Assembly: GCF_900176145.1 (NCBI RefSeq)
Contig: NZ_FWWY01000001.1
Coordinates: forward strand, 687,517-751,516
DNA length: 64,000 nucleotides
DNA from: Sulfobacillus thermosulfidooxidans DSM 9293
Lineage (GTDB): Bacteria; Bacillota; Sulfobacillia; Sulfobacillales; Sulfobacillaceae
Reading direction: 5' to 3'
Shown here: positions 1 to 64,000 of the stretch, one piece after another
Position numbering within the stretch: the first letter of the stretch is position 1
Layout of the letters: every line of letters begins with the position of its first letter
Made by a program: the position numbers and the translations under genes
Notes under the pieces: generated by a model
The model's database searches: none
Told to the model about the DNA's origin: nothing
The model's input: the letters and a program-made list of their open reading frames with translations, nothing else

Positions 1-131
1 CTACCACACATAACGCCGGCATCTGCAAAAAGGTTTCACACTCATCCGGATTCCTTTGAACTTCCAAAAAATTATGGGAAAGTTCGGAGAGGTTTTTGTT
101 CATACTGCCTAATGAAAAGGAGCATCAGAGC

Positions 132-1007
132 ATGTTTAGGGACATTAATCTGTGGAATCCTCATAGCGGACTGCCTATGAGTATCATTATTGTCACCGCT
201 TTTCTCTTAGGCATGGTCCATGGGATTACGCCCGATGAGCACACTTGGCCCATTACCTTTAGCTACGCGATTGGAGCCTATTCCACCCGGGGCGGTCTGT
301 TAGCCGGATTGTCCTTTTCATTGGCCTTTACTGTTCAAAGGGCCCTCGCCTCAGAACTGGCATATTTAGCCTTAGCGAAATGGATGGAAAATCCGCGCAT
401 CGATGCGGTCGTCTATATCATTGTGGGGATTGCCATGTTTTTCGCAGGAAAATATATTCGGTCGCAAGGTCGGGTATTCCATATTCATGGGCTGAAAAGC
501 CATCATCACGAGAACTTTGAGCCCATGCGCAGTATCCCACCACAAATGGCGATGCTTCATGGCTTCTTAGCAGGGTGGGGATTTGGGGCCTTTGCCATCA
601 TCATTTATACGGTACTCGCGCCTGGAATGCATAGCGCATGGTGGGGATGGGTGCCCGGGGCATTTTTTGGACTGGGCACCATGACGATTCAAGCCAGTGC
701 CGGGGCGCTCTTCGGTCATTGGATGAGTCGCGCCCATATTCCTGCCGATATGGCTAAAAGTGTTGCTCAAAGTACAGCCAGTGCGACATTGCTCTACGGA
801 GGCATAGCTTTCGTGCTCGCCGGAAGCTTAAGCCTGATGTTCCCCGCGTTGCAAAATGTGGCATGGATCACGCCTATCCATGTCCATAATTTGCACACGC
901 TAGGGATTGGGTTTATTCTCGTGGCCTTTACCGTCCTCGTCGTTGGGCTGGGATCACTCGTACGCGCTATGCGGAAAGCACAACGCCTTGCCGCCAAACG
1001 ATATTAA
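132..1007 (+). CDS. NicO/UreH-like multi-pass membrane protein
   Basis: Predicted integral membrane protein of 291 residues with about six hydrophobic segments. The first membrane segment carries HGITPDEH at residues 30-37, which resembles the His/Asp-rich signature (H-x4-D-H type) of nickel/cobalt permeases of the NicO/UreH group. A cytoplasmic-looking loop near residues 117-130 is rich in histidine (HIHGLKSHHH), which fits metal handling. I chose the ATG at 132 because AAGGAG lies nine bases upstream; a TTG at 96 would add 12 residues without a ribosome-binding site. The gene converges on rnr and the two stop codons overlap by 4 bp. Substrate is not known; transport of a divalent metal is an inference from the motif only. 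Confidence 0.75.
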   Translation: MFRDINLWNPHSGLPMSIIIVTAFLLGMVHGITPDEHTWPITFSYAIGAYSTRGGLLAGLSFSLAFTVQRALASELAYLALAKWMENPRIDAVVYIIVGIAMFFAGKYIRSQGRVFHIHGLKSHHHENFEPMRSIPPQMAMLHGFLAGWGFGAFAIIIYTVLAPGMHSAWWGWVPGAFFGLGTMTIQASAGALFGHWMSRAHIPADMAKSVAQSTASATLLYGGIAFVLAGSLSLMFPALQNVAWITPIHVHNLHTLGIGFILVAFTVLVVGLGSLVRAMRKAQRLAAKRY

Positions 1008-3193
1008 ACTTTCTGTCGGCGCTTGGGTTTGATCCGACTTTCATTGTCCTGCACCAACCGAAAATCGATGCGTTTCATTGCCACGTCAACGCGAATAACT
1101 TCAGCGCGCACCGTCTGTCCGAGTTGATATTCCCGGCCGGTACGTTGACCTTTGAGCCGGTACCGAACAGGATCAAACACCCAGTAATCGGAGGGAAGAT
1201 CCTCAAGTCGCACTAAGCCCTCAATTAAATTGGGCAATTCAACAAAAAGTCCAAAATTGGTCACCCCCGAAATCACCGCATCATACTGCTCACCCAATTT
1301 ATCAGCCATGAACTGGGCCTCTTTAAGTGCCACCGAATCGCGCTCGGCATCCATGGCTTCGCGTTCACGCAATGAGGAAACCTCGCCCACCACACTCACT
1401 TTAGAGCGCCACCGGGAGAGGGTCTGTTCATCCAGGCGTCCCTCCAAATACGTCGTCAGCACGCGGTGAACCCATAAATCGGGATACCGACGTATCGGTG
1501 AGGTAAAATGCGTATATTCATCAGCAGCCAGCCCAAAATGGCCGGTATTTTCACTCTGGTAACGCGCTTGTTTCATCGCCCGCAGTAATGCGGTATTGAC
1601 CACACGTTCTTCCGGTTTATCCTGAACCCGGTTAATCAAGTCTTGTAAATGTTTTGGAGTGAGAGATTCCGGTAACCGGTAACCGAGGGCCCCAATCATC
1701 TCCCGGAATTGTTCCATGCGTTCTCCTGGCGGTTCATGAACCCGAAAAAGTCCTGGCAGATTCTTGTCAATCATTTCTCGGGCCACCACTTCATTAGCCA
1801 ACAACATCAATTCTTCGATGATACTTTCGGCTAAACCCCGCTCCCTGAGAACGACGTCAACGGGAAAACCATTGGCATCCAAAATTACCTTGGATTCAGG
1901 CACATCAAAATCAATCGCGCCCCGGGCGATACGACGGTTTCGCAAGATATTACGAACGGTCACGGCAGTTTCTAAAAATGGTCGCAAGTGATGGACATCG
2001 TCTTGTTGATTGGCTAAGAGGGCATTCACCCCTTCATAGGTGAGACGAAATTTCGACCGAATGACCGAACGGTGGAATTCGACATGTTGCACCTCTCCTG
2101 TCGCATCCATCGTCATAATCGCTGACACTGTCAAGCGGGGGATACCTGGATTTAAACTGGCTATACCGTTGGATAAACGTTCAGGCAACATCGGAATTAC
2201 GCGGTCAACTAAATAAACACTAGTACCTCGTTCCATGGCCTCTAGATCTAACGGTGAATTTTCCTCCACATAATAACTCACATCGGCAATGTGTACTCCC
2301 ACTTCAAACAAACCATGGTCTAGCGCTTTCACCGATATCGCATCATCTAAGTCTTTTGCATCAGCACCATCGATCGTGACAATCAATTCATCCGTTAAAT
2401 CGAGGCGCCCTTCATAATCTTCTGGACGCACCTTAGCTGGCAATAATTCTGCGGCCTTGAGCACGGCAGGAGGGAATTCCAAAGGCAGGTGGTGTTCAAG
2501 TGCTACCACCGACACATCCACCCCCGGCATAAAAGGGTTTCCGAGATTTTTCGTCAGTTCGCCGCGGACCGACCGTCTGGGATCTAGCGGCCACTCCGTA
2601 ATGGTGGCTTGGACCATATCTCCAGGCCGCACCTTTTCATGTTTGGGGACTACAACTTCCACTTCTGGTTTGCGTGGATCATCAGGAATGACCCGCCAAC
2701 CCATACGGTTTCGATCTAACCGACCTGTGACTTGAGTTGTCGCCCGGGACAACACATCCATCACGCGCCCTTCCAACCCGTCCGGCGTTTTACGGTACCA
2801 AACTAGTACCTCATCATCATGCCGGGCCCCTTGAAACCACCGGGCGGGAACAAAAATATCATCTTGCGGATATTCGGAATTCATCACAAACCCAAATCCC
2901 CGAGGATTAATACGCAAGTGACCAGGACGAACTAATATGCTGATATGACCACTTTCGGTGCGCACGAGCCACCCTTCCTTGCGATATTGCGCATAAATCC
3001 GGAACAGTGACTTGTCGGGACTACGGCCTTTATTGAGTTTTTTCAATAACTGCTCTTCTAAGAGAGGTTGTCCATTCGCCAAAATCGCAAAAATTCTTTC
3101 TGGCAACCGTTTGGGATCCGCATGCGCCCCCTGTGTCTTTGGGCTAAGATGATGGCGCGGTCTTTGATGCACAACTTTCTTTTTCTTGGGCAT
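1004..3193 (-). CDS. rnr: Ribonuclease R (3'-5' exoribonuclease)
   Basis: RNase R degrades structured RNA from the 3' end and works in mRNA turnover and rRNA/tmRNA quality control in the cytoplasm. The 729-residue protein has the family order: a basic N-terminus, a winged-helix region around 35-90, cold-shock/OB folds with NPRGFGFV near 100, the RNB catalytic domain with the acidic motif DGADAKDLDDAISV, an S1 domain (YDAVISGVTNFGLFVEL) and a lysine/arginine-rich tail. Length is typical. The ATG at 3193 follows GGAGG with an 8-base spacer; an upstream GTG at 3202 overlaps the Shine-Dalgarno and is unlikely. It lies downstream of secG in the same direction, the usual secG-rnr order in Firmicutes, although smpB and tmRNA do not follow here. 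Confidence 0.97.
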   Translation of the reverse strand: MPKKKKVVHQRPRHHLSPKTQGAHADPKRLPERIFAILANGQPLLEEQLLKKLNKGRSPDKSLFRIYAQYRKEGWLVRTESGHISILVRPGHLRINPRGFGFVMNSEYPQDDIFVPARWFQGARHDDEVLVWYRKTPDGLEGRVMDVLSRATTQVTGRLDRNRMGWRVIPDDPRKPEVEVVVPKHEKVRPGDMVQATITEWPLDPRRSVRGELTKNLGNPFMPGVDVSVVALEHHLPLEFPPAVLKAAELLPAKVRPEDYEGRLDLTDELIVTIDGADAKDLDDAISVKALDHGLFEVGVHIADVSYYVEENSPLDLEAMERGTSVYLVDRVIPMLPERLSNGIASLNPGIPRLTVSAIMTMDATGEVQHVEFHRSVIRSKFRLTYEGVNALLANQQDDVHHLRPFLETAVTVRNILRNRRIARGAIDFDVPESKVILDANGFPVDVVLRERGLAESIIEELMLLANEVVAREMIDKNLPGLFRVHEPPGERMEQFREMIGALGYRLPESLTPKHLQDLINRVQDKPEERVVNTALLRAMKQARYQSENTGHFGLAADEYTHFTSPIRRYPDLWVHRVLTTYLEGRLDEQTLSRWRSKVSVVGEVSSLREREAMDAERDSVALKEAQFMADKLGEQYDAVISGVTNFGLFVELPNLIEGLVRLEDLPSDYWVFDPVRYRLKGQRTGREYQLGQTVRAEVIRVDVAMKRIDFRLVQDNESRIKPKRRQKV

Positions 3194-3261
3194 TTTTTCC
3201 ACCTCCTTTTTCTCAACAAATGGGAAGACCCCTATGGAACATTCCCTGACTTAACACAGAA

Positions 3262-3295
3262 AACCTCTGTCCGGTTAACCGCCGTTTCAGAGGTT
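3262..3295. other. Hairpin between secG and rnr
   Basis: Inverted repeat with arms AACCTCTG (3262-3269) and CAGAGGTT (3288-3295), and a smaller palindrome GGTTAACC in the loop. It sits in the secG-rnr spacer and lacks a long T tract on the minus strand, so it may be an attenuator or processing site rather than a full terminator. Confidence 0.45.
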
Positions 3296-3331
3296 CCTTA
3301 AAGGGTCTCGTCTCACAAATGTATCCATTCT

Positions 3332-3562
3332 CTACCGCCAATAATGAACCATTAACAGGGTAACAATGGCTAGGGCAATAGACAGATACAGGGCAATTTT
3401 TTCAAGAAGTTGATCGACTCCTTGTTTTTTACCCGTATAAGGCGACGGTCCGCCTCCACCAAAAGCTCCGGAAATTCCCGCACTGTAACCGGTTTGCAAA
3501 ATAATCGAACCAATTACGGCCACTGATAAGACCACTTCTAAAATCGCCAATAAGGTTATCAC
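3332..3562 (-). CDS. secG: Preprotein translocase subunit SecG
   Basis: Small membrane component of the SecYEG protein-export channel. Two hydrophobic helices flank the family-typical glycine-rich cytoplasmic loop: the first helix ends in SIILQTGYSAGISGAFGGGG and the second is near the C-terminus. I prefer the GTG at 3562 because GGGAAGGA lies seven bases upstream and the product is then 76 residues, the usual SecG size. An ATG at 3580 (82 aa) and a TTG at 3589 (85 aa) are in frame but have weaker ribosome-binding sites. The gene lies upstream of rnr, as in many Firmicutes. Confidence 0.9.
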   Translation of the reverse strand: MITLLAILEVVLSVAVIGSIILQTGYSAGISGAFGGGGPSPYTGKKQGVDQLLEKIALYLSIALAIVTLLMVHYWR

Positions 3563-3636
3563 CGAAACATCCTTCCCCATTATGCGCAAGCTAGGCCCGC
3601 TTTATAAGTCATCATATTATACCACAATCATGACAA

Positions 3637-3672
3637 AGACAGTCGAGACTCTGTCTAGAGTCTCGACTGTCT
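3637..3672 (-). terminator. Strong hairpin terminator after the MFS gene
   Basis: A 15-bp perfect inverted repeat (AGACAGTCGAGACTC and its complement, arms 3637-3651 and 3658-3672) lies just downstream of the MFS transporter stop and upstream of secG. The T tract on the minus strand is short (TTTGTC), so efficiency is uncertain. Confidence 0.7.
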
Positions 3673-3697
3673 TATAAATCATATGACGGGAAATATC

Positions 3698-5014
3698 TTA
3701 ACTCTCCGGCGTATTGACAATCTCTAGGGATTTCCCTTTGGTCTCTTTGCCCAAAATCATCACGGTTAATGCCGCAATGAGCAAGGCTGCAGCAAATACA
3801 CCGAAAATTGACACCAGACCCAATTTCATAGCGAGCAACACGCCGACAATCGTCGGTCCGATAATGCCGCCAATGCGTCCAATGCCCATGGCCCATCCCG
3901 CACCTGTGCCTCGGTTCATCGTGGGATATTGTTCAACCGTATACGCGTAGGTAACACCCCATGCTCCCAAATTGAAAAAGGACAGCATCGAACCAAATAT
4001 CAAAACCTGTTCGACTCCATGTGCATGCCCAAAGAGATAGGCGGATAGGGCTGACATAAGAATATAGAACACCAGCACCGGTTTGCGGCCGAGACGGTCC
4101 ACAAGCAATCCTGCCGATAAGTATCCGGGTAATTGAACAATGGTGACAATCAACGTATATTTCAACGAATCTACCAAGGAATACCCATGGGTGACCAAAA
4201 CCGACGGCAACCACAAGAACATTCCGTAATAGGCGAAGTTCATCCCCATCCACAAGACCCACAGCATAATGGTCTTGGAGCTTTGCCCACGGCGGAAAAG
4301 ATCCAGAACTGTCCCTTTCGCCCGGGCTGTAACCGGGGACCTCATGGTCGCCGCAACTTCATGTCCTGCCACCAAACTCATCACGTGCTGGGCTTCTTGA
4401 ACTCTTCCCGTCCGCAGTAGAAATCGTGGTGATTCGGGAATATGCCGGCGCAAATATAAAATATACAAAGCCGGTAACATACCAAAGAGAAAGCCAATCC
4501 GCCAACCGTAACGAGGAATCAATAGATACGAGACTAATGCCGCAATCAACCATCCGATAGCCCAAAAACTTTCTAACATGACGATTCCGCGGCCGCGGTC
4601 CTTTCGCGGCAAGAATTCCGTCACCATGGTACTGGTAACAGGCAACTCACCTCCAAGACCAATGCCCACAATAAAGCGAAAGAGAACTAACATCCACACC
4701 GCCAAAGCGGCGGCGGAAAGCCCCGTCGCAATACTGTAAATCGCCAGCGTCAACATAAAAATTTTTCGCCGTCCCAACCGGTCCGCTACGGTTCCAGCCA
4801 ACGCCGCACCAATGGCCATACCGACCAAGCTGATAGAGGCGACGATGCCCACCATCACATTGCTTAAATGCCATGCCCCAATCAATGCGGCCAGGACAAA
4901 CGAAATAATCCCAACATCCATCGAATCGAATAAGGTTCCTAATCCCGCCACAGTAATAAGCCGGTAATGAAAGCGCGTCATATTTAACGCGTCAAGATCT
5001 TGTTCTAGTTGCAT
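3698..5014 (-). CDS. MFS transporter, niacin permease (NiaP/YceI)-like
   Basis: Proton-coupled major-facilitator transporter of 438 residues with twelve predicted membrane segments. Diagnostic loops are present: DRLGRRK between helices 2 and 3, RFIVGIGLGGELPV in helix 4, and DRLGRKP in the second half. FDSMDVG in the first helix, GGELPVTSTMV and ESFWAIGWL closely follow what I recall of Bacillus YceI (NiaP), which imports nicotinate; related members move aromatic acids. The ATG is preceded by AAGGAGG. It stands alone between two terminators, so the neighbourhood does not settle the substrate. Niacin is the best guess, aromatic acids the alternative. Confidence 0.85.
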   Translation of the reverse strand: MQLEQDLDALNMTRFHYRLITVAGLGTLFDSMDVGIISFVLAALIGAWHLSNVMVGIVASISLVGMAIGAALAGTVADRLGRRKIFMLTLAIYSIATGLSAAALAVWMLVLFRFIVGIGLGGELPVTSTMVTEFLPRKDRGRGIVMLESFWAIGWLIAALVSYLLIPRYGWRIGFLFGMLPALYILYLRRHIPESPRFLLRTGRVQEAQHVMSLVAGHEVAATMRSPVTARAKGTVLDLFRRGQSSKTIMLWVLWMGMNFAYYGMFLWLPSVLVTHGYSLVDSLKYTLIVTIVQLPGYLSAGLLVDRLGRKPVLVFYILMSALSAYLFGHAHGVEQVLIFGSMLSFFNLGAWGVTYAYTVEQYPTMNRGTGAGWAMGIGRIGGIIGPTIVGVLLAMKLGLVSIFGVFAAALLIAALTVMILGKETKGKSLEIVNTPES

Positions 5015-5108
5015 TGTTCTTTGCCCTCCTTAGCAATACTCCATCATACGAACGGGATAACCAAATGTGCGTGCTGCCAAGCTTTAGACCATCAGATCCT
5101 GTGCGGCA

Positions 5109-5146
5109 AAAATAAAAAAAGACCTCTGTTTGTCCAACAGAGGTCT
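5109..5146 (-). terminator. Rho-independent terminator of the glycolytic operon
   Basis: Perfect 11-bp stem AGACCTCTGTT (5120-5130 with 5136-5146), five-base loop, then TTTTTTTATTTTT on the minus strand. It lies 44 bases after the HAD hydrolase stop and is a textbook intrinsic terminator, marking the 3' end of the gapA-to-HAD transcript. Confidence 0.93.
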
Positions 5147-5189
5147 AGTCGATCCGAGAATGTAGAGTGCCTAAATCCTTTATAAGCAA

Positions 5190-6218
5190 TTAGTCTGTGC
5201 GTTGCCGCCGATGGGTTAACCAGGCAAGCAATTGCTTCACACTGTGTGCCATCAAATCCACACCCCGATCTTGGAATAAGGCGTAGGCAAGAGGGCCAGG
5301 CGAGCCTCCCAACATTCCACAAAACAGACAGGGTGGATCATCTAACGACCGCTCCGCTTCATAGCGGGCTGCAGCCTGCCAATCATCCAAATTATCTCCC
5401 ACATATATCATCAAACGGGGCGACAAACTTTGCGCAATGGCCACCAGTCCTTGGGGATCGGGTTTATGTATGCCGCGATCCTCGGTAATCATCGCATCCT
5501 CGCTCCAAATCCCTTCCAGCCCAGCAATGCGGATCGCGGTCTGGGTTTCTCCGAGATTTCTCCCCGTATATAATCCATAACGAAAAGGGGACTTTAACAG
5601 ATCTTCCCGACTGACAAGTGGTCGCTCCGCATGCATAAGCCCCTGCCCCTTGACGGTATCATTGGAAATTCCAAAAACTTGGGCCGCTTCGTCTCCCGCA
5701 TAATACTCCATAGCGAGACGAGTGATCCGTTTGCGGTCCCACGACTGTGTAATGGTCTCAAAATCTTTTTCATCCACCAAGGTTTCTAGTGCCCGTGCAA
5801 GCCCGTTCAACCCGCCACCTTGTTGTGCGACAGCACGCGAAAGACTTAAAAAGTCCGGGGCAAGATGCCTGAGGCCATCAAAATCCCGACTGCCCGCCAT
5901 CACTCCCTTCACTAAAAAGACGAGCACGATACCTTGAGCCAACGCCCAGTCACTGTTAAAGCCACCAGCCGCTTTGAAATAGGCGGTCTCTTCCGGCGTG
6001 ACAGCGAGTCCTTCTCCCACAAAACCGTTCTCTTTTAGGTAATGGGTGACGGTCTGACAAATCACAATCGGATAGGACGCATGAACATCAATTAAGACCC
6101 CGTCCATATCAAAGACAATGACATCGGCGACTTCCGCCTGCATCGCCGCCCGGTTGGTCGCAAAGACGCCATCTCCCACTTGTCGCAGCTCTAAATTCAA
6201 CGGCGAAAGGCCTCCCAT
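5190..6218 (-). CDS. HAD-superfamily hydrolase, last gene of the glycolytic operon
   Basis: Predicted cytoplasmic phosphatase of the haloacid dehalogenase fold, 342 residues. Motif I is [12 protein letters not shown] near residue 35 (nucleophile and acid aspartates), motif II is probably LYTGRN, motif III the lysine in GIHKPDP, and motif [11 protein letters not shown]. The long helical insert between motifs I and II is a C1-type cap. It starts inside the end of eno (22-bp overlap), so it is co-transcribed and probably translationally coupled. The closest family I recall is the TIGR01548-type HAD phosphatase group; the substrate is unknown. Position suggests repair or removal of a damaged or inhibitory glycolytic phosphate ester, but that is inference. 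Confidence 0.85.
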
Positions 6219-7468
6219 CCGGCATACTCTAATCCGGGATCATTGTGTTCAATCGTTAGCAACCGGTTGTATTTAGCAATCCGTTCACCGCGAGCGGGTG
6301 CCCCTGTTTTAATTTGACCGCCGTTGACGGCCACGGCCAAGTCTGCAATGGTGGTGTCCTCCGTTTCGCCTGAACGGTGTGACACAATTGCATTCCACCC
6401 AGCTTGGTGTGTCATGCGAATAGCGTCTAAGGTTTCAGAGACCGTACCGATTTGGTTCAATTTAATCAAAACCGCATTGGAACAACCCTCTTCAATTCCG
6501 CGCTGAATGCGCTGGGTATTGGTCACAAATAAGTCATCACCCACCAACTGAACCTGATCACCAAGCCGCTCCGTGAGCAGTTGCCAATGATCCCAATCAT
6601 CTTCTGCCAAACCATCTTCGATAGAAATAATGGGATAGTCGCGGATTAGCTGATGGTAGTAATCAATGAGTTCCGTTCCGGTTTTGAGAGTACCTTCAAA
6701 AATATATCCCTCATCTTGCTTAATTTCTGTGGCGGCGACATCTAGCGCCAAGACCATGTCTTGACCCGGTTTCAACCCTGCGCGTTCCATCGCCAGCAAA
6801 AGCAAATCCAGGGCCTCCCGGTTGGACTTGAGGTCAGGAGCAAATCCCCCTTCGTCACCGACTGCTGTACGGAGATTTTTCTCTTGCAAAATCTTTTTAA
6901 GCATTTGATAGGTTTCTTGGGCCATGCGCATCGCTTCGCGGAACGTCGCGGCCCCGACCGGGACTAACATGAATTCCTGAATGTCGACATTATTATCCGC
7001 ATGTGCTCCGCCATTTAGGACATTCAATAACGGTACGGGAAGCAGTTGAGCTCCAAGTCCACCAATATAGCGATATAGCGGTTGGTTATGGACCTTCGCA
7101 CCCGCTTGCAAAATGGCTAGCGATACTCCTAAAATCGCATTGGCTCCCAATCGAGCTTTTTGGGGGTCTCCATCCAATTCCACAAGTCGCTGATCCATTG
7201 CCCTTTGGTCTGTCACGGGCAACCCCATAAACGCGGGAGCAATCACCTCATTGACGTTTTTCACCGCCAAGCTGACTCCTTTACCGCCATACCGTGAAGG
7301 GTCATTATCTCGCAATTCCACCGCTTCATGGGCACCCGTTGAGGCGCCGGACGGAACACGTGAGACCACAGCCGTCCCATCTTCGAGTTCCAAGTAGACT
7401 TCCACGGTGGGATTGCCCCGCGAATCCAAAATTTCCATCGCTTGTATTTTGCTTATACTTTCTCTCAT
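6197..7468 (-). CDS. eno: Enolase
   Basis: Converts 2-phosphoglycerate to phosphoenolpyruvate. The 423-residue protein has the full enolase pattern: [12 protein letters not shown] at the N-terminus, [15 protein letters not shown], the magnesium ligands in [19 protein letters not shown] and GDDLFVTN, the signature [14 protein letters not shown] with the catalytic lysine, and [18 protein letters not shown]. The ATG at 7468 lies seven bases before the gpmI stop codon (7475); an AAAGGAGG within the end of gpmI lies about 15 bases upstream, a little long. It follows gpmI and precedes the HAD hydrolase in the glycolytic operon. Confidence 0.98.
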
Positions 7469-7474
7469 ATCGAA

Positions 7475-9022
7475 TTAATTCCGGCCTCCTTTAACGAGCA
7501 AGGATTCTCCTGTCATCTCATTGGGTATAGGCACACCCATAGCCTCTAACACGGTGGGCGCCACGTCTTTTAGCCCGCCTCCGGCTCTTAGTGACCAGCT
7601 GTCTAATACGCTAGGATGTCCAACTAATATAAAAGGAACCGGACTCGTGCTATGTTGGGTGTGAATTTCGCCATGACCTCCCACCATAATTTCGGCGTTG
7701 CCGTGATCGGCCACAATCGCCAAGAGTCCATTGTGCTCTAGCACCTTCCTCGCGATGCGTCCAATTTGTTCATCAACAATCCGAATGGCTTCCTTGGTCG
7801 CCTCTAAGTTACCCGTATGCCCGACCATATCACTATTAGCAAAGTTCAGCAAGATAAAATCGTTGTGCCCTTGGTCCAAAGCCTCTATGACGGCATCAGC
7901 AATAAGGGGGGCACTCATCCCTGGTGCTAAATCATAGGTGGCCACTTTCGGCGACGGGATCAGGATACGCGACTCGCCATCATACACATGTTCGACCCCA
8001 CCATTAAAGAAAAATGTCACATGGGCATACTTTTCCGTTTCCGCAACATGAAGCTGCGTCAAACCTTGCCGACTTAACCACTCCGCCATATTGTTCTCAA
8101 CCGTGATGGGGGCGAAAACGTGCGGTAAAATAAACTCTTCGTCATATTGGGTCATACCGGCCACATAATGCATCGCTCCCTTGGGGCGATCAAAGGCATT
8201 AAAATCGGGATCGGCTAACGCCCGAGTTATTTGACGAACCCGGTCCGGCCGGAAATTGAAGACAAAGATTGCATCTTCCGGATCAATCGTGGCCACGGGT
8301 GCTCCATGGCTATCAACCAGCACCGTAGGTTCGACAAATTCATCGCTGATACCGTGTTCATATGATGCTAACACAGCTTCTACAGCACTTTGTGCCTTTT
8401 GTCCTTCTCCTAAAACCATCGCCCGATAGGCTTTCTCCGTTCTGTCCCAGCGCTTGTCGCGGTCCATAGCGTAATACCGTCCGGAGACACTCGCAATGCG
8501 CCCTATGTCGAATTCGTTCATCACTCCCGCTAAAAAGGCCAAAGAAGCCGGGGAACTATGGGGATCAACATCTCGGCCATCCAGCCAAACATGCAAAAAC
8601 ACCTCTTTTAGGCCAGCCTCAGAAAAAATCTTCAAGAGGGCTTTGAGGTGTTCTTGATGGCTATGAACCCCTCCAGGAGATAACAATCCCATTACATGCA
8701 ACCGGTGATGCTGAGCGCGATGGATCACCTCTTGAATAACCGGGCTCTTAGCTAATTCTCCAGAGTCTATGGCATCGAAAATTCTCACTAAATTCTGGGG
8801 TATGATGCGGCCGGCACCAATAGTCAAATGCCCGACATTTGAATCACCCATTTGTCCGTCCATGAGACCAACGGCTCGCCCGTGAGCTTGAACTTGGGTA
8901 AACAAATATGTTTGTTGCAATGCCTGCATATTGCGATCAGGTGCTTCTGAAATGGCATTAGATGGAGAGGGGGGAGCAATCCCCCAACCATCCAATACCA
9001 TCAGCACCGTAGGTCGTACCAC
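7475..9022 (-). CDS. gpmI: 2,3-bisphosphoglycerate-independent phosphoglycerate mutase
   Basis: Interconverts 3- and 2-phosphoglycerate with two manganese ions and a phosphoserine intermediate. The 515-residue protein begins VLMVLDGWGIA (metal aspartate) and carries the catalytic serine in MGDSNVGH (Ser61). Other metal ligands lie in NFANSDMVGHTGN and IVADHGNAE, and the WLDGRDVDPHS and SVSGRYYAMDRD motifs of the phosphotransferase domain are present. The GTG start is preceded by AAGAAGGG. The gene sits between tpiA and eno, the usual Bacillus order. The enzyme class is acid-sensitive in Bacillus because of its manganese sites. Confidence 0.98.
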   Translation of the reverse strand: MVRPTVLMVLDGWGIAPPSPSNAISEAPDRNMQALQQTYLFTQVQAHGRAVGLMDGQMGDSNVGHLTIGAGRIIPQNLVRIFDAIDSGELAKSPVIQEVIHRAQHHRLHVMGLLSPGGVHSHQEHLKALLKIFSEAGLKEVFLHVWLDGRDVDPHSSPASLAFLAGVMNEFDIGRIASVSGRYYAMDRDKRWDRTEKAYRAMVLGEGQKAQSAVEAVLASYEHGISDEFVEPTVLVDSHGAPVATIDPEDAIFVFNFRPDRVRQITRALADPDFNAFDRPKGAMHYVAGMTQYDEEFILPHVFAPITVENNMAEWLSRQGLTQLHVAETEKYAHVTFFFNGGVEHVYDGESRILIPSPKVATYDLAPGMSAPLIADAVIEALDQGHNDFILLNFANSDMVGHTGNLEATKEAIRIVDEQIGRIARKVLEHNGLLAIVADHGNAEIMVGGHGEIHTQHSTSPVPFILVGHPSVLDSWSLRAGGGLKDVAPTVLEAMGVPIPNEMTGESLLVKGGRN

Positions 9023-9056
9023 GTTGCTGAACCCTTCTTTCCGTCATTCCGTCTGG

Positions 9057-9821
9057 TTAGTGGCCAATATCCGCCATTTTAAGAAATTCATCCACTTGCA
9101 ATGATGCGCCGCCAACCAGCGAACCGTCAATATGTGCTTGCTCGAGAAATTGATGGATGTTATTGGAAGAAACGCTTCCCCCGTATAACACGGGAACAGT
9201 ATTGGCATCGTCAGAAATTTGTTTGGAGAGGATTTGCCGGATCAAGCCGGCCACTTCATTCGCTTGTTTAGGTTCGGGGACTTCCCCGCTACCAATCGCC
9301 CACACCGGTTCATAGGCCACAACGAGGGATTTCAAAACTTCTGAATTCGTATAAGGAAAGATCGCCTCAATTTGACGGGTAATAACAGCAAAAGTTTGCC
9401 CAGAACGGTAATCATCGAGGGATTCACCAACGCATAAAATGGGACGCAAATGGGCTTCAAAGGCTTGAGCGACTTTTTGCCCGATTAAAGCATCGGTTTC
9501 ACCAAAAAGGTTGCGTCGTTCAGAGTGGCCGACAATGACCCACCGAGCCCCCGCTTCACGTATTAAGTAGCCTGATAAGGCCCCGGTGAGAGCACCTTCT
9601 CGCCCCAAATCGAGATTTTGTGCTCCTAGCATAACCGGCGAGGTGGCCAATTCTTGTCCGACAGCCCAAAGGCTTAAGGCTGTCGGACAAATAATTAATT
9701 GATGCTTTGGGGACACATTCTCTAAACGGCGAACCAATTCCCTAGCAAAAGCACGCCCTTCCTCCACCGTTTTATGCATTTTCCAGTTCGCAATGAGAAA
9801 AGTCTCGCGCGTATAGTTCAC
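9057..9821 (-). CDS. tpiA: Triosephosphate isomerase
   Basis: Interconverts dihydroxyacetone phosphate and glyceraldehyde 3-phosphate. All catalytic elements are visible in the 254-residue protein: ANWKMHKT (Asn12, Lys14), GHSERR with the catalytic His near 99, AYEPVWAIGSG with the catalytic Glu171 and the flexible loop, and the phosphate-binding YGGSV and VGGASL. The GTG start follows the pgk stop by only three bases and has a weak G-rich Shine-Dalgarno, which suggests coupling to pgk translation. Confidence 0.98.
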   Translation of the reverse strand: MNYTRETFLIANWKMHKTVEEGRAFARELVRRLENVSPKHQLIICPTALSLWAVGQELATSPVMLGAQNLDLGREGALTGALSGYLIREAGARWVIVGHSERRNLFGETDALIGQKVAQAFEAHLRPILCVGESLDDYRSGQTFAVITRQIEAIFPYTNSEVLKSLVVAYEPVWAIGSGEVPEPKQANEVAGLIRQILSKQISDDANTVPVLYGGSVSSNNIHQFLEQAHIDGSLVGGASLQVDEFLKMADIGH

Positions 9822-9824
9822 CCC

Positions 9825-11027
9825 CTATTCATGCACGGCATGTTTCAAGGCACGCACGCCGGGAAGATCTTCACCTTCAAGATAGCGCAAGGTGGCGCCA
9901 CCACCTGTGGAAATGTGGGTAAGCTTGTCTTTGACACCCGCTTTGTTCACCGCCGCGACGGAATCGCCTCCGCCAACCACCACCGCGGCATTAAGTTGAG
10001 CCAATTCACGGGCCACAGCCAATGTTCCTTGAGCAAACGCTTCAAATTCGAAAACGCCCATAGGCCCATTCCACAAAACCGTTTTGGCCGGTTGCAGTGC
10101 TTGGACAATCGCCTTGATCGTCTCAGGCCCAATGTCCAGAGCCATTTCATCAGAGTGAATATCGGTTATTTTGGCAACCCTAAACGGTGCATCCGCCCTA
10201 AATTCTTTCGCTAAAACCATATCTGTAGGCAAAATGACAGGAATTCCTTTGGACTTGGCCCGTTCGACTAAGTCTTTTGCCGTAGCCACGGCGTCCGGTT
10301 CAACCAAGGACTTTCCCATATCATAGCCTTCAGCATACAAAAAGGTATTAGCCATTCCTCCGCCAATGATGAGCCCATCAACCAAATCCAGTAAACGGGC
10401 CAACAATTTTACCTTGTCACTGACCTTGGCCCCTCCAATGATCGCCCAATATGGACGTTCAGGGTGGGTAAGAATCTCATCTAATGTGTCTAATTCTTCG
10501 GCCATTAAAAGGCCCGCGTACGCCGGTAAAAATTCTGGCACCCCGACAATCGAAGCATCTTCGCGGTGGGATGTACCAAAGGCATCATTGACATAAATGT
10601 CGGCAAGACTCGCCAGATAGCTAGCAAATTCACGGGAATTGGTTTTTTCGCCCGGATGAAAGCGCAAGTTTTCTAAAATCAAAAGTTCTCCGGGTTTTAA
10701 TGCCTGACTGGCTTCCGTAACCTTTGGCGACATGACCTCATTCACAAAATGCACGGGAAAGTCCAGGTGTTCTTGTAAATAGTCGACCACCGGTTGCAAT
10801 GAATCTTGCGCATTGGGTGACTTGGGGCGACCCCGGTGACTGATCGCAATCACGCGACCGCCCTTTTGCAGTAGGGATTTCAGCGTGGGCAATGAACCTT
10901 GAATGCGACTGTCATCTGTAATTTTTCCCGTAGCTGGGTCGATAGGAATATTAAAATCTACCCGCACAAGAATACGCTTTCCATAAATATCGCCCAGTTC
11001 CTCCATGCGACGAAATACGTTTGTCAT
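9825..11027 (-). CDS. pgk: Phosphoglycerate kinase
   Basis: Transfers phosphate from 1,3-bisphosphoglycerate to ADP. The 400-residue protein has the N-domain motif KRILVRVDFNIP, the arginine-containing loops ISHRGRPK and LRFHPGEKTN, the hinge GGAKVSDKV, the nucleotide-binding WNGPMGVFE, and the C-terminal GGGDSVAAV and STGGGATLRYLEG. I chose the ATG at 11027, one base after the gapA stop, with AAAAGGG upstream; a TTG at 11048 inside gapA would add seven residues not seen in the family. Confidence 0.98.
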   Translation of the reverse strand: MTNVFRRMEELGDIYGKRILVRVDFNIPIDPATGKITDDSRIQGSLPTLKSLLQKGGRVIAISHRGRPKSPNAQDSLQPVVDYLQEHLDFPVHFVNEVMSPKVTEASQALKPGELLILENLRFHPGEKTNSREFASYLASLADIYVNDAFGTSHREDASIVGVPEFLPAYAGLLMAEELDTLDEILTHPERPYWAIIGGAKVSDKVKLLARLLDLVDGLIIGGGMANTFLYAEGYDMGKSLVEPDAVATAKDLVERAKSKGIPVILPTDMVLAKEFRADAPFRVAKITDIHSDEMALDIGPETIKAIVQALQPAKTVLWNGPMGVFEFEAFAQGTLAVARELAQLNAAVVVGGGDSVAAVNKAGVKDKLTHISTGGGATLRYLEGEDLPGVRALKHAVHE

Positions 11028-11028
11028 C

Positions 11029-12108
<1,080 letters not shown>

Positions 12109-12169
12109 TCACTTTCTCGGTGAAATGAGTTGACTTTTGCCAATTTTACGTCGTGTTCGAGGTGAACCG

Positions 12170-12826
12170 CTAGTCATTTAATTCTTGGCGCTGACCACTT
12201 ACCATATATATTACCCATTCGCCAAGATTCGTCGCATGATCCGCTACCCGTTCAATGTAATTGGCCACAAACAAAAGATAGGTGCCTTGTCCAATGGTTT
12301 CCGGCTGGGCCCGCATAATTTCTAGCAATTCTCGAAACACCCGGGCATAAAGATGATCAACATCATCGTCCAACCGGATCATGGTCATGGCTTCTTCAAT
12401 ACTACGGTGAATATAGGCATTTAACGCTAGGCGAACCATGGAACTGGTCAGTCGGGCCATTTCCGGGATATCGATTAAGGGTTTAATAGGGGGCTCATGA
12501 TTCAGTCTCACCGTCACCTTAGCAATATCCGAAGCATGATCGGCCATCCGTTCAAGATCGGTAATAATCTTAAGAACCGTCGAGACCACACGCAGATCAC
12601 TGGCTAAGGGCTGCTGAAGAGCTAAAAGCGTCAAACAGCGGCGTTCGATATCCATTTCCATGGCATCAACCCGGTCATCATCAGCAATTACTTGATGCGC
12701 CAAGGCCACATCTTGTTCGGTTAAGGACCTCACCGCACGTCGCAGTTGGTCTTCGACCAGTGCCCCCATGCGAATTAATTCCTGTTCAAGTTCGGTTAAT
12801 TGGTGATGAAACGTTTGCCGCACCAT
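12170..12826 (-). CDS. phoU: Phosphate uptake regulator PhoU
   Basis: PhoU links the Pst transporter to the PhoR kinase and keeps the Pho response off when phosphate is plentiful. The 218-residue all-helical protein has two PhoU repeats, each with the metal-binding helix: DLERMADHASDIAK in the first and YIERVADHATNLGEW in the second. It is the last gene of the phosphate operon, 33 bases after pstB, matching the usual pstSCAB-phoU order. Confidence 0.96.
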   Translation of the reverse strand: MVRQTFHHQLTELEQELIRMGALVEDQLRRAVRSLTEQDVALAHQVIADDDRVDAMEMDIERRCLTLLALQQPLASDLRVVSTVLKIITDLERMADHASDIAKVTVRLNHEPPIKPLIDIPEMARLTSSMVRLALNAYIHRSIEEAMTMIRLDDDVDHLYARVFRELLEIMRAQPETIGQGTYLLFVANYIERVADHATNLGEWVIYMVSGQRQELND

Positions 12827-12859
12827 GCCTAAAGACTCCTCAAGACCCTGTTGGAGGGA

Positions 12860-13636
12860 TTAATCAAATCGGCCCGTCAAAAATTCTTCGGTTCTTTTTT
12901 CTCTTGGGGCGGTAAAGATATCTTGGGTATAACCCATTTCAATTAACTGCCCTTGTTCAAAAAAAGCCACCACATCTGACACCCGCGCCGCTTGTTGCAA
13001 GTTGTGAGTCACAATAATCATCGTATATTGTGACTTTAATTGCACAATCAATTCCTCAATCTTGGCACTAGAAACCGGATCTAAAGAAGCCGTAGGCTCA
13101 TCCAACAATAAGACTTGTGGATCGACCGCTAATGCCCTGGCAATGCACAAGCGTTGTTGCTGGCCGCCCGATAGTGTGCCGGCACTTCGCCGCAACTTTC
13201 CCCGCACTTCATCCCATAACGCGGCTCGCTTTAAGCTATCTTCCACGGTTTTCCGTAATTGTGTCGAGGATTTGATGCCAAAAATCCGTGGACCATAAGC
13301 CACATTATCAAAAATCGTCATAGGAAAGGGATTAGGGTGTTGAAAGACCATGCCCACAGTACGTCTCAAATGCGTCACATCGACATGATCATCGAGAACA
13401 TCGAAACGCCCGATCCGCACGCTCCCTTCAACCCGGACCAGGGCCAAACGCTCAATCATCCGGTTTAACACCCTTAAAAATGTGGATTTTCCACAGCCCG
13501 AAGGACCAATAATGGCTAAGACTTGTCCGGCGTCAACCCGTAAGTTAATGTTTTTCAATGCTGGCGTATGGCCATACCAGACAGAAAGATGGTGGACTTC
13601 AATATCGGGTACAGAACGCTCGCCCACGTTGCCCAA
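12860..13636 (-). CDS. pstB: Phosphate ABC transporter ATP-binding protein PstB
   Basis: ATPase subunit of the high-affinity phosphate importer. Walker A GPSGCGKS, Q-loop VFQHPNPFPM, signature LSGGQQQR, Walker B VLLLDEPTASLD and the switch histidine in IIVTHNLQQA are all present; Q-loop and FPMTIFDNVAYGPR are diagnostic for PstB. A TTG at 13636 with AAAGGAG six bases upstream gives 258 residues, the usual PstB size. A start at 13678 would add 14 residues and lacks a ribosome-binding site. Confidence 0.97.
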   Translation of the reverse strand: MGNVGERSVPDIEVHHLSVWYGHTPALKNINLRVDAGQVLAIIGPSGCGKSTFLRVLNRMIERLALVRVEGSVRIGRFDVLDDHVDVTHLRRTVGMVFQHPNPFPMTIFDNVAYGPRIFGIKSSTQLRKTVEDSLKRAALWDEVRGKLRRSAGTLSGGQQQRLCIARALAVDPQVLLLDEPTASLDPVSSAKIEELIVQLKSQYTMIIVTHNLQQAARVSDVVAFFEQGQLIEMGYTQDIFTAPREKRTEEFLTGRFD

Positions 13637-13681
13637 TTTTCTCTCCTTTCCTTCATTCCCAGCCAATTGCCCGCACACCTC

Positions 13682-14545
13682 TTACAGGCCTTTCACCCAC
13701 TGCGCCAATTTCTGACTTGCCCATAGCACAACGAAAACCACTACCAGCAATACCACACCCGTGGCCGCCGCTTCTTGACCCGCATCCGGCATGAGTCCCT
13801 CAGTTCTGACATACCATAAGTGAACAGCCAAAGTTTCCCCCGGTGCCGACAAGGTGAAATGGTTTCCCACGTTGAGACCTGCTGTATAAATTAACGCCGC
13901 CGTTTCGCCCATCAAGCGAGCCACGGCCAATCCTACCTGTTCAATCATATCCGCCAAAGCGACGGGTAAAATCAAATACCATATGGTTTGCCAACGCGAT
14001 GCTCCAAGAGCCCACGATCCTTCCCGCCAACTACCGGGAATACGTCGTAAGGCGGTGATAAGAACCGATATGGCAAAGGGCCAATTGATCAGGGTCAAGG
14101 CCACTATGCCACTTTGAACGGAAACCGGCCAATGCCAATGGACTATGGCGACATCCACGACAATGAGTCCAATTACAATAGTCGGCAAACTTAACAAGAT
14201 TTGCAACCCTTGATCAAACCACCGGATCAGTGGGGAATAATGATCATACTCAACCCGGTATATCGCAATCAAAAGTGCCAACGGTAGCGAAATCCCTTGA
14301 CTGATTCCCACCATCGCCAGCGTATTGATCACTTCTGGCGCGATGCCTCCGCCCCCTAGTTCTTGAGGACGCAAGAATAAAAATTTTGGGGTTAAACGAG
14401 GAGCTCCTTGGACAATCAAAGGAATAATCACCAAGAGCAGAAATCCTATAGCCATGGCGCCCATAATCGTCAACAGGGTATGCCATGTACGTCCTTGACG
14501 TGTCGGTTTCAACACTTTAGGCGGATACAAAGGAGGTTTAGTCAT
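13682..14545 (-). CDS. pstA: Phosphate ABC transporter permease PstA
   Basis: One of two membrane subunits of the phosphate importer, 287 residues with about six hydrophobic segments. The permease coupling loop (EAA-like) appears as EGSWALGASRWQTIWYLILP. EVINTLAMVGIS and the C-terminal half match PstA. The ATG at 14545 follows GAGGTG and overlaps the pstC stop by 8 bp, so the two permeases are coupled; the ORF extends to 14581 but that part lies within pstC. Confidence 0.94.
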   Translation of the reverse strand: MTKPPLYPPKVLKPTRQGRTWHTLLTIMGAMAIGFLLLVIIPLIVQGAPRLTPKFLFLRPQELGGGGIAPEVINTLAMVGISQGISLPLALLIAIYRVEYDHYSPLIRWFDQGLQILLSLPTIVIGLIVVDVAIVHWHWPVSVQSGIVALTLINWPFAISVLITALRRIPGSWREGSWALGASRWQTIWYLILPVALADMIEQVGLAVARLMGETAALIYTAGLNVGNHFTLSAPGETLAVHLWYVRTEGLMPDAGQEAAATGVVLLVVVFVVLWASQKLAQWVKGL

Positions 14546-15386
14546 TGTGAACACCTCGAAACCGGGACTCCATCCACACAATTCCGAGCATCAAGATCAT
14601 GAGCCACAGGGCCATGAAATCGAGCACGTGATGCCCCTCAGTTCCTGGAGGCAATAAGGGAAGATCGGTAAGAAGCTGAGTCGTCAATGTCGCCGCAGGG
14701 TGAAATATTGAGCTCAGGTGGGGTTGGCCCCCGATTACCATCTGCACCGCAATGGTCTCTCCCAGTCCTCTCGCCAGGGCAATTAATGCTGCTTGAATAA
14801 TACGGGGCCTGGCTGTCGGCAAAATAATAGCCCACAGCGTTTGATCTTCCGTGGCGCCTAACGCCATGGACCCTTCAATATACGATGGTGGCACATGCCG
14901 TAAGGCTTCAAGAGACAAAATGCTAAATGTGGGCAAAATCATCAACGCCAATACCACACTGGCAGAAAAGGGACCATAGCCGGACGTCCCGCTAAGACGT
15001 CTGACCCACGGCACAATCACCGTTAACCCCCACCATCCGTAAAGGACCGAAGGAATGGATACAAATAAAGTTAAAAAGCGGACAAATTGTTTCTGCCACA
15101 CTCCTCGTAAGATCCTGGCTCCTAACACACTTAAAGAAAGACTCCAGGGTAAAGCCAGCGCTAGGGCTAATACCGTCACCATAATGCTTCCCAGGATAAA
15201 AGACCACAGTCCAAATTGTCCGTGCAAGGGACTCCACTGCGACGAAACAATAGGAGAAAGGCCGTGGTGGTGGATAAATTGCCATGAACCCTGTATGATA
15301 ATCCCCACGACAAAGAGCCATACCACCACAAACAAGGCAAGACTGAAATGGGTTAACTGGTCCATGATTTTATCCATCGTGATCAT
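14538..15386 (-). CDS. pstC: Phosphate ABC transporter permease PstC
   Basis: Partner permease of PstA, 282 residues and six predicted membrane helices. The coupling loop is EGSMALGATEDQTLWAIILP, followed by ALARGLGETIAVQMVIG, a PstC hallmark (the GxGETxA region). Its ATG forms an ATGA overlap with the end of the pstS-like gene, so stoichiometric coupled translation is likely. Confidence 0.95.
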   Translation of the reverse strand: MITMDKIMDQLTHFSLALFVVVWLFVVGIIIQGSWQFIHHHGLSPIVSSQWSPLHGQFGLWSFILGSIMVTVLALALALPWSLSLSVLGARILRGVWQKQFVRFLTLFVSIPSVLYGWWGLTVIVPWVRRLSGTSGYGPFSASVVLALMILPTFSILSLEALRHVPPSYIEGSMALGATEDQTLWAIILPTARPRIIQAALIALARGLGETIAVQMVIGGQPHLSSIFHPAATLTTQLLTDLPLLPPGTEGHHVLDFMALWLMILMLGIVWMESRFRGVHND

Positions 15387-16210
15387 CCCCTACCTCCCTG
15401 GGCAGGCTCCGGATAAATGCCGAATGCAGGACGCCTGGGATCCTGAGCGAGATATTCTGCCAAATCCACAACCAAGGCTTCGGCGTCTTCTCGAATGAAG
15501 ATAGCAGGTTCTGCAAATAACACCCACTGTCCGGGATCATTCCTCTGATAGCAATGATGGCCTAGACACATGATGTGCAGATTACCTAACGGCATGACCG
15601 CTTCCACATACCCAATCGCCCCCGGAGTTTCTCGTACAGTTTTCGCTACCGCACCATTGGACAATTGAATAATAGCATGAGGTGAAAACTCGCTTTCCCC
15701 CAACAATCTGGTTTGCACGACGTCACGGGCTCCAGAACTTAAAGGCCTGGACACCACCACAACCGGGATATCTGGGCCCCCGATTTGTCGCCAATTTCGA
15801 ATTATCCCTTGAAACAGTTGACGGGCCTGTCGCCATGATACCCGCGTAATCCCCACGCCAGGATGCGCTGCGATCACGATAGGAATCCGCCCTAAAGGAT
15901 ATCGCCGTAAGGGAACGACGATATAGCCCGGTGGAGGTATCACATCCGCTATAGCCAACTCAACTTGTCCATGGGCTAAAGCCTTTAAGCCAGCATAAGA
16001 ACCCCCACCGCTGATCGCCACATGAACAGAATTATGCCCTTGCTCCCACTTTGGGAGCACCGCTTTCACATAGCCCATACACGAGCTCGCTCCCATAATC
16101 GTTAAATGCAAGACGGGCCTCGGAGCATGAAGCAAATGGGTCAGTCGAAGAGTTCCATAGAGGAACGGGGCGCTCAGCATCCCGATAACGAATTGACGAC
16201 GTGAAATCAT
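15383..16210 (-). CDS. pstS: Divergent phosphate-binding protein (PstS-like), Tat-type signal
   Basis: Substrate-binding protein of the phosphate importer by position and by fold-level cues: GGGSYAGLKAL, QVELAIADV and SRPLSSGARDVVQTRL correspond to the phosphate-contacting loops of PstS. At 275 residues it is clearly divergent. The N-terminus ISRRQFVIGML is a twin-arginine (Tat) motif followed by a hydrophobic stretch, and there is no lipobox cysteine, whereas Gram-positive PstS is normally a Sec-exported lipoprotein. It may be membrane-anchored by an uncleaved signal. Start overlaps the phoR stop (TAATG). Confidence 0.85.
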   Translation of the reverse strand: MISRRQFVIGMLSAPFLYGTLRLTHLLHAPRPVLHLTIMGASSCMGYVKAVLPKWEQGHNSVHVAISGGGSYAGLKALAHGQVELAIADVIPPPGYIVVPLRRYPLGRIPIVIAAHPGVGITRVSWRQARQLFQGIIRNWRQIGGPDIPVVVVSRPLSSGARDVVQTRLLGESEFSPHAIIQLSNGAVAKTVRETPGAIGYVEAVMPLGNLHIMCLGHHCYQRNDPGQWVLFAEPAIFIREDAEALVVDLAEYLAQDPRRPAFGIYPEPAQGGRG

Positions 16211-17592
16211 TAATCATCGCGCTCACTCTCGAATTCTGGCAACCATAGCAAAAATTCGGTGCCGACACCTACCGTACTTTTTACTTCTATGCGGCCGTGG
16301 TGAAGTTCCATGATATGTTTTACAATGGCCAAGCCCAATCCGGTCCCTCCAGAAGCCCGAGAACGAGCGCGATCCACACGGTAAAATCGTTCAAATATAC
16401 GAGGAACATCTTGAGCCGGGATACCAATCCCGGTATCTTTCACCGAAATACCAACCATATGGTTAGGCACATCAAGTGCCATATCCAGGCTAATGCATCC
16501 ACCCACAGGGGTATATTGTACGGCATTAGATACCAAATTCATAAAGACTTCGGCCAACAGATCGGGGTCACCGGCCACCAGAGGCATATGTGCCGGAATG
16601 TGATTTTCCAAGGTTAAACCCGCACTGTGGATCCGGGGGGACAATTTGACGGTAACAGATTCGATTAAGACGGGAACATCCACACCTTGGCGTCTCATGG
16701 GCATAGAGTGATGTTCCATGCGTGATAATGTCAACAAATCATCGACCAAACGGCTCATGCGTGTGGCTTCCTCATGAATAAGTTCCAAAAACCGTCGTGC
16801 CGAAGGATCATCGGGGTTATCCAACAAAGTTTCCGTAAATCCTCGAATGACCGTTAAAGGCGTTTGCAGTTCATGACTCACGTTGGCCACAAAGTCCTGA
16901 CGCATCCGTTCAACCTGTTTTTGTGCAGAAACATTACGAGCCACGAGAACGGCGCCAAGACCCCCTATAGGCTGATTTAATGCGCCGACCGTGACCTCGA
17001 CAACGAAATTATCATTATCAGGAGGACTCCATAAAACCGTATCCGTACCTCCTTCCCGGGTCACCTTGGTCACGGCATCATCCAGGGCCATATCCCGAAT
17101 CACTTCCAAAAGATGTTTGCCAGTTACGGGTTCATCTCCCAATCCAAACAGTTCATAGGCTGCCTGGTTAATGAGAGTAATGGTCAACCCGTGCCCTAAA
17201 ATAATAATGCCGTTCGCCATACTACTCAGGATCGCTTCTAGACGCTCTTTATCCTGTTGCAAATCTTCAGTCCGTTCCGCTAATACCTCCGCGACCCGGT
17301 TCATTCCATGAGCTAAAGAATCTAATGGATCGGCTTGATCGAGGTAGACCCGCGCCTGTAAATCCCCCGAAGCCCAGCGGTCTACAGTCTCTGTCAGTTG
17401 GATCACGGTTTCATCAAGTAACCGGTCTCGGTGTCTTAACCATTCAGAGAAATGAAAGGCCCAAATCCACGCCACCGCATAGAGAATAATGGCCTCAACG
17501 GGACCATGCGGTGTCCGCATAATCAGTCCTGCCAGGGTCGCAACAAGCAAAATGGCTAAAGGTAATAAAAAGCACCGGTTACATTTTTTCAT
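16210..17592 (-). CDS. phoR: PhoR-type sensor histidine kinase
   Basis: Membrane histidine kinase that phosphorylates PhoP under phosphate limitation. Order in the 460-residue protein: two closely spaced hydrophobic helices (about 8-25 and 32-48), HAMP (about 50-103), a PAS domain (about 115-215), the dimerisation/phosphoacceptor domain with His240 in VSHELQTPLTVIRGF, and the ATPase domain with N box NLVSNAVQYTP, DTGIGIP and GGTGLGLAIVK. The external loop is only about six residues, so it has no extracellular sensor and probably reads the state of Pst/PhoU. It forms an ATGA overlap with phoP. Confidence 0.94.
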   Translation of the reverse strand: MKKCNRCFLLPLAILLVATLAGLIMRTPHGPVEAIILYAVAWIWAFHFSEWLRHRDRLLDETVIQLTETVDRWASGDLQARVYLDQADPLDSLAHGMNRVAEVLAERTEDLQQDKERLEAILSSMANGIIILGHGLTITLINQAAYELFGLGDEPVTGKHLLEVIRDMALDDAVTKVTREGGTDTVLWSPPDNDNFVVEVTVGALNQPIGGLGAVLVARNVSAQKQVERMRQDFVANVSHELQTPLTVIRGFTETLLDNPDDPSARRFLELIHEEATRMSRLVDDLLTLSRMEHHSMPMRRQGVDVPVLIESVTVKLSPRIHSAGLTLENHIPAHMPLVAGDPDLLAEVFMNLVSNAVQYTPVGGCISLDMALDVPNHMVGISVKDTGIGIPAQDVPRIFERFYRVDRARSRASGGTGLGLAIVKHIMELHHGRIEVKSTVGVGTEFLLWLPEFESERDD

Positions 17593-18284
17593 AGCTCTTT
17601 AAACCGATATCCCACTCCTCGAACGGTTTCAATAAAACGCGGCGATTGCAAATCCTCTTGCAATTTTTCCCGCAGATGGCGGATATGGACGTCGACCGTG
17701 CGGGCATCCCCAAAAAAATCTTGTCCCCAGACTTTGATGAGCAAATCATCCCGCGTGAATGCCCGCCCCGGGTTCTTCGCTAAAATTGATAATAATTCAA
17801 ATTCTGTAAACGTTAACGGCAAAGGCGTCCCGTCCAGCAAAACCTCCCGTTTGTCGAATTCGATTTTCAAGCCGGAATGTTCCACCACCTCGGGCTCTGT
17901 CGTCTCTTTGTCCGTGGGCCGTTTTACGCGTCTAAGAATCGCCTTGACCCGGGCCACCAATTCCCGCGGAGAAAAAGGTTTCGTCACATAGTCATCGGCT
18001 CCGAGTTCCAATCCTAATATCCGGTCGAGTTCGTCTTTCCGGGCTGTCAGCATGATAACGGGAATGTCGGTTTCGTGCCGAATCGAACGACACACATCAA
18101 GTCCTGATAGACCAGGCAACATGACGTCGAGAACAACCAGGTCTGGTTTATCCTGCAAAGCCCGTTTGAGCCCTTGTTGTCCATCATATTCTGTGAGCAC
18201 GTCAAAGCCTTCGCGTCTTAAATTATAGGCAACTAATTCGACAATGGCTTTTTCATCATCCACGACCAATACCCGTTGCGGCAT
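17589..18284 (-). CDS. phoP: PhoP-type response regulator (OmpR family)
   Basis: DNA-binding response regulator of the Pho response. Receiver domain: acidic pocket VVDDEKA, phosphoacceptor Asp53 in VVLDVMLPG, switch Thr in MLTARKD and the lysine in VTKPFSPREL. C-terminal winged helix about 130-231 with LTFTEFELL, the recognition helix region ARTVDVHIRHLREK and the ending ETVRGVGYRF. The ATG follows GAGGAGG. The start overlaps the end of the upstream P-loop/Asp23 gene by 29 bp. Confidence 0.96.
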   Translation of the reverse strand: MPQRVLVVDDEKAIVELVAYNLRREGFDVLTEYDGQQGLKRALQDKPDLVVLDVMLPGLSGLDVCRSIRHETDIPVIMLTARKDELDRILGLELGADDYVTKPFSPRELVARVKAILRRVKRPTDKETTEPEVVEHSGLKIEFDKREVLLDGTPLPLTFTEFELLSILAKNPGRAFTRDDLLIKVWGQDFFGDARTVDVHIRHLREKLQEDLQSPRFIETVRGVGYRFKEL

Positions 18285-19167
18285 GATATCCTCCTCTCTC
18301 GTTGGGGGAAGGTACGACTTCAGGCGAGGAGTCGCTCGTCATGGTCTCAGAGCGTGTCCTAACCACGAAATGCCTGGCTTCAATATCTAATGCCAGCACA
18401 TTTAATGCTGTCATCTCCTCGATCGCCTGGCGAATACGAGTTTGCACATCTTCCAATAGGGCAAACAACTGGCATTGACGACTCACGCCGAGTTCCACAG
18501 TAATACTCACTCCGGCAGGCGTACTTTGAACGACCACCCGGTAAACGTGAGACACATCAAGACTTTGGCGTGCCGCATGGACGACAATGGCTGTAATAAC
18601 GGTATCAGAAATATAAAATCGTCCCAGTCCTGAATAGGTCGGACGCACAATCGATTTTTCCACAAACACCGACCGACCCTTGCGCCGAAAAATAAACCGC
18701 AACGGATCGATTAAATACCCGGAAAAACTTTTCCGGACTTCCATCGTCGGGGCAGGAATCACATGCTTGCCTTGTTCCCGACGGATCTTTTGGGCTAAAG
18801 CTCGTTCCTCTGGTGATGCGATTGTTTCAATGGGAATCCACATCACCGAATCGGGATCCAAATGGAGAGCACGCACAATATGGTTCACCATATTCACCGA
18901 GGTACCGAGAATCAATAAAGATGACAGATTTAAACGAGCAATCGCTTGGCGAACCGAAGCCGCATGCTCGGGATCGGAAAAAATGGCACGTTTCACGGCT
19001 GCAACTCGGGTCGCTTCCCGTTTCGCAGAATATCCGGCAACAATGCGACCGTCGGCAATCAATAGCCCATCATCGATTATCGCTTCGGCATTTTTTTCAA
19101 TTGCCACCATCGAGGCCCGGTGGCTTTTGCCTGTACCGCTCGGACCAATTAAGGCGTAAATTTTCAT
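18256..19167 (-). CDS. P-loop NTPase fused to an Asp23 (Gls24/YloU)-like domain
   Basis: Unassigned protein of 303 residues that heads the phosphate operon. The N-terminus IYALIGPSGTGKS (residues 3-15) is a Walker A motif, followed by a helicase-free nucleotide-kinase-like region. Residues about 190-280 look like the Asp23/Gls24 family: GRFYISDTVITAIVVHAA, VSITVELGVSRQCQLFALLEDVQ shortened here, and IRQAIEEMTALNVLALDIE, i.e. the basic-fold repeats seen in YloU/AmaP-type envelope stress proteins. Its ATG at 19167 overlaps the stop of a 23-residue ORF as ATGA, and its 3' end overlaps phoP by 29 bp. No Asp23 member has a known role in phosphate sensing; an envelope-stress or nucleotide-dependent input is only a guess. 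Confidence 0.8.
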   Translation of the reverse strand: MKIYALIGPSGTGKSHRASMVAIEKNAEAIIDDGLLIADGRIVAGYSAKREATRVAAVKRAIFSDPEHAASVRQAIARLNLSSLLILGTSVNMVNHIVRALHLDPDSVMWIPIETIASPEERALAQKIRREQGKHVIPAPTMEVRKSFSGYLIDPLRFIFRRKGRSVFVEKSIVRPTYSGLGRFYISDTVITAIVVHAARQSLDVSHVYRVVVQSTPAGVSITVELGVSRQCQLFALLEDVQTRIRQAIEEMTALNVLALDIEARHFVVRTRSETMTSDSSPEVVPSPNERGGYHAATGIGRG

Positions 19168-19235
19168 TCCCTTGCGCGAGAACCCCCGGCAAGAAAGCCT
19201 AGGAGAGATAGCGCGACAGACCGAGCCTTCTCCAT
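19164..19235 (-). CDS. Small ORF (23 aa) leading the phosphate operon
   Basis: An ATG at 19235 is preceded by AAAAGGAGG at normal spacing and opens a 23-codon frame beginning MEKARSVALSLLGFLAGG. Its TGA overlaps the ATG of the P-loop/Asp23 gene as ATGA. The downstream gene has only a weak ribosome-binding site of its own (AAGGGA), so this ORF probably acts as a translational lead-in. It is amphipathic-hydrophobic in the middle. No homologue is known to me. Confidence 0.5.
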   Translation of the reverse strand: MEKARSVALSLLGFLAGGSRARE

Positions 19236-19448
19236 TCCCGCTCCTCCTTTTGTCGATGGTACTTGGGCCAACGAGCCCATCGCTGCCCATCTTTGATCAT
19301 GTGTTCGTGACCACGGTCATGATTTTTCCTTCTCCCTTATGAGCCTTGCGTCCTGAGCCCTGCTATCCTTCTGTCTGGGGCGAATATGGGCCACCAACTC
19401 CATCTTACCGGATAGAAGAGAAATCATCGAAACTTTCTCGTTCACCCT

Positions 19449-20576
19449 TCAGGAAGAGGGCGCTGAGGAAGCCATGGCTTCTTGTCCTGCTCGGACAACC
19501 AGCTCTTGAACGAGTCTTTGACGCCAAGGCATGAATCGCCAGTCAATGTGTTCGTGGCGCGCATGCGCTCCTTGCCCTACGGCGCCTAACCCGTCTAGAG
19601 TTGGCGTGATAGCCGCCGTAAAATTCCCATCTGAGGCCCCGCCCACATTAATTCCCGCCAATGGCTTTCCCCGTATGCTTTCCCAGATTTCAGCAGCTTG
19701 ACGAAACCACTGCTCGGCCACAGGTCCATGATCCATCGGTGGCCGGTTAAACCCTCCAACGTACCGGGTTGAGGTCCTCGTATCAAACTGGGGTGGCGCA
19801 TTCAAGGTCTTTTCGATCCGCTCTTGCTCTTTTTGCGTTTTGACCCGGATATCGATCTCAGCGACCGCCGATGCCGCCACAACATTGGTCGTCGTGCCCC
19901 CTTTGACCACCCCCACATTGATTGTTGTGCCGAGAACTCGATTTTCTAAACTCGCCAGCCACAATATTTGTTGAGCCAATTCCCGAATCGCACTCGCCCC
20001 CTGGTCCGGGTGAAGACCCGCATGGCTTTCAATGCCAGTAATCTCCATGCGGAAATTGCCAACACCGGATCGACCAATTTTTAAGGCACCCTCTTCGCCC
20101 CCGGGTTCTAAGACGAGTGTCACCGACGCCTTTCGAGCCTTCTCTTCAATCAGCTGTCGGCTAAGATCACTCCCAATTTCTTCATCTGGTGTAATCAACC
20201 AGCAAAAAGGAATATCGGCAGGCACATCATATAAAGCCCCCACACCAATCACTAAACCGCCTTTCATGTCCAAAACGCCAGGGCCAAAAATTCGGTCTCC
20301 TTGGTCCTGAAAGGGCATCGTGTCCAGGGTACCAAGCGGCCAGACGGTATCCGCGTGAGCGAGTAATAGGGCCCCTTGGCGTCCGGGAACGTTGCGGAAA
20401 ATCTCAAGAACTGGACCGCGCTCAGTAAAATGCCATTGGTATTGAAGAGAAAGAGGTGTTAAGGCGTCAAGGACTCGTTCCTGCACTTGACGGATCCCTT
20501 CAGCATATCGCGACGGCGATTCAATCTGCACCAAGTCCGCCAATAGCCTTTTCGCCTGGTTATCGTCCCAAGTCAA
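19449..20576 (-). CDS. M20-family metallopeptidase, probable N-succinyl/acyl-amino acid deacylase
   Basis: Zinc hydrolase of the carboxypeptidase G2/ArgE class, 375 residues. Metal and catalytic residues: LLLAHADTVW (His, Asp), GVLDMKGG (bridging Asp), ITPDEEIGS (catalytic Glu pair), VLEPGG and the C-terminal histidine in GAHARHEHID. The dimerisation insert has ESHAGLHPDQGASAI. I chose the TTG at 20576 because GGAGG is ten bases upstream; a GTG at 20597 is possible. It overlaps the racemase gene and is the last of four genes, where it would remove the succinyl group from the N-succinyl-L-amino acid. Confidence 0.88.
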   Translation of the reverse strand: MTWDDNQAKRLLADLVQIESPSRYAEGIRQVQERVLDALTPLSLQYQWHFTERGPVLEIFRNVPGRQGALLLAHADTVWPLGTLDTMPFQDQGDRIFGPGVLDMKGGLVIGVGALYDVPADIPFCWLITPDEEIGSDLSRQLIEEKARKASVTLVLEPGGEEGALKIGRSGVGNFRMEITGIESHAGLHPDQGASAIRELAQQILWLASLENRVLGTTINVGVVKGGTTTNVVAASAVAEIDIRVKTQKEQERIEKTLNAPPQFDTRTSTRYVGGFNRPPMDHGPVAEQWFRQAAEIWESIRGKPLAGINVGGASDGNFTAAITPTLDGLGAVGQGAHARHEHIDWRFMPWRQRLVQELVVRAGQEAMASSAPSS

Positions 20577-21753
20577 GTTCTGGAAACCTCCTTTCACGAT
20601 TAATCTTCAGGTGGGGATTAAGATGATCATCCTGTCCAAGAGGAATTTTCCATGTTTCTTCATACGTACAGACTTCTTGCATGCGCTTGGGATCCAAATC
20701 CACGCCAATACCAGGTCCTGTCGGGACCGTTAAGGTTCCATCGGCATTTAATGCAAAAGGTTCCGTAATAATATCTTGCCAGAAATAGCGGTCACTGGCC
20801 GAGGTATCGCCTGGCAAGGTAAATCCCGCTAAAGTCGTTAAATGAAGATTATGAGCCCGTCCAATTCCTGTTTCCAACATGCCTCCGCACCACAATGGGA
20901 TATGATGTTGCCGCGCAAATGCTTCAATGGCTAGTGACGGGGCATAACCGCCTACACGTCCCACTTTTAAATTGATGATGCCGAGCGCTCCTAACTCCCA
21001 TGCTTTTCTGGCATCATCAACAGAATGGATGGACTCATCGAGACAAATTGGGGTTGACAGCGTTTTGGCTAAGGTCGCGTGATCAACGATATCATCATAG
21101 GCGAGTGGTTGTTCGATCATCATCAAATGCAGGTCCTCAAATTCTTTGAAATGATCTCGATCAGCGAGACGATATGCCGAATTCGCATCGGCCATTATCG
21201 GAACCTCGTCGCCAAGACGTGCGCGCAACAGACGAAGTGGGATTACGTCCCATCCCGGTCGAATTTTGATTTTCAGTCGCCGGTAGCCTTGCTTCCAATA
21301 GCTTTCTGCAACCGCGCCGAGTTGTTCGGGACTGTCTTGAATGCCAATCGATACCCCAACAGGGATCCGGTCTACGTCACGACCTCCTAACAAGCGATAC
21401 AAAGGCTGGCGCTCAGATTTGGCAAACCAATCCCATATCGCCATTTCCACAGCCGCTTTGGCCATGCGATTACCGCGGATACTTTGTAAGCGGAGGGAAA
21501 TCTCCTGCGGATCTGTGATGTTCCCTTGTAAGTGGGGAATAATGGCATCGCGGATAGCGTAATAGACGGAGGCATGCGTTTCCTCACTATATAACGGCAA
21601 ATCTGAGGCTACCGATTCCGCATAACCTTCAATACCCTCTCCTCGCACTGTAATAATCCACGCACGCTTGGTGTCTTCTCGCCCAAATGAGGTGGCAAAG
21701 GGTGTTTTCAATGGCAGTGATATGAATTGTAATTGAATTTCTTCTAAACGCAT
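20560..21753 (-). CDS. menC: N-acyl(succinyl) amino acid racemase / o-succinylbenzoate synthase family
   Basis: Enolase-superfamily enzyme of the MenC/NAAAR type, 397 residues. Barrel signatures: LKIKIRPGWD (KxK acid/base lysine), MADANSAY, MIEQPLAYDD and CLDESIHS (three magnesium ligands), and INLKVGRVGG (opposite-face lysine). Members make o-succinylbenzoate for menaquinone, racemise N-succinyl amino acids, or do both. No other men genes are here, while a GNAT succinyltransferase-like gene and an M20 deacylase flank it, so N-succinylamino acid racemase is the better reading in this context. The ATG overlaps the GNAT gene by 10 bp, with AAGGGG upstream. Confidence 0.9.
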   Translation of the reverse strand: MRLEEIQLQFISLPLKTPFATSFGREDTKRAWIITVRGEGIEGYAESVASDLPLYSEETHASVYYAIRDAIIPHLQGNITDPQEISLRLQSIRGNRMAKAAVEMAIWDWFAKSERQPLYRLLGGRDVDRIPVGVSIGIQDSPEQLGAVAESYWKQGYRRLKIKIRPGWDVIPLRLLRARLGDEVPIMADANSAYRLADRDHFKEFEDLHLMMIEQPLAYDDIVDHATLAKTLSTPICLDESIHSVDDARKAWELGALGIINLKVGRVGGYAPSLAIEAFARQHHIPLWCGGMLETGIGRAHNLHLTTLAGFTLPGDTSASDRYFWQDIITEPFALNADGTLTVPTGPGIGVDLDPKRMQEVCTYEETWKIPLGQDDHLNPHLKINRERRFPELDLGR

Positions 21754-22484
21754 ACATTTATCCCCTTAACGTTTCTCGCGGCACCAGCGCGCTTTGGTTT
21801 ATCACCGCATACATAACACAATCGTCCTTGTGGTGATCGTGCCAGCCCCAGCACCGAATAGCCATCGTGTGAAAACTGGGTCACATAATATTCCGCCCAC
21901 CACATGGCCTTATCCGGGTCTTGTTGTCGTAATACCGCAATATTTTCCGGAATGGGTATAAGTTTCTTGGCCGTCTTTTTCGACATCGCTGGCCAATTCG
22001 GATGAAGTCCCACAAAAAAGCGATGGGTAGGCCAGGCCCCATTAATGGCGTCATTTAACACACCATAATAATTGGGATAAAATTCTAAAACGTGAGCTTT
22101 TAATATACCGAGATTTAACTGGGCGTTACGCCGTTGGAGGGGATCAAAGGTCCATCCCACAAATTCATAACCGTGGTCAAGGGCCCAATTAAGCTGATAC
22201 GATTTCATTTGCCGACCAATCCCTTGACTACGGTAGGCTGGTAACACGGCCATCATATGGGAATGCAAATACCATAATCCATGATACTGGCCAGGAAAGG
22301 CGACAGACATGGCAATCATGTTATGCCCTTCATCATATGCACCTAAAATAAGTCCTCCATGATCCGCAAATACCCTTAACAAGCTCACGGGAGTACTATG
22401 TGCATGGTGCCACACGCTTTCTTCTATATGCTGAACTTGTTGCAATTCGTCATGCGTCTGTAACGGCCGAATCGTCACGGGCAT
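21744..22484 (-). CDS. GNAT-family acyltransferase, probable D-amino acid N-succinyltransferase
   Basis: 246-residue acyltransferase of the COG3375-type GNAT group. The acyl-CoA-binding segment is VLPAYRSQGIGRQMK, followed by WTFDPLQRRNAQLNLG, a strongly conserved stretch of this subgroup. In Geobacillus a member of this subgroup is reported to succinylate D-amino acids ahead of the MenC-type racemase. An unusual C-terminal tail contains CYVCGDKPKRAGAARNVKG, with one CxxC pair. The gene is 15 bases after the Nudix gene and overlaps the racemase. Confidence 0.85.
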   Translation of the reverse strand: MPVTIRPLQTHDELQQVQHIEESVWHHAHSTPVSLLRVFADHGGLILGAYDEGHNMIAMSVAFPGQYHGLWYLHSHMMAVLPAYRSQGIGRQMKSYQLNWALDHGYEFVGWTFDPLQRRNAQLNLGILKAHVLEFYPNYYGVLNDAINGAWPTHRFFVGLHPNWPAMSKKTAKKLIPIPENIAVLRQQDPDKAMWWAEYYVTQFSHDGYSVLGLARSPQGRLCYVCGDKPKRAGAARNVKGINVCV

Positions 22485-22499
22485 AATCCAGACCTCAAT

Positions 22500-22979
22500 T
22501 CACGCCAATGGTAGTAGTTGTTGAAGAATGCGAGCCGTAGCTCCCCAAATTGTGCCGAAATCACTCCGGTACGCTATGCCGTAAGGACCCTTATAGCTTC
22601 CCTCGCGGAGATCTCGCCAAGAAATCCAAGCCGCTTCACTCACCTCTTGGGGATTAGGGGTCAACACAACCTTTTGAGAGATGGCAATAAGCCATGGCCA
22701 TATCCAATATTTCGACGCCTTCACGACGACTGGGGCTAAACATCCCAAACATTGAGAGGGTGTCAATAAGATTCCGACTTCCTCTTCCGTTTCTCGCCGT
22801 GCCGTCTCCCATAAACTTTCATCCCCGGCCTCCCTCTTCCCGCCGGGAAAACCAATCTCCAAAGGATGCTCCCGCATCCAAGAAGGCCGCTTAATAAAGA
22901 GCACCCACCAATCATCATGATCATAGGCAACAAGTACACTGACCGAAGCGACCTTAAATCCTGGCGGTGGATCCCACAC
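22500..22979 (-). CDS. Nudix hydrolase (CoA pyrophosphatase-like)
   Basis: 159-residue Nudix protein. The Nudix box is complete: G-x5-E-x7-R-E-x2-E-E-x-G within GFPGGKREAGDESLWETARR and the following ETEEEVG. The region upstream, VLFIKRPSWMREHPLEI, resembles the CoA-diphosphatase subgroup (NudL/YeaB). It begins with GTG after GAGGAGC and leads the four-gene operon. A CoA-ester pyrophosphatase would fit next to a succinyl-CoA-using enzyme, but the substrate is not proven by sequence. Confidence 0.88.
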   Translation of the reverse strand: MWDPPPGFKVASVSVLVAYDHDDWWVLFIKRPSWMREHPLEIGFPGGKREAGDESLWETARRETEEEVGILLTPSQCLGCLAPVVVKASKYWIWPWLIAISQKVVLTPNPQEVSEAAWISWRDLREGSYKGPYGIAYRSDFGTIWGATARILQQLLPLA

Positions 22980-23301
22980 TGTGTTAGCTCCTCACATCAA
23001 CCCTTCGCTATTATTTTAACAAAGTCCCGAACACCTGCATCCTCACTCTAAACAAATGGGGGAAATCTCTTCATCATTTGGTTTTTCTGCCGTGGTCGCC
23101 ATCCTCTTTTTTCCGGTAATATGGTCATGTACCAAAAAACAAACAACCCAGAAAAATCGGTGATGAGATGACTTTAAGGTCTTTTGAGAAAACATCCTGA
23201 GCCCGCACCTAAGGTGAAGACTCCTTCCATACTTAGGGAGGATCAGGCATAAGGACCTAAGCCCGTTAAAAAACAGCCAATATTGGGAGGCATCACAGAA
23301 G
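22980..23301. other. Divergent intergenic region holding the S9 leader
   Basis: 322 bases between the divergent Nudix operon and the S9 peptidase gene. It contains the structured element at 23172-23261 and the ribosome-binding site TTGGGAGG of the peptidase. A reverse-strand frame across it has no ribosome-binding site and no recognisable product. Promoters were not identified with confidence. Confidence 0.5.
23172..23261 (+). ncRNA. Candidate structured 5' leader of the S9 peptidase gene
   Basis: Nested inverted repeats form a compact junction: outer stem CTT(TA)AGGTC at 23172-23181 with GACCTAAG at 23254-23261; second stem CCTGA 23196-23200 with TCAGG 23243-23247; and inside it two hairpins, CACC/GGTG (23206-23216) and TCCTTCC/GGGAGGA (23222-23242, one G-U). 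The element ends 40 bases before the peptidase ATG. It does not match any riboswitch consensus I could recall (TPP, FMN, SAM, lysine, M-box, ydaO, T-box, yybP, ZTP). Folding is by eye. Confidence 0.4.
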
Positions 23302-25317
23302 ATGAGAACCATAGCAGGCGAGGATTTATTTCGTTTTAAGTTAGGCGGTGATATCCAGATTTGTCCCGGGAAGAAACTTGCCGTCTATGTAGAAAATCAG
23401 GCCGATCGCAAGACAAACAGTTATCATACCCGCATCATAAAAATCTGGCCGGGAGAAAAACCCGAACCCTTTACACACGGCCCGCATGATCAATCGCCCC
23501 AATTTTCCCCTGATGGGAAGTGGCTTGCCTTCATTTCCAAGCGCAGTGGACAAAAACAAATTTGGGTCATGTCAACCGCAGGCGGGGAAGCCCAACAAGT
23601 TTCCCATATTGATGGCGGCATTGAGTCGTTTATTTGGGCGCCCGATTCCCGCACCTTTTATGCAACGGCGCTATTAACAGATGCCGGTATTGTTGACGAG
23701 AACGCTACGGATAATGAGGACGACTATGTAAAATTCAATAAAGATGTTAAAGTCATCACAGAATTATCACATAAAATGGATGGGATTGGATTCTACGGGC
23801 CAAGACGTCCCCATATTATCCGCTTAACCCGCGATGGGGGGGAACCTGTGCAGTTGACCTTTGGCCCCTACCGCCATAGCCAACTGGCTATTTCCCCAGA
23901 TGGCCGCCAACTATTTTTTAGCTCGCGTTATGGCGAAGACTACGACCGCGAATCCTTTGAACATCACATCTATGTTCTTGATGTATCGGACACACAATCG
24001 TCTAAACCTGGGCAACCCCAGCGCATCTCGCCGCCAGGTCTTAGTGCCAGTTCTCCCGCCATGCATCCTGATAGCGAGCATCTTTTCTTTATCGGGACAC
24101 GGACTGAGGATTTGGGATATGATAATCCATCTTTGTATGTCATTCCCTTGTCTCATCCCGATCAAATCCGCATGATTGCTCCATGGTGGGACCGACCCTT
24201 TGCTGACGAATCCTTATCCGATATGTTAGGACCCGCTAGCAATCCCTTGCGCTTTGATGCCGATGGCTCCCATATTTTCTCGTTAACCAGCTATAACGGC
24301 ACCGTGCAATTGGCCCGCATTGACTGGCAACATGACCAAGTCGAATTGCTTACCAAAGGCGATCATGTCTATTACAGTTACGATATTTCCTCCGATGCAC
24401 AATTGGCGATTCTGGCGAAAAGTAATCCCACCAACCCTTCACAAATTGAATGGTTGGAATCATCCGCGTCTTCTTATGACACCCAATTATTAACTAATCC
24501 CAATCAAGAGCTGTTAGCATCTTTAAAGCTTTCAACCCCAGTACGATTCCATTATCATGCCGAAAACGGCCCGGAGATCGATGGATGGGTTCTGCCCCCT
24601 GTTGACCGTGAAGAGGGGAAGAAATATCCTGCAGTCCTTGAAATTCATGGTGGACCCATGATGGTGTATGCCGACAGCTTTTTCCTCGAATTTCAGTGGT
24701 TGGCTGCTCACGGTTATGGGGTCATTTACACGAATCCCCGTGGTTCCCAAGGTTATGGGCGGGAATTTTGCTTGGCTATCCAACACGAATGGGGAAATCT
24801 TGACTATCAGGACATCATGGCTGGTCTAGAAACCGCACTAGCCAAAAACCCCTGGATCGATAAGGACCGTCTTGCTGTCGCTGGGGGATCTTATGGGGGC
24901 TACATGACCAACTGGATTATTGGTCATAGCCAAAGGTTTAAGGCGGCTATCACCATGCGTTCTGTTGTCGACTGGAAAGCCATGGTCGGCACCGGAGATG
25001 GAGGATGGCACTGGATGCGCCGTGCTCATGATCAAAAGCCATGGCAATCGGATGACGACTGGTACCGTCAACAAAGCCCGATTACTTATGTCGAGAATAT
25101 CACCACGCCTTTGCTCATTGAGCATCAAGAAGGCGACTTGCGTTGCCCAATAGAACAAGGGGAAATCCTGTATACTGCGGTCAAGTATCTCAATAAGGCT
25201 CCCGTGAAATTCATCCGCTATCCCGAGGAATTTCATGGCATGAGCCGTAATGGCAAACCCTGGCATCGCATCTTTCGCCTTAACAGTTTCACCGACTGGT
25301 TAGCCCAATATGTCTAA
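23302..25317 (+). CDS. S9 family serine peptidase (acylaminoacyl-peptidase/DPP type)
   Basis: Prolyl-oligopeptidase-family enzyme of 671 residues that trims short peptides. The first ~400 residues form a beta-propeller with WD40-like (TolB-type) repeats such as SPDGKWLAF and SPDGRQLFF. The C-terminal alpha/beta-hydrolase has the oxyanion loop HGGP, nucleophile Ser530 in GGSYGGYM, Asp612 in EGDLRCP and His645 in EFHGMSR. No signal peptide, so cytoplasmic. The ATG follows GGGAGG. It is monocistronic, between the structured leader and a hairpin. With tricorn and pyroglutamyl peptidase nearby it suggests use or recycling of peptides. Confidence 0.94.
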   Translation: MRTIAGEDLFRFKLGGDIQICPGKKLAVYVENQADRKTNSYHTRIIKIWPGEKPEPFTHGPHDQSPQFSPDGKWLAFISKRSGQKQIWVMSTAGGEAQQVSHIDGGIESFIWAPDSRTFYATALLTDAGIVDENATDNEDDYVKFNKDVKVITELSHKMDGIGFYGPRRPHIIRLTRDGGEPVQLTFGPYRHSQLAISPDGRQLFFSSRYGEDYDRESFEHHIYVLDVSDTQSSKPGQPQRISPPGLSASSPAMHPDSEHLFFIGTRTEDLGYDNPSLYVIPLSHPDQIRMIAPWWDRPFADESLSDMLGPASNPLRFDADGSHIFSLTSYNGTVQLARIDWQHDQVELLTKGDHVYYSYDISSDAQLAILAKSNPTNPSQIEWLESSASSYDTQLLTNPNQELLASLKLSTPVRFHYHAENGPEIDGWVLPPVDREEGKKYPAVLEIHGGPMMVYADSFFLEFQWLAAHGYGVIYTNPRGSQGYGREFCLAIQHEWGNLDYQDIMAGLETALAKNPWIDKDRLAVAGGSYGGYMTNWIIGHSQRFKAAITMRSVVDWKAMVGTGDGGWHWMRRAHDQKPWQSDDDWYRQQSPITYVENITTPLLIEHQEGDLRCPIEQGEILYTAVKYLNKAPVKFIRYPEEFHGMSRNGKPWHRIFRLNSFTDWLAQYV

Positions 25318-25330
25318 TCGGTTCTATCCT

Positions 25331-25362
25331 GTGCCCAGCTGCCATCTTATGCAGCTGGGCAC
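25331..25362 (+). terminator. Hairpin downstream of the S9 peptidase gene
   Basis: Perfect 12-bp stem GTGCCCAGCTGC (25331-25342 with 25351-25362) and an eight-base loop, 14 bases after the stop codon. No T tract follows, so it may be a Rho-type or RNA-stabilising hairpin. Confidence 0.6.
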
Positions 25363-25417
25363 CTCTCGCGAACGCCTGAATCCCAAGGACGAAGACTCTT
25401 CTTATGACACGTTTTAA

Positions 25418-25705
25418 CATTTCTCGCGCCATCATCGACTAGCAAAATTTTTAGCCAATGCCAGCTGGGACCGACTCGGTGTTTACCTGAACGACAAAGC
25501 CCGAAACGCCGGAAAGCCCCTGATTAAAGTGTCGCCGCATCAGACGTCACAACTTGGTAATGGCGGTTGCAGAACTTTGGTAGAAAACGACCTATCGATC
25601 CGTATTCACCAGTGCCCGACGTGTAGACTGGAGATTGACCGAGATGTCAACGCCGCGATCAAGATTTTGCATCGAGGGTTAGCAATGTTCCAGCCAGTTA
25701 GCTAA
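25418..25705 (+). pseudogene. tnpB: Truncated tnpB (IS200/IS605 family OrfB) remnant
   Basis: Only the C-terminal ~95 codons of a TnpB-like RNA-guided nuclease are left. Recognisable pieces in one frame: RLAKFLANASWDRL, KPLIKVSPHQTSQ, LSIRIHQCPTCRLEIDRDVN and AAIKILHRGLA, ending at TAA 25703-25705. This is the RuvC-III/zinc-ribbon end, with the catalytic aspartate in DRDVNAA. The first zinc-ribbon CxxC is lost (QLGNGGC where a CSxCG-type motif is expected), an in-frame stop lies at 25415, and no start codon is present, so it cannot be functional. No tnpA is present. Confidence 0.85.
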
Positions 25706-25841
25706 CCGATATGCGTCACATAGGCATGGGACGAGCCAAATTCACGCTTGTGGAGATCGTGTAAGACCTGCCACGGCGGGTGATGGTGAATGAACCACGA
25801 AACTCTCCGCCTCTAAGCGAAGCGAAGGCGGAAGCAGTTCA
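25706..25841 (+). mobile_element. IS605-type right end / former omega-RNA region
   Basis: The 136 bases after the tnpB stop keep the look of an IS605-family right end: a G-rich stretch, then a hairpin CCGCCT (25807-25812) with AGGCGG (25826-25831) and the terminal GCAGTTCA near 25834-25841. In intact elements this segment encodes the 3' end of the guide (omega) RNA. The left end and tnpA are missing, so the element is a dead fragment. It ends exactly against the stop codon of the neighbouring hydrolase. Confidence 0.65.
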
Positions 25842-26804
25842 CTACTCGGTCCGTCTCCCCCAGGTCCTTAAACCAGGCAGGTACGGTGGAGCATGCAAAT
25901 GGTCCCAGCGAGATAAAAACGCATATAAATGCGCAGCATAATCGAATGGAACCACCTTAAATGCCTGAATATGCCCCGCTCCTCGAACAACCCACAACCT
26001 CGCATGGGGATCGGTCTTTTGAGCCTTGTGATACAAGTCCACGGCATTATGAACGGGAACTAGTGGATCTCGTTGCCCTGCAATAATGAGCAATGGGCGC
26101 TTGCCGAGTTGCCTTAAATGGGAAGCCGGATTGGCATCCTCCAAAGAGAGATGTGCCACGCGGGGTAAAACCGTCATAAGAACGGGTTGGAATATCCGGC
26201 GCGGTAAGTATTGCCAAATCGGCAGATCCTCTTCCAAGTATCGTTTCAAACTATCATAGGGACTATCGGCAATAATTCCAGAAACGTAAGGATTCGATTC
26301 GGCCGTCAGAAGGGCTGTTGAAGCCCCCATTGAATAGCCTAACAAAATGATATGGGTACCTGGTGCCAGATGTCTCCTCGTGTAATCAACCGCCATATTT
26401 AAGTCTTGCGACTCTAACGCGCCAATCGTCACCATATTGCCTTGGGAAAACCCATGGGCACGAAAATCAAAATCTAAGACACTAACGCCCATATCATGAA
26501 GAATCCGAATCACAGCCAATAACGGAATACAAGGTTCGGACCGGTTGGATGAATAACCATGCGCAATAATGACGGTGACAGAATGATCCGACGGTTGGGG
26601 AATCCACCAGCCAGATAACACCAAAGGATGTCCAAATTGCACCGATTGGTAGGTCATGCCCCAGCCCTTAGGATTTCCCACCACCGGCGAACGCCGGGGA
26701 TGTAAAAACATCCATCCAGCGACAAGCTCGTATACCGTCGCCACCAGAAAAACCACGACTGCCATAATCAGTCCTTTTTTGAGAAGGCGTGCCATGCTCT
26801 TCAC
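25842..26804 (-). CDS. Membrane-anchored alpha/beta hydrolase (YqkD-like)
   Basis: 320-residue serine hydrolase with an N-terminal hydrophobic anchor (about residues 9-32). The alpha/beta-hydrolase core has IIAHGYSSNR, FDFRAHGFSQG, the nucleophile in GYSMGAS, the acid in AGQRDPLVP and the histidine in GAGHIQAF. It resembles Bacillus YqkD-type extracellular-facing hydrolases of unknown substrate. The GTG start overlaps the upstream hydrolase stop (GTGA), so the two are coupled. Its stop codon lies immediately next to the IS605 right end, so the last residues may come from the insertion point. Confidence 0.86.
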   Translation of the reverse strand: MKSMARLLKKGLIMAVVVFLVATVYELVAGWMFLHPRRSPVVGNPKGWGMTYQSVQFGHPLVLSGWWIPQPSDHSVTVIIAHGYSSNRSEPCIPLLAVIRILHDMGVSVLDFDFRAHGFSQGNMVTIGALESQDLNMAVDYTRRHLAPGTHIILLGYSMGASTALLTAESNPYVSGIIADSPYDSLKRYLEEDLPIWQYLPRRIFQPVLMTVLPRVAHLSLEDANPASHLRQLGKRPLLIIAGQRDPLVPVHNAVDLYHKAQKTDPHARLWVVRGAGHIQAFKVVPFDYAAHLYAFLSRWDHLHAPPYLPGLRTWGRRTE

Positions 26805-27658
26805 GATTTGTTTGCCTCATGCCGAATCCGTTGGTAGGCTTCATTTAATAGCACGATAAAGCCATCGAGATCATAGTCATAGGGAAGATGGCCAGCACCC
26901 TGTAGCACAAGTAGAGGAAATGCCGAACCAATGGCCTCACGCACCTTTGGCAACGGAAACAAAATATCGCGATCCCCGTGAATAGCCACGGTGGGCACGG
27001 TACTCTGAAAAATGTGCTCCACAAAATTCGGTGCGGGATAAAATTCTCGCATCCGCGCCATCTCTTTAGCCCGTCGCCACCCATAGCGCATCCGTTCGCG
27101 CGTGCTAGGAGGGATCTCTGAAGGATTCAGTCCTAAAGCTTGCAACATTCGGTCACCATAAAAATCAAAACTCGTTATCCAAATGCCAATGCGGTTAAGC
27201 CATGTCCATGGCAAGGTTTTCATAGCATTCTCAGGCGGAAAATAGCCTGCACTGGCTACTAACACTAATCCCCCCACATCGCTGGAAAAATCGCTGACCA
27301 CGCGCCCTGCGACCATGCCGCCAAAAGAATGCCCCACCAAGATCGGCTGCCTGAGGTGTAATTGTTGGATGAGTTGATGGACAGCATCCCGAAAATCATC
27401 TAATGTCTGTACGAAAGGCGGCAACTGGGAATCGCCAAATCCCGGTAAATCCACCGCGAGATATTGTCCAGGCACGGGCCTTTGGGCTAACAGATCGGCA
27501 AACGCCCACCGCGAAGATCCCATGCCATGGATAAATATCCACGTCGGGCCTTCACCCAAAGCGGGCCACAAAGACCACACCAGGCGAAGAGGGCGATCTC
27601 TTAAGAGAATGACCGTCGTCTGTTTTCTTGGATCGGCAAGCACGTTTGTCACCACCAA
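26801..27658 (-). CDS. Alpha/beta hydrolase
   Basis: 285-residue soluble alpha/beta-hydrolase. Motifs: FIHGMGSSRW (oxyanion), VDLPGFGDSQ, nucleophile in VGHSFGGM, acid in HGDRDILFP and catalytic histidine in GAGHLPYDYD. The fold matches esterases/epoxide-hydrolase-like or MhpC-like enzymes; substrate unknown. The start is uncertain: TTG 27658, GTG 27655/27652 and GTG 27643 are all in frame and the region overlaps the upstream gene by about 10 bp. It is the middle gene of a three-gene set with the CAP-domain protein and the anchored hydrolase. Confidence 0.86.
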   Translation of the reverse strand: MVVTNVLADPRKQTTVILLRDRPLRLVWSLWPALGEGPTWIFIHGMGSSRWAFADLLAQRPVPGQYLAVDLPGFGDSQLPPFVQTLDDFRDAVHQLIQQLHLRQPILVGHSFGGMVAGRVVSDFSSDVGGLVLVASAGYFPPENAMKTLPWTWLNRIGIWITSFDFYGDRMLQALGLNPSEIPPSTRERMRYGWRRAKEMARMREFYPAPNFVEHIFQSTVPTVAIHGDRDILFPLPKVREAIGSAFPLLVLQGAGHLPYDYDLDGFIVLLNEAYQRIRHEANKS

Positions 27659-29208
27659 AATTGCGCACTGTTTCCACTAGCGGTTATCGCTTCAAATATC
27701 TCCCTGCGAGGAGGTTTAGGAATTCGGCACGATAGTAAACCTTCACCATTGGTCACTCCCTGTCCCACGACCATGGAATGCTCAGGGGAAACGGCACGAT
27801 ATATGCGTACCGCTTCCCCTTGGATGGGCACACCACTGCCCGCTTTAACCACCGAGATGGTCACGATGCCGGAAGCACGCGGTTCTACGGCTACTGATTG
27901 ATCACTGCCTCCGGTTGTAAAATGCCAACTTAAACGGATGGGGTGCACACTTTGGTTATTAAAATGTGCATTGGCCGTCACCGATACCTGATATTGGGTA
28001 TCGGGTCTTAGCACTTGAGACGGAACAATGCCCACCTGATTAGTGGCCATATCGTGAAGACCCGGTTCATCAACAATCACCGGGAGCGTGACATTTCCCC
28101 ATGTAATCTCAGCATGTACGTCACTAAGTTGTTGCACCGTGGGAAAGTCCACGGTAATAGGGTATCCAAATTGCTTTGAAAATCCTCCCACGACCGGACT
28201 TGGGCTTTCCATATCGATCCATCCCGTGGGCACTCCATGCTGTCCAGATGCGGGGTAGACCACAGCAAATGGCAATGTGGAGCGATATCCAAAGCCGAGA
28301 TCCATGACCACAGCTCCTGTTGGACCCGTACTTTCGCCTGTTCCCATCGCTACCGCATTGGGGGATAAAATCGATAACCGGTGAAAAACCGTATCAACAA
28401 GATTTTGAATGACCGTCACCGACGCCATGGGAGTACTCCATTCAATGCCCACTTCGCCATCCAGTGGCGTGGGCCAGCCAAAAGTCATATCACGGTCCCA
28501 CGGATTTTGTCCCGTAAAACCCTGTTTAGAAGGCTCTTCCAGATGAAATGAGGGAGCATGATAACCATTTTGCTGCACATACCGTGCATGAGCAGCAGCA
28601 GCCCACGTCAGCGCCTGGCTCCAGGTCACCGGCCTTTCATATAAGCGGCTCCGTATAGTATTTAACGCCGAAATATAATCCTCTTGATTAGCAGTTGCTA
28701 AATAAGGATGGAGACTTTGCTGTTGTGCCGCCGGCCACGGCTTGACGGTTATCGACCATGTCGATAGCGGGGTTTGAAACCCTGGGGTTAGAAAGCGAAC
28801 CGTATAATGCCCTGGCAATAAGGGTTTTTTCAAGTGAACCCCGACAAATCCATTAGATTCATAAGAAAGTGGGCCCGTGCTAATAAGACCGTGACTGCTG
28901 GTCACTTGCAACTGAAAATTGTCGGCTCTTAACGTTCCAGGACTATCCCCAATAAACTGAACGCCGATAAATTTCGGTGAGCGGACCGCTGTATAGGAAT
29001 TCGGAATAATTGGGCTAATCGTATTAGCAGATTCGTAACCATAATTGGTTTGGGTCGAATCCGGCCCAAAGATCGTTGCCGGAGCGGGAAGAATGCCATC
29101 ACTCGCTGGAGGTATCACAAAGCTGGTGACGCCGGCATCAAGACGACTACCGCCAAAAACCAATAACAACACGATAACGATTTTGCCGAGTCGAGGAATT
29201 CCAGCCAC
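27649..29208 (-). CDS. Exported CAP/SCP-domain (YkwD-like) protein
   Basis: 519-residue secreted protein. A signal sequence spans about residues 1-25 (basic GIPRLGK then a hydrophobic run ending DAG). An N-terminal beta-sandwich is followed by a CAP domain (about 190-320) with LNTIRSRL, WAAAAHARYVQQNGYHAP and the GFTGQNPWDR loop; then Ig/fibronectin-like segments (TQYQVSVTANAHFN, IQGEAVRIYRAV) to the end. CAP proteins bind lipids or have other extracellular roles. The gene leads the three-gene set with two alpha/beta hydrolases. Function unknown. Confidence 0.8.
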   Translation of the reverse strand: MAGIPRLGKIVIVLLLVFGGSRLDAGVTSFVIPPASDGILPAPATIFGPDSTQTNYGYESANTISPIIPNSYTAVRSPKFIGVQFIGDSPGTLRADNFQLQVTSSHGLISTGPLSYESNGFVGVHLKKPLLPGHYTVRFLTPGFQTPLSTWSITVKPWPAAQQQSLHPYLATANQEDYISALNTIRSRLYERPVTWSQALTWAAAAHARYVQQNGYHAPSFHLEEPSKQGFTGQNPWDRDMTFGWPTPLDGEVGIEWSTPMASVTVIQNLVDTVFHRLSILSPNAVAMGTGESTGPTGAVVMDLGFGYRSTLPFAVVYPASGQHGVPTGWIDMESPSPVVGGFSKQFGYPITVDFPTVQQLSDVHAEITWGNVTLPVIVDEPGLHDMATNQVGIVPSQVLRPDTQYQVSVTANAHFNNQSVHPIRLSWHFTTGGSDQSVAVEPRASGIVTISVVKAGSGVPIQGEAVRIYRAVSPEHSMVVGQGVTNGEGLLSCRIPKPPRREIFEAITASGNSAQFWW

Positions 29209-29274
29209 TCAGTCCTCCTGAAATGTCTTTGCTCTGGTTGAGTTTAGGTCAATTTTCCCGCTATTATTCTAGAC

Positions 29275-29568
29275 CTATAACCGACCTTTCGCATTGAGTT
29301 CGGCTAAAATCGCTCGAATCTGTTCTGGATCTAATGGTCCTGCTGCCTGTTCAATGCCATCTACCACCCCGCATGCGCTAACGACACGAGCGACTTGGCT
29401 AAGTGCCCCAGAAATCGCCGCCAACTGAGTCAAAATGGCTTTGCAATCCTCGTCGCGCTCGAGCATAGCCTGAACGCCACGAGCTTGGCCTTCGATCCGA
29501 CGCATACGGCGTATTAAATCGTCTCGGTCCCAATATTTCGCAATGACAGGGCGTTTTTCTGTGTCCAT
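29275..29568 (-). CDS. CsoR/RcnR-family (DUF156) repressor with non-canonical ligands
   Basis: 97-residue all-helical metal- or sulfur-sensing repressor of the CsoR/RcnR/FrmR/CstR family: LIRRMRRIEGQARGVQ and DCKAILTQLAAISGAL are the family signature. The first sensor residue, Cys42, is present. In copper sensors a His at +25 and Cys at +29 follow; here those positions are Gly67 and Gly71 and a Cys sits at +24 (Cys66). It therefore lacks the usual Cu(I) site and does not match the CstR Cys pair spacing either. A likely operator overlaps its promoter (see 29643-29663). No efflux gene is adjacent. Confidence 0.9.
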   Translation of the reverse strand: MDTEKRPVIAKYWDRDDLIRRMRRIEGQARGVQAMLERDEDCKAILTQLAAISGALSQVARVVSACGVVDGIEQAAGPLDPEQIRAILAELNAKGRL

Positions 29569-29642
29569 GCTTTACACCTCACCGCCCTTTGCCGTCTCTA
29601 GGATATCCGGCTCATCGTGAAAAAATGCCACTACACCTTCAT

Positions 29643-29663
29643 ATTATATACCCTACCCGGTAT
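29643..29663 (-). promoter_or_regulatory. Promoter -10 and overlapping operator of the CsoR-like gene
   Basis: On the minus strand a perfect TATAAT (-10, 29643-29648) is directly preceded by the inverted repeat ATACC-6-GGTAT (29648-29663), a G/C-rich dyad of the type bound by CsoR proteins. Its place in the -10/-35 spacer would allow autorepression. The -35 is poor. Confidence 0.5.
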
Positions 29664-29900
29664 GAAGACGAGAAGCCTCAACAATTTTGACCTTTTCAGG
29701 TGATCTTCTGAAACTTGAAACATCTTTGAAACAACTTCCGTGTTTAATGACATCAACAACATGATTTATTCATCCATCTCCTAAGGAGTCTTGACTGATG
29801 AATAGATGACACGGCGACTATAAAATTTAAACATTTTGATTGTGAGAAGTAACTGACACTGATTGTCGTATTTCGTGAATTTCTAAGGAGGCGTTATGAG
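29664..29900. other. Intergenic region upstream of the zinc-ribbon gene
   Basis: AT-rich spacer between divergent genes. It contains TTGACT at 29791 and TATAAA at 29819, but they are 22 bases apart, too far for a standard sigma-A promoter. No coding frame or structured RNA is evident apart from AAGGAGG at 29885-29891 for the next gene. Confidence 0.4.
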
Positions 29901-30095
29901 ATGCTAACTATTATGATTTGTCCCAAATGCCGCAGACATCCTCTTCGTACGGTCACCAACCACATCTCGGGAGACGTTTACAAAATCTGTGACAATTACC
30001 CGATCTGCTCATATGTGGAAGATTTAGAACCGTGGATTCCCATTGACTTAATTAGCGCTGAACATCCGACACCACCGATGAGTCACACGGCGTAA
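29901..30095 (+). CDS. Small zinc-ribbon protein
   Basis: 64-residue protein with four cysteines, CPKC near the N-terminus (residues 7-10) and CDNYPICSYVED (30-36), an arrangement resembling the topoisomerase-I type C4 zinc finger. Excellent ribosome-binding site AAGGAGG nine bases before the ATG. A 4-codon ATG-AGA-TGC-TAA frame overlaps the start. It has its own terminator. Function unknown; nucleic-acid binding is possible from the finger type. Confidence 0.65.
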   Translation: MLTIMICPKCRRHPLRTVTNHISGDVYKICDNYPICSYVEDLEPWIPIDLISAEHPTPPMSHTA

Positions 30096-30166
30096 GTTGC
30101 CCTCTGGCGTTCACTTCCATATACTAGAAAAGGGCTTTTGTCGATGAATAGGGAACACGTATAACG

Positions 30167-30203
30167 TACGGCAGAGTACCCACGACATCTGCCGTATATT
30201 TTT
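30167..30203 (+). terminator. Rho-independent terminator after the zinc-ribbon gene
   Basis: Stem TACGGCAGA (30167-30175) with TCTGCCGTA (30188-30196), 12-base loop, then TATTTTT. Lies 70 bases after the stop codon. Confidence 0.8.
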
Positions 30204-30241
30204 GCTTTGGGCATAGTTTATCAAAGAAAGGACGGAATCTT

Positions 30242-30844
30242 GTGATTTTGGTGACGTATTTTGATCCCTTTGGTGGGGATACAGTCAATGTGTCCCAAGA
30301 AGTTGCCACCCGTGTTCCACAGCGCGACTATATTGTAAGCGCTGAACTCAAAACCAGTAAGCGCGACGTGGAACAACAAATTCCTGAATTGATCACCAAA
30401 GTCCGTCCCGATGCCATTTTGGGTTTAGGACAGGCTGAAGGCCGTGTCGTCCCCACCCTGGAACGTGTTGGAATCAATCTGATTGATAGCCGTATTGAGG
30501 ACAATCGGCATGAACAATATCATGATGAGATGGTTGTACCAGATGGTCCGCCAGCATATTTTAGTACGCTTCCCGTCCGTCAGATTGTCGAAACCGTTCA
30601 CCAACACGGCTTGCCCATCGAATTGTCCTTGTCCGCGGGAGCATTTATGTGCAATCAGGCTTTATATCTAATGCGCCACACCGCTAGAAACATCCCCGCA
30701 GGATTCTTGCATTTACCTCTTTTACCCAGCCAAGCCGCCTCAAGACGGCATATAGCGAGTATGGGGTTAACAGATCAAATTACGGTAGTTAGTATCGTCT
30801 TGGACACCATATGGCTATGGTTACAACGAGGGGAGTCCCACTGA
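30242..30844 (+). CDS. pcp: Pyroglutamyl-peptidase I
   Basis: Cysteine peptidase (family C15) that removes N-terminal pyroglutamate from peptides in the cytoplasm. The 200-residue protein has the family start YFDPFGG and the triad Glu74 (LERVGIN), Cys137 (GAFMCNQALY) and His157 (GFLHLPLLP). Length is a little below the usual ~215. A GTG start at 30242 follows AAAGGA by nine bases. It precedes tricorn by 147 bases in the same direction; an operon is possible. Confidence 0.93.
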   Translation: MILVTYFDPFGGDTVNVSQEVATRVPQRDYIVSAELKTSKRDVEQQIPELITKVRPDAILGLGQAEGRVVPTLERVGINLIDSRIEDNRHEQYHDEMVVPDGPPAYFSTLPVRQIVETVHQHGLPIELSLSAGAFMCNQALYLMRHTARNIPAGFLHLPLLPSQAASRRHIASMGLTDQITVVSIVLDTIWLWLQRGESH

Positions 30845-30991
30845 AAGCCCACAGCGTGGTCAAGTTTTGCACGATGATCCCGCCATGAACCTTAAGACAC
30901 CGCAGTATGTCTTTTTTCCCTATAACAAAAACTGGACGTAACAGGCACGGAAAAAGTTTAGGTTTCAAACGGCGCAATTAAGGAGGTCACT

Positions 30992-33900
30992 ATGAGTATT
31001 GCCGGTTATTATCGGTATCCAACAATTGCTAAACATCACGTCGTTTTTGTTTCCGAAGATGATTTATGGACCGTAGACCAAGACGGAGGGGTGGCGCGGC
31101 GACTCACCGCGGGCTGGGGATCGGCAACCCGTCCCCTACTGTCACCCGATGGGCAATGGATTGCCTTTGTCGGTCGCGAAGAAGGCGACAATGAAGTCTA
31201 TATCATGCCTCAGGAAGGCGGAGAAGTCACCCGGTTAACCTATTTAGGTGCTAACACTCAGCCTGTGGCTTTTCATCCTGATGGATCCCTGATTATTTCA
31301 TCCAATGCAGGTCAGCCCTTTCGCTCGCTGTTCATGCTTTATCGTCTTCCCTTAAGTGGTGGCGAGCCTGAACCGATGCATTTGGGCCCCGCTAATAATA
31401 TTGCTTTTGGACCAAATCAAGGAGTGGTATTAGGGCGCAACACCGCAGATCCTGCCCGTTGGAAAAGGTACCGGGGCGGCACACGCGGCCAATTATGGAT
31501 CGACCAAGACGGGAGTGGCCACTTTGAGCGCTATGAAGGGGTCAATGGGAATTTTGCCTCCCCTATGTGGATTGGAAACCGCATTTACTTTATTTCTGAC
31601 CATGAAGGTTATGCCAATATTTATTCGATCGAACCAGATGGTCGCCATTTAGAACGGCATACCGACCATGAAACCTATTATGTGCGTAACGCTTCGACTG
31701 ATGGTCATTTTATTGTCTATCATGCTGGTGCCGACTTATATGTCCTCGATCCTCTAAGCGGTGAAGATACCCGTTTGGCCATTGAGTACTATAGCCAAAA
31801 AACTCAAGTCGAACCCTATTATGCCAAAGCTCAAGATTATTGGACGGACTATGCGTTAAGTCCTTCTGGAGACAAAGTGCTCATCACGACCCGCGGTAAG
31901 CTCTTTCAGATGGGCAACTGGGAAGGGCCAGTTGAACCGCTCGGTGCTCTTGAAGGAGTACGGTACCGCTTAAGTCAGTGGATACCGGGGAGTGATCAGA
32001 TCTTAACCATCTCTGATGATGGGGGTGAGGAAGGGCTCGAATTACTGGACCCCAAAACCCATTCGCGCACCCGATTTCCTGGCAGTATTGGTCAAGCTAC
32101 GGCTTTGAAAGTCTCACCTGATGGCCAGTTTGCTGTGCTAGCCAATCAACGCCATGAGTTATGGCTAGCGGATTTAAAGGCTTTTACCTTATCGCAAATT
32201 GATGGGTCGATTTATGGTCCTGTTCGCGGGATCAATTTTTCCCCCGATAGTCGCTGGGTCGCTTATGGATTGCATCAATCTTCCAAAACTTGTGCCATCA
32301 AAGTGTATAATTTAATTAGTCGCGAAAGCCAGTGGATCACGCGTCCGGTTTTGATTGATTCCGATCCGGTTTTTGATCCAGCGGGAAGATTTTTATATTT
32401 CTTGTCGTACCGGGTTTTTGACCCCGTTTATGATAATTTGCGTTTTGATTTGGGTTTCCCCAATGGCATGCACCCTTATCTTATTCCGTTACAAAAAGAC
32501 CAACGGTCTCCCTTCATGCCAGAGCCGCGTCCGGTTGTGGATACCAATGACAAATCGGAGACAGAGGGATCGGATGCCAACAAACTGGTCACCATCGATT
32601 TTGAAGGAATATTAGACCGGGCTGTGCCTTTTCCCGTCCAAGAAGGGCTGTATCGTCAGCTGGAAGCTGGTCCCGATAAAGTGTACTGGACGACCGTGGA
32701 ACCCCACGGCAGTTTACATACCTCATTTTATGACAGTGAATCAGCCCAAGCGACTCTGCACGAATACTCGCTGAAAGACTTGAAGGAAGACGTGTTAGGA
32801 TCTCACATCACCAGTTTTTCGCTCAACGCCCTTCGTAACACCATGGCTATCCGCTTGGGAAAAAAGCTGCGAATTGCCAAAGCGGGGGACAAACTGGATG
32901 AGAAAGCATCGACAAAACCGGGACGAGAAACAGGATTCGTTGATTTTCAACGTATCTCATTATTTGTCAACCGGCGCGCCGAATGGGAACAAATGTTGCG
33001 TGAAGCCTGGCGACTGATGCGGGATAACTTTTGGTCCGAATCGATGTCAGGGATTGATTGGGAACAAATTTTCCACCGCTACCAAATTTTACTTCCACGA
33101 GTTGCTACCCGCTCTGAATTTTCCGACTTGGTCTGGGAAATGCAAGGCGAATTAGGCACATCCCACGCCTATGAAATCGGTGGCGATTATCGCAAAGAGC
33201 CCAGTAACCGCATTGGTTTCTTAGCGGCCAAATGGCGTTGGGTTCCGGAATTTAATGGCTATCAAATCACAGAGATTGCACGTGGCGACAGCACCACGGA
33301 GGGGGAAAACTCTCCCTTATTGGCTCCGGGTATTGACATCCAGGAAGGCGATATTGTCACCATGGTAGACAACAAGCCATTAGATCCATCGTTGCCACCC
33401 GAAGCGCATTTAATCAATAAGGCCAAGCAATCCGTACGCTTAAGTTATCTTCGTCCAGGTGACAGTGCCCTTAAAACCGCCGATGTCATCGCGTTACCCC
33501 AAGAAATGCCCGTCTATTATCGCCAATGGGTCAATCGCAATCGCGAAAAGGTGCATCAGGCCTCTTCGGGACGACTAGGGTATGTGCATATTCCTGACAT
33601 GGGTCCCCGTGGATTCGCCGAATTTTACCGCGCTTACCTAAAAGAATCGGAATATGAAGGGCTCATAGTCGATGTACGCTTTAATGGCGGGGGACATGTC
33701 TCGCAGTTGATTTTAGAAAACTTGCAACGTCAACGTCTGGGCTATGACGTGCCTCGTCACGGTCAGCCAGAACCTTATCCGCAAGACAGTATTTTGGGTC
33801 CCATTGTGGCACTCACCAATGAATATGCGGGATCTGATGGCGATATCTTCTCACACTCCTTTAAGCTGATGGGAATTGGCCCCTTAGTCGGCCAACGAAC

Positions 33901-34207
33901 CTGGGGTGGTGTCATTGGGATATGGGCCCGGCACCGGTTAGTCGACGGGAGTATTACGACGCAACCCGAATTTTCCTTTTGGTTTAAAGATGTGGGTTGG
34001 GGTGTTGAAAATTATGGGACAGACCCGACGATTCCCGTAGAAAATCGTCCTGAAGACTACCTAAATGGCTATGACCGCCAGCTCGACCGGGCCATTGAAG
34101 AGGGCATGCGCCTGCTCACTGAAAATCCCCCCAAGGTACCGGATTTTAGTCAAAAACCTGTGCTGACTCCAGGACATTTACCACCAAGACCCCAAAGCCG
34201 AGCCTAA
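30992..34207 (+). CDS. Tricorn protease homologue
   Basis: Giant peptidase (family S41) that cuts proteasome-type products into di- to tetrapeptides. At 1071 residues it is full length. Order: two N-terminal propellers (repeats such as SPDGQWIAF, SPDGQFAVL, SPDSRWVAY; about 1-670), the C1 domain with His725 in GTSHAYEI, a PDZ domain (about 745-850, IQEGDIVTMVDNKPLD), and C2 with the nucleophile Ser948 in EYAGSDGD and a glutamate in the ENYGTDP region. Start ATG follows AAGGAGG. Known mostly from Thermoplasma and Sulfolobus, with bacterial homologues in several phyla. Its stop codon lies in the loop of its terminator. Confidence 0.96.
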   Translation: MSIAGYYRYPTIAKHHVVFVSEDDLWTVDQDGGVARRLTAGWGSATRPLLSPDGQWIAFVGREEGDNEVYIMPQEGGEVTRLTYLGANTQPVAFHPDGSLIISSNAGQPFRSLFMLYRLPLSGGEPEPMHLGPANNIAFGPNQGVVLGRNTADPARWKRYRGGTRGQLWIDQDGSGHFERYEGVNGNFASPMWIGNRIYFISDHEGYANIYSIEPDGRHLERHTDHETYYVRNASTDGHFIVYHAGADLYVLDPLSGEDTRLAIEYYSQKTQVEPYYAKAQDYWTDYALSPSGDKVLITTRGKLFQMGNWEGPVEPLGALEGVRYRLSQWIPGSDQILTISDDGGEEGLELLDPKTHSRTRFPGSIGQATALKVSPDGQFAVLANQRHELWLADLKAFTLSQIDGSIYGPVRGINFSPDSRWVAYGLHQSSKTCAIKVYNLISRESQWITRPVLIDSDPVFDPAGRFLYFLSYRVFDPVYDNLRFDLGFPNGMHPYLIPLQKDQRSPFMPEPRPVVDTNDKSETEGSDANKLVTIDFEGILDRAVPFPVQEGLYRQLEAGPDKVYWTTVEPHGSLHTSFYDSESAQATLHEYSLKDLKEDVLGSHITSFSLNALRNTMAIRLGKKLRIAKAGDKLDEKASTKPGRETGFVDFQRISLFVNRRAEWEQMLREAWRLMRDNFWSESMSGIDWEQIFHRYQILLPRVATRSEFSDLVWEMQGELGTSHAYEIGGDYRKEPSNRIGFLAAKWRWVPEFNGYQITEIARGDSTTEGENSPLLAPGIDIQEGDIVTMVDNKPLDPSLPPEAHLINKAKQSVRLSYLRPGDSALKTADVIALPQEMPVYYRQWVNRNREKVHQASSGRLGYVHIPDMGPRGFAEFYRAYLKESEYEGLIVDVRFNGGGHVSQLILENLQRQRLGYDVPRHGQPEPYPQDSILGPIVALTNEYAGSDGDIFSHSFKLMGIGPLVGQRTWGGVIGIWARHRLVDGSITTQPEFSFWFKDVGWGVENYGTDPTIPVENRPEDYLNGYDRQLDRAIEEGMRLLTENPPKVPDFSQKPVLTPGHLPPRPQSRA

Positions 34208-34221
34208 GCTCGGCTTTTTTT
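34196..34221 (+). terminator. Rho-independent terminator of tricorn
   Basis: Stem AGCCGAGC (34196-34203) with GCTCGGCT (34208-34215), loop CTAA, then T7. The loop TAA is the tricorn stop codon itself, so the last codons form the 5' arm. Confidence 0.93.
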
Positions 34222-34553
34222 CTAGTGGTGGTAAGAGACCTTCAAATGTGCGTTGGAAGGTCGAAGAAATACCGGAACATAGGCGAAGAGGCTAGTAACA
34301 TGCAAAACGTGCGTGGTACTATTTTGCATAATATTTCATTATGGGTCATGGCGTTAACAATGTCCCATCATAAATATATGCCCGCTTGTTTTCGTTGCGC
34401 GGTGAACCCAGGTCTCTTCGATTTCTTTAGTTTTGAGTCCTTTCGGTTTCAGCGCCTGTCACAGTGAGTCTCACTTAAATCACGTAGCATAGCGGCCTTA
34501 GTCAGACATACACTGTGGTAAGCGATTACGGAGGCCGAATTAAGGAGAATACC
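34222..34553. other. Intergenic region before the DUF2600 gene
   Basis: 332 bases. A hairpin GACCTTC/GAAGGTC lies at 34237-34262. The only frame (80 codons from 34225) has no ribosome-binding site or recognisable domain. AAGGAG at 34542-34547 serves the next gene. No promoter was identified with confidence. Confidence 0.45.
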
Positions 34554-35612
34554 ATGTCAGGAAAATTTCTAGACTTCATCAGGTCATGGCAATGGGGAAC
34601 CGAATATTTTCGTGTTGTGCGTCCCCGTGTCGTGCATTTAATCGGTGAGTTACACCAAATGGCGCAAGACATCCCCGATCCCGTCTTGCGTGAACAAGCT
34701 TTGAGTTCGCTGCAAACCAAACAATTTCACTGTGAAGGCGGAGGTGTATTTGGAGGACCATCTCGGGATCCTCACGGGTATCTCTTAGAATTTCTGGTCC
34801 CTTATCAAAGTTTATGCGACTACTTGGATACTGTCACCGATAGAGGCCCCTCACAAGATCCGGACAATTTGCGGGAACTGCACCAAGGCTTGATCGATGC
34901 CATTACGCCCTTAGCCCCCGTCCGGGACTATTACCGGAATCATCCCCATGGTGAAGATGGCGGTTACTTGGCATCTTTGGTGCACCGTTCTCAAGCCGCC
35001 TTACGCCATTTCCCCGGTTATCCCGCGGTTCAACCCGCGATCACGCGCTTGGTCGAACTCTATGTGGACTTACAAGTATATAAACATGGCCCTGTGCCCA
35101 CACGTCTTGATCGTCTCACCACATGGTTTCAAAAGGAGGCGGATCCCGAAAATGGCTTATTTTGGTGGGAATTTGCTGCCGCCACAGGGTCTACCCTCGG
35201 CATTTTTGCTTTACTCACCTTAGCATTAGAAAAAGATCCTGACGATAAACAAATCGAAACCTTGTTTCGTCTCTATTTTCCCTGGATTGGTGCATTACAT
35301 ATTTTACTCGATTATCTCATTGACCAAGAAGAGGACCGTGAAGGCGGTGATTTGAATTTTGTCACTTACTATCACAGTCCAGAGCAGGCAACCCAGCGGC
35401 TTCAATGGATTTACCATCATATTGTGCGCGAGGCCCGCAACTTTCCTGACGCTGCTTTTCACCGTTATGTTGCCCGTGGGCTACTCGGATTCTATCTATC
35501 CGACCGTAAAGTCCACCATGAACTCAACCGCCCAGCATGTCAATTGCTGGCAACCGGGGGCAGTGTGAGCATCGGAGTCTGGTTAGCGGCGCATGTCGGG
35601 CGCGCTCCGTGA
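34554..35612 (+). CDS. DUF2600 terpene synthase (tetraprenyl-beta-curcumene synthase, YtpB-like)
   Basis: 352-residue all-helical protein of the DUF2600 family, whose Bacillus member YtpB cyclises a C35 prenyl diphosphate to tetraprenyl-beta-curcumene. Key segments: FHCEGGGVFGG near residue 60, CDYLDTVTDRGPS near 95 (acidic metal-binding part) and LDYLIDQEEDREGGDLNF near 255, the most conserved stretch. The ATG at 34554 follows TAAGGAG; upstream in-frame starts lack a ribosome-binding site. No partner heptaprenyl synthase or squalene-hopene cyclase lies nearby. The 3' end overlaps recQ by 30 bp. Confidence 0.9.
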   Translation: MSGKFLDFIRSWQWGTEYFRVVRPRVVHLIGELHQMAQDIPDPVLREQALSSLQTKQFHCEGGGVFGGPSRDPHGYLLEFLVPYQSLCDYLDTVTDRGPSQDPDNLRELHQGLIDAITPLAPVRDYYRNHPHGEDGGYLASLVHRSQAALRHFPGYPAVQPAITRLVELYVDLQVYKHGPVPTRLDRLTTWFQKEADPENGLFWWEFAAATGSTLGIFALLTLALEKDPDDKQIETLFRLYFPWIGALHILLDYLIDQEEDREGGDLNFVTYYHSPEQATQRLQWIYHHIVREARNFPDAAFHRYVARGLLGFYLSDRKVHHELNRPACQLLATGGSVSIGVWLAAHVGRAP

Positions 35613-37721
35613 CCGCTGTATCAGCGCCCGGGCAATGCGCAGCTGGTCATAAGGATATTTTCCTTTTAAAGCGACAAATAAACTCTTTAACGTCTGGTTC
35701 GGATCACGGGTCAAACACTCTTCGACTTGTTGTTGGACCTGGGGAGGAACCAGACTCTCCCCATACCAACGCCATGCCCGGCTTTGATCTTGGATAATCC
35801 ACTCCTCTAAGTATCCGATGACAGTGGATGGCTTGCGGTTCACACGCTCAGCCACTTCTGGCACCGGCAATCCTTCGGCAAAAAGACTCCACGCTTGTTC
35901 TTTGGCTGATTTCACCCGGACCCCGTAAGATGCTTTTTGAGGATTGTCTTCATCGACCTCACGACAAATCGCTATCAGAGCTTGACCGTAGCGATTTAAT
36001 TTTATGGGTCCCATGCCCGGACACTGGTGCAATTCTTCCCACGTTTTTGGTCGGCGCTCACAGATTTCGCGCAGCACACGATCACTAAAAATAATATACG
36101 GGGCAACATTTTCATCCAGCGCTTGTTGTTGGCGCCAGGCTCGAAGTTTTTCCCACAACACCCCATCATGGTCCGCGGTTTTCAAAGTCCGTTGTGCTCC
36201 AGAAAATGAAGAGTGCGCACAAATATCACAGCACAGGTGGGGTGTGTCCCCAGAGGCGATCAGAGATTGACCAAAGTATTGGTGAATCGCTTCACGCCGA
36301 CAACGGGATGCATCAATATACGCTTTCATTTGTTCATATTGGGTAGTTCGGTGAGCATACAAGCGTTGAAGTCTGTCGTTCAATGCCTGGGTCATCCATG
36401 ATTCCACGGGTTTTTTGACGCGCACGAACATTTGGTGCGCTCTTTTCGCTAACACCTCGACCACATCCATGTCTTCCAGCGCCGTCACAATCACCTCCGC
36501 TATCGCTTCGAAATCTAAAGTCTCCTCACCTGGTGTCATCTCCCCCGCGCTGTTAAGATCCCACCACACCCCACGGTGTAACGGCCAGCGACCAACAATC
36601 TCCATAACCTGCTGAATCACTTGCTGCCGCGGACGTTCGCGTTCTAACATTCTGCGCCGCTGTTTGATGTCCGCCGGCGTAACAACCAAGCGAGCCCAAG
36701 CCCTTTGGCCATCGCGTCCGGCCCGTCCCCATTCTTGGGTATAAGAATCTAACGACTCTGGCATCCCAATGTTCAACACCCCGCGCACATCACTGCGGTC
36801 GATTCCCATTCCAAATGCCGTGGTCGCCACCACAATACGCAAGCGACCCGTGGAGAATGCATCCTGAACGACCATCCGTTCCTTCTGCATAAGCCCTGCA
36901 TGATAAATACCAATCGGTTCTTGAATGGCTTGCTGAATCCACCGCCCCCAATATTCCGCTTGTCTACGGGTGGCGGTATAGATAATAATGGCTCCGGATT
37001 CTTGCTGAATTGCGTCAAGGACGGCCTGATGCTGTTGCTTACTCCCGGCCACCTTTTCTACCGCTAAGAAAATATTGGCACGATCCATAGATTGTCGCGT
37101 AACCAAGCATTTTTCCGGACTCAATCCTAATTGGCGGAGGATATCGTCTTCCACTTGCGGTGTTGCGGTAGCCGTCAATGCCAAAATCGGAGGTTGGCCC
37201 AGTAAGCGGTGAAACTGTTTTATCCGACGGTAATCCGGACGAAAATCATGCCCCCATTCCGAAATCGAATGCGCTTCATCAACAACCAGTAAGCTGCACG
37301 GCAAACGGTCAATTTGTCTCAACAAATCCGGATGCCTGAGCCGTTCCGGAGCGAGAAAAATCACCCGCAATCGTCCCTGAGCCCATGCCGTCAAGACATC
37401 CTCGTCAGCATCCCCCCATTGTTCCCAATGGCTCCAGTGCGCCGCCGCAATACCCAACTCATTCAAACGCTTAGTTTGTTCGCGCATTAAACTCAATAAC
37501 GGTGAGATAACCACGGTGGGAGCGGGCAAAAGCACACTGGGAAGTTGATAGCACAACGATTTACCGGCTCCAGTGGGCAAAATGGCGAGTTGCGACGTGT
37601 TTAAAAACACATGACTGATGATCTCCCGTTGTAACGGTCGGAAATCGGGCAAATGAAAAACATTATGTAAGGTCCATTCGATTTTTCGGTGCAATGATTC
37701 GGAAATGCCAATAGTGTTCAT
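35583..37721 (-). CDS. recQ: ATP-dependent DNA helicase RecQ
   Basis: 3'-5' DNA helicase for recombination and repair. The 712-residue protein has motif 0 FRPLQREII, Walker A LPTGAGKSLCYQLP, the DEAH box VVDEAHSISEWGHDFRP, TATATP, ATTAFGMGID and motif VI QEWGRAGRDG. A RQC domain with the zinc site (CRREAIHQYFG ... CCDIC) is followed by an HRDC domain (YIIFSDRVLREI, PGMGPIKLNRYG) and a C-terminal helix-turn-helix of the HTH_40 type (VPEVAERVNRKPSTVIGYLEEW). Its 3' end overlaps the convergent terpene synthase gene. Confidence 0.97.
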   Translation of the reverse strand: MNTIGISESLHRKIEWTLHNVFHLPDFRPLQREIISHVFLNTSQLAILPTGAGKSLCYQLPSVLLPAPTVVISPLLSLMREQTKRLNELGIAAAHWSHWEQWGDADEDVLTAWAQGRLRVIFLAPERLRHPDLLRQIDRLPCSLLVVDEAHSISEWGHDFRPDYRRIKQFHRLLGQPPILALTATATPQVEDDILRQLGLSPEKCLVTRQSMDRANIFLAVEKVAGSKQQHQAVLDAIQQESGAIIIYTATRRQAEYWGRWIQQAIQEPIGIYHAGLMQKERMVVQDAFSTGRLRIVVATTAFGMGIDRSDVRGVLNIGMPESLDSYTQEWGRAGRDGQRAWARLVVTPADIKQRRRMLERERPRQQVIQQVMEIVGRWPLHRGVWWDLNSAGEMTPGEETLDFEAIAEVIVTALEDMDVVEVLAKRAHQMFVRVKKPVESWMTQALNDRLQRLYAHRTTQYEQMKAYIDASRCRREAIHQYFGQSLIASGDTPHLCCDICAHSSFSGAQRTLKTADHDGVLWEKLRAWRQQQALDENVAPYIIFSDRVLREICERRPKTWEELHQCPGMGPIKLNRYGQALIAICREVDEDNPQKASYGVRVKSAKEQAWSLFAEGLPVPEVAERVNRKPSTVIGYLEEWIIQDQSRAWRWYGESLVPPQVQQQVEECLTRDPNQTLKSLFVALKGKYPYDQLRIARALIQRSRSAPDMRR

Positions 37722-37862
37722 AACCTATCATTCGCGATAAACGCGACAAGTTCCTGTTTCCTTAGCAGCACGAAAAATTTTGTCTTTTCCGAATCCCAAT
37801 AAAGTTTTAAACTAGAGTCTACCGTGACTGAATCATTTTTGCACCAAGAAAGGGGAACATCT

Positions 37863-39020
37863 GTGTACTGGGCCCAACCAGACAATCTGCCAACTTCAGG
37901 AATCCGAGAAATCCTCGATATCGCTTTGCAAATGTCCGGGGCCATCCGCTTAGAAACCGGAGAACCCAATTTTCCTCCCGATCCGGCCGTTATCGACGCA
38001 TTTTACGAAGCGGCCCGTGCTGGACACAATCGTTACACATCGTCATGGGGTATTCTGCCGTTACGGGAAGCGCTGGCGGACAAAATTCGCTCGGTGAATC
38101 ATGTAATCCGATCACCCGAGGAAATTCTGGTCACCCCGGGAGGAAGTCCCGGTCTCTTTTTAGCCTTTCTTGGCACGCTCGGTGCTGGGGATCAGGTTCT
38201 GGTGCCCAACCCGGGCTGGCCGGATTATTTAGGCGGGATTCGTGCACTACATCTTGATCCGATTTTTTATCCCTTACCAGCTCCCCAATTTTGGCCGGAT
38301 CTCTCTGTTTTGGAAGAATTAGTCACACCAAGAACTCGCGCCATCGTGGTGAACTTTCCCGGCAATCCCGCAGGCAGCATTCCACCGCGTACGGTCATTG
38401 AAGCGCTTGTTGAGTTTGCTCACACCCATGATTTGTGGATTATCTCAGATGAGGTCTATGATCAAATCGTCTATACGGATACCGTGCTGTCTCCCGCACA
38501 ACTTGCACCAGAACGCACCATCTCCGTGTATTCTTTTTCCAAAACATATGCCATGACCGGATGGCGCTTAGGATATGTCGCCCTGCCATGGCCCTATAGT
38601 GAATCGTTGAACCGTATTGCGATGGGACTATGGTCATCCGTTGCGGAGCCATTACAATATGCGGGACTCACCGCCCTAAAAACTGGTTCCCCAGGCATTA
38701 CGACCCGTCTTGAACACTACCGACGTCGGCGAGATCTCGCCCTCAACTTGCTGAACTCATATCAGATTCCTTGTCACCGCCCTGATGGCGCATTTTATCT
38801 CTTGGTTGACATTTCCCGCACGGGCATGCGTTCACGAGACTTTGCACTGCAACTGCTCGAACAAGAAAAAGTTGCCGTAGCCCCAGGTTCGGCATTTGGC
38901 TCCATGACCGACCATTATGTGCGTATTTCCTTGGCCTCATCAGAAGAGGACCTGACCCAAGGATTAACGATTTTGGCTCAGGTCCTCCAAAATCCTATAA
39001 GTTTAGCACCACGACGGTAG
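37863..39020 (+). CDS. PLP-dependent aminotransferase, class I/II
   Basis: Fold-type I aminotransferase of the AspC/PatA-type, 385 residues. The PLP lysine is in YSFSKTYAMTGWRLGY, the PLP-stacking/binding elements are NFPGNPAGS and IISDEVYDQIVY, and the substrate-carboxylate arginine is in HYVRISLAS. The GTG at 37863 follows AAAGGGG by seven bases; a GTG at 37824 is in frame but lacks a site. Donor/acceptor specificity cannot be read from sequence. Converges on the aldehyde dehydrogenase with a 26-bp overlap. Confidence 0.92.
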   Translation: MYWAQPDNLPTSGIREILDIALQMSGAIRLETGEPNFPPDPAVIDAFYEAARAGHNRYTSSWGILPLREALADKIRSVNHVIRSPEEILVTPGGSPGLFLAFLGTLGAGDQVLVPNPGWPDYLGGIRALHLDPIFYPLPAPQFWPDLSVLEELVTPRTRAIVVNFPGNPAGSIPPRTVIEALVEFAHTHDLWIISDEVYDQIVYTDTVLSPAQLAPERTISVYSFSKTYAMTGWRLGYVALPWPYSESLNRIAMGLWSSVAEPLQYAGLTALKTGSPGITTRLEHYRRRRDLALNLLNSYQIPCHRPDGAFYLLVDISRTGMRSRDFALQLLEQEKVAVAPGSAFGSMTDHYVRISLASSEEDLTQGLTILAQVLQNPISLAPRR

Positions 39021-40404
39021 GATAGGTCATTTCCAAAATCGCATATTCGGGCCCTTCCCGTCCCAGTCCCGAATCTTTAATTCCGCCATATGGCATATTA
39101 TCGGCTCGGTAGGAGGAGGAATCATTGATGATGACGCCTCCTACTTCGAGTTCTTGAGCACACTTTATGGCAATGGATAAAGAGCGGGTAAATACTCCCG
39201 CTTGTAAGCCATAACGACTCTCATTCGCCCAAGCAATCGCTTCATCGATGGTGTCATAGGGAACTAAGCCTGCGAGCGGCGCAAACACTTCTTCCGCCAT
39301 AACCTGCATAGAAGGAGCCACGTTGACTAATATCGTCGGAGTCACCAAAGCGCCTTGTTTTTCTGCGGGCAAAAGAGCTTGAGCCCCTTGTTGTAAGGCA
39401 TCTTCATACCAGGCCCAAGCCCGGTTTGCGGCATCTTCGGTAATCATAGGTCCTACGTCCGTACGGGGATCTTCGGGATCGCCAACGACCAAAGCCTTCG
39501 ATGCCGCAATCAAGCGTTCTTGAAACGGTTCAAAAATGTTGCGCTGAACATAGATGCGCTGAACGGCTATACACACTTGTCCAGCATATCCGAAGGCGCG
39601 GGCAGCGAGGGTCTTAGCCGCCAAGTCCATGTCTGCATCTTCGTGCACAATATTGGCCGAGTTGTTGCCCAGTTCTAAGAGGACAGGTTTGAGTCCTGCA
39701 TGGGCTCGGATTTCTTGGCCCACTTTTTGTGAGCCCGTAAAGCTAATCAGTTGGATGCCGGGATGAGACACAAGCTTTTGTCCTAATTCAGGGCCCGATC
39801 CGGTAAGCACATTGAGCCAACCCGGAGGTAATCCCGCATCCGCCATGAGTTCTGCTAATTTCATAGCCGTCAAAGGCGTTTGTGGAGCCGGCTTTAAAAT
39901 GACAGCATTTCCACCAGCAATGGCGGGAGCCACTTTATGTAATACGAGGTTGAGAGGAAAATTAAACGGCGTAATGGCCAACATAGTGCCATAGGGTTTT
40001 CGTACGGTGAAGGCTAACCGATTCTCCGATCCCGGATTACCGCGCACCGGAACTTCTTCACCATGTAAGGTTCTCGCAGCCACGGCCGCATAACGGAGTG
40101 TCTGTTGCCCTCGGCTAACTTCCGTGCGTGCATCTTTTAATGGTTTCCCCGCTTCTTGACAAATCAATGTGGCAAACTCTTCGTGCCGCTCTTGCAAAAG
40201 ATCGGCCGCCTTCTCTAAAATACGGTAGCGTTCGTGCACGCTAAGGGGTTTAGTTCTCGCTCGCGTGGCACTTTCGACTGCTAATGCAATCGCCGTATCA
40301 TCCGCTTCTCCCGCCATATCGATGACCTGATGGCGATATTTGTGATAGACCGGGTATGCTTTTGCGACAGGCACTCGTTGCCCATCAATCCATACCTCTG
40401 CCAT
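38995..40404 (-). CDS. NAD(P)-dependent aldehyde dehydrogenase
   Basis: 469-residue ALDH-superfamily enzyme. Motifs: TPFNFPLNLVLHKVAPAI, GNAVILKPAPQTPL, FTGSQKVGQEI (Rossmann turn), catalytic Glu in LLELGNNSANIV, catalytic Cys in AGQVCIAVQR, and EVFAPLAGLVPYDT. The pattern QVCIAVQRI is typical of the lactaldehyde/phosphonoacetaldehyde/glyceraldehyde-type subgroup rather than betaine or fatty ALDHs. Good ribosome-binding site GAAGAGGTG. Substrate unresolved. Confidence 0.92.
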   Translation of the reverse strand: MAEVWIDGQRVPVAKAYPVYHKYRHQVIDMAGEADDTAIALAVESATRARTKPLSVHERYRILEKAADLLQERHEEFATLICQEAGKPLKDARTEVSRGQQTLRYAAVAARTLHGEEVPVRGNPGSENRLAFTVRKPYGTMLAITPFNFPLNLVLHKVAPAIAGGNAVILKPAPQTPLTAMKLAELMADAGLPPGWLNVLTGSGPELGQKLVSHPGIQLISFTGSQKVGQEIRAHAGLKPVLLELGNNSANIVHEDADMDLAAKTLAARAFGYAGQVCIAVQRIYVQRNIFEPFQERLIAASKALVVGDPEDPRTDVGPMITEDAANRAWAWYEDALQQGAQALLPAEKQGALVTPTILVNVAPSMQVMAEEVFAPLAGLVPYDTIDEAIAWANESRYGLQAGVFTRSLSIAIKCAQELEVGGVIINDSSSYRADNMPYGGIKDSGLGREGPEYAILEMTYPTVVVLNL

Positions 40405-40509
40405 GCTCTTTCACCTCTTCAACCGATTTTGGACGCTGTTGTAGAATATTTTTTGCCCCAACATCCCGTGCGCTTTTACGGGGGAACGGCAGGAATAACG
40501 CCTGAGATA

Positions 40510-41673
40510 TCAATCCAGAGCGTGTTCTAAATCGGCAATGAGATCCTTGACATCCTCAATACCTACCGAAAGTCGAATCAGTCCGGGCACAATACCGCGG
40601 CGATTTCGTTCTTCTTCGGGTATCGCACTATGCGTCATGGTGGCGGGATGGCTGACTAATGATTCCACGCCGCCTAGACTTTCAGCAACTGCAAACACGC
40701 GAAACTTCCGCAAAACCTCGTAGACGTGCGTTGTGTCCGCATCTTTTAACACAAAGGAGATCATTCCACCACCACCCCGCATTTGTTTGGAATAGGCGAC
40801 TTGTCCTTCCGGATAATAAAGCTGGCTGACACGAGGATGGGTCTTCAGAAACTGCACAATGTGTAAAGCATTTTGCGTATGTTGCTGCATCCGCAAGGCT
40901 AAAGTTTTCACGCCGCGGAGAATGAGCCAGGCGTCAAAAGGTCCTAAAATCGGGCCTGTGGCATTGCGAAGAAACTGCAAAGACTCGCGCCAGCGAGCAT
41001 CACCGCCAATCACCACGCCGCCGATGACATCGGAGTGCCCTGCGATGTATTTTGTCATCGAATGAACCACCAGGTCCGCACCTAAGCATAGCGGATTTTG
41101 CAGATAGGGTGACGCAAAGGTATTATCGACAACCACGGTCAAATCATGCAAATGCGCCTTTTGAGTTACGCGTTCAATATCGATCACGTGTAAAAGGGGA
41201 TTGGTCGGTGTCTCCAACCACACCAGACGGGTCGTCGGTCGAATCCTCGTCACCCAATCATCGGTATCGAACGTACAATAATCCACCGCGATATGATGCT
41301 GGCGATAGACCTGTTCTAATAACCGGTAGACTCCTCCGTAGAGATCTAATCCCGCAATAATATGATCGCCCGGGTTTAAGTGCCGCAAAATGGCATCACA
41401 AGCTGCCATTCCCGAGCCAAAGACCACAGCAAACTGACCGTTTTCCAAAGCTGTCAAGGTGTCTTCCAACGCTTCCCGATTCGGTGAGTCGCCGCGACCA
41501 TATTCATAGTGAACAGGTGTTCCATCAAGCACTTGGGTATATGTACTGGTTTGGTAGATAGGCATTGTTGTCGCTCGAGATTGATCTAAAGAGGTTTGCG
41601 CTTGGTGAATGGCTCGAGTGCTAAATCCCCATTCTTCGTGCTGGTTCTTAGATTGATTCGCGGTCGCCACCAC
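40510..41673 (-). CDS. Cystathionine gamma-synthase / gamma-lyase family (Cys/Met metabolism PLP enzyme)
   Basis: PLP enzyme of the MetB/MetC/MGL family, 387 residues from the chosen start. Features: GFSTRAIHQAQ, SRATTMPIYQTSTY, YEYGRGDSPNRE (phosphate-binding Tyr/Arg), SGMAACDAIL, VVDNTFASPYLQNPL (PLP aspartate), the PLP lysine in HSMTKYIAGHSDVIGG and SLGGVESLVSHPATMTHS. The last motif is typical of gamma-synthase/lyase. The frame opens to 41778 inside the lipoprotein gene, but GTG 41673 gives a family-size protein; the start remains uncertain. Synthase versus lyase cannot be decided. Confidence 0.9.
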   Translation of the reverse strand: MVATANQSKNQHEEWGFSTRAIHQAQTSLDQSRATTMPIYQTSTYTQVLDGTPVHYEYGRGDSPNREALEDTLTALENGQFAVVFGSGMAACDAILRHLNPGDHIIAGLDLYGGVYRLLEQVYRQHHIAVDYCTFDTDDWVTRIRPTTRLVWLETPTNPLLHVIDIERVTQKAHLHDLTVVVDNTFASPYLQNPLCLGADLVVHSMTKYIAGHSDVIGGVVIGGDARWRESLQFLRNATGPILGPFDAWLILRGVKTLALRMQQHTQNALHIVQFLKTHPRVSQLYYPEGQVAYSKQMRGGGGMISFVLKDADTTHVYEVLRKFRVFAVAESLGGVESLVSHPATMTHSAIPEEERNRRGIVPGLIRLSVGIEDVKDLIADLEHALD

Positions 41674-41728
41674 CCCTTCGTATAGTTCCGTGGTTCTCTT
41701 TCTATTTAAGCAACCCGGACACGAAAAC

Positions 41729-42235
41729 TCAACTGTTGACGAGGACCGCATCCCACGAAACATCAAGCACTTGCCCATTGGGCAATAGTTTAAAGGAGAA
41801 CGGGGCTAAATGGGTGCTGGGATCAAAATAAAGACGATCAAAAGCCATATTCGGTAGCGGCGGAACATTAATATAGACTTCTTCCGGAATCGTTGTTGAT
41901 TCAATGGGATGGGGGAGATAATGGAGGCTCTTTTCAAGACCCGCCACATTGATTGGGACTTCTAACGTCACATAATATGTGTTTGAGCCATTATCATAAC
42001 TAGGCCCATAATTGTAATACCCAGGAATTTGACCACTACCCAGATATTCCGCATTGCCCGTTGCCTGCAAAATATTCGCCCCAATATTATGGCCGGATAA
42101 GGTCGGGGTATTGATAATCTTGCGCACAGGTCCTGGCATGTTGCCAATGCTGTTGGGGCTGCCACAACCGGCGAGAACCACGCTGACACCTATCAACAAC
42201 GCTAGACGCCGCCCATGGCGCAACCACGATGACAT
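41729..42235 (-). CDS. Putative lipoprotein
   Basis: 168-residue exported lipoprotein. The signal peptide has a basic start (RHGRR), a hydrophobic core and the lipobox VVLAGC, giving an acylated cysteine near residue 24. The mature part is rich in Tyr, Asn and Pro with no domain I recognise. AGGAGG lies eight bases before the ATG at 42235; a GTG one codon earlier is possible. Function unknown. Confidence 0.75.
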   Translation of the reverse strand: MSSWLRHGRRLALLIGVSVVLAGCGSPNSIGNMPGPVRKIINTPTLSGHNIGANILQATGNAEYLGSGQIPGYYNYGPSYDNGSNTYYVTLEVPINVAGLEKSLHYLPHPIESTTIPEEVYINVPPLPNMAFDRLYFDPSTHLAPFSFKLLPNGQVLDVSWDAVLVNS

Positions 42236-42311
42236 CACGCTCGCCTCCTCTTGCCCTATATATATCGGTTGAGAAGCGAACTATGTTAGCCATGTCGACA
42301 GGTCTTGAGCC

Positions 42312-42650
42312 TCATTTTCCTTTCAACGGGTTGCGCGGCAAGGAGAAATCTTCAAAAGCAAAGCCTCGTGTCAACATAATCCAAAATAATAACAGGTCTG
42401 CTTGTAGAGAATACCGAGGAAACCGCCAGGTTGCTGGGCGATTTTGTTCAATAAATAAATGGCCATACCAGGCGAACCCATACCCCATGACAACGGCAAG
42501 CAATAAATACCAGGCGTTAAAGGTTAGAAGAGCCAATAAAATCGCAATCAAGGCCGTACCCGTGCCTATGAAATGCATGAGACGCGTCATAGACTTCTGG
42601 TGCTGCGCCAGATAATATGGCCAAAACTCTTCAAATGAATGCATTCTCAT
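42312..42650 (-). CDS. DUF962 / Mpo1-like membrane protein
   Basis: 112-residue membrane protein of the DUF962 family, whose yeast member Mpo1 is a 2-hydroxy fatty acid dioxygenase. Matching features: a His in YYLAQHQKSMTRLMHFIGTGT, two to three hydrophobic segments, GHLFIEQNRPAT and the YSLQADLLLFW region. The histidines that bind iron in Mpo1 appear to be kept. A bacterial role in fatty acid modification is inferred. Confidence 0.8.
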   Translation of the reverse strand: MRMHSFEEFWPYYLAQHQKSMTRLMHFIGTGTALIAILLALLTFNAWYLLLAVVMGYGFAWYGHLFIEQNRPATWRFPRYSLQADLLLFWIMLTRGFAFEDFSLPRNPLKGK

Positions 42651-42742
42651 CTGTTTTTCACCTCATCATAATATTTCGCGAGAATGACGAAAAATCCTTC
42701 CTTGAAGAGGCACAGACCAGCAATTTAAACTATTTTTTTCCA

Positions 42743-42775
42743 TAAAAAATGAGAGCAGCGGATAACTGCTCTCAT
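42743..42775 (-). terminator. Rho-independent terminator of the 3D-domain gene
   Basis: Stem ATGAGAGCAG (42749-42758) with CTGCTCTCAT (42766-42775), seven-base loop, then a T6 tract on the minus strand. Directly follows the stop codon of the gene. Confidence 0.92.
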
Positions 42776-42789
42776 GAGGTACTGCCAAA

Positions 42790-43914
42790 TTATTTGCCTA
42801 GAACATAGACGGTAACGGGCTCGATGCCAAAATTAGAGACGGTCTGCGAATTGGCATCCATGAAAATGTCAATACGGTGTCCCACTATCGCTCCACCTGT
42901 ATCCATTGCGCGGCCTAAAAATCCGCCGGCCGGCAAATTGGGATCGGTGTATCCGGTCACGTAAACGTACGATTTTAGTGGAATGAGTGATGGATCCACG
43001 GCAATCATTCCAGGTTCCAAAGGTTGGCCAAATGCATCGACCGGTCCGTAGGGATAGTTGTCTTTAAGACTCGGACCATATGCCGTTGCGCGCATATGAT
43101 AGACCGCAATCACGGGGCGGCCATCAATCGTACTGGGCGTAGATGAAGACGACGAGGACACTTGCGACGCCGCTGACACGTTAGCCGATTGGGTGGTAGT
43201 CGTACTGGAGGTCGTATTGCTGACACTGTTTTGTGCCGTATTTGCGGGCGTCAGCTCACTATTGGGGGCTAAAATGCCGAGCCCAATCAAAATCTGTTTC
43301 CAGGTATCGTATGTGGTTACACCCGAAGGAGTCAGCCCTTGCGCACGCTGAAAAGCTTCCACCGCCGCTTGCGTTTTAGGCCCAAAAATTCCGTCTGTCG
43401 GTCCCACTTGAGTGTAGCCCAATAACTTGAGATCAGCTTGTAAAGTCGCAACCCAATGTCCTTGGGATCCGATGGCAAGTCTCTGATAAAGTGCCGGGTG
43501 TTCTTGCGCATTAATGGGAGGCACGTTAACGGAGAATGTCATAGGGCCGGTGTAACGCGGAGTCAAGTTAAATCCGGCTAAAATATCTTGCCAAACAGGT
43601 GGGCTCGTCACCCCCGTCGGAGCAAACCCGTTATTTTCTTGGAAGGCCTTGAGCGCTGCCAATGTTTTGGGTCCAAAGATTCCGTCATCCGTGCCGACAC
43701 TGTGATAGCCCAATAAATAGAGATCGGCTTGTAGTGTGGCGACCCAGTGTCCCACGCTACCTTGTTGGAGCACTTGATTCATGGCAGGATGTTGCTGCGC
43801 TAACATTTGTGTGGTTTCGGGAATCGAGGCCGCTTCAGCCGATCCAGAAACCATCATGCCGAGTGCTGCAGTCGCCCCAGTCATTAGGGCTCCGGCAAGA
43901 AAACGATAATGCAT
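42790..43914 (-). CDS. Cell-wall protein with two PG-binding domains and a 3D (lytic/DPBB) domain
   Basis: 374-residue exported protein. Signal peptide about 1-30 ending SGSAEAAS. Two PG_binding_1 repeats, each with GHWVATLQADLxLLGY and DGIFGPKT, lie at about 50-110 and 145-205; a Ser/Thr-rich linker runs about 225-265; the C-terminal 3D domain (about 275-374) has MRATAYGPS, DPSLIPLKSYVYV and the DTGG...HRIDIF aspartates of the MltA-like double-psi barrel. Such proteins (YocH/Rpf/Sps-type) remodel peptidoglycan. ATG at 43914 has GGGGAG eight bases upstream. A ydaO-type c-di-AMP riboswitch lies directly upstream. Confidence 0.93.
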   Translation of the reverse strand: MHYRFLAGALMTGATAALGMMVSGSAEAASIPETTQMLAQQHPAMNQVLQQGSVGHWVATLQADLYLLGYHSVGTDDGIFGPKTLAALKAFQENNGFAPTGVTSPPVWQDILAGFNLTPRYTGPMTFSVNVPPINAQEHPALYQRLAIGSQGHWVATLQADLKLLGYTQVGPTDGIFGPKTQAAVEAFQRAQGLTPSGVTTYDTWKQILIGLGILAPNSELTPANTAQNSVSNTTSSTTTTQSANVSAASQVSSSSSSTPSTIDGRPVIAVYHMRATAYGPSLKDNYPYGPVDAFGQPLEPGMIAVDPSLIPLKSYVYVTGYTDPNLPAGGFLGRAMDTGGAIVGHRIDIFMDANSQTVSNFGIEPVTVYVLGK

Positions 43915-43939
43915 TAAATAATCTCCCCTCAACAATTTT

Positions 43940-44061
43940 GCCTCCGGAGTTAGCTGACGGGTTAGGGCGCGGAGAGTGGCCCCTTCGACCGAAAACGGTC
44001 GAATTCACCCCAGATTTGGATCCCCCGGTTGTTGAATCATCAACAATTTGGCTGGCGTCAG
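43940..44061 (-). promoter_or_regulatory. Cyclic-di-AMP riboswitch (ydaO-yuaA type)
   Basis: On the minus strand the 5' UTR of the 3D-domain gene carries the ydaO consensus blocks in order: ACCGGGGGATCCAAAT, GGGGTGAATTCG, a variable hairpin GACCGTTTTCGGTC, then the near-invariant AACCCGTCAGCTAAC. The aptamer ends about 26 bases before the ATG, so the platform probably works on translation or on the overlapping Shine-Dalgarno. Known class: such switches control cell-wall hydrolase and ion-transport genes in Firmicutes. Confidence 0.9.
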
Positions 44062-44305
44062 TTTAGGAAAGATTGGACAAACTGTCAGATGCCATAATGC
44101 TGGTTATCCCTGCGTCTTGCCCTATCGTCTGTCCCTTTTCAAGACAATCGCAATATTTGTCCATGATTGCGCTATCATTCCAATTTTTAGCGTGCGGGGT
44201 TTAAAACGGTGTGTAAAAGACCGTAAAAAATGACGTATGAGCGAGATATTTGCGAGCCTCTGGAATTTGACGGAAAGAAACATGTAACAAATTGGATCGC
44301 ACAAA
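44062..44305. other. Intergenic region beyond the riboswitch
   Basis: About 240 bases between the riboswitch and the convergent end of the gtrA gene. No coding frame with a ribosome-binding site is present. The promoter of the riboswitch transcript should lie here on the minus strand but I could not fix it. Confidence 0.4.
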
Positions 44306-44731
44306 TTACGTAAACACAATCAATTTCATCATAATAAAACTGGTTAAGGACGCTAAAAACATGGCAGCGAGTTTAGCAATATTATTGGCCATGACATGGG
44401 GAATGGCATGGATCTGCAATACTAACGGAGCAATTAACCACAAAATTAAATCATTGACCACGATATTAATTAATGATTGCACAATAAAAAGAACGCGCTG
44501 ACGCAGTGCTTCTTTCCCATGTTTTTTAACATTCTTCCGAAAAGTCCAGCGGCTGTTCCAGATGTAGCTGTTAAGGATGGCGGCCATTACCGCTAAGGTG
44601 TTATACACCACGAGTTGATCGACATTCCTTGTAGGAATGAGCCAATACAACCCATTAAAAACTAAGAGATCGATGACGGCATTACCCAATCCGACCGATA
44701 CGAATTGGATAAATTGCCATAGCCGACTCAT
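44306..44731 (-). CDS. GtrA-family membrane protein
   Basis: 141-residue membrane protein with four predicted helices, GtrA family (flippase-like carrier of lipid-linked sugars). Cues: FVSVGLGNAVIDLLVFN at the N-terminus, NSYIWNSRWTFRKN in the central loop (the conserved NYxxxRxWVF-like motif) and a hydrophobic C-terminus. ATG at 44731 overlaps the glycosyltransferase stop as ATGA with AAAGGGA upstream, so the pair is coupled. Likely moves or anchors the product of that enzyme. Confidence 0.87.
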   Translation of the reverse strand: MSRLWQFIQFVSVGLGNAVIDLLVFNGLYWLIPTRNVDQLVVYNTLAVMAAILNSYIWNSRWTFRKNVKKHGKEALRQRVLFIVQSLINIVVNDLILWLIAPLVLQIHAIPHVMANNIAKLAAMFLASLTSFIMMKLIVFT

Positions 44732-45858
44732 TGATGTCCCTTTACGTGACGAATCGCCGCCTCGTAGAGCGCCTCGAGTTCTTGCGTAGGTTCTTTCCAT
44801 CCCCATTTCTCCGCTTCTTGGCGCGCCTTCACTCCAAGATCCGCCAGTAAAGTCCGGTCCTTTAGCAATTCGCTTACCAATTGAGCTAATTGGTAAGGTT
44901 GGGTACTCGGAAATAGCCTTCCTGCCCCACTAGGATCAATTAGTTCATGCGACGGTCCAGATTCTGCGGCCACAATGGGCAACCCCGAAGCCATCGCTTC
45001 TAATAACACCAAACCTAATGTTTCCGTCGTACTCGGAAACACAAAAAAGTCTGCTGAGGCATACGCACTTGCCAATTCTTCCCCTAACAGTTTTCCGACA
45101 AATGTCGTAGGCGTCCGCTCAAAGCGCTGTTTGAAATAATCGACAGCCGGTCCATCGCCGACCAAAGCCAGATGCACACCGGGATTTCCCGGAAACAAAG
45201 ATAATAATCGTTCTAATCCCTTTTCTTTAGCGATCCGACCGACGTATAACGCAATAAGCCGATCAGCATGTCCACCGGTTAATCGCTGACGCATGGCTTC
45301 GTTCCGGTGACGCGGATGAAATCCTGAGAGATCCACGCCGCGTCGCCAAAGCCGCGCGTTTTTAATTCCATGCTGAGTAATTTCTTTCATAATGGCTTCG
45401 GATGTCGCCAAATTATACACAGCCTGGTTATGTAACATGCGCAAAAGTCCCCAGATGGCCGGTTTGGTAAATCCCAAATGATAGAAGTCAGCATATTGCG
45501 CAATATTCGTATGATACGACGCCACTAATGGATATTGGCGGCGGCGCGCCGCGTATACACCTGCAATGCCTAAGACAAACGGATTTACAACATGGACCAC
45601 ATCGGGGCGAAATTCGTCGAGAAATTTTTGGACGCGGGGTAACGGAATACCCCAAGGCTTTCCTCCATAGACAAAAGACACGGAAAATGTGGGTACGGAT
45701 TTTACCGGAATCCCTTCAAAGACAGGTTCTCCGCCACAAGGTGCCACAATAAATAACTCGTGTCCCATCCGTTTAAGTTCCCGAACCGTTTCCGTAATCC
45801 GGGTTACCACCCCATCCGTGGACGGCCGCCATGTTTCTGTAACAAATGCAATTCTCAT
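44728..45858 (-). CDS. Glycosyltransferase family 4 (GT-B)
   Basis: 376-residue GT-B retaining glycosyltransferase. N-domain: RIAFVTETWRPSTDGVV, then HVVNPFVLG and SYHTNIAQYADFY; C-domain: LYVGRIAKEKGLERLL, LVGDGPA and the donor-phosphate EX7E region in STTETLGLVLLEAMASGLP. Resembles SQD2/MgtA/PimC-like glycolipid glycosyltransferases acting on a lipid acceptor at the membrane. Start ATG at 45858; a further GTG/TTG start five codons upstream is possible. Coupled to a GtrA protein. Confidence 0.9.
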   Translation of the reverse strand: MRIAFVTETWRPSTDGVVTRITETVRELKRMGHELFIVAPCGGEPVFEGIPVKSVPTFSVSFVYGGKPWGIPLPRVQKFLDEFRPDVVHVVNPFVLGIAGVYAARRRQYPLVASYHTNIAQYADFYHLGFTKPAIWGLLRMLHNQAVYNLATSEAIMKEITQHGIKNARLWRRGVDLSGFHPRHRNEAMRQRLTGGHADRLIALYVGRIAKEKGLERLLSLFPGNPGVHLALVGDGPAVDYFKQRFERTPTTFVGKLLGEELASAYASADFFVFPSTTETLGLVLLEAMASGLPIVAAESGPSHELIDPSGAGRLFPSTQPYQLAQLVSELLKDRTLLADLGVKARQEAEKWGWKEPTQELEALYEAAIRHVKGHQ

Positions 45859-46028
45859 ATCTTCAACGCCCAAAAGTGCGTTATTTGCACACCCAATCCC
45901 ACCATGTATCTATGTTGAGCCAAATATTCTATGAACCAGCATAGTATATCATAGCCGATCTGTCCTGTCCTTTTTGCCTCCCAATCATCTAGTCCCAATC
46001 GTTCCCAATATTCATAATCGCTTTCCAT
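45855..46028 (-). CDS. Possible small ORF upstream of the glycosyltransferase
   Basis: A 57-codon frame starting MESDYEYWERLGLDDWEAK, rich in tryptophan and acidic residues at the start, whose TGA overlaps the glycosyltransferase ATG as ATGA. Ribosome-binding site is weak (GATGGGAAA). A TATACT -10-like box lies inside it, so this may instead be the 5' UTR of the glycosyltransferase. No homologue recognised. Confidence 0.25.
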   Translation of the reverse strand: MESDYEYWERLGLDDWEAKRTGQIGYDILCWFIEYLAQHRYMVGLGVQITHFWALKI

Positions 46029-46233
46029 TTTCCCATCACGGTCGCACCCTCGAGTAATACACGCACAAAGACCTAGGACATGGTGCCATGAACGCAATAA
46101 GGCATCCTGTCAGCTTGACCCAAGTCGCAGCGACATGATGGCATGTCTGGGCGTCTTTCACAATGCTATCTTCCAGGACTTTTCCATCGCCACGAGATAT
46201 GTCACAATAGAAGAAAATCGAGGAGGCGAGATT
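46029..46233. other. Divergent promoter region, nothing specific
   Basis: Spacer between the minus-strand glycosyltransferase group and the plus-strand ytxH. I see the AGGAGG of the next gene near 46221 but no clear promoter, RNA or other gene. Confidence 0.35.
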
Positions 46234-46503
46234 ATGAACGATCGCACATGGGATCGGTTAAGCGGATTAGTTGTCGGAGCGGCATTAGGTGTGCTCGCAG
46301 GAATACTTTTGGCACCCAGCGCCGGTGCAGAAACTCGGGGTAGCATAAAAAAGAAAACGCAGGATTCCTTAGATCAAATTCAAAAGAATGTGCGTGATAT
46401 TCGCGAATCATTAACGCAAAAAGGACAAGCTTTATTTAAAAAATCCGTAACCGAGATTCCGCTCGATGACAATGAAGATCCTCACGAGGATCAAGGTGCA
46501 TGA
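46234..46503 (+). CDS. YtxH-like protein
   Basis: 89-residue small protein of the YtxH family: an N-terminal hydrophobic/glycine stretch SGLVVGAALGVLAGILLAPSAGAETR followed by a charged amphipathic helix (KKKTQDSLDQIQKNVRDIRES). Written in pieces, the LLAPSAGAETR motif is diagnostic. AGGAGG lies six to seven bases before the ATG at 46234. Its stop overlaps the next gene as ATGA. General-stress-associated in Bacillus; function unknown. Confidence 0.82.
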   Translation: MNDRTWDRLSGLVVGAALGVLAGILLAPSAGAETRGSIKKKTQDSLDQIQKNVRDIRESLTQKGQALFKKSVTEIPLDDNEDPHEDQGA

Positions 46504-46925
46504 CCATAAGCACCGCCTTAACGATTATTGCTATTTGTTTTATCATCTTAACCTTAATTGTCGTCGGGCTCGGCATCATGCTGTTCATCGTCACTTTACG
46601 CGTCATCCGCCTAGAGAAGACGATTACTCAGGAAGTATCCGTTCTTCGCCGGCAATTGGGTGAACTGATTCAAACAGCCCGTGAATCATCGTCCCGGCTC
46701 GGACAAACCGTTCAGGAATTTAAGGCGTCGGCCTATCGGATGGGACTGATTGCCACAAGCATTGCCGGACTCATCGAATCCCGTAAGGCGAAAACCCTCA
46801 AAGCTTCTCCGCCGAAAGCCAAAGTACGTCCGTGGTGGTTATCAACGCTGGCTTTAGGCTATTCATTGTGGAACAAAAGACGCAAAACCAAACAGTCTCC
46901 CCCATCATCCAGTGTCTCGTCGTGA
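46500..46925 (+). CDS. DUF948 (YoxC-like) membrane protein
   Basis: 141-residue protein: N-terminal membrane helix (about 5-33), then a coiled-coil region LEKTITQEVSVLRRQLGELI and a basic C-terminus (KRRKTKQ). This is the DUF948 layout, which in Bacillus and Staphylococcus is often next to ytxH, as here (4-bp overlap). Predicted single-span with a cytoplasmic or wall-side helix; role unknown. Confidence 0.8.
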   Translation: MTISTALTIIAICFIILTLIVVGLGIMLFIVTLRVIRLEKTITQEVSVLRRQLGELIQTARESSSRLGQTVQEFKASAYRMGLIATSIAGLIESRKAKTLKASPPKAKVRPWWLSTLALGYSLWNKRRKTKQSPPSSSVSS

Positions 46926-47084
46926 TTGCAGGCCTTCCTTGTACTCAGACTTCCCATCAACCGATGCGATGTTCTGTAGCGAGGGAGGCCTGTGTTTGCG
47001 GTTTGTAGCAAAAAATTTCCTGCCCGGTCACGCCAAGCCATCTTTTCACATAGGGTGAAACAACAGGAATTCGCGGGAGGGATC

Positions 47085-47363
47085 ATGATGTCAAACAATG
47101 TCCATGATAAATCAGACCCCTGGCACGTCGATATTCTCATCCAGTTTTTGCAACAAACTTTGGTCACATTAGCTGACGACTATCATCAAAAGCCTAATCC
47201 TCGAAACTTTTTTCAAACGATTACCTTAATGCATGATGTTCTCGATGCCTTAACGGTACAAATTCCGGACATCTATCCCTTAACATTAAGACGTCGGGAT
47301 TGTCATCCGCATCTCCATGCGAAACAGTTGAAGAACCATATTGTGCAAACTAAACGCGAGTGA
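47085..47363 (+). CDS. Hypothetical protein, overlaps a convergent Nudix gene
   Basis: 92-residue acidic-to-neutral protein starting MMSNNVHDKSDPWHVDILIQ, with GGGAGGG five to six bases before the ATG at 47085. No domain recognised. Its last 78 bases overlap the 3' end of the convergent zinc-ribbon Nudix gene, an unusual length for two real genes, so one end may be mis-set. The upstream 46992 start has no ribosome-binding site. Confidence 0.45.
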   Translation: MMSNNVHDKSDPWHVDILIQFLQQTLVTLADDYHQKPNPRNFFQTITLMHDVLDALTVQIPDIYPLTLRRRDCHPHLHAKQLKNHIVQTKRE

Positions 47364-47855
47364 AGGAGCCTCTTCCCAAGGGTAGAAACGGGCTTCTTGC
47401 GCATCCGTTCCAGCTTGCAATTGTCCCCCGATGGGATGCCCGCGGAAAAATGTAATGATCGTGTCATTACTAGGTGTCGACCAGGTTCCAAATTGCCGAT
47501 CTAATGACACAACGAGCCCGGTTTCTTCTTCCACCTCTCGCACTGCGGCATCGGCCACACTTTCCCCCAGTTCAATCCCGCCACCGGGAAAGGTTAATCC
47601 GCCGACAAAAGGCGGATACCGGCGGGTCACCAGTAAAATTTCCTTACGTGACGGTTCGAAAACTAATACCGCCACTGCAGGTAATGCCCGTTCCCAATAA
47701 ACAAAACCACAATGAGGACAATAGCGACGCTCTCGCCCATCCCACGTATGGTTTAATAAGGGTTCGCGACATAATGGACAATAGATCCATTGACTGGCCG
47801 GTGCATGCCGCCATTGCACAAAATTATTAGGCTTTTCTTCGTTCGCGTCAGACAT
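47286..47855 (-). CDS. Nudix hydrolase with zinc ribbon (NudC-like)
   Basis: 189-residue Nudix enzyme. An N-terminal zinc ribbon uses YCPLCREPL and YCPHCGFVY, and the Nudix box is GGGIELGESVADAAVREVEEETGL written around residue 85-105 (G-x5-E-x7-R-E-x2-E-E-x-G). The NudC-like ribbon plus Nudix layout occurs in NADH/ADP-ribose-type pyrophosphatases, but the SQPWW motif of true NudC is not visible. Start ATG 47855 (GTG 47864 possible). C-terminus overlaps the 92-residue ORF. Confidence 0.85.
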   Translation of the reverse strand: MSDANEEKPNNFVQWRHAPASQWIYCPLCREPLLNHTWDGRERRYCPHCGFVYWERALPAVAVLVFEPSRKEILLVTRRYPPFVGGLTFPGGGIELGESVADAAVREVEEETGLVVSLDRQFGTWSTPSNDTIITFFRGHPIGGQLQAGTDAQEARFYPWEEAPSLAFSLHNMVLQLFRMEMRMTIPTS

Positions 47856-48108
47856 ATTCGTCACCGTTGCTATTGTAGCAGTTTATGACGCCATGGATAA
47901 AGGTGTCAGAGAGCAAATTGCACCGGGACGTTTGATTCTAAAAAGGCGAACCGAAATATCAAGTACCCAGGCTAAATTCATATTTTGTAAATTTGCGGGT
48001 AAAACTAAGGTCCCCGGGAATCCCAATGTAAAAACACAGACTCCTCAATGTGCCAGCCATTTCACACGACGCATGTCGTCGAAGGCAATCGATTCGATTC
48101 GTGGTTGA
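47856..48108. other. Intergenic region, nothing recognised
   Basis: 253 bases between two minus-strand genes. A plus-strand frame (47893-48108) has no ribosome-binding site and no domain. No terminator is obvious. Confidence 0.3.
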
Positions 48109-48702
48109 TCACTCATCGCTCCCTTCAGGCCAAGACGATGATTGCGTATTTTCCAAGTGGGCTTTCAAGGTCTTCAGTTCTTGACCCATCCCCTGCATTT
48201 GATCTTCTGCCATAGCCAGAAATTTTATAAGTTCTGGCTGGCGTTCATGGTCAATTTCCATGATGTGGCGCACCTCATTATAGAGGTCGAGTGCCCGGTC
48301 CAGTTCCTTCCGGACACTTTCCATCCGGTCCAACAATTGGTTCCGGTATTCCTGAGCCTTTTCATCCTTGAGTAACGTATTCAATAATTGCAAGAGGACC
48401 GGATCATCAGTGGAAAGACGCACCATAATCGGCTGCCCTTTAAAGTCTTGCGCCGCCTGAATCCATGTCAACGGATCAGGAACAGGCACACCCCGAATAA
48501 ATCCCTGCCATGGAGCTAATGGAATCTCAATACGCCGGTGAATAGACATCGTCATGCTTAAGGCATACTCGTCTTTTAATTGATAAACAAAGCGTGTGCG
48601 ACTCGGGTCCGCCATTAAGTAACCAATAATGGTTTGAATCAGAGGGTTTTGTTGGGCTATTCTCCCGATATAAACAAGGACTTTTTGATTATCTGTGCCC
48701 AA
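48109..48702 (-). CDS. Hypothetical protein with a C-terminal coiled coil
   Basis: 197 residues from a TTG at 48702 that follows AAAGGAGG with a nine-base spacer; the frame extends upstream to 48783 without a site. The N-terminal part (VLVYIGRIAQQNPLIQTIIG) looks globular; about 120-185 is a predicted coiled coil (LLDRMESVRKELDRALDLYN, MEIDHERQPELIKFLAMAED). No domain recognised. Confidence 0.7.
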   Translation of the reverse strand: MGTDNQKVLVYIGRIAQQNPLIQTIIGYLMADPSRTRFVYQLKDEYALSMTMSIHRRIEIPLAPWQGFIRGVPVPDPLTWIQAAQDFKGQPIMVRLSTDDPVLLQLLNTLLKDEKAQEYRNQLLDRMESVRKELDRALDLYNEVRHIMEIDHERQPELIKFLAMAEDQMQGMGQELKTLKAHLENTQSSSWPEGSDE

Positions 48703-49106
48703 GAAGCATACCCTCCTTTCCGTATACGATTGATGCAAAACACCGCTATCCTTTATCAGGGTTCCCACTTGCCGTCTGCTCAATCATGACAGCACGTTCC
48801 AGTTTTTATGTTCAAGGTTTCTAAGACTATCCTGACAATATTAGAAAATAGAAAACTCCATCTTTCCCCCAAGAACACCTTGTGGATCGCTGCGTTTGGG
48901 GATAATCACGTTGCGGACACGCTAAAAACGTGTCCGCGACATCTTGTGTCCATCAGCCCCAAAGAAGACACTGTACACCCTTTTATGTACAAAAACGCCA
49001 ACACTCCCGCACCATCATAAATACGGGAGATATGGCCCAGACGGATGTTTATTACCATAGTTCCTCCATGGGCGATGGCTTTTTTTCATCTTTATTCTTA
49101 TGATAT

Positions 49107-49125
49107 CATTGCTTTTAAAGCAATG
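49107..49125. promoter_or_regulatory. Perfect 9-1-9 palindrome, operator-like
   Basis: CATTGCTTT-T-AAAGCAATG reads identically on both strands around one central base. The size is that of a dimeric repressor site. Regulator and target are unknown. Confidence 0.4.
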
Positions 49126-49448
49126 CCAAGTTTCCTCCATGAAAACTCCTCGGGTCCCGAAGAACCTGCGGGTCGGTAGACATTACGGCAAGAGATTCAC
49201 ATTGCATCCCCAAACTCAACACAAAGTGGCTTGCCAGCGGGTTTGCTGTTAGAAAATTCGGGGAAAAATGGTACAGCTTAGGTAAATGCGGTGCTATGCT
49301 CTTGCCAAGCCTTGTATAATAAATATACAATCTCGACTACTTCTTATAGCGAGATTCAAATTTGGCAGGAGAATCACGACCTAACGCGAATAATATGTTA
49401 ACGGCTGGTAGCGGCTTCGAACCTTGGGGATCGCTATTCCATATAATG

Positions 49449-49470
49449 GAGGTATACTCGTTGATACCTC
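49449..49470 (+). other. Hairpin in the 5' UTR of sirB1
   Basis: GAGGTAT (49449-49455) pairs with ATACCTC (49464-49470), loop eight bases, just downstream of a TATAAT at 49442-49447 and 37 bases before the sirB1 ATG. Could stabilise or regulate the sirB1 transcript. Confidence 0.4.
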
Positions 49471-49506
49471 GGCCGCATTTGAGCCATGGAGAAAGGAGCG
49501 GCGGCC

Positions 49507-50358
49507 ATGAAAACATTGACTGAGAGAGAAATTAAAGCTTTGATTCGTCTCTTGGGGGATGATGATATCAAGACGGCGCAAATAGCCCGACAGCGATTGA
49601 TCGAATCTCGTCAGGAGGCTCAGCCATATCTGGAAGAAGCCAGAACGTCTTTAGATCCACATGTTCGGACGCGGGTCTATAGTATTCTCGAACGACTTCG
49701 TCTTGACGAACTGGGAGAACGCTTCCAACGTTTTGCGGCCATGCCGTCCGCTTGGATCGACCTGGAAGAAGGTGCCTTTCTCATTGCTGAATCCGGATAC
49801 CCGACAATTAATCGCCAACATTATCGAGACATGCTGGATTCCATGGCCCAAGAATTTAAAGTTCACATGGATCAGCACAATCTCAAAGGTCGTGAACTCA
49901 TCGAGAGTTTAAACCACTATTTCTTTGATGAGCTCGGCTTTACGGGAAATAAAGAAGCCTACTATGATCCCGATAACAGTTATCTCAACCAAGTGTTGGA
50001 CCGTCGGTTAGGGATTCCCATTAGTTTGTCTTTAGTCTACCTATTAATTGCCCGTCGTTTACGCATCCCAGTGGTCGGCATCAGCATGCCTGGACACTTT
50101 CTCCTCCAATATAATGATAGCCTATTCATTGATGCCTTTGAAAAAGGCCAATTGTTGAACCGGGGCGAATGTGTTCAATTTCTCATGACCAATGGTTTTG
50201 GCTTCCATCCAGCGTATTTGAGTCCTACTCCCACGCGTTTTATGCTTGTGCGCATGTTGACCAATCTTATTCAAATCTATAGCACGCAAGATCCGGACCG
50301 TGCCGATTCCTTAAGCGCGTTTCGGGATATGTTAACCCAGTCTTATGCTAAAGTCTGA
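49507..50358 (+). CDS. SirB1-family transglutaminase-like protein
   Basis: 283-residue cytoplasmic protein of the SirB1/COG2912 family, a transglutaminase-fold that lacks proven enzyme activity. Evidence: N-terminal helical repeat region with LLGDDDIKTAQIARQRL, then NHYFFDELGFTGN, PDNSYLNQVLDRRLGIPISLS and VVGISMPGHFLLQY, the core of the family. AAAGGAG lies eight to nine bases before the ATG at 49507. It overlaps the transporter gene by 14 bp. Confidence 0.88.
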   Translation: MKTLTEREIKALIRLLGDDDIKTAQIARQRLIESRQEAQPYLEEARTSLDPHVRTRVYSILERLRLDELGERFQRFAAMPSAWIDLEEGAFLIAESGYPTINRQHYRDMLDSMAQEFKVHMDQHNLKGRELIESLNHYFFDELGFTGNKEAYYDPDNSYLNQVLDRRLGIPISLSLVYLLIARRLRIPVVGISMPGHFLLQYNDSLFIDAFEKGQLLNRGECVQFLMTNGFGFHPAYLSPTPTRFMLVRMLTNLIQIYSTQDPDRADSLSAFRDMLTQSYAKV

Positions 50359-51259
50359 GCCATCTCGGACACCTTACACCCCAACTGCTCTTCAACTATA
50401 TGGGGCTGTAGCAGTTGGGGTCTTGTCTGTTTCGAGTGCGTCCGTGCTTATTCGTTTAACCCCTGCCCCAGCCAATGCCATTGCTTTTTGGCGACTCATT
50501 CTTACTGCCCTGCTTTTAATGCCCGTCGTGCTCCGGCAGTCGCCAACATGGTTGAGCTTAAGGCATCTAAAACTTTTCACGATATCGGGATTATTTTTAG
50601 CGTTGCACTTTATTTTCTGGATTCAATCCCTCATGATTCTACCGGTCGCCTTGTCGACCGCGTTAGTCTCGACACACCCGTTACTTATCGCATTATATAC
50701 GCGTATCGTGCGCAAACAGCCCTTTCCCATGCGCATTAAGATAGGATTAGCAAGCGCTACCCTAGGTCTTGTAATATTACCCATTGGGGCAGCCTGGTCC
50801 TTTCATCAAACAGCTGGCATGGTCGATGCCTTGTTAGGCGCACTCTTTGCAGGATTATATCTCATGGCTGGGAAGCACTCGCGACAAAGCTTATCCGCGA
50901 GCCAGTACTCGTTCGGAACCTATCTCATGTCGAGTTTCCTCTTGTTTCTTATCAATATGTTTCAGAAACATTCCCTCGGACCTGTGAATGGGCATGTGAT
51001 GATCTTATATCTTCTTATGGCTATCATTCCCACACTGGGCGGGCATACCACATTTAACTGGTTATTGCGATTCATGCCGGCCGGACAAGTATCCATGGCC
51101 ATGATTGGGGAAATCCCCGGGTCTGCCATGTTAGCGTGGCTTATTCTTCGACAAATGCCCTCGTGGACGGTTTGGATCAGCCTGATCTTCCTCACGCTAG
51201 GAATCGTCATGACCCTGCGCTCCACCAAGGAACCGACTCCGGCGAACTCCGACCTCTAA
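50345..51259 (+). CDS. EamA-family drug/metabolite (DMT) transporter
   Basis: 304-residue transporter with ten predicted helices made of two EamA repeats. Signatures: SASVLIRLTPAPANAIAFWR in repeat one, PVALSTALVSTHPLLIAL, and GEIPGSAMLAWLILRQMPS plus WISLIFLTLGIV in repeat two. Probable exporter of a small metabolite, substrate unknown. Starts by overlapping sirB1. Confidence 0.9.
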   Translation: MLKSEPSRTPYTPTALQLYGAVAVGVLSVSSASVLIRLTPAPANAIAFWRLILTALLLMPVVLRQSPTWLSLRHLKLFTISGLFLALHFIFWIQSLMILPVALSTALVSTHPLLIALYTRIVRKQPFPMRIKIGLASATLGLVILPIGAAWSFHQTAGMVDALLGALFAGLYLMAGKHSRQSLSASQYSFGTYLMSSFLLFLINMFQKHSLGPVNGHVMILYLLMAIIPTLGGHTTFNWLLRFMPAGQVSMAMIGEIPGSAMLAWLILRQMPSWTVWISLIFLTLGIVMTLRSTKEPTPANSDL

Positions 51260-51300
51260 ACCATGTGTATTATAATGGGAATTATGGGGAGGAGCGAAAC

Positions 51301-51876
51301 GTGGAACCAATCATAGATGGAGTGGTATTAGCAGGCGGTCAATCGTCGCGCATGGGCAAGGATAAAACCCAGTTGTCCTTACCTAGTGGCATGCGTCTCA
51401 TTGACCGAGCAGTTTTATTGCTGCAAACGGTTGTTAACGGCCAGTTATGGATCTCTAGGCCATGGAATTATACAACCCCAGGCGACAATGATTTGTTGGA
51501 TATCGAACCCTTTGAGGGCCCTTTATCGGGAATCGCACGGGCTATGACCTCTTCTCATGCGGATTTCTTAGCGGTAATGGCTGTTGATTTGCCCAACCTT
51601 CCCATGGATTTTTATCAGCGCTTTAAACCGTACTTGTCACCCCACGTTGAGGCCATATTGCCCCAAAGCGCTCGCCATCGTCAGCCCTTGGCTGGATTTT
51701 GGTCGACACACTTAGTATCGGACCTTATCGGTTTTCGCCAAATGGGAGGTCGCAAAGTCGACACCTTTTTAAACCGGCATACCGTGAAATGGGTTCCGGT
51801 GCCCGATGCTTGGCTCAGTAATGTCAATACCCCACGCGAATGGCAATCATGGCTAGATCATCAGGAGCGTGATTAA
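51301..51876 (+). CDS. mobA: Molybdenum cofactor guanylyltransferase
   Basis: Adds GMP to molybdopterin to form MGD, the cofactor of enzymes such as formate dehydrogenase and nitrate reductase. The 191-residue protein has LAGGQSSRMGKDK (nucleotide-binding loop), EGPLSGIARAM, AVDLPNLP (metal Asp) and VNTPREW. The GTG at 51301 follows GGGGAGG by eight bases; the frame extends upstream to 51136 but inside the transporter gene. It starts the mobA-mobB-moeA stretch. Confidence 0.93.
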   Translation: MEPIIDGVVLAGGQSSRMGKDKTQLSLPSGMRLIDRAVLLLQTVVNGQLWISRPWNYTTPGDNDLLDIEPFEGPLSGIARAMTSSHADFLAVMAVDLPNLPMDFYQRFKPYLSPHVEAILPQSARHRQPLAGFWSTHLVSDLIGFRQMGGRKVDTFLNRHTVKWVPVPDAWLSNVNTPREWQSWLDHQERD

Positions 51877-51878
51877 TC

Positions 51879-52406
51879 ATGCGCGTGTTCCATATCGTCG
51901 GCTATTCCAATGTCGGAAAAACGCGCCTGATTGAATCCCTGTGTCAACACCTAAACGGGCGTGTACTGGTGTTAAAATTTTCCCATCATTCCCCATCTGA
52001 TCGCCCGGGTTCCGATACCGACCGTTTTGCCGCTTATCGTGCGGACACGCTCTTAATCCAGCCTAATCAAACCACCTGGCGGAGTTCCCTAGCATTGCCC
52101 ATTGATTGGCCGCAAGTGGCTCAACATTTTGAGTGGATGATATGGGAAGGGGGTAAACATTTCCCAACGCCGAAGATTGTTTTCAATTCCGCGGACATTC
52201 TGGAACACGTTTCCAACATTCGTTTAATCATTGGTCCGCCTTCTCGAAAACTTTCTAAGATTTGTGTGTACCCAGCATGTCTCCCCTTAAGCGAGGAAAC
52301 TCGTAACAACCTGGCCGAATACATCATTGAAAAACAACAGACGTTAAGTTTCGAGTGGAACGATGCTTCCGCACATATGGTCTTTCATCCGGAATTTCGC
52401 GGATAA
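51879..52406 (+). CDS. mobB: Molybdopterin-guanine dinucleotide biosynthesis protein MobB
   Basis: GTP-binding accessory factor for MGD formation, 175 residues. Walker A GYSNVGKT, the KFSHHSPSDRPGSDTDRF histidine-rich loop and AAYRADTLL are the MobB pattern. Only two bases separate it from mobA. The C-terminal half is less typical. Confidence 0.88.
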   Translation: MRVFHIVGYSNVGKTRLIESLCQHLNGRVLVLKFSHHSPSDRPGSDTDRFAAYRADTLLIQPNQTTWRSSLALPIDWPQVAQHFEWMIWEGGKHFPTPKIVFNSADILEHVSNIRLIIGPPSRKLSKICVYPACLPLSEETRNNLAEYIIEKQQTLSFEWNDASAHMVFHPEFRG

Positions 52407-52447
52407 CCGTTCTTCTATTACTGAGATAGGGCAGAAAGGCAGACGAT

Positions 52448-53695
52448 ATGAGTTATATTAGCGTAACTGAAGCTCTGGATTTGCTGAAAAGTGTTCGAGG
52501 ACGCATTGAAGACAGCGAACAAATTCCCATTGAACAGTGCTGGGGGCGAACTCTAGCCGAAGAGGTTGTAGCTTTTAGTGATTCTCCTCCTTTTCACCGC
52601 GCCGCCATGGATGGTTATGCATTGCGTGCTCAAGATACACCTGGCACCTTACCTATCCTCGGCCAAGTCAATGCAGGTGAAGTGTTTACCCAGCATGTCC
52701 CTCAAGGATATGCAGTGCGCATCATGACCGGAGCTCCCCTTCCTCAAGAATTGGATACCGTAATTGAACAAGAAGCCGTAACCCGGCATAACCAACATAT
52801 TGAGGTTCCCCGTGTTGTTAAAACGCTGCGGAATGTCAGCACACAAGGTTCAGAAATCACCCGTGGAACGACGGTATTCCAACCAGGACAGTATATCGGT
52901 TCATTGGAAATGGGCTTACTCGCTTTATCCGGCTATGCCACCGTCAAAGTCTACCGAAAACCTCGCGTCTTACTCGTGACAACGGGAGACGAATTACAAA
53001 ATCCTGGGCAAGCGTTACAGCCGGGACACATTTATAATGTTAACCGTTACTTATTCGCAGCGTTATTAACCGAAGCCGGTGCTGATGTGACATGGGCTCC
53101 TCCGGCAGCAGATACGTCCCATGCTGTGGCTCTGGCCTTATCCGACCTGACACCATACGATCTCGTCATCACCACAGGCGGAGTATCGGTGGGCGACAAG
53201 GACCATGTCATCCAATTTCTTCGCAACCATACCCGGCTTCTGTTTTGGCGAGTCGATATGCATCCGGGCAAGTCCATTGCCGGTGCTGAGAAAGATCATG
53301 TACCGATTCTAGCCCTGTCAGGCAATCCCGGAGCGGCCATGATGTCTTGGTATCTGATCGGCCTGCCTTTCGTGGTATCGTTGTATGGCGCTTATCTTCC
53401 ACTCCGTCACATCAGCGGCCGATTACGCCATCCGTTTATGAAACCGACTCGGGAAACAAGATATTTGCGCGCCCGCATCCAGGTTGAGCAAGGAGAGATA
53501 TTTTTTGATACGCAGTTGCCCCAAGGCTCTGATATAATTACGGCATATCGGCAATCCGAGGTTTTAGCGATTATTCCTGAGGGTAGTCCGCCGGTCCCAT
53601 CAGGCACGGAAGTTACGGGCTTGATGATTCCCGGACTCGGACCAGAACGCCTGTATTGGCTTCCTCAAAATCATCGAGAATCCCCGCCATCTTAG
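52448..53695 (+). CDS. moeA: Molybdopterin molybdenumtransferase MoeA
   Basis: Inserts molybdenum into adenylated molybdopterin. 415 residues with all four domains: PFHRAAMDGYALRAQD, RIMTGAPLP, the domain III motif TTGDELQNPGQALQPG, ITTGGVSVGDKDH and the C-terminal PALSGNPGAAMMSW-type loop (ALSGNPGAA). Follows mobB by 41 bases. With mobA/mobB it supports a molybdo-enzyme of the MGD type somewhere in the genome. Confidence 0.95.
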   Translation: MSYISVTEALDLLKSVRGRIEDSEQIPIEQCWGRTLAEEVVAFSDSPPFHRAAMDGYALRAQDTPGTLPILGQVNAGEVFTQHVPQGYAVRIMTGAPLPQELDTVIEQEAVTRHNQHIEVPRVVKTLRNVSTQGSEITRGTTVFQPGQYIGSLEMGLLALSGYATVKVYRKPRVLLVTTGDELQNPGQALQPGHIYNVNRYLFAALLTEAGADVTWAPPAADTSHAVALALSDLTPYDLVITTGGVSVGDKDHVIQFLRNHTRLLFWRVDMHPGKSIAGAEKDHVPILALSGNPGAAMMSWYLIGLPFVVSLYGAYLPLRHISGRLRHPFMKPTRETRYLRARIQVEQGEIFFDTQLPQGSDIITAYRQSEVLAIIPEGSPPVPSGTEVTGLMIPGLGPERLYWLPQNHRESPPS

Positions 53696-53987
53696 GATGC
53701 TTTAATCCATCATGAAAGCTGGGAAGGGGAATTTGTATCTCAGATCATTTTGCTCAGCGACAAATATTGACCCGGAACATGATACTGCCCTTCCCACAGC
53801 GTATAGACAGAGCATTTAGAAAGCAAGGGAACTTGCAACCTGTGCCAGGAATCGCGAAATAAAGGGCGTCTGCCGTTTAAACATTTGTCGGTGGTCCTTA
53901 GGATCTCATTGGGGTCTATCAAAACACGAAAGGGGGACAAGGCGCAATCCTCTTTGTTTAAGAGGTCGAGCTTTCCGCCGAACACTG
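53696..53987. other. Intergenic region before the beta-lactamase-like gene
   Basis: 292 bases. A minus-strand frame (53740-54036) covers it and the start of the next gene but has no ribosome-binding site and no known domain. No clear promoter or terminator found. Confidence 0.35.
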
Positions 53988-54824
53988 ATGATAAAAGCTG
54001 AGGCTGAGAAAAGAATTGAAGACATTGTTCACGCATTTAGCGGTCATATAAGTTTTTATGCAGAACATATGCAAACGCACGAGACCCTAACCCGTGAGCC
54101 TGACCGGGTTATGGAAACGGCTTCAGTCATCAAACTGCCCATTATGGCGGCTACCTTTCAATATCTTGCCGATGAGCACAAGATCTTGTCCGAACCGCTC
54201 ACGTTACAGGTTGAGGACATGGTAGACGGATCAGGTATCTTGCAACACCTGTCCCCTGGGCTTTCCCTCTCCATCAAAGACGTGATGACGCTGATGATTA
54301 TCGTCAGTGATAATACGGCCACCAACATGATTTTACGTCAGGTTGGCATCCCCCGAGTCAATCGCTTTATCCAGTCCCTTGGTCTTTCCCAAACGCGACT
54401 GCTAAAACGCATTGATTTTACCATACCTGGTCCCATCGGTCTGGCCACTTCCAGAGAACTCGGTATGATATTAACACAGCTATATCACCGGACTCTTGTC
54501 AATAAAGATGCCTCAGACATCATGTGGGATATCTTATGTCGCCAACAATACAATACTATTATGACGCGTCATCTTCCCTACGAGTGGATTACCGAAGAGG
54601 ATAATAATCCCCCTAAAGTGCAAATTGGGAGCAAAAGTGGTTCGCTTGAAGGCATACGAAATGATGTGGGAATTATTACCACACCGTGGGGTGATTATGT
54701 GTTGGCCATTCTCAGTGAGCATTCCCGCGATTTACGCTTCCACATAGACAATGAAGCACTGGTGATTCTCCCACAGCTCAGCCGGATTATTTTTGATTAT
54801 TTCAGCCCAGAACAGCCCTCTTAA
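53988..54824 (+). CDS. Serine hydrolase of the class A beta-lactamase fold, no signal peptide
   Basis: 278-residue protein with the penicillin-recognising motifs: SxxK as TASVIKLP, SDN as IVSDNTATN and KTG-type as GSKSGSLEGIRNDVG. The omega-loop Glu166 (ExxLN) of true class A enzymes is not evident; the corresponding stretch is PIGLATSREL. No signal peptide or membrane segment, so it looks cytoplasmic, unlike most lactamases. Might be an esterase, peptidase or an amidase. Start ATG 53988 has a weak ribosome-binding site. The 3' end overlaps the fur-linked gene by 4 bp. Confidence 0.82.
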   Translation: MIKAEAEKRIEDIVHAFSGHISFYAEHMQTHETLTREPDRVMETASVIKLPIMAATFQYLADEHKILSEPLTLQVEDMVDGSGILQHLSPGLSLSIKDVMTLMIIVSDNTATNMILRQVGIPRVNRFIQSLGLSQTRLLKRIDFTIPGPIGLATSRELGMILTQLYHRTLVNKDASDIMWDILCRQQYNTIMTRHLPYEWITEEDNNPPKVQIGSKSGSLEGIRNDVGIITTPWGDYVLAILSEHSRDLRFHIDNEALVILPQLSRIIFDYFSPEQPS

Positions 54825-55174
54825 TGACCATAACGGGTCCAGGCATCTTGCCAAGCCGGTTCAGAAAATCCCACAATGTAGTGATCATCAATGACCCAGA
54901 CGGGCCGTTTAATCAGCCGAGGTTCCTTTGTCATATGCTCGATCCACTCTGCGTCTGAGGAAACAAGCTGCCGCAAATTCCGGTAGGATGGGCTTGTTTT
55001 GGACAATAAAGCGCTTACGCCGCCAATTTTTTCGGCTAGCTCGGCAATGCGGTCTTTCGGCAAGGGATCCGCAATTAAATCGTGTTCCTCAAAATCAATT
55101 TGGTGGGCACGGAGCCACGCTCGTGCTTTGGCACAGGTTGTTCACCGACTATAGCAATATAACGTTGTCGTCAT
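54821..55174 (-). CDS. Spx/ArsC-family redox protein with in-frame UGA: candidate selenoprotein (UxxC)
   Basis: Thioredoxin-fold protein of the ArsC/Spx/YffB family, 117 residues if UGA at 55142-55144 (codon 11) is read. N-terminus MTTTLYCYSR-U-TTCAKARAWL; the family has a CxxC here (for example Spx TLYTSPSCTSCRKARAWL), so UGA stands exactly at the first redox cysteine. The rest fits: SALLSKTSPSYRNL and PRLIKRPVWVIDDHYIVGF, with the ArsC-family Arg. The ATG overlaps the fur stop as ATGA, and AAAGGAG lies ten bases upstream, so the start is secure. A SECIS-like hairpin follows. Without Sec insertion it would be a pseudogene or a sequencing error; a caller would see only an 80-residue fragment (54821-55063). 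In-window Sec machinery is absent. Confidence 0.7.
55107..55144 (-). promoter_or_regulatory. UGA codon and SECIS-like stem-loop
   Basis: UGA at 55142-55144 is followed by 15 bases, then a hairpin: GCACGAGC (55126-55119) pairs with GCUC-C-GUGC (55115-55107), eight base pairs with one bulged C, apical loop GUG. The first loop base is the 24th after UGA, inside the 16-37 window described for bacterial SECIS, and the loop starts with G as they usually require. Folded by eye. Confidence 0.5.
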
Positions 55175-55656
55175 CGAATCCGTTCTCCTTTGATTCCTTT
55201 TTCCGTTCGCTCCGTCTTCTCCCGCTTCGCCGCACAACTCCGGCACAACCCGTAAAATTTCAATTCATGATCTAAAACATGGAAACCGCGCTCTTTGAGG
55301 ATGCGCCCTTCTAACGGATCTAACAAATCTTCACCATATTCGTCGACTTTGCCGCATCGAATGCAGACGAGATGATGATGACGGTGCGTCTCTTCTTGAT
55401 TAAACTCGTAACGAGCCCGGCCGTCATCAAAACTTATCCGGTTCAGAATTTCTAAATCGGTTAAAAGTTCTAATGAGCGATAGACTGTCGCCAGCCCAAT
55501 ATCTTGAAAGTCTTTTTTAACTAGTTGATGCACTTCTTCTGCTGATAAATGTTCTCCGGGATGTTCAGCAAATATCCGTATCACAAGTTCTCGTTGAGGA
55601 GTCAGCCGCTTGGCGCCCTCTTCAAGTTTTCGGTATACAGAAGACAGGTGTACCAT
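55171..55656 (-). CDS. fur: Ferric uptake regulator family protein (Fur-type)
   Basis: 161-residue iron-sensing repressor. Winged helix with LTPQRELVIRIF, DIGLATVYRSLELL (recognition helix), dimerisation domain with the HRHHHLVCIRCGK metal site, DEYGEDLLDPLE, and the second zinc CxxC in LCRSCAAK. The HHHLVC and EDLLE-type residues match Fur more than PerR or Zur. ATG at 55656 has GAGGTG six bases upstream; a longer start would run through the operator. It is the first gene of a pair with the UGA-containing Spx/ArsC gene. Confidence 0.9.
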   Translation of the reverse strand: MVHLSSVYRKLEEGAKRLTPQRELVIRIFAEHPGEHLSAEEVHQLVKKDFQDIGLATVYRSLELLTDLEILNRISFDDGRARYEFNQEETHRHHHLVCIRCGKVDEYGEDLLDPLEGRILKERGFHVLDHELKFYGLCRSCAAKREKTERTEKGIKGERIR

Positions 55657-55668
55657 ATGCAGCACCTC

Positions 55669-55688
55669 ATTCTCATATCTATGAGAAT
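55669..55688 (-). promoter_or_regulatory. Fur-box-like palindrome upstream of fur
   Basis: ATTCTCATA-GA-TATGAGAAT, a perfect 9-2-9 dyad 13 bases before the fur ATG. Its half-site TGAGAAT is that of the Fur box (7-1-7 TGATAATNATTATCA type). It probably mediates autoregulation, and so also controls the linked redox gene. Confidence 0.6.
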
Positions 55689-56080
55689 AGTCTACCACTT
55701 TACTCGGCATTATCGCACGATCATATTGAGTGATTTGTTCGATGTTTTCCCATAAACCTTCAACAATTTCTCTGCACAGAAAATAGCCCCAGTCAAATCC
55801 CGTTTAACCTCTATACCCGTGTTTTGTTCTCACCCGTCTTCAATCTTGATCGAAAATCTTTCTCTATTAAACGGATCAAAATTTTTCCGGAAAACTTTCT
55901 CATGGCTTCTCGTGAGGGCATCACAGTAAATGCCCCAAATAGGAACAAAGATCAAGAAGGGAAGCCTCAGTCCCATCACTTTGACTGATGGCTTCCCGGA
56001 ACATTCGCTTATCCACCTGGAGCACGACATTCTGTCATCTTGGCCACCGGATAGGCACAAATATCCGGTCCTCTTGCCAA
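55689..56080. other. Intergenic region between fur and argF
   Basis: About 390 bases without a credible gene. It contains the argF terminator (55961-55999). The promoter of fur should lie near 55690-55740 on the minus strand but no consensus pair is clear. Confidence 0.4.
55961..55999 (-). terminator. Probable terminator of argF
   Basis: Long imperfect stem: GGGAAGCC(T)CAGTC (55961-55974) with GACTG(AT)GGCTTCCC (55985-55999), 82 bases after the argF stop. The downstream minus-strand run is TTCTTGATCTTTG, only partly T-rich. Confidence 0.55.
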
Positions 56081-57040
56081 TTAGAATTCTGCTAAAGTAT
56101 GGTATAAAACACTTTTTTGCACGTGTAACCGGTTTTCGGCCTCATCAAATACTACGGATTGCGGACCTTCTAGGACCTCTTCAGTGACTTCTTCTCCCCG
56201 GTGAGCAGGCAAACAATGCAGGAATATCGCGTTCTCTTTCGCGTGTTGCATCAGAGCTGCATTCACTTGGTATGGCGCCAAAGCTTGCCGTTTACTGGCA
56301 CTATCCACGTCACCCATCGATACAAACACGTCGGTAGCCACGACATCCACGCCACGCACAGCTTGCACAGGATCTGTCATCACTTGAATGGAGCCACCCG
56401 TCATTTCTGCTTCTTGTTGGGCATACGCAATGATATCCGCTGACGGTTGCCATGCCTCAGGGCACGCAATGTTAACGTGCATACCGAGTTTCGCGCCAAT
56501 AATCATGTAGGAATTCGCCATATTGTTACCATCGCCTACATAGGCCATTTTTGCTCCAGACAGATAACCGACATGTTCCCATATTGTTAAGGCATCCGCT
56601 AAGACTTGAAAGGGATGCGCCATATCCGTCAAAGCATTAAACACGGGAACGGTCGCCCACTTTTGTAATGCTTGAACCATTTGATGACTCTTTGCTCGGA
56701 CGATCATACCATCCACATAACGGGACAAGACACGAGCGGTATCTTCAATCGGTTCTCCACGACCTAATTGACTATCTTGCCAGTCCAAGATCACGGGAGC
56801 TGCCCCAAGTGCCTGAATGGCCACTTGAAATGATACCCGTGTGCGGGTCGACGGCAATTCAAAAATCATGGCCACTGACTTGCCTTTAAGTGCATACTGA
56901 ATTTCTGCCACTTTCGGATTTGTTTTCATCCATTTGGCCGTCATCAATACTTGCTTAATTTCACTGGGACTCCAGTCCTTTAAGGACACCACGGACCGAC
57001 CTTGTAACCGTGCTTCCTTTGCTAATAACCGCTCCACCAC
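56081..57040 (-). CDS. argF: Ornithine carbamoyltransferase
   Basis: Condenses ornithine and carbamoyl phosphate to citrulline. 319 residues from GTG 57040, which has AGGAGG eight bases upstream. Catalytic signatures: ELPSTRTRVSF (STRTR carbamoyl-phosphate site), DMAHPFQVLAD (here LTDMAHPFQVLAD), and HCLPAHRGEEVT (HCLP). SMGDVDSAS... replaces the SMG loop that binds ornithine. Could be catabolic or biosynthetic; arginase and a M20D amidohydrolase lie upstream in the same direction but a terminator separates them. Confidence 0.95.
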   Translation of the reverse strand: MVERLLAKEARLQGRSVVSLKDWSPSEIKQVLMTAKWMKTNPKVAEIQYALKGKSVAMIFELPSTRTRVSFQVAIQALGAAPVILDWQDSQLGRGEPIEDTARVLSRYVDGMIVRAKSHQMVQALQKWATVPVFNALTDMAHPFQVLADALTIWEHVGYLSGAKMAYVGDGNNMANSYMIIGAKLGMHVNIACPEAWQPSADIIAYAQQEAEMTGGSIQVMTDPVQAVRGVDVVATDVFVSMGDVDSASKRQALAPYQVNAALMQHAKENAIFLHCLPAHRGEEVTEEVLEGPQSVVFDEAENRLHVQKSVLYHTLAEF

Positions 57041-57263
57041 ACAAACCGCCTCCTGTGCATTACTATACATCGCACGGGATATTTATGCAATAACTATCAA
57101 TTAATATTCGCATCGGATTCATAACTTTCCTCACACTGGACAACCGCCATCGATTCTTAAAAATTTCTTCAGGTCCTGGCGTATCCCGGAAATGACTCAA
57201 TGTTCCTCGATCACCGGATCGATACTATCCATCGTAGGCGAACAATGTCCTTTCAGGCATTAA
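57041..57263. other. Spacer upstream of argF
   Basis: AT-rich bases holding the argF promoter region; no coding frame or RNA element recognised. Confidence 0.3.
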
Positions 57264-57298
57264 AACCTCTCTTTCTGACGTCATCAGAAAGAGAGGTT
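57264..57298 (-). terminator. Rho-independent terminator of the M20D gene
   Basis: Perfect 15-bp stem AACCTCTCTTTCTGA (57264-57278 with 57284-57298), five-base loop, then TTTTAATG on the minus strand, 19 bases after the amidohydrolase stop. Confidence 0.85.
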
Positions 57299-57316
57299 TC
57301 ATAGGGTCAACGCCCT

Positions 57317-58450
57317 TTAATTTTCATGTAAAAAGCTCATGGCACCGCGATACAGCACTTCCACACCTAAAGGTAACGCTTTTTCGTTGATCTGAAAATG
57401 TGGCGAGTGATGAGGAAAACTTTCCCCTTCGGGCCGGCATCCTAAAAAGAGAAATGTCCCAGGCTTTTTTTGTAGATAATAGGCAAAATCTTCCCCGCCC
57501 ATAGCCGGATCAGGATGAAGAATATCGACGAGTCCTGTGACGGAGCGTTCTAAACGTTCGACACTTGGCTGGTGATTGATCACGGCGGGATAGCCATATT
57601 GGTATGAAACCGTCGCTTCTGCACCATATAATGCCGCGGTTGTCTTGGCAATGTGCTCGATTTCCTGTATGACTTTATCTTGAACGATTTTGGAAAGAGT
57701 CCGTACCGTGCCCGTAATTTCCGCCGTCTCTGCAATAATATTAAACGTTGCCCCGGCTCGAATCGTACCACAGCTCACCACAGCCGTATCAAATGCGTTG
57801 AGACGGCGTGAGACAATAGTCTGCAGATTCATGACAATCATCGAAGCAATAAGTACGGCATCTTTGGTGTCGGCTGGCTCCGAACCGTGGCCGCCTTTTC
57901 CCTTGACTCGAATGGTGAATTGATCCGCATTGGCCATAAACGGTCCGCTGCGAATGGCAACCGTACCAACAGGATCACTGGCCCAGAGATGAAGGCCCAA
58001 CACTTCATCGACCCCGTCTAAACATCCGGCTTCAATCATTTTAGGGGCGCCGCCTGGAGGTCTTTCTTCAGCTGGCTGGAAAAACACACGCACTCGGCCC
58101 GGAAAATCCCGTGTTGCTTGAAGCCGGCTTGCTAAAGCTAAGACAATAGCCATATGACCATCATGTCCGCAGGCATGCATAACGCCTTGATGTTGGGAAC
58201 GAAATGGCAAGCCGGTGTCTTCCTCAAGAGGCAACCCATCGATGTCGGCCCGGATCGCAATCGTTTTGCCGGGACGATTGCCCTCAATATCGGCCATCAC
58301 CCCGGTATCCGCAATTTGCACAGGATCTAAGCCTAATTGCTGTAACGTATCCAACAGATATTGACTCGTCTTGGTCTCTTGAAATCCTAACTCCGGAATC
58401 TGGTGTAGATCACGGCGATATGTAATGACGTCTTGTTCCCATTTGGCCAT
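57317..58450 (-). CDS. M20D-family amidohydrolase (N-acyl amino acid hydrolase type)
   Basis: 377-residue zinc hydrolase of the IAA-amino acid/hippurate hydrolase subgroup. Metal-binding Cys in MHACGHDGHMA, PAEERPPGG (catalytic Glu), the dimer domain ANADQFTIRVKGKGGHGSEP and the C-terminal GGEDFAYYL motif. Such enzymes release free amino acids from N-acyl forms; they differ from the ArgE-like M20 at 19.4 kb. ATG follows GAGGGG-type sequence. It is 91 bases after rocF, in the same direction. Confidence 0.92.
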   Translation of the reverse strand: MAKWEQDVITYRRDLHQIPELGFQETKTSQYLLDTLQQLGLDPVQIADTGVMADIEGNRPGKTIAIRADIDGLPLEEDTGLPFRSQHQGVMHACGHDGHMAIVLALASRLQATRDFPGRVRVFFQPAEERPPGGAPKMIEAGCLDGVDEVLGLHLWASDPVGTVAIRSGPFMANADQFTIRVKGKGGHGSEPADTKDAVLIASMIVMNLQTIVSRRLNAFDTAVVSCGTIRAGATFNIIAETAEITGTVRTLSKIVQDKVIQEIEHIAKTTAALYGAEATVSYQYGYPAVINHQPSVERLERSVTGLVDILHPDPAMGGEDFAYYLQKKPGTFLFLGCRPEGESFPHHSPHFQINEKALPLGVEVLYRGAMSFLHEN

Positions 58451-58541
58451 TGTCGCACCCCTCCCAATCGGCGAAATTTTCTTTCTCCCTGTTATGATAC
58501 CAGTTCGGGAAGGACAGCCCTACCACATTTTTATCAACCGT

Positions 58542-59441
58542 TTAGATGATTCGGTGCCCAAGGGCCGATGCAATCAAGTTCGCCGCAAGTTCTCCGGTCC
58601 GGTTATGTTCATCAAGAATCGGATTCACTTCCACCATTTCCATCGAAGAAACAATATCGCTTTCCGCGAGCAATTCCAAAGCTAAATGTGCCTCGCGTTC
58701 CGTGAGGCCACCACTGTAGGGCGTACCCGATCCGGGGGCATATAACGGATCAACCGCGTCAATATCGAAACTTAAATGCACCCCATCGGTTTGATCCGTG
58801 ACAATATCGATCGCTTTGGCCATCACATCACGCATTCCATAACGGTCAATTTCATGCATTGAAAAGACTGTGGCGCCGGAGTGCCGTAAGGCTTCGGCTT
58901 CGTCCGCATCCAAGGTTCGCACTCCAACATAAACAATTTTGTGTGGATCGACAAAGTGGCCATGAAAAGGAATTTTGAGAGCTGGGTGACCTAATCCTAC
59001 GGCCGTCGCCACGGGCATCCCATGGACATTACCGGACGGAGAAGTTTGATCGGTATTGTAGTCCCCGTGTGCATCAAACCATAACACGCCCAAACGGGAA
59101 AATTTGCGTAATAATCCGGCAATCGTACCAATGGCAATACTATGGTCACCCCCGAGAATCAAAGGATAGTTATCCTCATCCAAGGATTTTTCTACTGCGC
59201 GCGCTAGCACGCGACTGACCTTAACGATCTCGTCTGCATATTTCAGATGGGTCTCATTTTTGGTGCGACTTTCAGGGACCGGTACCGGAAGATTTCCAAT
59301 ATCGATGACTTTGTGCCCTACTTGGCGCAGTTTCTCGTGAAGACCTGCATAACGAATCGCACTAGGTCCCATATCAACACCTCGGCGATCAGCTCCATAA
59401 TCGAGGGGAACACCGATGATGCGTACTGTCTTAAGTTTCAT
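58542..59441 (-). CDS. rocF: Arginase
   Basis: Hydrolyses arginine to ornithine and urea with two manganese ions. 299 residues with GVPLDYGADRRGVDMGP, the manganese ligands in GGDHSIAIG, WFDAHGDYNT and SFDIDAVDPLYAPG, and GLTEREAHLAL. The ATG at 59441 has no clear Shine-Dalgarno. Arginase beside ornithine carbamoyltransferase and an amidohydrolase suggests arginine/ornithine interconversion; agmatinase is the alternative, but GSGTP and SGNVHGMP favour arginase. Confidence 0.94.
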   Translation of the reverse strand: MKLKTVRIIGVPLDYGADRRGVDMGPSAIRYAGLHEKLRQVGHKVIDIGNLPVPVPESRTKNETHLKYADEIVKVSRVLARAVEKSLDEDNYPLILGGDHSIAIGTIAGLLRKFSRLGVLWFDAHGDYNTDQTSPSGNVHGMPVATAVGLGHPALKIPFHGHFVDPHKIVYVGVRTLDADEAEALRHSGATVFSMHEIDRYGMRDVMAKAIDIVTDQTDGVHLSFDIDAVDPLYAPGSGTPYSGGLTEREAHLALELLAESDIVSSMEMVEVNPILDEHNRTGELAANLIASALGHRII

Positions 59442-60079
59442 AAGATATTTGCAGTGCGAACACCCGAGTCGTCAGATCGGGAAGTAGCACCACGCCCTCC
59501 TTATTGATTAATCTCAGTGGTGGATAACTGGATCAAAGCTTGGTGACGAGTCACTGGATCTCGGTAAACTTTTAATCCATCATGAACGTGTTGGGGACCA
59601 TCTGGTACATACTTCCACTCTTCGCGATCGGATTGAGTCCTCCCGACTGAGACCGATTTGATCACCTTGGCGAGCACCAACTAAGTCCTTTATCATAGGA
59701 CAAATTCCAATGCACAGACGCCCCAACATTTTCCGGCCAAGATTCATCAAATGGCGTTCACCATCCGACTCATGTGAGGCCATCATTATCAAAATCCCTG
59801 TTGGTCCGATGTCATAATGCGCTCTTTAGCCACTATCTGGCCCATTTTTCCAAGATGTCGGAGTCCCAAGAGCCCGACGACGAAACAAAGTTCCGATCGG
59901 ACTTGTCATATTTGGTCATTCCCCAAACCTCGTATGGTTTACTCTCTCCAGCCATTATCTGGCGATGAGCGCTTGGCTGGCAGTATTCCGGTCAGGCCTA
60001 ACCAGGCCACCGCAGTTTATCTCCATTTCCGTGATATAGACCGTCTTTCGATGACTCTATTCATTATATCGAAGTTAGG
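59442..60079. other. 640-base gene-poor region
   Basis: Several short frames in both directions, none with a ribosome-binding site or recognised domain. A near-repeat GCCA(C/T)TATCTGGC appears at about 59828 and 59953. It could be a decayed gene or transposon remnant; nothing firmer can be said. Confidence 0.35.
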
Positions 60080-60823
60080 CTAGTCACGAACTAATAAATG
60101 TGTGGGAGGTGGCGTTTGCAACAACGTTTCAGGCCAATGTCCTTTGAGAAACCAGCGTTCCGTCCCTAAAAAAATATACCAGGCAATCTGCCGTTGGTAC
60201 TGAGGATTCATCAGGAGTTTCTCTTCTTGCGGATTCGAAATAAAGCCCACTTCAACATTGATGGCCGGCATTTTCGCATAACGCAAGACGTATTGATCGA
60301 TGCGCGTCACGGGACGATTCGTATGAGTAAAAAATTGCAATTCTTCTTGAACATCATGCGCCAAATAATAAGAACCCTTTCCATCCCAATAAAAAGTTTG
60401 GGGACCGCGCCACCGTGATCCCGCCGAGTTGCAATGAATATCGATGAGCGCATTGCCTCCCGTTCGGTTAATCCAGATTACACGTTGCTGGACGCGATAT
60501 TTACGCGATGGGGGTATTTGACCGGGTTTTTCCCAGGTCATCAATACACGAGCTCCCGCATCCTCGAACCATTTTCGAAGATCCAAGGCGATAGCCAAAT
60601 TAATTTCATCTTCTCGGGCCATACGACCCCGAGCTCCTGGGTCATAACCGCCATGCCCAGGGTCAATCACAATGGTTCGTCCCCTCAATAATGCCCCTTC
60701 AATCCCATTAGCAGGTGCTAGGGCAGCATGAAGATTTCCCATTCCCAGTAAAAGACTGCTACATGCCGCAAAACAAGCCAGCTGGAGTCCATAAAACAGG
60801 CGTCGTTTTAATCGATTTGTCAC
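60080..60823 (-). CDS. cwlD: N-acetylmuramoyl-L-alanine amidase (CwlD-like)
   Basis: Amidase_3 zinc enzyme that cleaves the bond between muramic acid and the stem peptide. 247 residues: signal/anchor helix at about 10-34, then IVIDPGHGGYDPGARG (His, zinc), the Glu in REDEINLAIAL, LIDIHCNSAGS (His) and INVEVGFISNPQEEKLL (catalytic Glu). Length and layout match spore-cortex CwlD, implying sporulation ability if used so. GTG start with GAGGAG six bases upstream. Confidence 0.92.
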   Translation of the reverse strand: MTNRLKRRLFYGLQLACFAACSSLLLGMGNLHAALAPANGIEGALLRGRTIVIDPGHGGYDPGARGRMAREDEINLAIALDLRKWFEDAGARVLMTWEKPGQIPPSRKYRVQQRVIWINRTGGNALIDIHCNSAGSRWRGPQTFYWDGKGSYYLAHDVQEELQFFTHTNRPVTRIDQYVLRYAKMPAINVEVGFISNPQEEKLLMNPQYQRQIAWYIFLGTERWFLKGHWPETLLQTPPPTHLLVRD

Positions 60824-61142
60824 GAGAATCTCCTCTCAAAATTTGTCAAGGACCATAACGGATTATTTTAGTCTGTTTAACCTAGTGTAGACCGATTTGG
60901 CAACAAGTATGTCGCACTAAATTCCTGATATATATGATGTCATCAGTCATGTATCAATTGCCTAGTAATATGAGACTATACCTATTAACCTTTTGTGTTG
61001 TTGGTTTAGTTTAGTGTCTTCGATATAATTTCATATCACAATGCTTTTTGCATTTGACCAAAAAGATAATTATTAAATTTTTTACAAGACTAATGATGTA
61101 TATTTGGTTTACTTATGGTACATTAATGCCTAGGAGGGATGT
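60824..61142. other. AT-rich divergent promoter region
   Basis: 319 bases, markedly more AT-rich than its surroundings, between divergent cwlD and the HTH/TPR regulator. Contains many TATA-like words (TATATATGATG near 60935, GATATAATTTC near 61021), but no clean -35/-10 pair was found. AGGAGGG at 61132 serves the regulator. Confidence 0.45.
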
Positions 61143-62465
61143 ATGATGGTAGGGACCAAGATTCGCGACCTGAGGAAAAAACTCGGATTAACCCAAGAGC
61201 AACTTGCCGGAGATGAACTGACTAAAAGCTATGTTAGTCAGGTTGAATTGGGCCGTATCCATCCATCCCACAAAGCGTTAGAAATTATCGCCAGCCGGTT
61301 GGGTAAACCCTTAGGTTACTTCTTGGAAAACGGCGACGATATGCGCACCATTGAGGTCCTATTAAAGGCAGCGCAGGCGTTGTGGAATAGCGGGCGGCTT
61401 GAAGATGGCATGTTGGGACTACAAGAAGCGTTAACCTTGGCAGAACGTACAGGTCGTGAAGATATTTTAGCGCGCATTAAAGCGACCATGGGTAAACTAG
61501 AAATGTCACAAGGTAATTTGGAAGCAGCCTTGGCGCACCTAGAAGAAAGCCTGAGTCTAATTCATCCAGACGACCATCCTGTACAAGCGATTGAAATCGC
61601 CAATACCTTAGGGATGGCTGCTGCTCGCCACGGCTCATTCCACAAGGCGATGAATTCCTTCCAGCAGGCATTAGAGTATGCTGAACGTCTTGATACACGG
61701 GATGGACCCAATATTCGCGCAGAAGCGGCACAACACTATGGCGATTTCTGCTACAGCCAGCGGCAATGGATTTCGTCTTTGGAATTATACCGAATGGCCT
61801 TAGAGCAAAAGCAGCTCAGCCCTTGCCGGCGAGCCGAGTTACTCAGCCGCATTGCTGCAGCGGAGTGGCGTCTTGGGCACAATACAGAAGCATCGCAAGC
61901 AGTTGATGAAGCTATGAGTTTGCTCCCGCAAATTCGGGGTGCTGAAGAACGTGCCGCTCTGCAGGCCGACATTGCTCAAGTCCTGATTGATATTGGACGC
62001 GTTGACCGGGCTCGCGAATTGTTACAGGCTTCCTTGAGTGTATTTGACCGCGTCCATTTCCAAGAAGGGCAGGCTGTCATCCTAGAATCCTTGCTGCGTA
62101 TTCCCGGTTCAGACAAAATGCTGGATCAATACGCACATCGCGTATTGGCAGCACCTGATGGGTGGCCATGGGAAGACACGAAAATCTTTGCATTACGAGC
62201 ATTAGCCCGCCGAGCGGTGGCTCATGCCGATTACGAACAAGCCAAAGAATATTTGAGTCAAGCCCTTGCCATGAGCCCCGTGAGTAAGCAACGCGATTTG
62301 GAATGTGAATATTACATTGTGCAAAGTCACCTCGGTGACCCCAATGCGTTGAACCAATTATGGAAGCACTTAACCGACCCGGCCTATGATTCTTCAGAAC
62401 CGCGGAAATTCACGCCCCGTCTTCCGGTCATTTCAGCACCTGAAGTGGTTGGCGCGGTTAATTAG
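61143..62465 (+). CDS. XRE-type HTH regulator with TPR domain
   Basis: 440-residue cytoplasmic regulator. Residues 1-65 are an XRE/Cro helix-turn-helix (IRDLRKKLGLTQEQLAG, SYVSQVELGRIHPS). From about 70 to 400 are TPR-like helical repeats (for example GRLEDGMLGLQEALTLAERT, AEAAQHYGDFCYSQRQW, YEQAKEYLSQALAM). This layout is shared by peptide-sensing RRNPP regulators (PlcR, NprR, Rgg) and other TPR regulators, but no signal-peptide gene is adjacent. AGGAGGG with 4-7 bases spacing. Has its own terminator. Confidence 0.88.
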   Translation: MMVGTKIRDLRKKLGLTQEQLAGDELTKSYVSQVELGRIHPSHKALEIIASRLGKPLGYFLENGDDMRTIEVLLKAAQALWNSGRLEDGMLGLQEALTLAERTGREDILARIKATMGKLEMSQGNLEAALAHLEESLSLIHPDDHPVQAIEIANTLGMAAARHGSFHKAMNSFQQALEYAERLDTRDGPNIRAEAAQHYGDFCYSQRQWISSLELYRMALEQKQLSPCRRAELLSRIAAAEWRLGHNTEASQAVDEAMSLLPQIRGAEERAALQADIAQVLIDIGRVDRARELLQASLSVFDRVHFQEGQAVILESLLRIPGSDKMLDQYAHRVLAAPDGWPWEDTKIFALRALARRAVAHADYEQAKEYLSQALAMSPVSKQRDLECEYYIVQSHLGDPNALNQLWKHLTDPAYDSSEPRKFTPRLPVISAPEVVGAVN

Positions 62466-62480
62466 ATCCGACATCAAAAA

Positions 62481-62510
62481 TACAGCCTCAGCACGTGGAG
62501 GCTGTATTTT
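62481..62510 (+). terminator. Rho-independent terminator of the HTH/TPR gene
   Basis: Stem TACAGCCTC (62481-62489) with GAGGCTGTA (62498-62506), then TTTTTA. 16 bases after the stop. Confidence 0.85.
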
Positions 62511-62543
62511 TATATTGGCGACTGCCAATTAGCCCGCAAAAAT

Positions 62544-62566
62544 AAAAAAGCCCAAATGGGCTTTTT
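62544..62566 (-). terminator. Rho-independent terminator of rplM-rpsI
   Basis: Stem AAAAAGCCC/GGGCTTTTT around loop AAAT (62545-62566), followed on the minus strand by TTTTATTTTTGC. It overlaps the rpsI stop codon. Confidence 0.85.
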
Positions 62567-62957
62567 ACCGTTTAGAGAATTGAGGAGCTTTACGAGCCTT
62601 TTTGAGTCCGTATTTACGTCGCTCTTTCATTCGCGAGTCCCGCTTTAAAAAGCCTCGTTGTTTTAAAGGAATACGGAAGTTGCTGTCCACCGCTAGCAAT
62701 GCCCGCGCAATACCATGACGTACCGCACCAGCTTGACCGGATACACCGCCACCTTCAACACGCACTAATACGTCAAAACGGCCCTGAAGATCCACGGAAT
62801 TTAATGGGGCCATGACCATTGTTTGCAAGGTGCGAAGGGGAAAATATTCCTCAAACGGACGTCCATTGATCAATACACGTCCAGTTCCAGGAACCAGCCT
62901 CACCCGTGCAATGGCATTTTTGCGGCGTCCCGTTCCCCAAAATTGTGCAACTGCCAT
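62565..62957 (-). CDS. rpsI: 30S ribosomal protein S9
   Basis: Component of the small subunit whose C-terminal Lys-Arg tail reaches the P-site tRNA. 130 residues with [43 protein letters not shown] and the C-terminal [12 protein letters not shown]. Start overlaps rplM stop by one base. Standard rplM-rpsI order. Confidence 0.99.
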
Positions 62958-63391
62958 TAGATTTTAACCTCCCATACTTGCGGCTGCTGGGCACTGTGTG
63001 GATGTTCCGCATTCGGATATACTTTTAGTTTCCGAAACATGGCGCGTCCTAACCGATTATGCGGCAACATTCCCCGGATAGCCTTTTCCACTGCAAAAGT
63101 TGGCTTCTTCTTCATCAATTGACGATAAACCGTACGTTTTAATCCGCCGAAATATCCCGAATGATGGAAGTAAATTTTTTGATCGAGTTTACGTCCCGTC
63201 AATACAACATCGGCCGCATTAACAATAATTACGTAATCACCGGTATCCACATGAGGAGTATACGTGGGCTTGTGCTTGCCACGGAGAATCGTTGCTGCAG
63301 CGGTAGCAACACGCCCCAGCGGTAATCCAGCAGCATCAATCACATACCACGTACGCTGAACATCTTGGGACCGGGCCATATAAGTGGACAT
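62957..63391 (-). CDS. rplM: 50S ribosomal protein L13
   Basis: Large-subunit protein, early assembly factor. 144 residues with [40 protein letters not shown] and [21 protein letters not shown] at 63391 follows TAGGAGG by eight bases; an ORF start at 63433 has none. Strong promoter and a possible L13 leader hairpin upstream. Confidence 0.99.
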
Positions 63392-63412
63392 GAAATTACC
63401 TCCTACCTTGTG

Positions 63413-63432
63413 TGCCGGCGACGCTGCCGACA
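63413..63432 (-). promoter_or_regulatory. Possible L13 autoregulatory leader hairpin
   Basis: TGTCGGC pairs with GCCGGCA (arms 63426-63432 and 63413-63419, one G-U) in the rplM 5' UTR, 22 bases before the ATG. Firmicute rplM transcripts often carry an L13-binding leader; this match is by location and stem only. Confidence 0.45.
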
Positions 63433-63445
63433 ACCGAACATTAGT

Positions 63446-63474
63446 ATTTTACGAGCATGGACATCGAATGTCAA
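63446..63474 (-). promoter_or_regulatory. Sigma-A promoter of rplM-rpsI
   Basis: TTGACA (-35, 63469-63474) and TAAAAT (-10, 63446-63451) are 17 bases apart on the minus strand, close to consensus. Transcription should start near 63440. Confidence 0.85.
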
Positions 63475-63972
63475 GAAATTTGGTGCCTCTGCATATCATT
63501 GGCACCATAGAAATGGGAATCATCTTAAGTTTTTTCTTTAAAAATCCTAGTTTTTTGCGAGTTTACTATTATGCAAACAAAATATCGTTTACAGTATAAT
63601 AAGGACACTAATCATATATTTATCACTCAAATAGTCGTTATCGCCACCGTTTAAATCCGAAACATCGAGGTATTTCTACCACTGGCACACCGTTAAGCAT
63701 TTTAGCATAGGAGTCGAAAAATAGGTAGACTGTCGTCAAAGACCTTGGGGACTTTTCGGCTGATGATTCTCGATGTTTTATGGTATCAACCTATTGGTTT
63801 TGTGAATACCATTGTCAATGAGTTGGTAGAAGGGTTCGTGTTCATATCTTCTCACGGTAAATCTTCGTAGACATCATGCTGATAGATTCACATCATTAAA
63901 CCGCTCTAGACTTTATGAATACGGGCATTATCGTAATAGGCGCCGATGTAGTGAAGGAGGGAGCGAGAGCTT
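63475..63972. other. 500-base region without a confident gene
   Basis: No frame with a ribosome-binding site and recognisable product. A 10-bp inverted repeat AAACATCGAG/CTCGATGTTT (63660-63669 and 63769-63778) brackets 99 bases. TATAAT at 63594 on the plus strand lacks a good -35. Confidence 0.35.
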
Positions 63973-64000
63973 ATGCGCAAACCACTACAAACCTATTATC
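63973..64000 (+). CDS. Start of a gene cut by the window edge
   Basis: ATG at 63973 opens a frame beginning MRKPLQTYY and running to the end of the window. GAAGGAGGG lies about a dozen bases upstream. Too short to identify. Confidence 0.35.

Follow-up and report, generated by a model that had tools for sequence, protein, structure and literature searches.

The closest described system is the D-to-L amino acid route of Geobacillus kaustophilus, whose deacylase we take to belong to the amidohydrolase branch. In this route a GNAT, an NSAR/OSBS enzyme and an M20-type deacylase are reportedly encoded together (Sakai et al. 2006, Biochemistry 45:4455). A later paper (PMC8762209) credits Sakai et al. 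2006 with a GNAT making N-acetyl- and N-succinyl-D-Phe/Tyr/Trp. Literature searches for the racemase joined with OSBS and Geobacillus, succinyltransferase or desuccinylase returned no papers. Like the Geobacillus route, the locus described here combines a GNAT, an NSAR/OSBS enzyme and an M20-type deacylase, but its deacylase is carboxypeptidase G2 (CPG2)-like and the first gene of the operon encodes a Nudix protein.

The window analysed is a stretch of 64,000 nucleotides from Sulfobacillus thermosulfidooxidans DSM 9293, in which positions 19449-22979 carry four co-directional open reading frames on the minus strand, in the order Nudix, GNAT, enolase, M20:

22500..22979, minus strand: Nudix hydrolase, CoA-diphosphatase-like, 159 aa, GTG start (Pfam NUDIX, 54.4 bits)
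21744..22484, minus strand: GNAT N-acyltransferase, 246 aa (Pfam Acetyltransf_1, 32 bits, E 1.6e-7)
20560..21753, minus strand: NSAR/OSBS-type enolase-superfamily enzyme, 397 aa (MR_MLE_C, 165 bits; TIGR01928)
19449..20597, minus strand: M20 metallohydrolase, 382 aa from a GTG start or 375 aa if the start is TTG 20576 (Pfam, PRK06133)

The first-pass annotation had named these four families, which are borne out by profile matches, and had described the genes as an operon, adjacent and overlapping. The operon holds up, as the genes are co-directional, overlap or nearly touch, and are kept together in sister genomes. Overlap proper is found between GNAT and enolase (10 bases) and between enolase and M20 (38 bases from the M20 GTG start, 17 if the start is TTG 20576), but Nudix and GNAT are separated by a gap of 15 bases. 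As read from the sequence, AAAGGAGG lies ten bases upstream of the alternative M20 start. The gene order is retained in six of eight genomes examined from the genus, our own included, indicating that the four-gene set is more than a chance arrangement. In one relative (G006) the GNAT is the only one of the four genes to be absent, and a search there for a GNAT remnant gave nothing below E 1.3; in another (G007) the contig ends after Nudix-GNAT-enolase. A scan found 4 promoter sites where 6.4 would be expected and 3 terminator sites where 5.5 would be; none of them precedes the operon on the strand that encodes it.

The enolase scores 315.4 bits against the NCBIfam model TIGR01928 (menC_lowGC_arch), above the cut-off of 200.65, and its best matches among solved structures (E 2e-103) are 2ggj and 1r0m, both named as N-acylamino acid racemases. 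We take the solved racemase relatives to come from Deinococcus, Thermus and Amycolatopsis. In an alignment of 40 sequences (35 from the window and its relatives and five from named plasmids, with loci L045 and L058 absent), the window's enolase has K163, D189, E214, D239, K263 and R266; presumably K163 and K263 form the catalytic lysine pair, D189, E214 and D239 are the metal ligands, and R266 is a further NSAR/OSBS position. These six positions fail to separate NSAR from OSBS. R266 was considered as a marker of racemase use and rejected, being found in all 40 sequences, including four enzymes encoded near menD without an adjoining GNAT.

The GNAT, enolase and M20 proteins probably constitute a D-to-L amino acid route in which the enolase doubles as the MenC of the genome. 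The GNAT would acylate a D-amino acid with succinyl-CoA, both donor and substrates being assigned by analogy, and the NSAR/OSBS enzyme would racemise the resulting N-succinyl derivative, a proton passing between K163 and K263 while D189, E214 and D239 hold the metal. The M20 enzyme, if it has the expected acyl specificity, would then remove succinate from the L form and so draw the reaction toward the L-amino acid. For menaquinone synthesis, o-succinylbenzoate would come from this NSAR/OSBS enzyme as well, with both reactions presumably used in vivo. We therefore propose the GNAT as a candidate succinyl-CoA:D-amino acid N-succinyltransferase and the M20 protein as a candidate N-succinyl-L-amino acid desuccinylase of the CPG2-like branch.

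The nature of the acyl group is the point at which this proposal meets a rival, namely that the route uses acetyl or a similar group, or that the locus scavenges N-acyl amino acids instead of converting D- to L-amino acids via succinyl derivatives; we consider this unlikely. The GNAT of the described route is stated, in PMC8762209, to accept acetyl-CoA as well as succinyl-CoA, and the window's M20 is CPG2-like rather than a characterised desuccinylase. Our structural analysis of the GNAT does not bear on the donor: its AlphaFold model has a mean pLDDT of 88.9, and the 50 Foldseek matches listed are mostly GNAT acetyltransferases, but these are generic fold matches, with query-based TM scores of 0.43-0.53 and 10-19% identity among those listed, and are uninformative on the acyl donor, and a PDB sequence search with the GNAT gave 0 matches at E 0.1. 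Against the use of another acyl group, a review table (PMC8142540) gives AmyNSAR a kcat/Km of 42,000 on N-succinyl-S-phenylglycine and an Amycolatopsis N-acylamino acid racemase a kcat/Km of 1,111 on N-acetyl-S-methionine, a comparison that favors the succinyl substrate but is only indicative because the side chains differ.

The M20 protein matches Pfam Peptidase_M20 and M20_dimer at about 70 bits each and PRK06133 at 221 bits (cut-off 349), while it reaches only 47 bits against the amidohydrolase model TIGR01891 (cut-off 153.75). Its closest solved relative is carboxypeptidase G2 (E 2e-33), an enzyme that cleaves glutamate from folates. Desuccinylase activity is thus an inference for this protein, which is CPG2-like rather than of the Bacillaceae-type amidohydrolase branch. 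Plasmids of Priestia megaterium and Stenotrophomonas rhizophila carry gene sets of amidohydrolase, GNAT and menC, as do contigs of Cytobacillus and Bacillus; as in the window, a homologous GNAT and enolase sit next to each other and an M20-superfamily deacylase is encoded nearby, but the order is deacylase-GNAT-enolase. The deacylases of the Priestia and Stenotrophomonas sets, and that of a Cytobacillus plasmid with no GNAT annotated, score 260-269 bits against TIGR01891, far from the 47 bits of the window's protein; membership of that branch characterises those sets but is not known to be a requirement of the route. The CPG2-like M20 is itself unevenly distributed: 19 of 41 genomes give no match to it at E <= 1e-20, and it occurs at 14 of 24 GNAT-paired loci, two of the remaining ten ending at a contig edge, and the three-enzyme set is therefore not fixed; this and the other neighbour counts given here come from tblastn with the window's own proteins, so that distant stand-ins would escape them. 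A more speculative and rather unlikely extension is that the CPG2-branch deacylase was recruited independently of the Bacillaceae amidohydrolase and has a pocket tuned to acidic D-amino acids such as cell-wall D-glutamate, in which case a single bifunctional enzyme would link D-amino acid salvage to quinone supply.

The first-pass analogy to the published route of GNAT, NSAR and deacylase gains from the recurrence of the GNAT-enolase pair across bacterial and archaeal phyla, often in genomes where menD is not found. By the same tblastn approach, a GNAT homologue adjoins the OSBS-type gene at 24 of 37 OSBS loci in the 41 genomes examined (our own included). Among 80 GNAT loci of named genomes, 48 adjoin an OSBS-type gene and 32 have none within 1.5 kb, and the GNAT family therefore has other settings too. 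A tree of the GNAT homologues comprised 97 rows; loci whose match fell short of about 140 residues or contained a stop were excluded, and loci L074-L085 and L087-L098 were not included. The pair is present in Bacillota, Acidobacteriota, Pseudomonadota, Deinococcota, Planctomycetota, Thermoplasmatota and Bathyarchaeota. In 16 of 21 pair-bearing genomes chosen from these phyla, whose completeness is not given, menD was not found at E <= 1e-40, so the pair does not depend on the Men pathway. Two relatives, G033 and G039, also carry the pair with no menD, G039 having a partial MqnA/D match above the cut-off. In Sulfitobacter, Deinococcus, Priestia and Stenotrophomonas, tblastn matches to the GNAT adjoin genes annotated as menC.

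This distribution makes it very unlikely that the enolase is simply MenC (OSBS) set among unrelated metabolic genes. Such a reading would fit the match to the menC equivalog model (315 bits), the position of the enolase as the sole MenC candidate found in the genome, and the fact that in G010, G013, G019 and G021 the OSBS gene lies close to menD and has no GNAT neighbour. It does not account for a pairing with the GNAT family that recurs across phyla, also where menD has no match, nor for the placement of the pair within ABC-transporter gene sets. The latter take the form amino-acid ABC transporter-menC-GNAT in Sulfitobacter and menC-GNAT-ABC transporter, with overlapping genes, on plasmids of D. 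sp. QL22, D. ficus and D. psychrotolerans; D. radiodurans MP1 has menC, two short solute-binding-protein frames and GNAT. The Deinococcus loci resemble the window in having homologous enolase and GNAT genes side by side, or two frames apart on MP1, but differ in that ABC transporter genes, and no M20 or Nudix, are annotated in the stretches shown. The enzyme encoded by the MP1 menC is closely related to the solved racemase 1r0m (525 bits) but not identical to it; thus, no measured racemase here is demonstrably GNAT-linked. Based on these comparisons, the D-to-L reading of the GNAT-enolase pair is well supported.

The first-pass annotation had further proposed to reassign the enolase gene away from menC, and this part does not stand. 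Checking for menaquinone genes elsewhere, as it had suggested, we found menF-D-H-B-E-A in one cluster, with menC missing from it. A profile search of the genome found no MqnA/MqnD (futalosine) family match, and an enolase-family profile search found no other OSBS-type enolase. Two candidates for a second menC were rejected: the only other enolase-family match above cut-off lies on contig 2 and is identified as an L-rhamnonate dehydratase (648 bits against a cut-off of 393), and a third PF13378 match in the genome falls below cut-off. Given these results, menC very likely names the gene correctly, though not in full, and the men cluster without menC suggests that the NSAR/OSBS enzyme also makes o-succinylbenzoate. 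Across the genomes compared, an OSBS gene above cut-off is present in 30 of 30 with menD above cut-off, versus 3 of 11 others, and of the 27 genomes (our own included) that combine menD with a single OSBS gene, 18 have that gene next to a GNAT. That the enolase is a racemase only, as the first pass held, with the menaquinone step supplied by an undetected gene, would agree with the 16 of 21 pair-bearing genomes and with G033 and G039, all lacking a menD match, but is highly improbable given that our genome has the other Men pathway genes and yielded no further OSBS-type enolase, that all menD genomes have an OSBS gene, and that G006 retains the enolase without a GNAT. The enolase is best read as a single bifunctional enzyme, racemase and OSBS.

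The Nudix gene fits less readily into the route. The first pass had suggested a part in CoA turnover, which is not upheld: the protein scores 57.7 bits against the curated CoA pyrophosphatase profile PRK10707, below the cut-off of 134, and resembles NUDT7 at E 2e-9. At the loci examined, Nudix homologues adjoining the GNAT-enolase pair were found in our lineage only, although a Cytobacillus plasmid has a NUDIX gene annotated 1.3 kb after menC. As the Nudix gene is largely lineage-specific and still adjoins the enolase in two loci without a GNAT, we regard it as a conserved neighbour whose role in the D-to-L route is unproven. The earlier description of the route as complete should thus be qualified on two points, the differing deacylase branch and the unproven Nudix role.

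In conclusion, this is a known kind of pathway, but with a different deacylase. Naming the enolase gene menC or racemase alone would probably overlook half of its function. The genomes compared here offer a natural series for one active site with two jobs, including GNAT pairs without menD, OSBS genes near menD without a GNAT, one gene apparently serving both jobs, and one genome (G006) in which no GNAT remains. The locus also suggests a candidate deacylase of a second type for producing L-amino acids from N-succinyl mixtures.

The four genes on the minus strand from 22979 to 19449 are ordered Nudix, GNAT, NSAR/OSBS-type enolase (N-succinylamino acid racemase / o-succinylbenzoate synthase, MenC) and M20, and they constitute a real operon. 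Family matches of all four genes bear out the gene families named in the first-pass annotation.

22500-22979, minus strand: Nudix gene
21744-22484, minus strand: GNAT gene, proposed succinyl-CoA:D-amino acid N-succinyltransferase
20560-21753, minus strand: NSAR/OSBS-type enolase gene
19449-20597, minus strand: M20 gene
18256-19290, minus strand, downstream: gene product with a weak match to Asp23 and, by eye, a P-loop-like GPSGTGKS stretch
23302-25317, plus strand, upstream: divergent S9 prolyl oligopeptidase gene

The GNAT and enolase genes overlap by 10 bases. The M20 gene overlaps the enolase gene by 38 bases with a GTG start at 20597 or by 17 with a TTG start at 20576; the TTG is the better-placed start, with AAAGGAGG read from the sequence ten bases upstream of it. 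Within the genus and part of the family, the operon occurs together with homologues of the two flanking genes.

For the GNAT, neither NCBIfam models (E 0.001) nor PDB sequences (E 0.1) gave a match. Its AlphaFold model is confident except for the last 14 residues, and a structure search shows a general resemblance to GNAT acetyltransferases. A GNAT-related enzyme is reported to N-acetylate and N-succinylate D-Phe, D-Tyr or D-Trp (Sakai et al. 2006, as cited in an excerpt of PMC8762209). A search of the genome collection for the GNAT family with one peptide pattern returned 199 matching stretches, 196 of them confirmed; among the best 80 of these 196 loci, 48 (here called pairs) have an OSBS-type gene at most 1.5 kb away in the same orientation, and 32, some of them on short contigs, have none at that distance. 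Loci without an OSBS-type gene include whole GNAT clades from Chloroflexota and Bryobacterales (among L099-L165). Mapping the pairing onto a 97-member GNAT tree takes 7 changes versus 28.2 in shuffles (0/500 as low), a difference inflated by near relatives. Of 21 pair-bearing genomes hand-picked across phyla, whose completeness is not stated, 16 gave no menD match and five, all Bacillaceae, carry menD; at E <= 1e-50, four of these five carry a single OSBS gene and one carries two. The previously proposed route, in which the GNAT acylates a D-amino acid, the enolase racemises the product and the M20 enzyme desuccinylates it, is probably right, as the GNAT-enolase pairing recurs across phyla, often without a menD match.

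The pairing is also found on plasmids: with an amino-acid ABC transporter in Sulfitobacter, with an amidohydrolase in Priestia and Stenotrophomonas, and as overlapping menC and GNAT genes followed by ABC transporter genes on three Deinococcus plasmids (L172, L173, L174). On these three, the genes after menC and GNAT code for two ABC permeases, then a solute-binding protein and a protein with a serine hydrolase domain, a set that would fit peptide uptake and cleavage. D. radiodurans MP1 has two solute-binding-protein frames between menC and GNAT. A Cytobacillus plasmid carries M20-menC with no GNAT annotated in that stretch, and one relative (G006; L082, 5310-8331) retains Nudix-enolase-M20 with no GNAT hit in the genome and no recognizable remnant in the gap.

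The best solved-structure matches of the enolase are proteins named N-acylamino acid racemases. The key NSAR/OSBS residues are all present, as they are in four enzymes encoded near menD without an adjoining GNAT; residues alone therefore do not settle the racemase role, on which gene context tells more. The MP1 menC product was ruled out as the solved racemase 1r0m, being a different protein despite scoring 525 bits to it, so the bridge from GNAT-adjoining enolases to racemases of measured activity is one of homology. Kinetics are listed for GkNSAR/OSBS and other NSAR enzymes (excerpt of PMC8142540), and an NSAR/L-succinylase pair of G. kaustophilus has been used in whole cells (excerpt of PMC7431475). 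An Amycolatopsis enzyme first named as a racemase was later recognized as an OSBS, and its relatives catalyze both reactions (excerpt of PMC4215206).

A search for menaquinone genes elsewhere in the host genome (3.86 Mb, two contigs, 99.92% complete), as suggested earlier, found menF, menD, menH, menB, menE and menA contiguous on contig 1 at about 88,867-96,124, over curated cut-offs (TIGR00543, TIGR00173, TIGR03695, TIGR01929 and NF005637, TIGR01923, TIGR00751), with no menC in that cluster. The futalosine route families MqnA/MqnD had no match in this genome; the identical search was positive in 4 of 14 control genomes. The enolase C-terminal family was matched three times: by the window gene, by an L-rhamnonate dehydratase, and by a third hit that stayed below cut-off. 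Of 41 genomes, the window's own among them, 33 have an OSBS match over cut-off and 30 a menD match, with an OSBS gene in 30/30 menD genomes versus 3/11 of the others (G007, only 61% complete; G033; and G039, with a partial MqnA/D match that passes the cut-off). Exactly one OSBS gene occurs in 27 of the 30; it adjoins a GNAT in 18 of these 27 (own included) and has none beside it in nine (G006, G010, G013, G019, G021, G026, G029, G031, G032). Given the menC-less men cluster, the lack of an MqnA/MqnD match and the OSBS gene in every menD genome, the window enolase gene is most likely a working menC as well. Setting menC aside in favor of a racemase, as the first-pass annotation did, is thus not borne out, with no other OSBS-type gene over cut-off. 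In Geobacillus, the corresponding enzyme carries out both functions in vivo.

Four relatives (G010, G019, G013, G021; L074-L077) have the OSBS gene 3.6-3.7 kb after menD on one contig with no GNAT adjoining; in G021 a GNAT homologue lies on a different contig. An extra OSBS-type paralogue in G002 (L079, 6314-8622) adjoins another carboxypeptidase G2 (CPG2)-like M20 gene without a GNAT, and G012 (L080) has two more paralogues on one contig. The L-rhamnonate dehydratase gene lies in an apparent sugar-acid catabolic cluster (L011; contig 2, 249 kb, at 47000-65000) bordered by transposase-like frames (by eye).

Against the glutamate carboxypeptidase subfamily PRK06133 the window M20 reaches 221 bits, short of the 349-bit cut-off, and against the TIGR01891 amidohydrolases 47 bits, where the cut-off is 153.75. 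The plasmid-encoded deacylases reach 263 (Priestia), 269 (Stenotrophomonas) and 260 bits (Cytobacillus) against TIGR01891. Of 24 GNAT pairs, counting the window's own, 14 come with a CPG2-like M20, and a contig end cuts two of the remaining 10; such an M20 also accompanies two GNAT-less OSBS genes (G006 and the second of G002). In the 48 pairs among the best 80 of 196 loci, a CPG2-like gene was found in seven and an amidohydrolase in five; the others showed neither in the sequence retrieved, at the score applied. It looks as though two different M20 branches may serve one step of the route. A D-2-hydroxyacid dehydrogenase gene (best model GhrA, 144 bits, below cut-off) lies near the locus in relatives (L054, L055, L056, L057, L059, L066, L068, L070, L081, L083, L085), directly after the enolase in several that lack the M20.

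With the window's own locus counted, 21 of 37 OSBS loci have the Nudix gene next to the enolase; two of the 21 lack a GNAT (G006, G032). In the wider set, homologues of this Nudix turned up in ten loci, each with Sulfobacillus or Bacillota in its title. The Cytobacillus plasmid also has an annotated NUDIX hydrolase, 1.3 kb past menC, which the window Nudix did not match at E 1e-6. CoA released by a GNAT can be recycled without any diphosphatase, and the Nudix is therefore seen as not needed in the route. Its suggested role in CoA turnover finds no support, as it falls below the CoA-pyrophosphatase cut-off in a profile search and stands beside the enolase in the two GNAT-less loci. Taken together, the most likely function of the operon is to convert D- to L-amino acids via N-succinyl derivatives, its racemase also serving as MenC.
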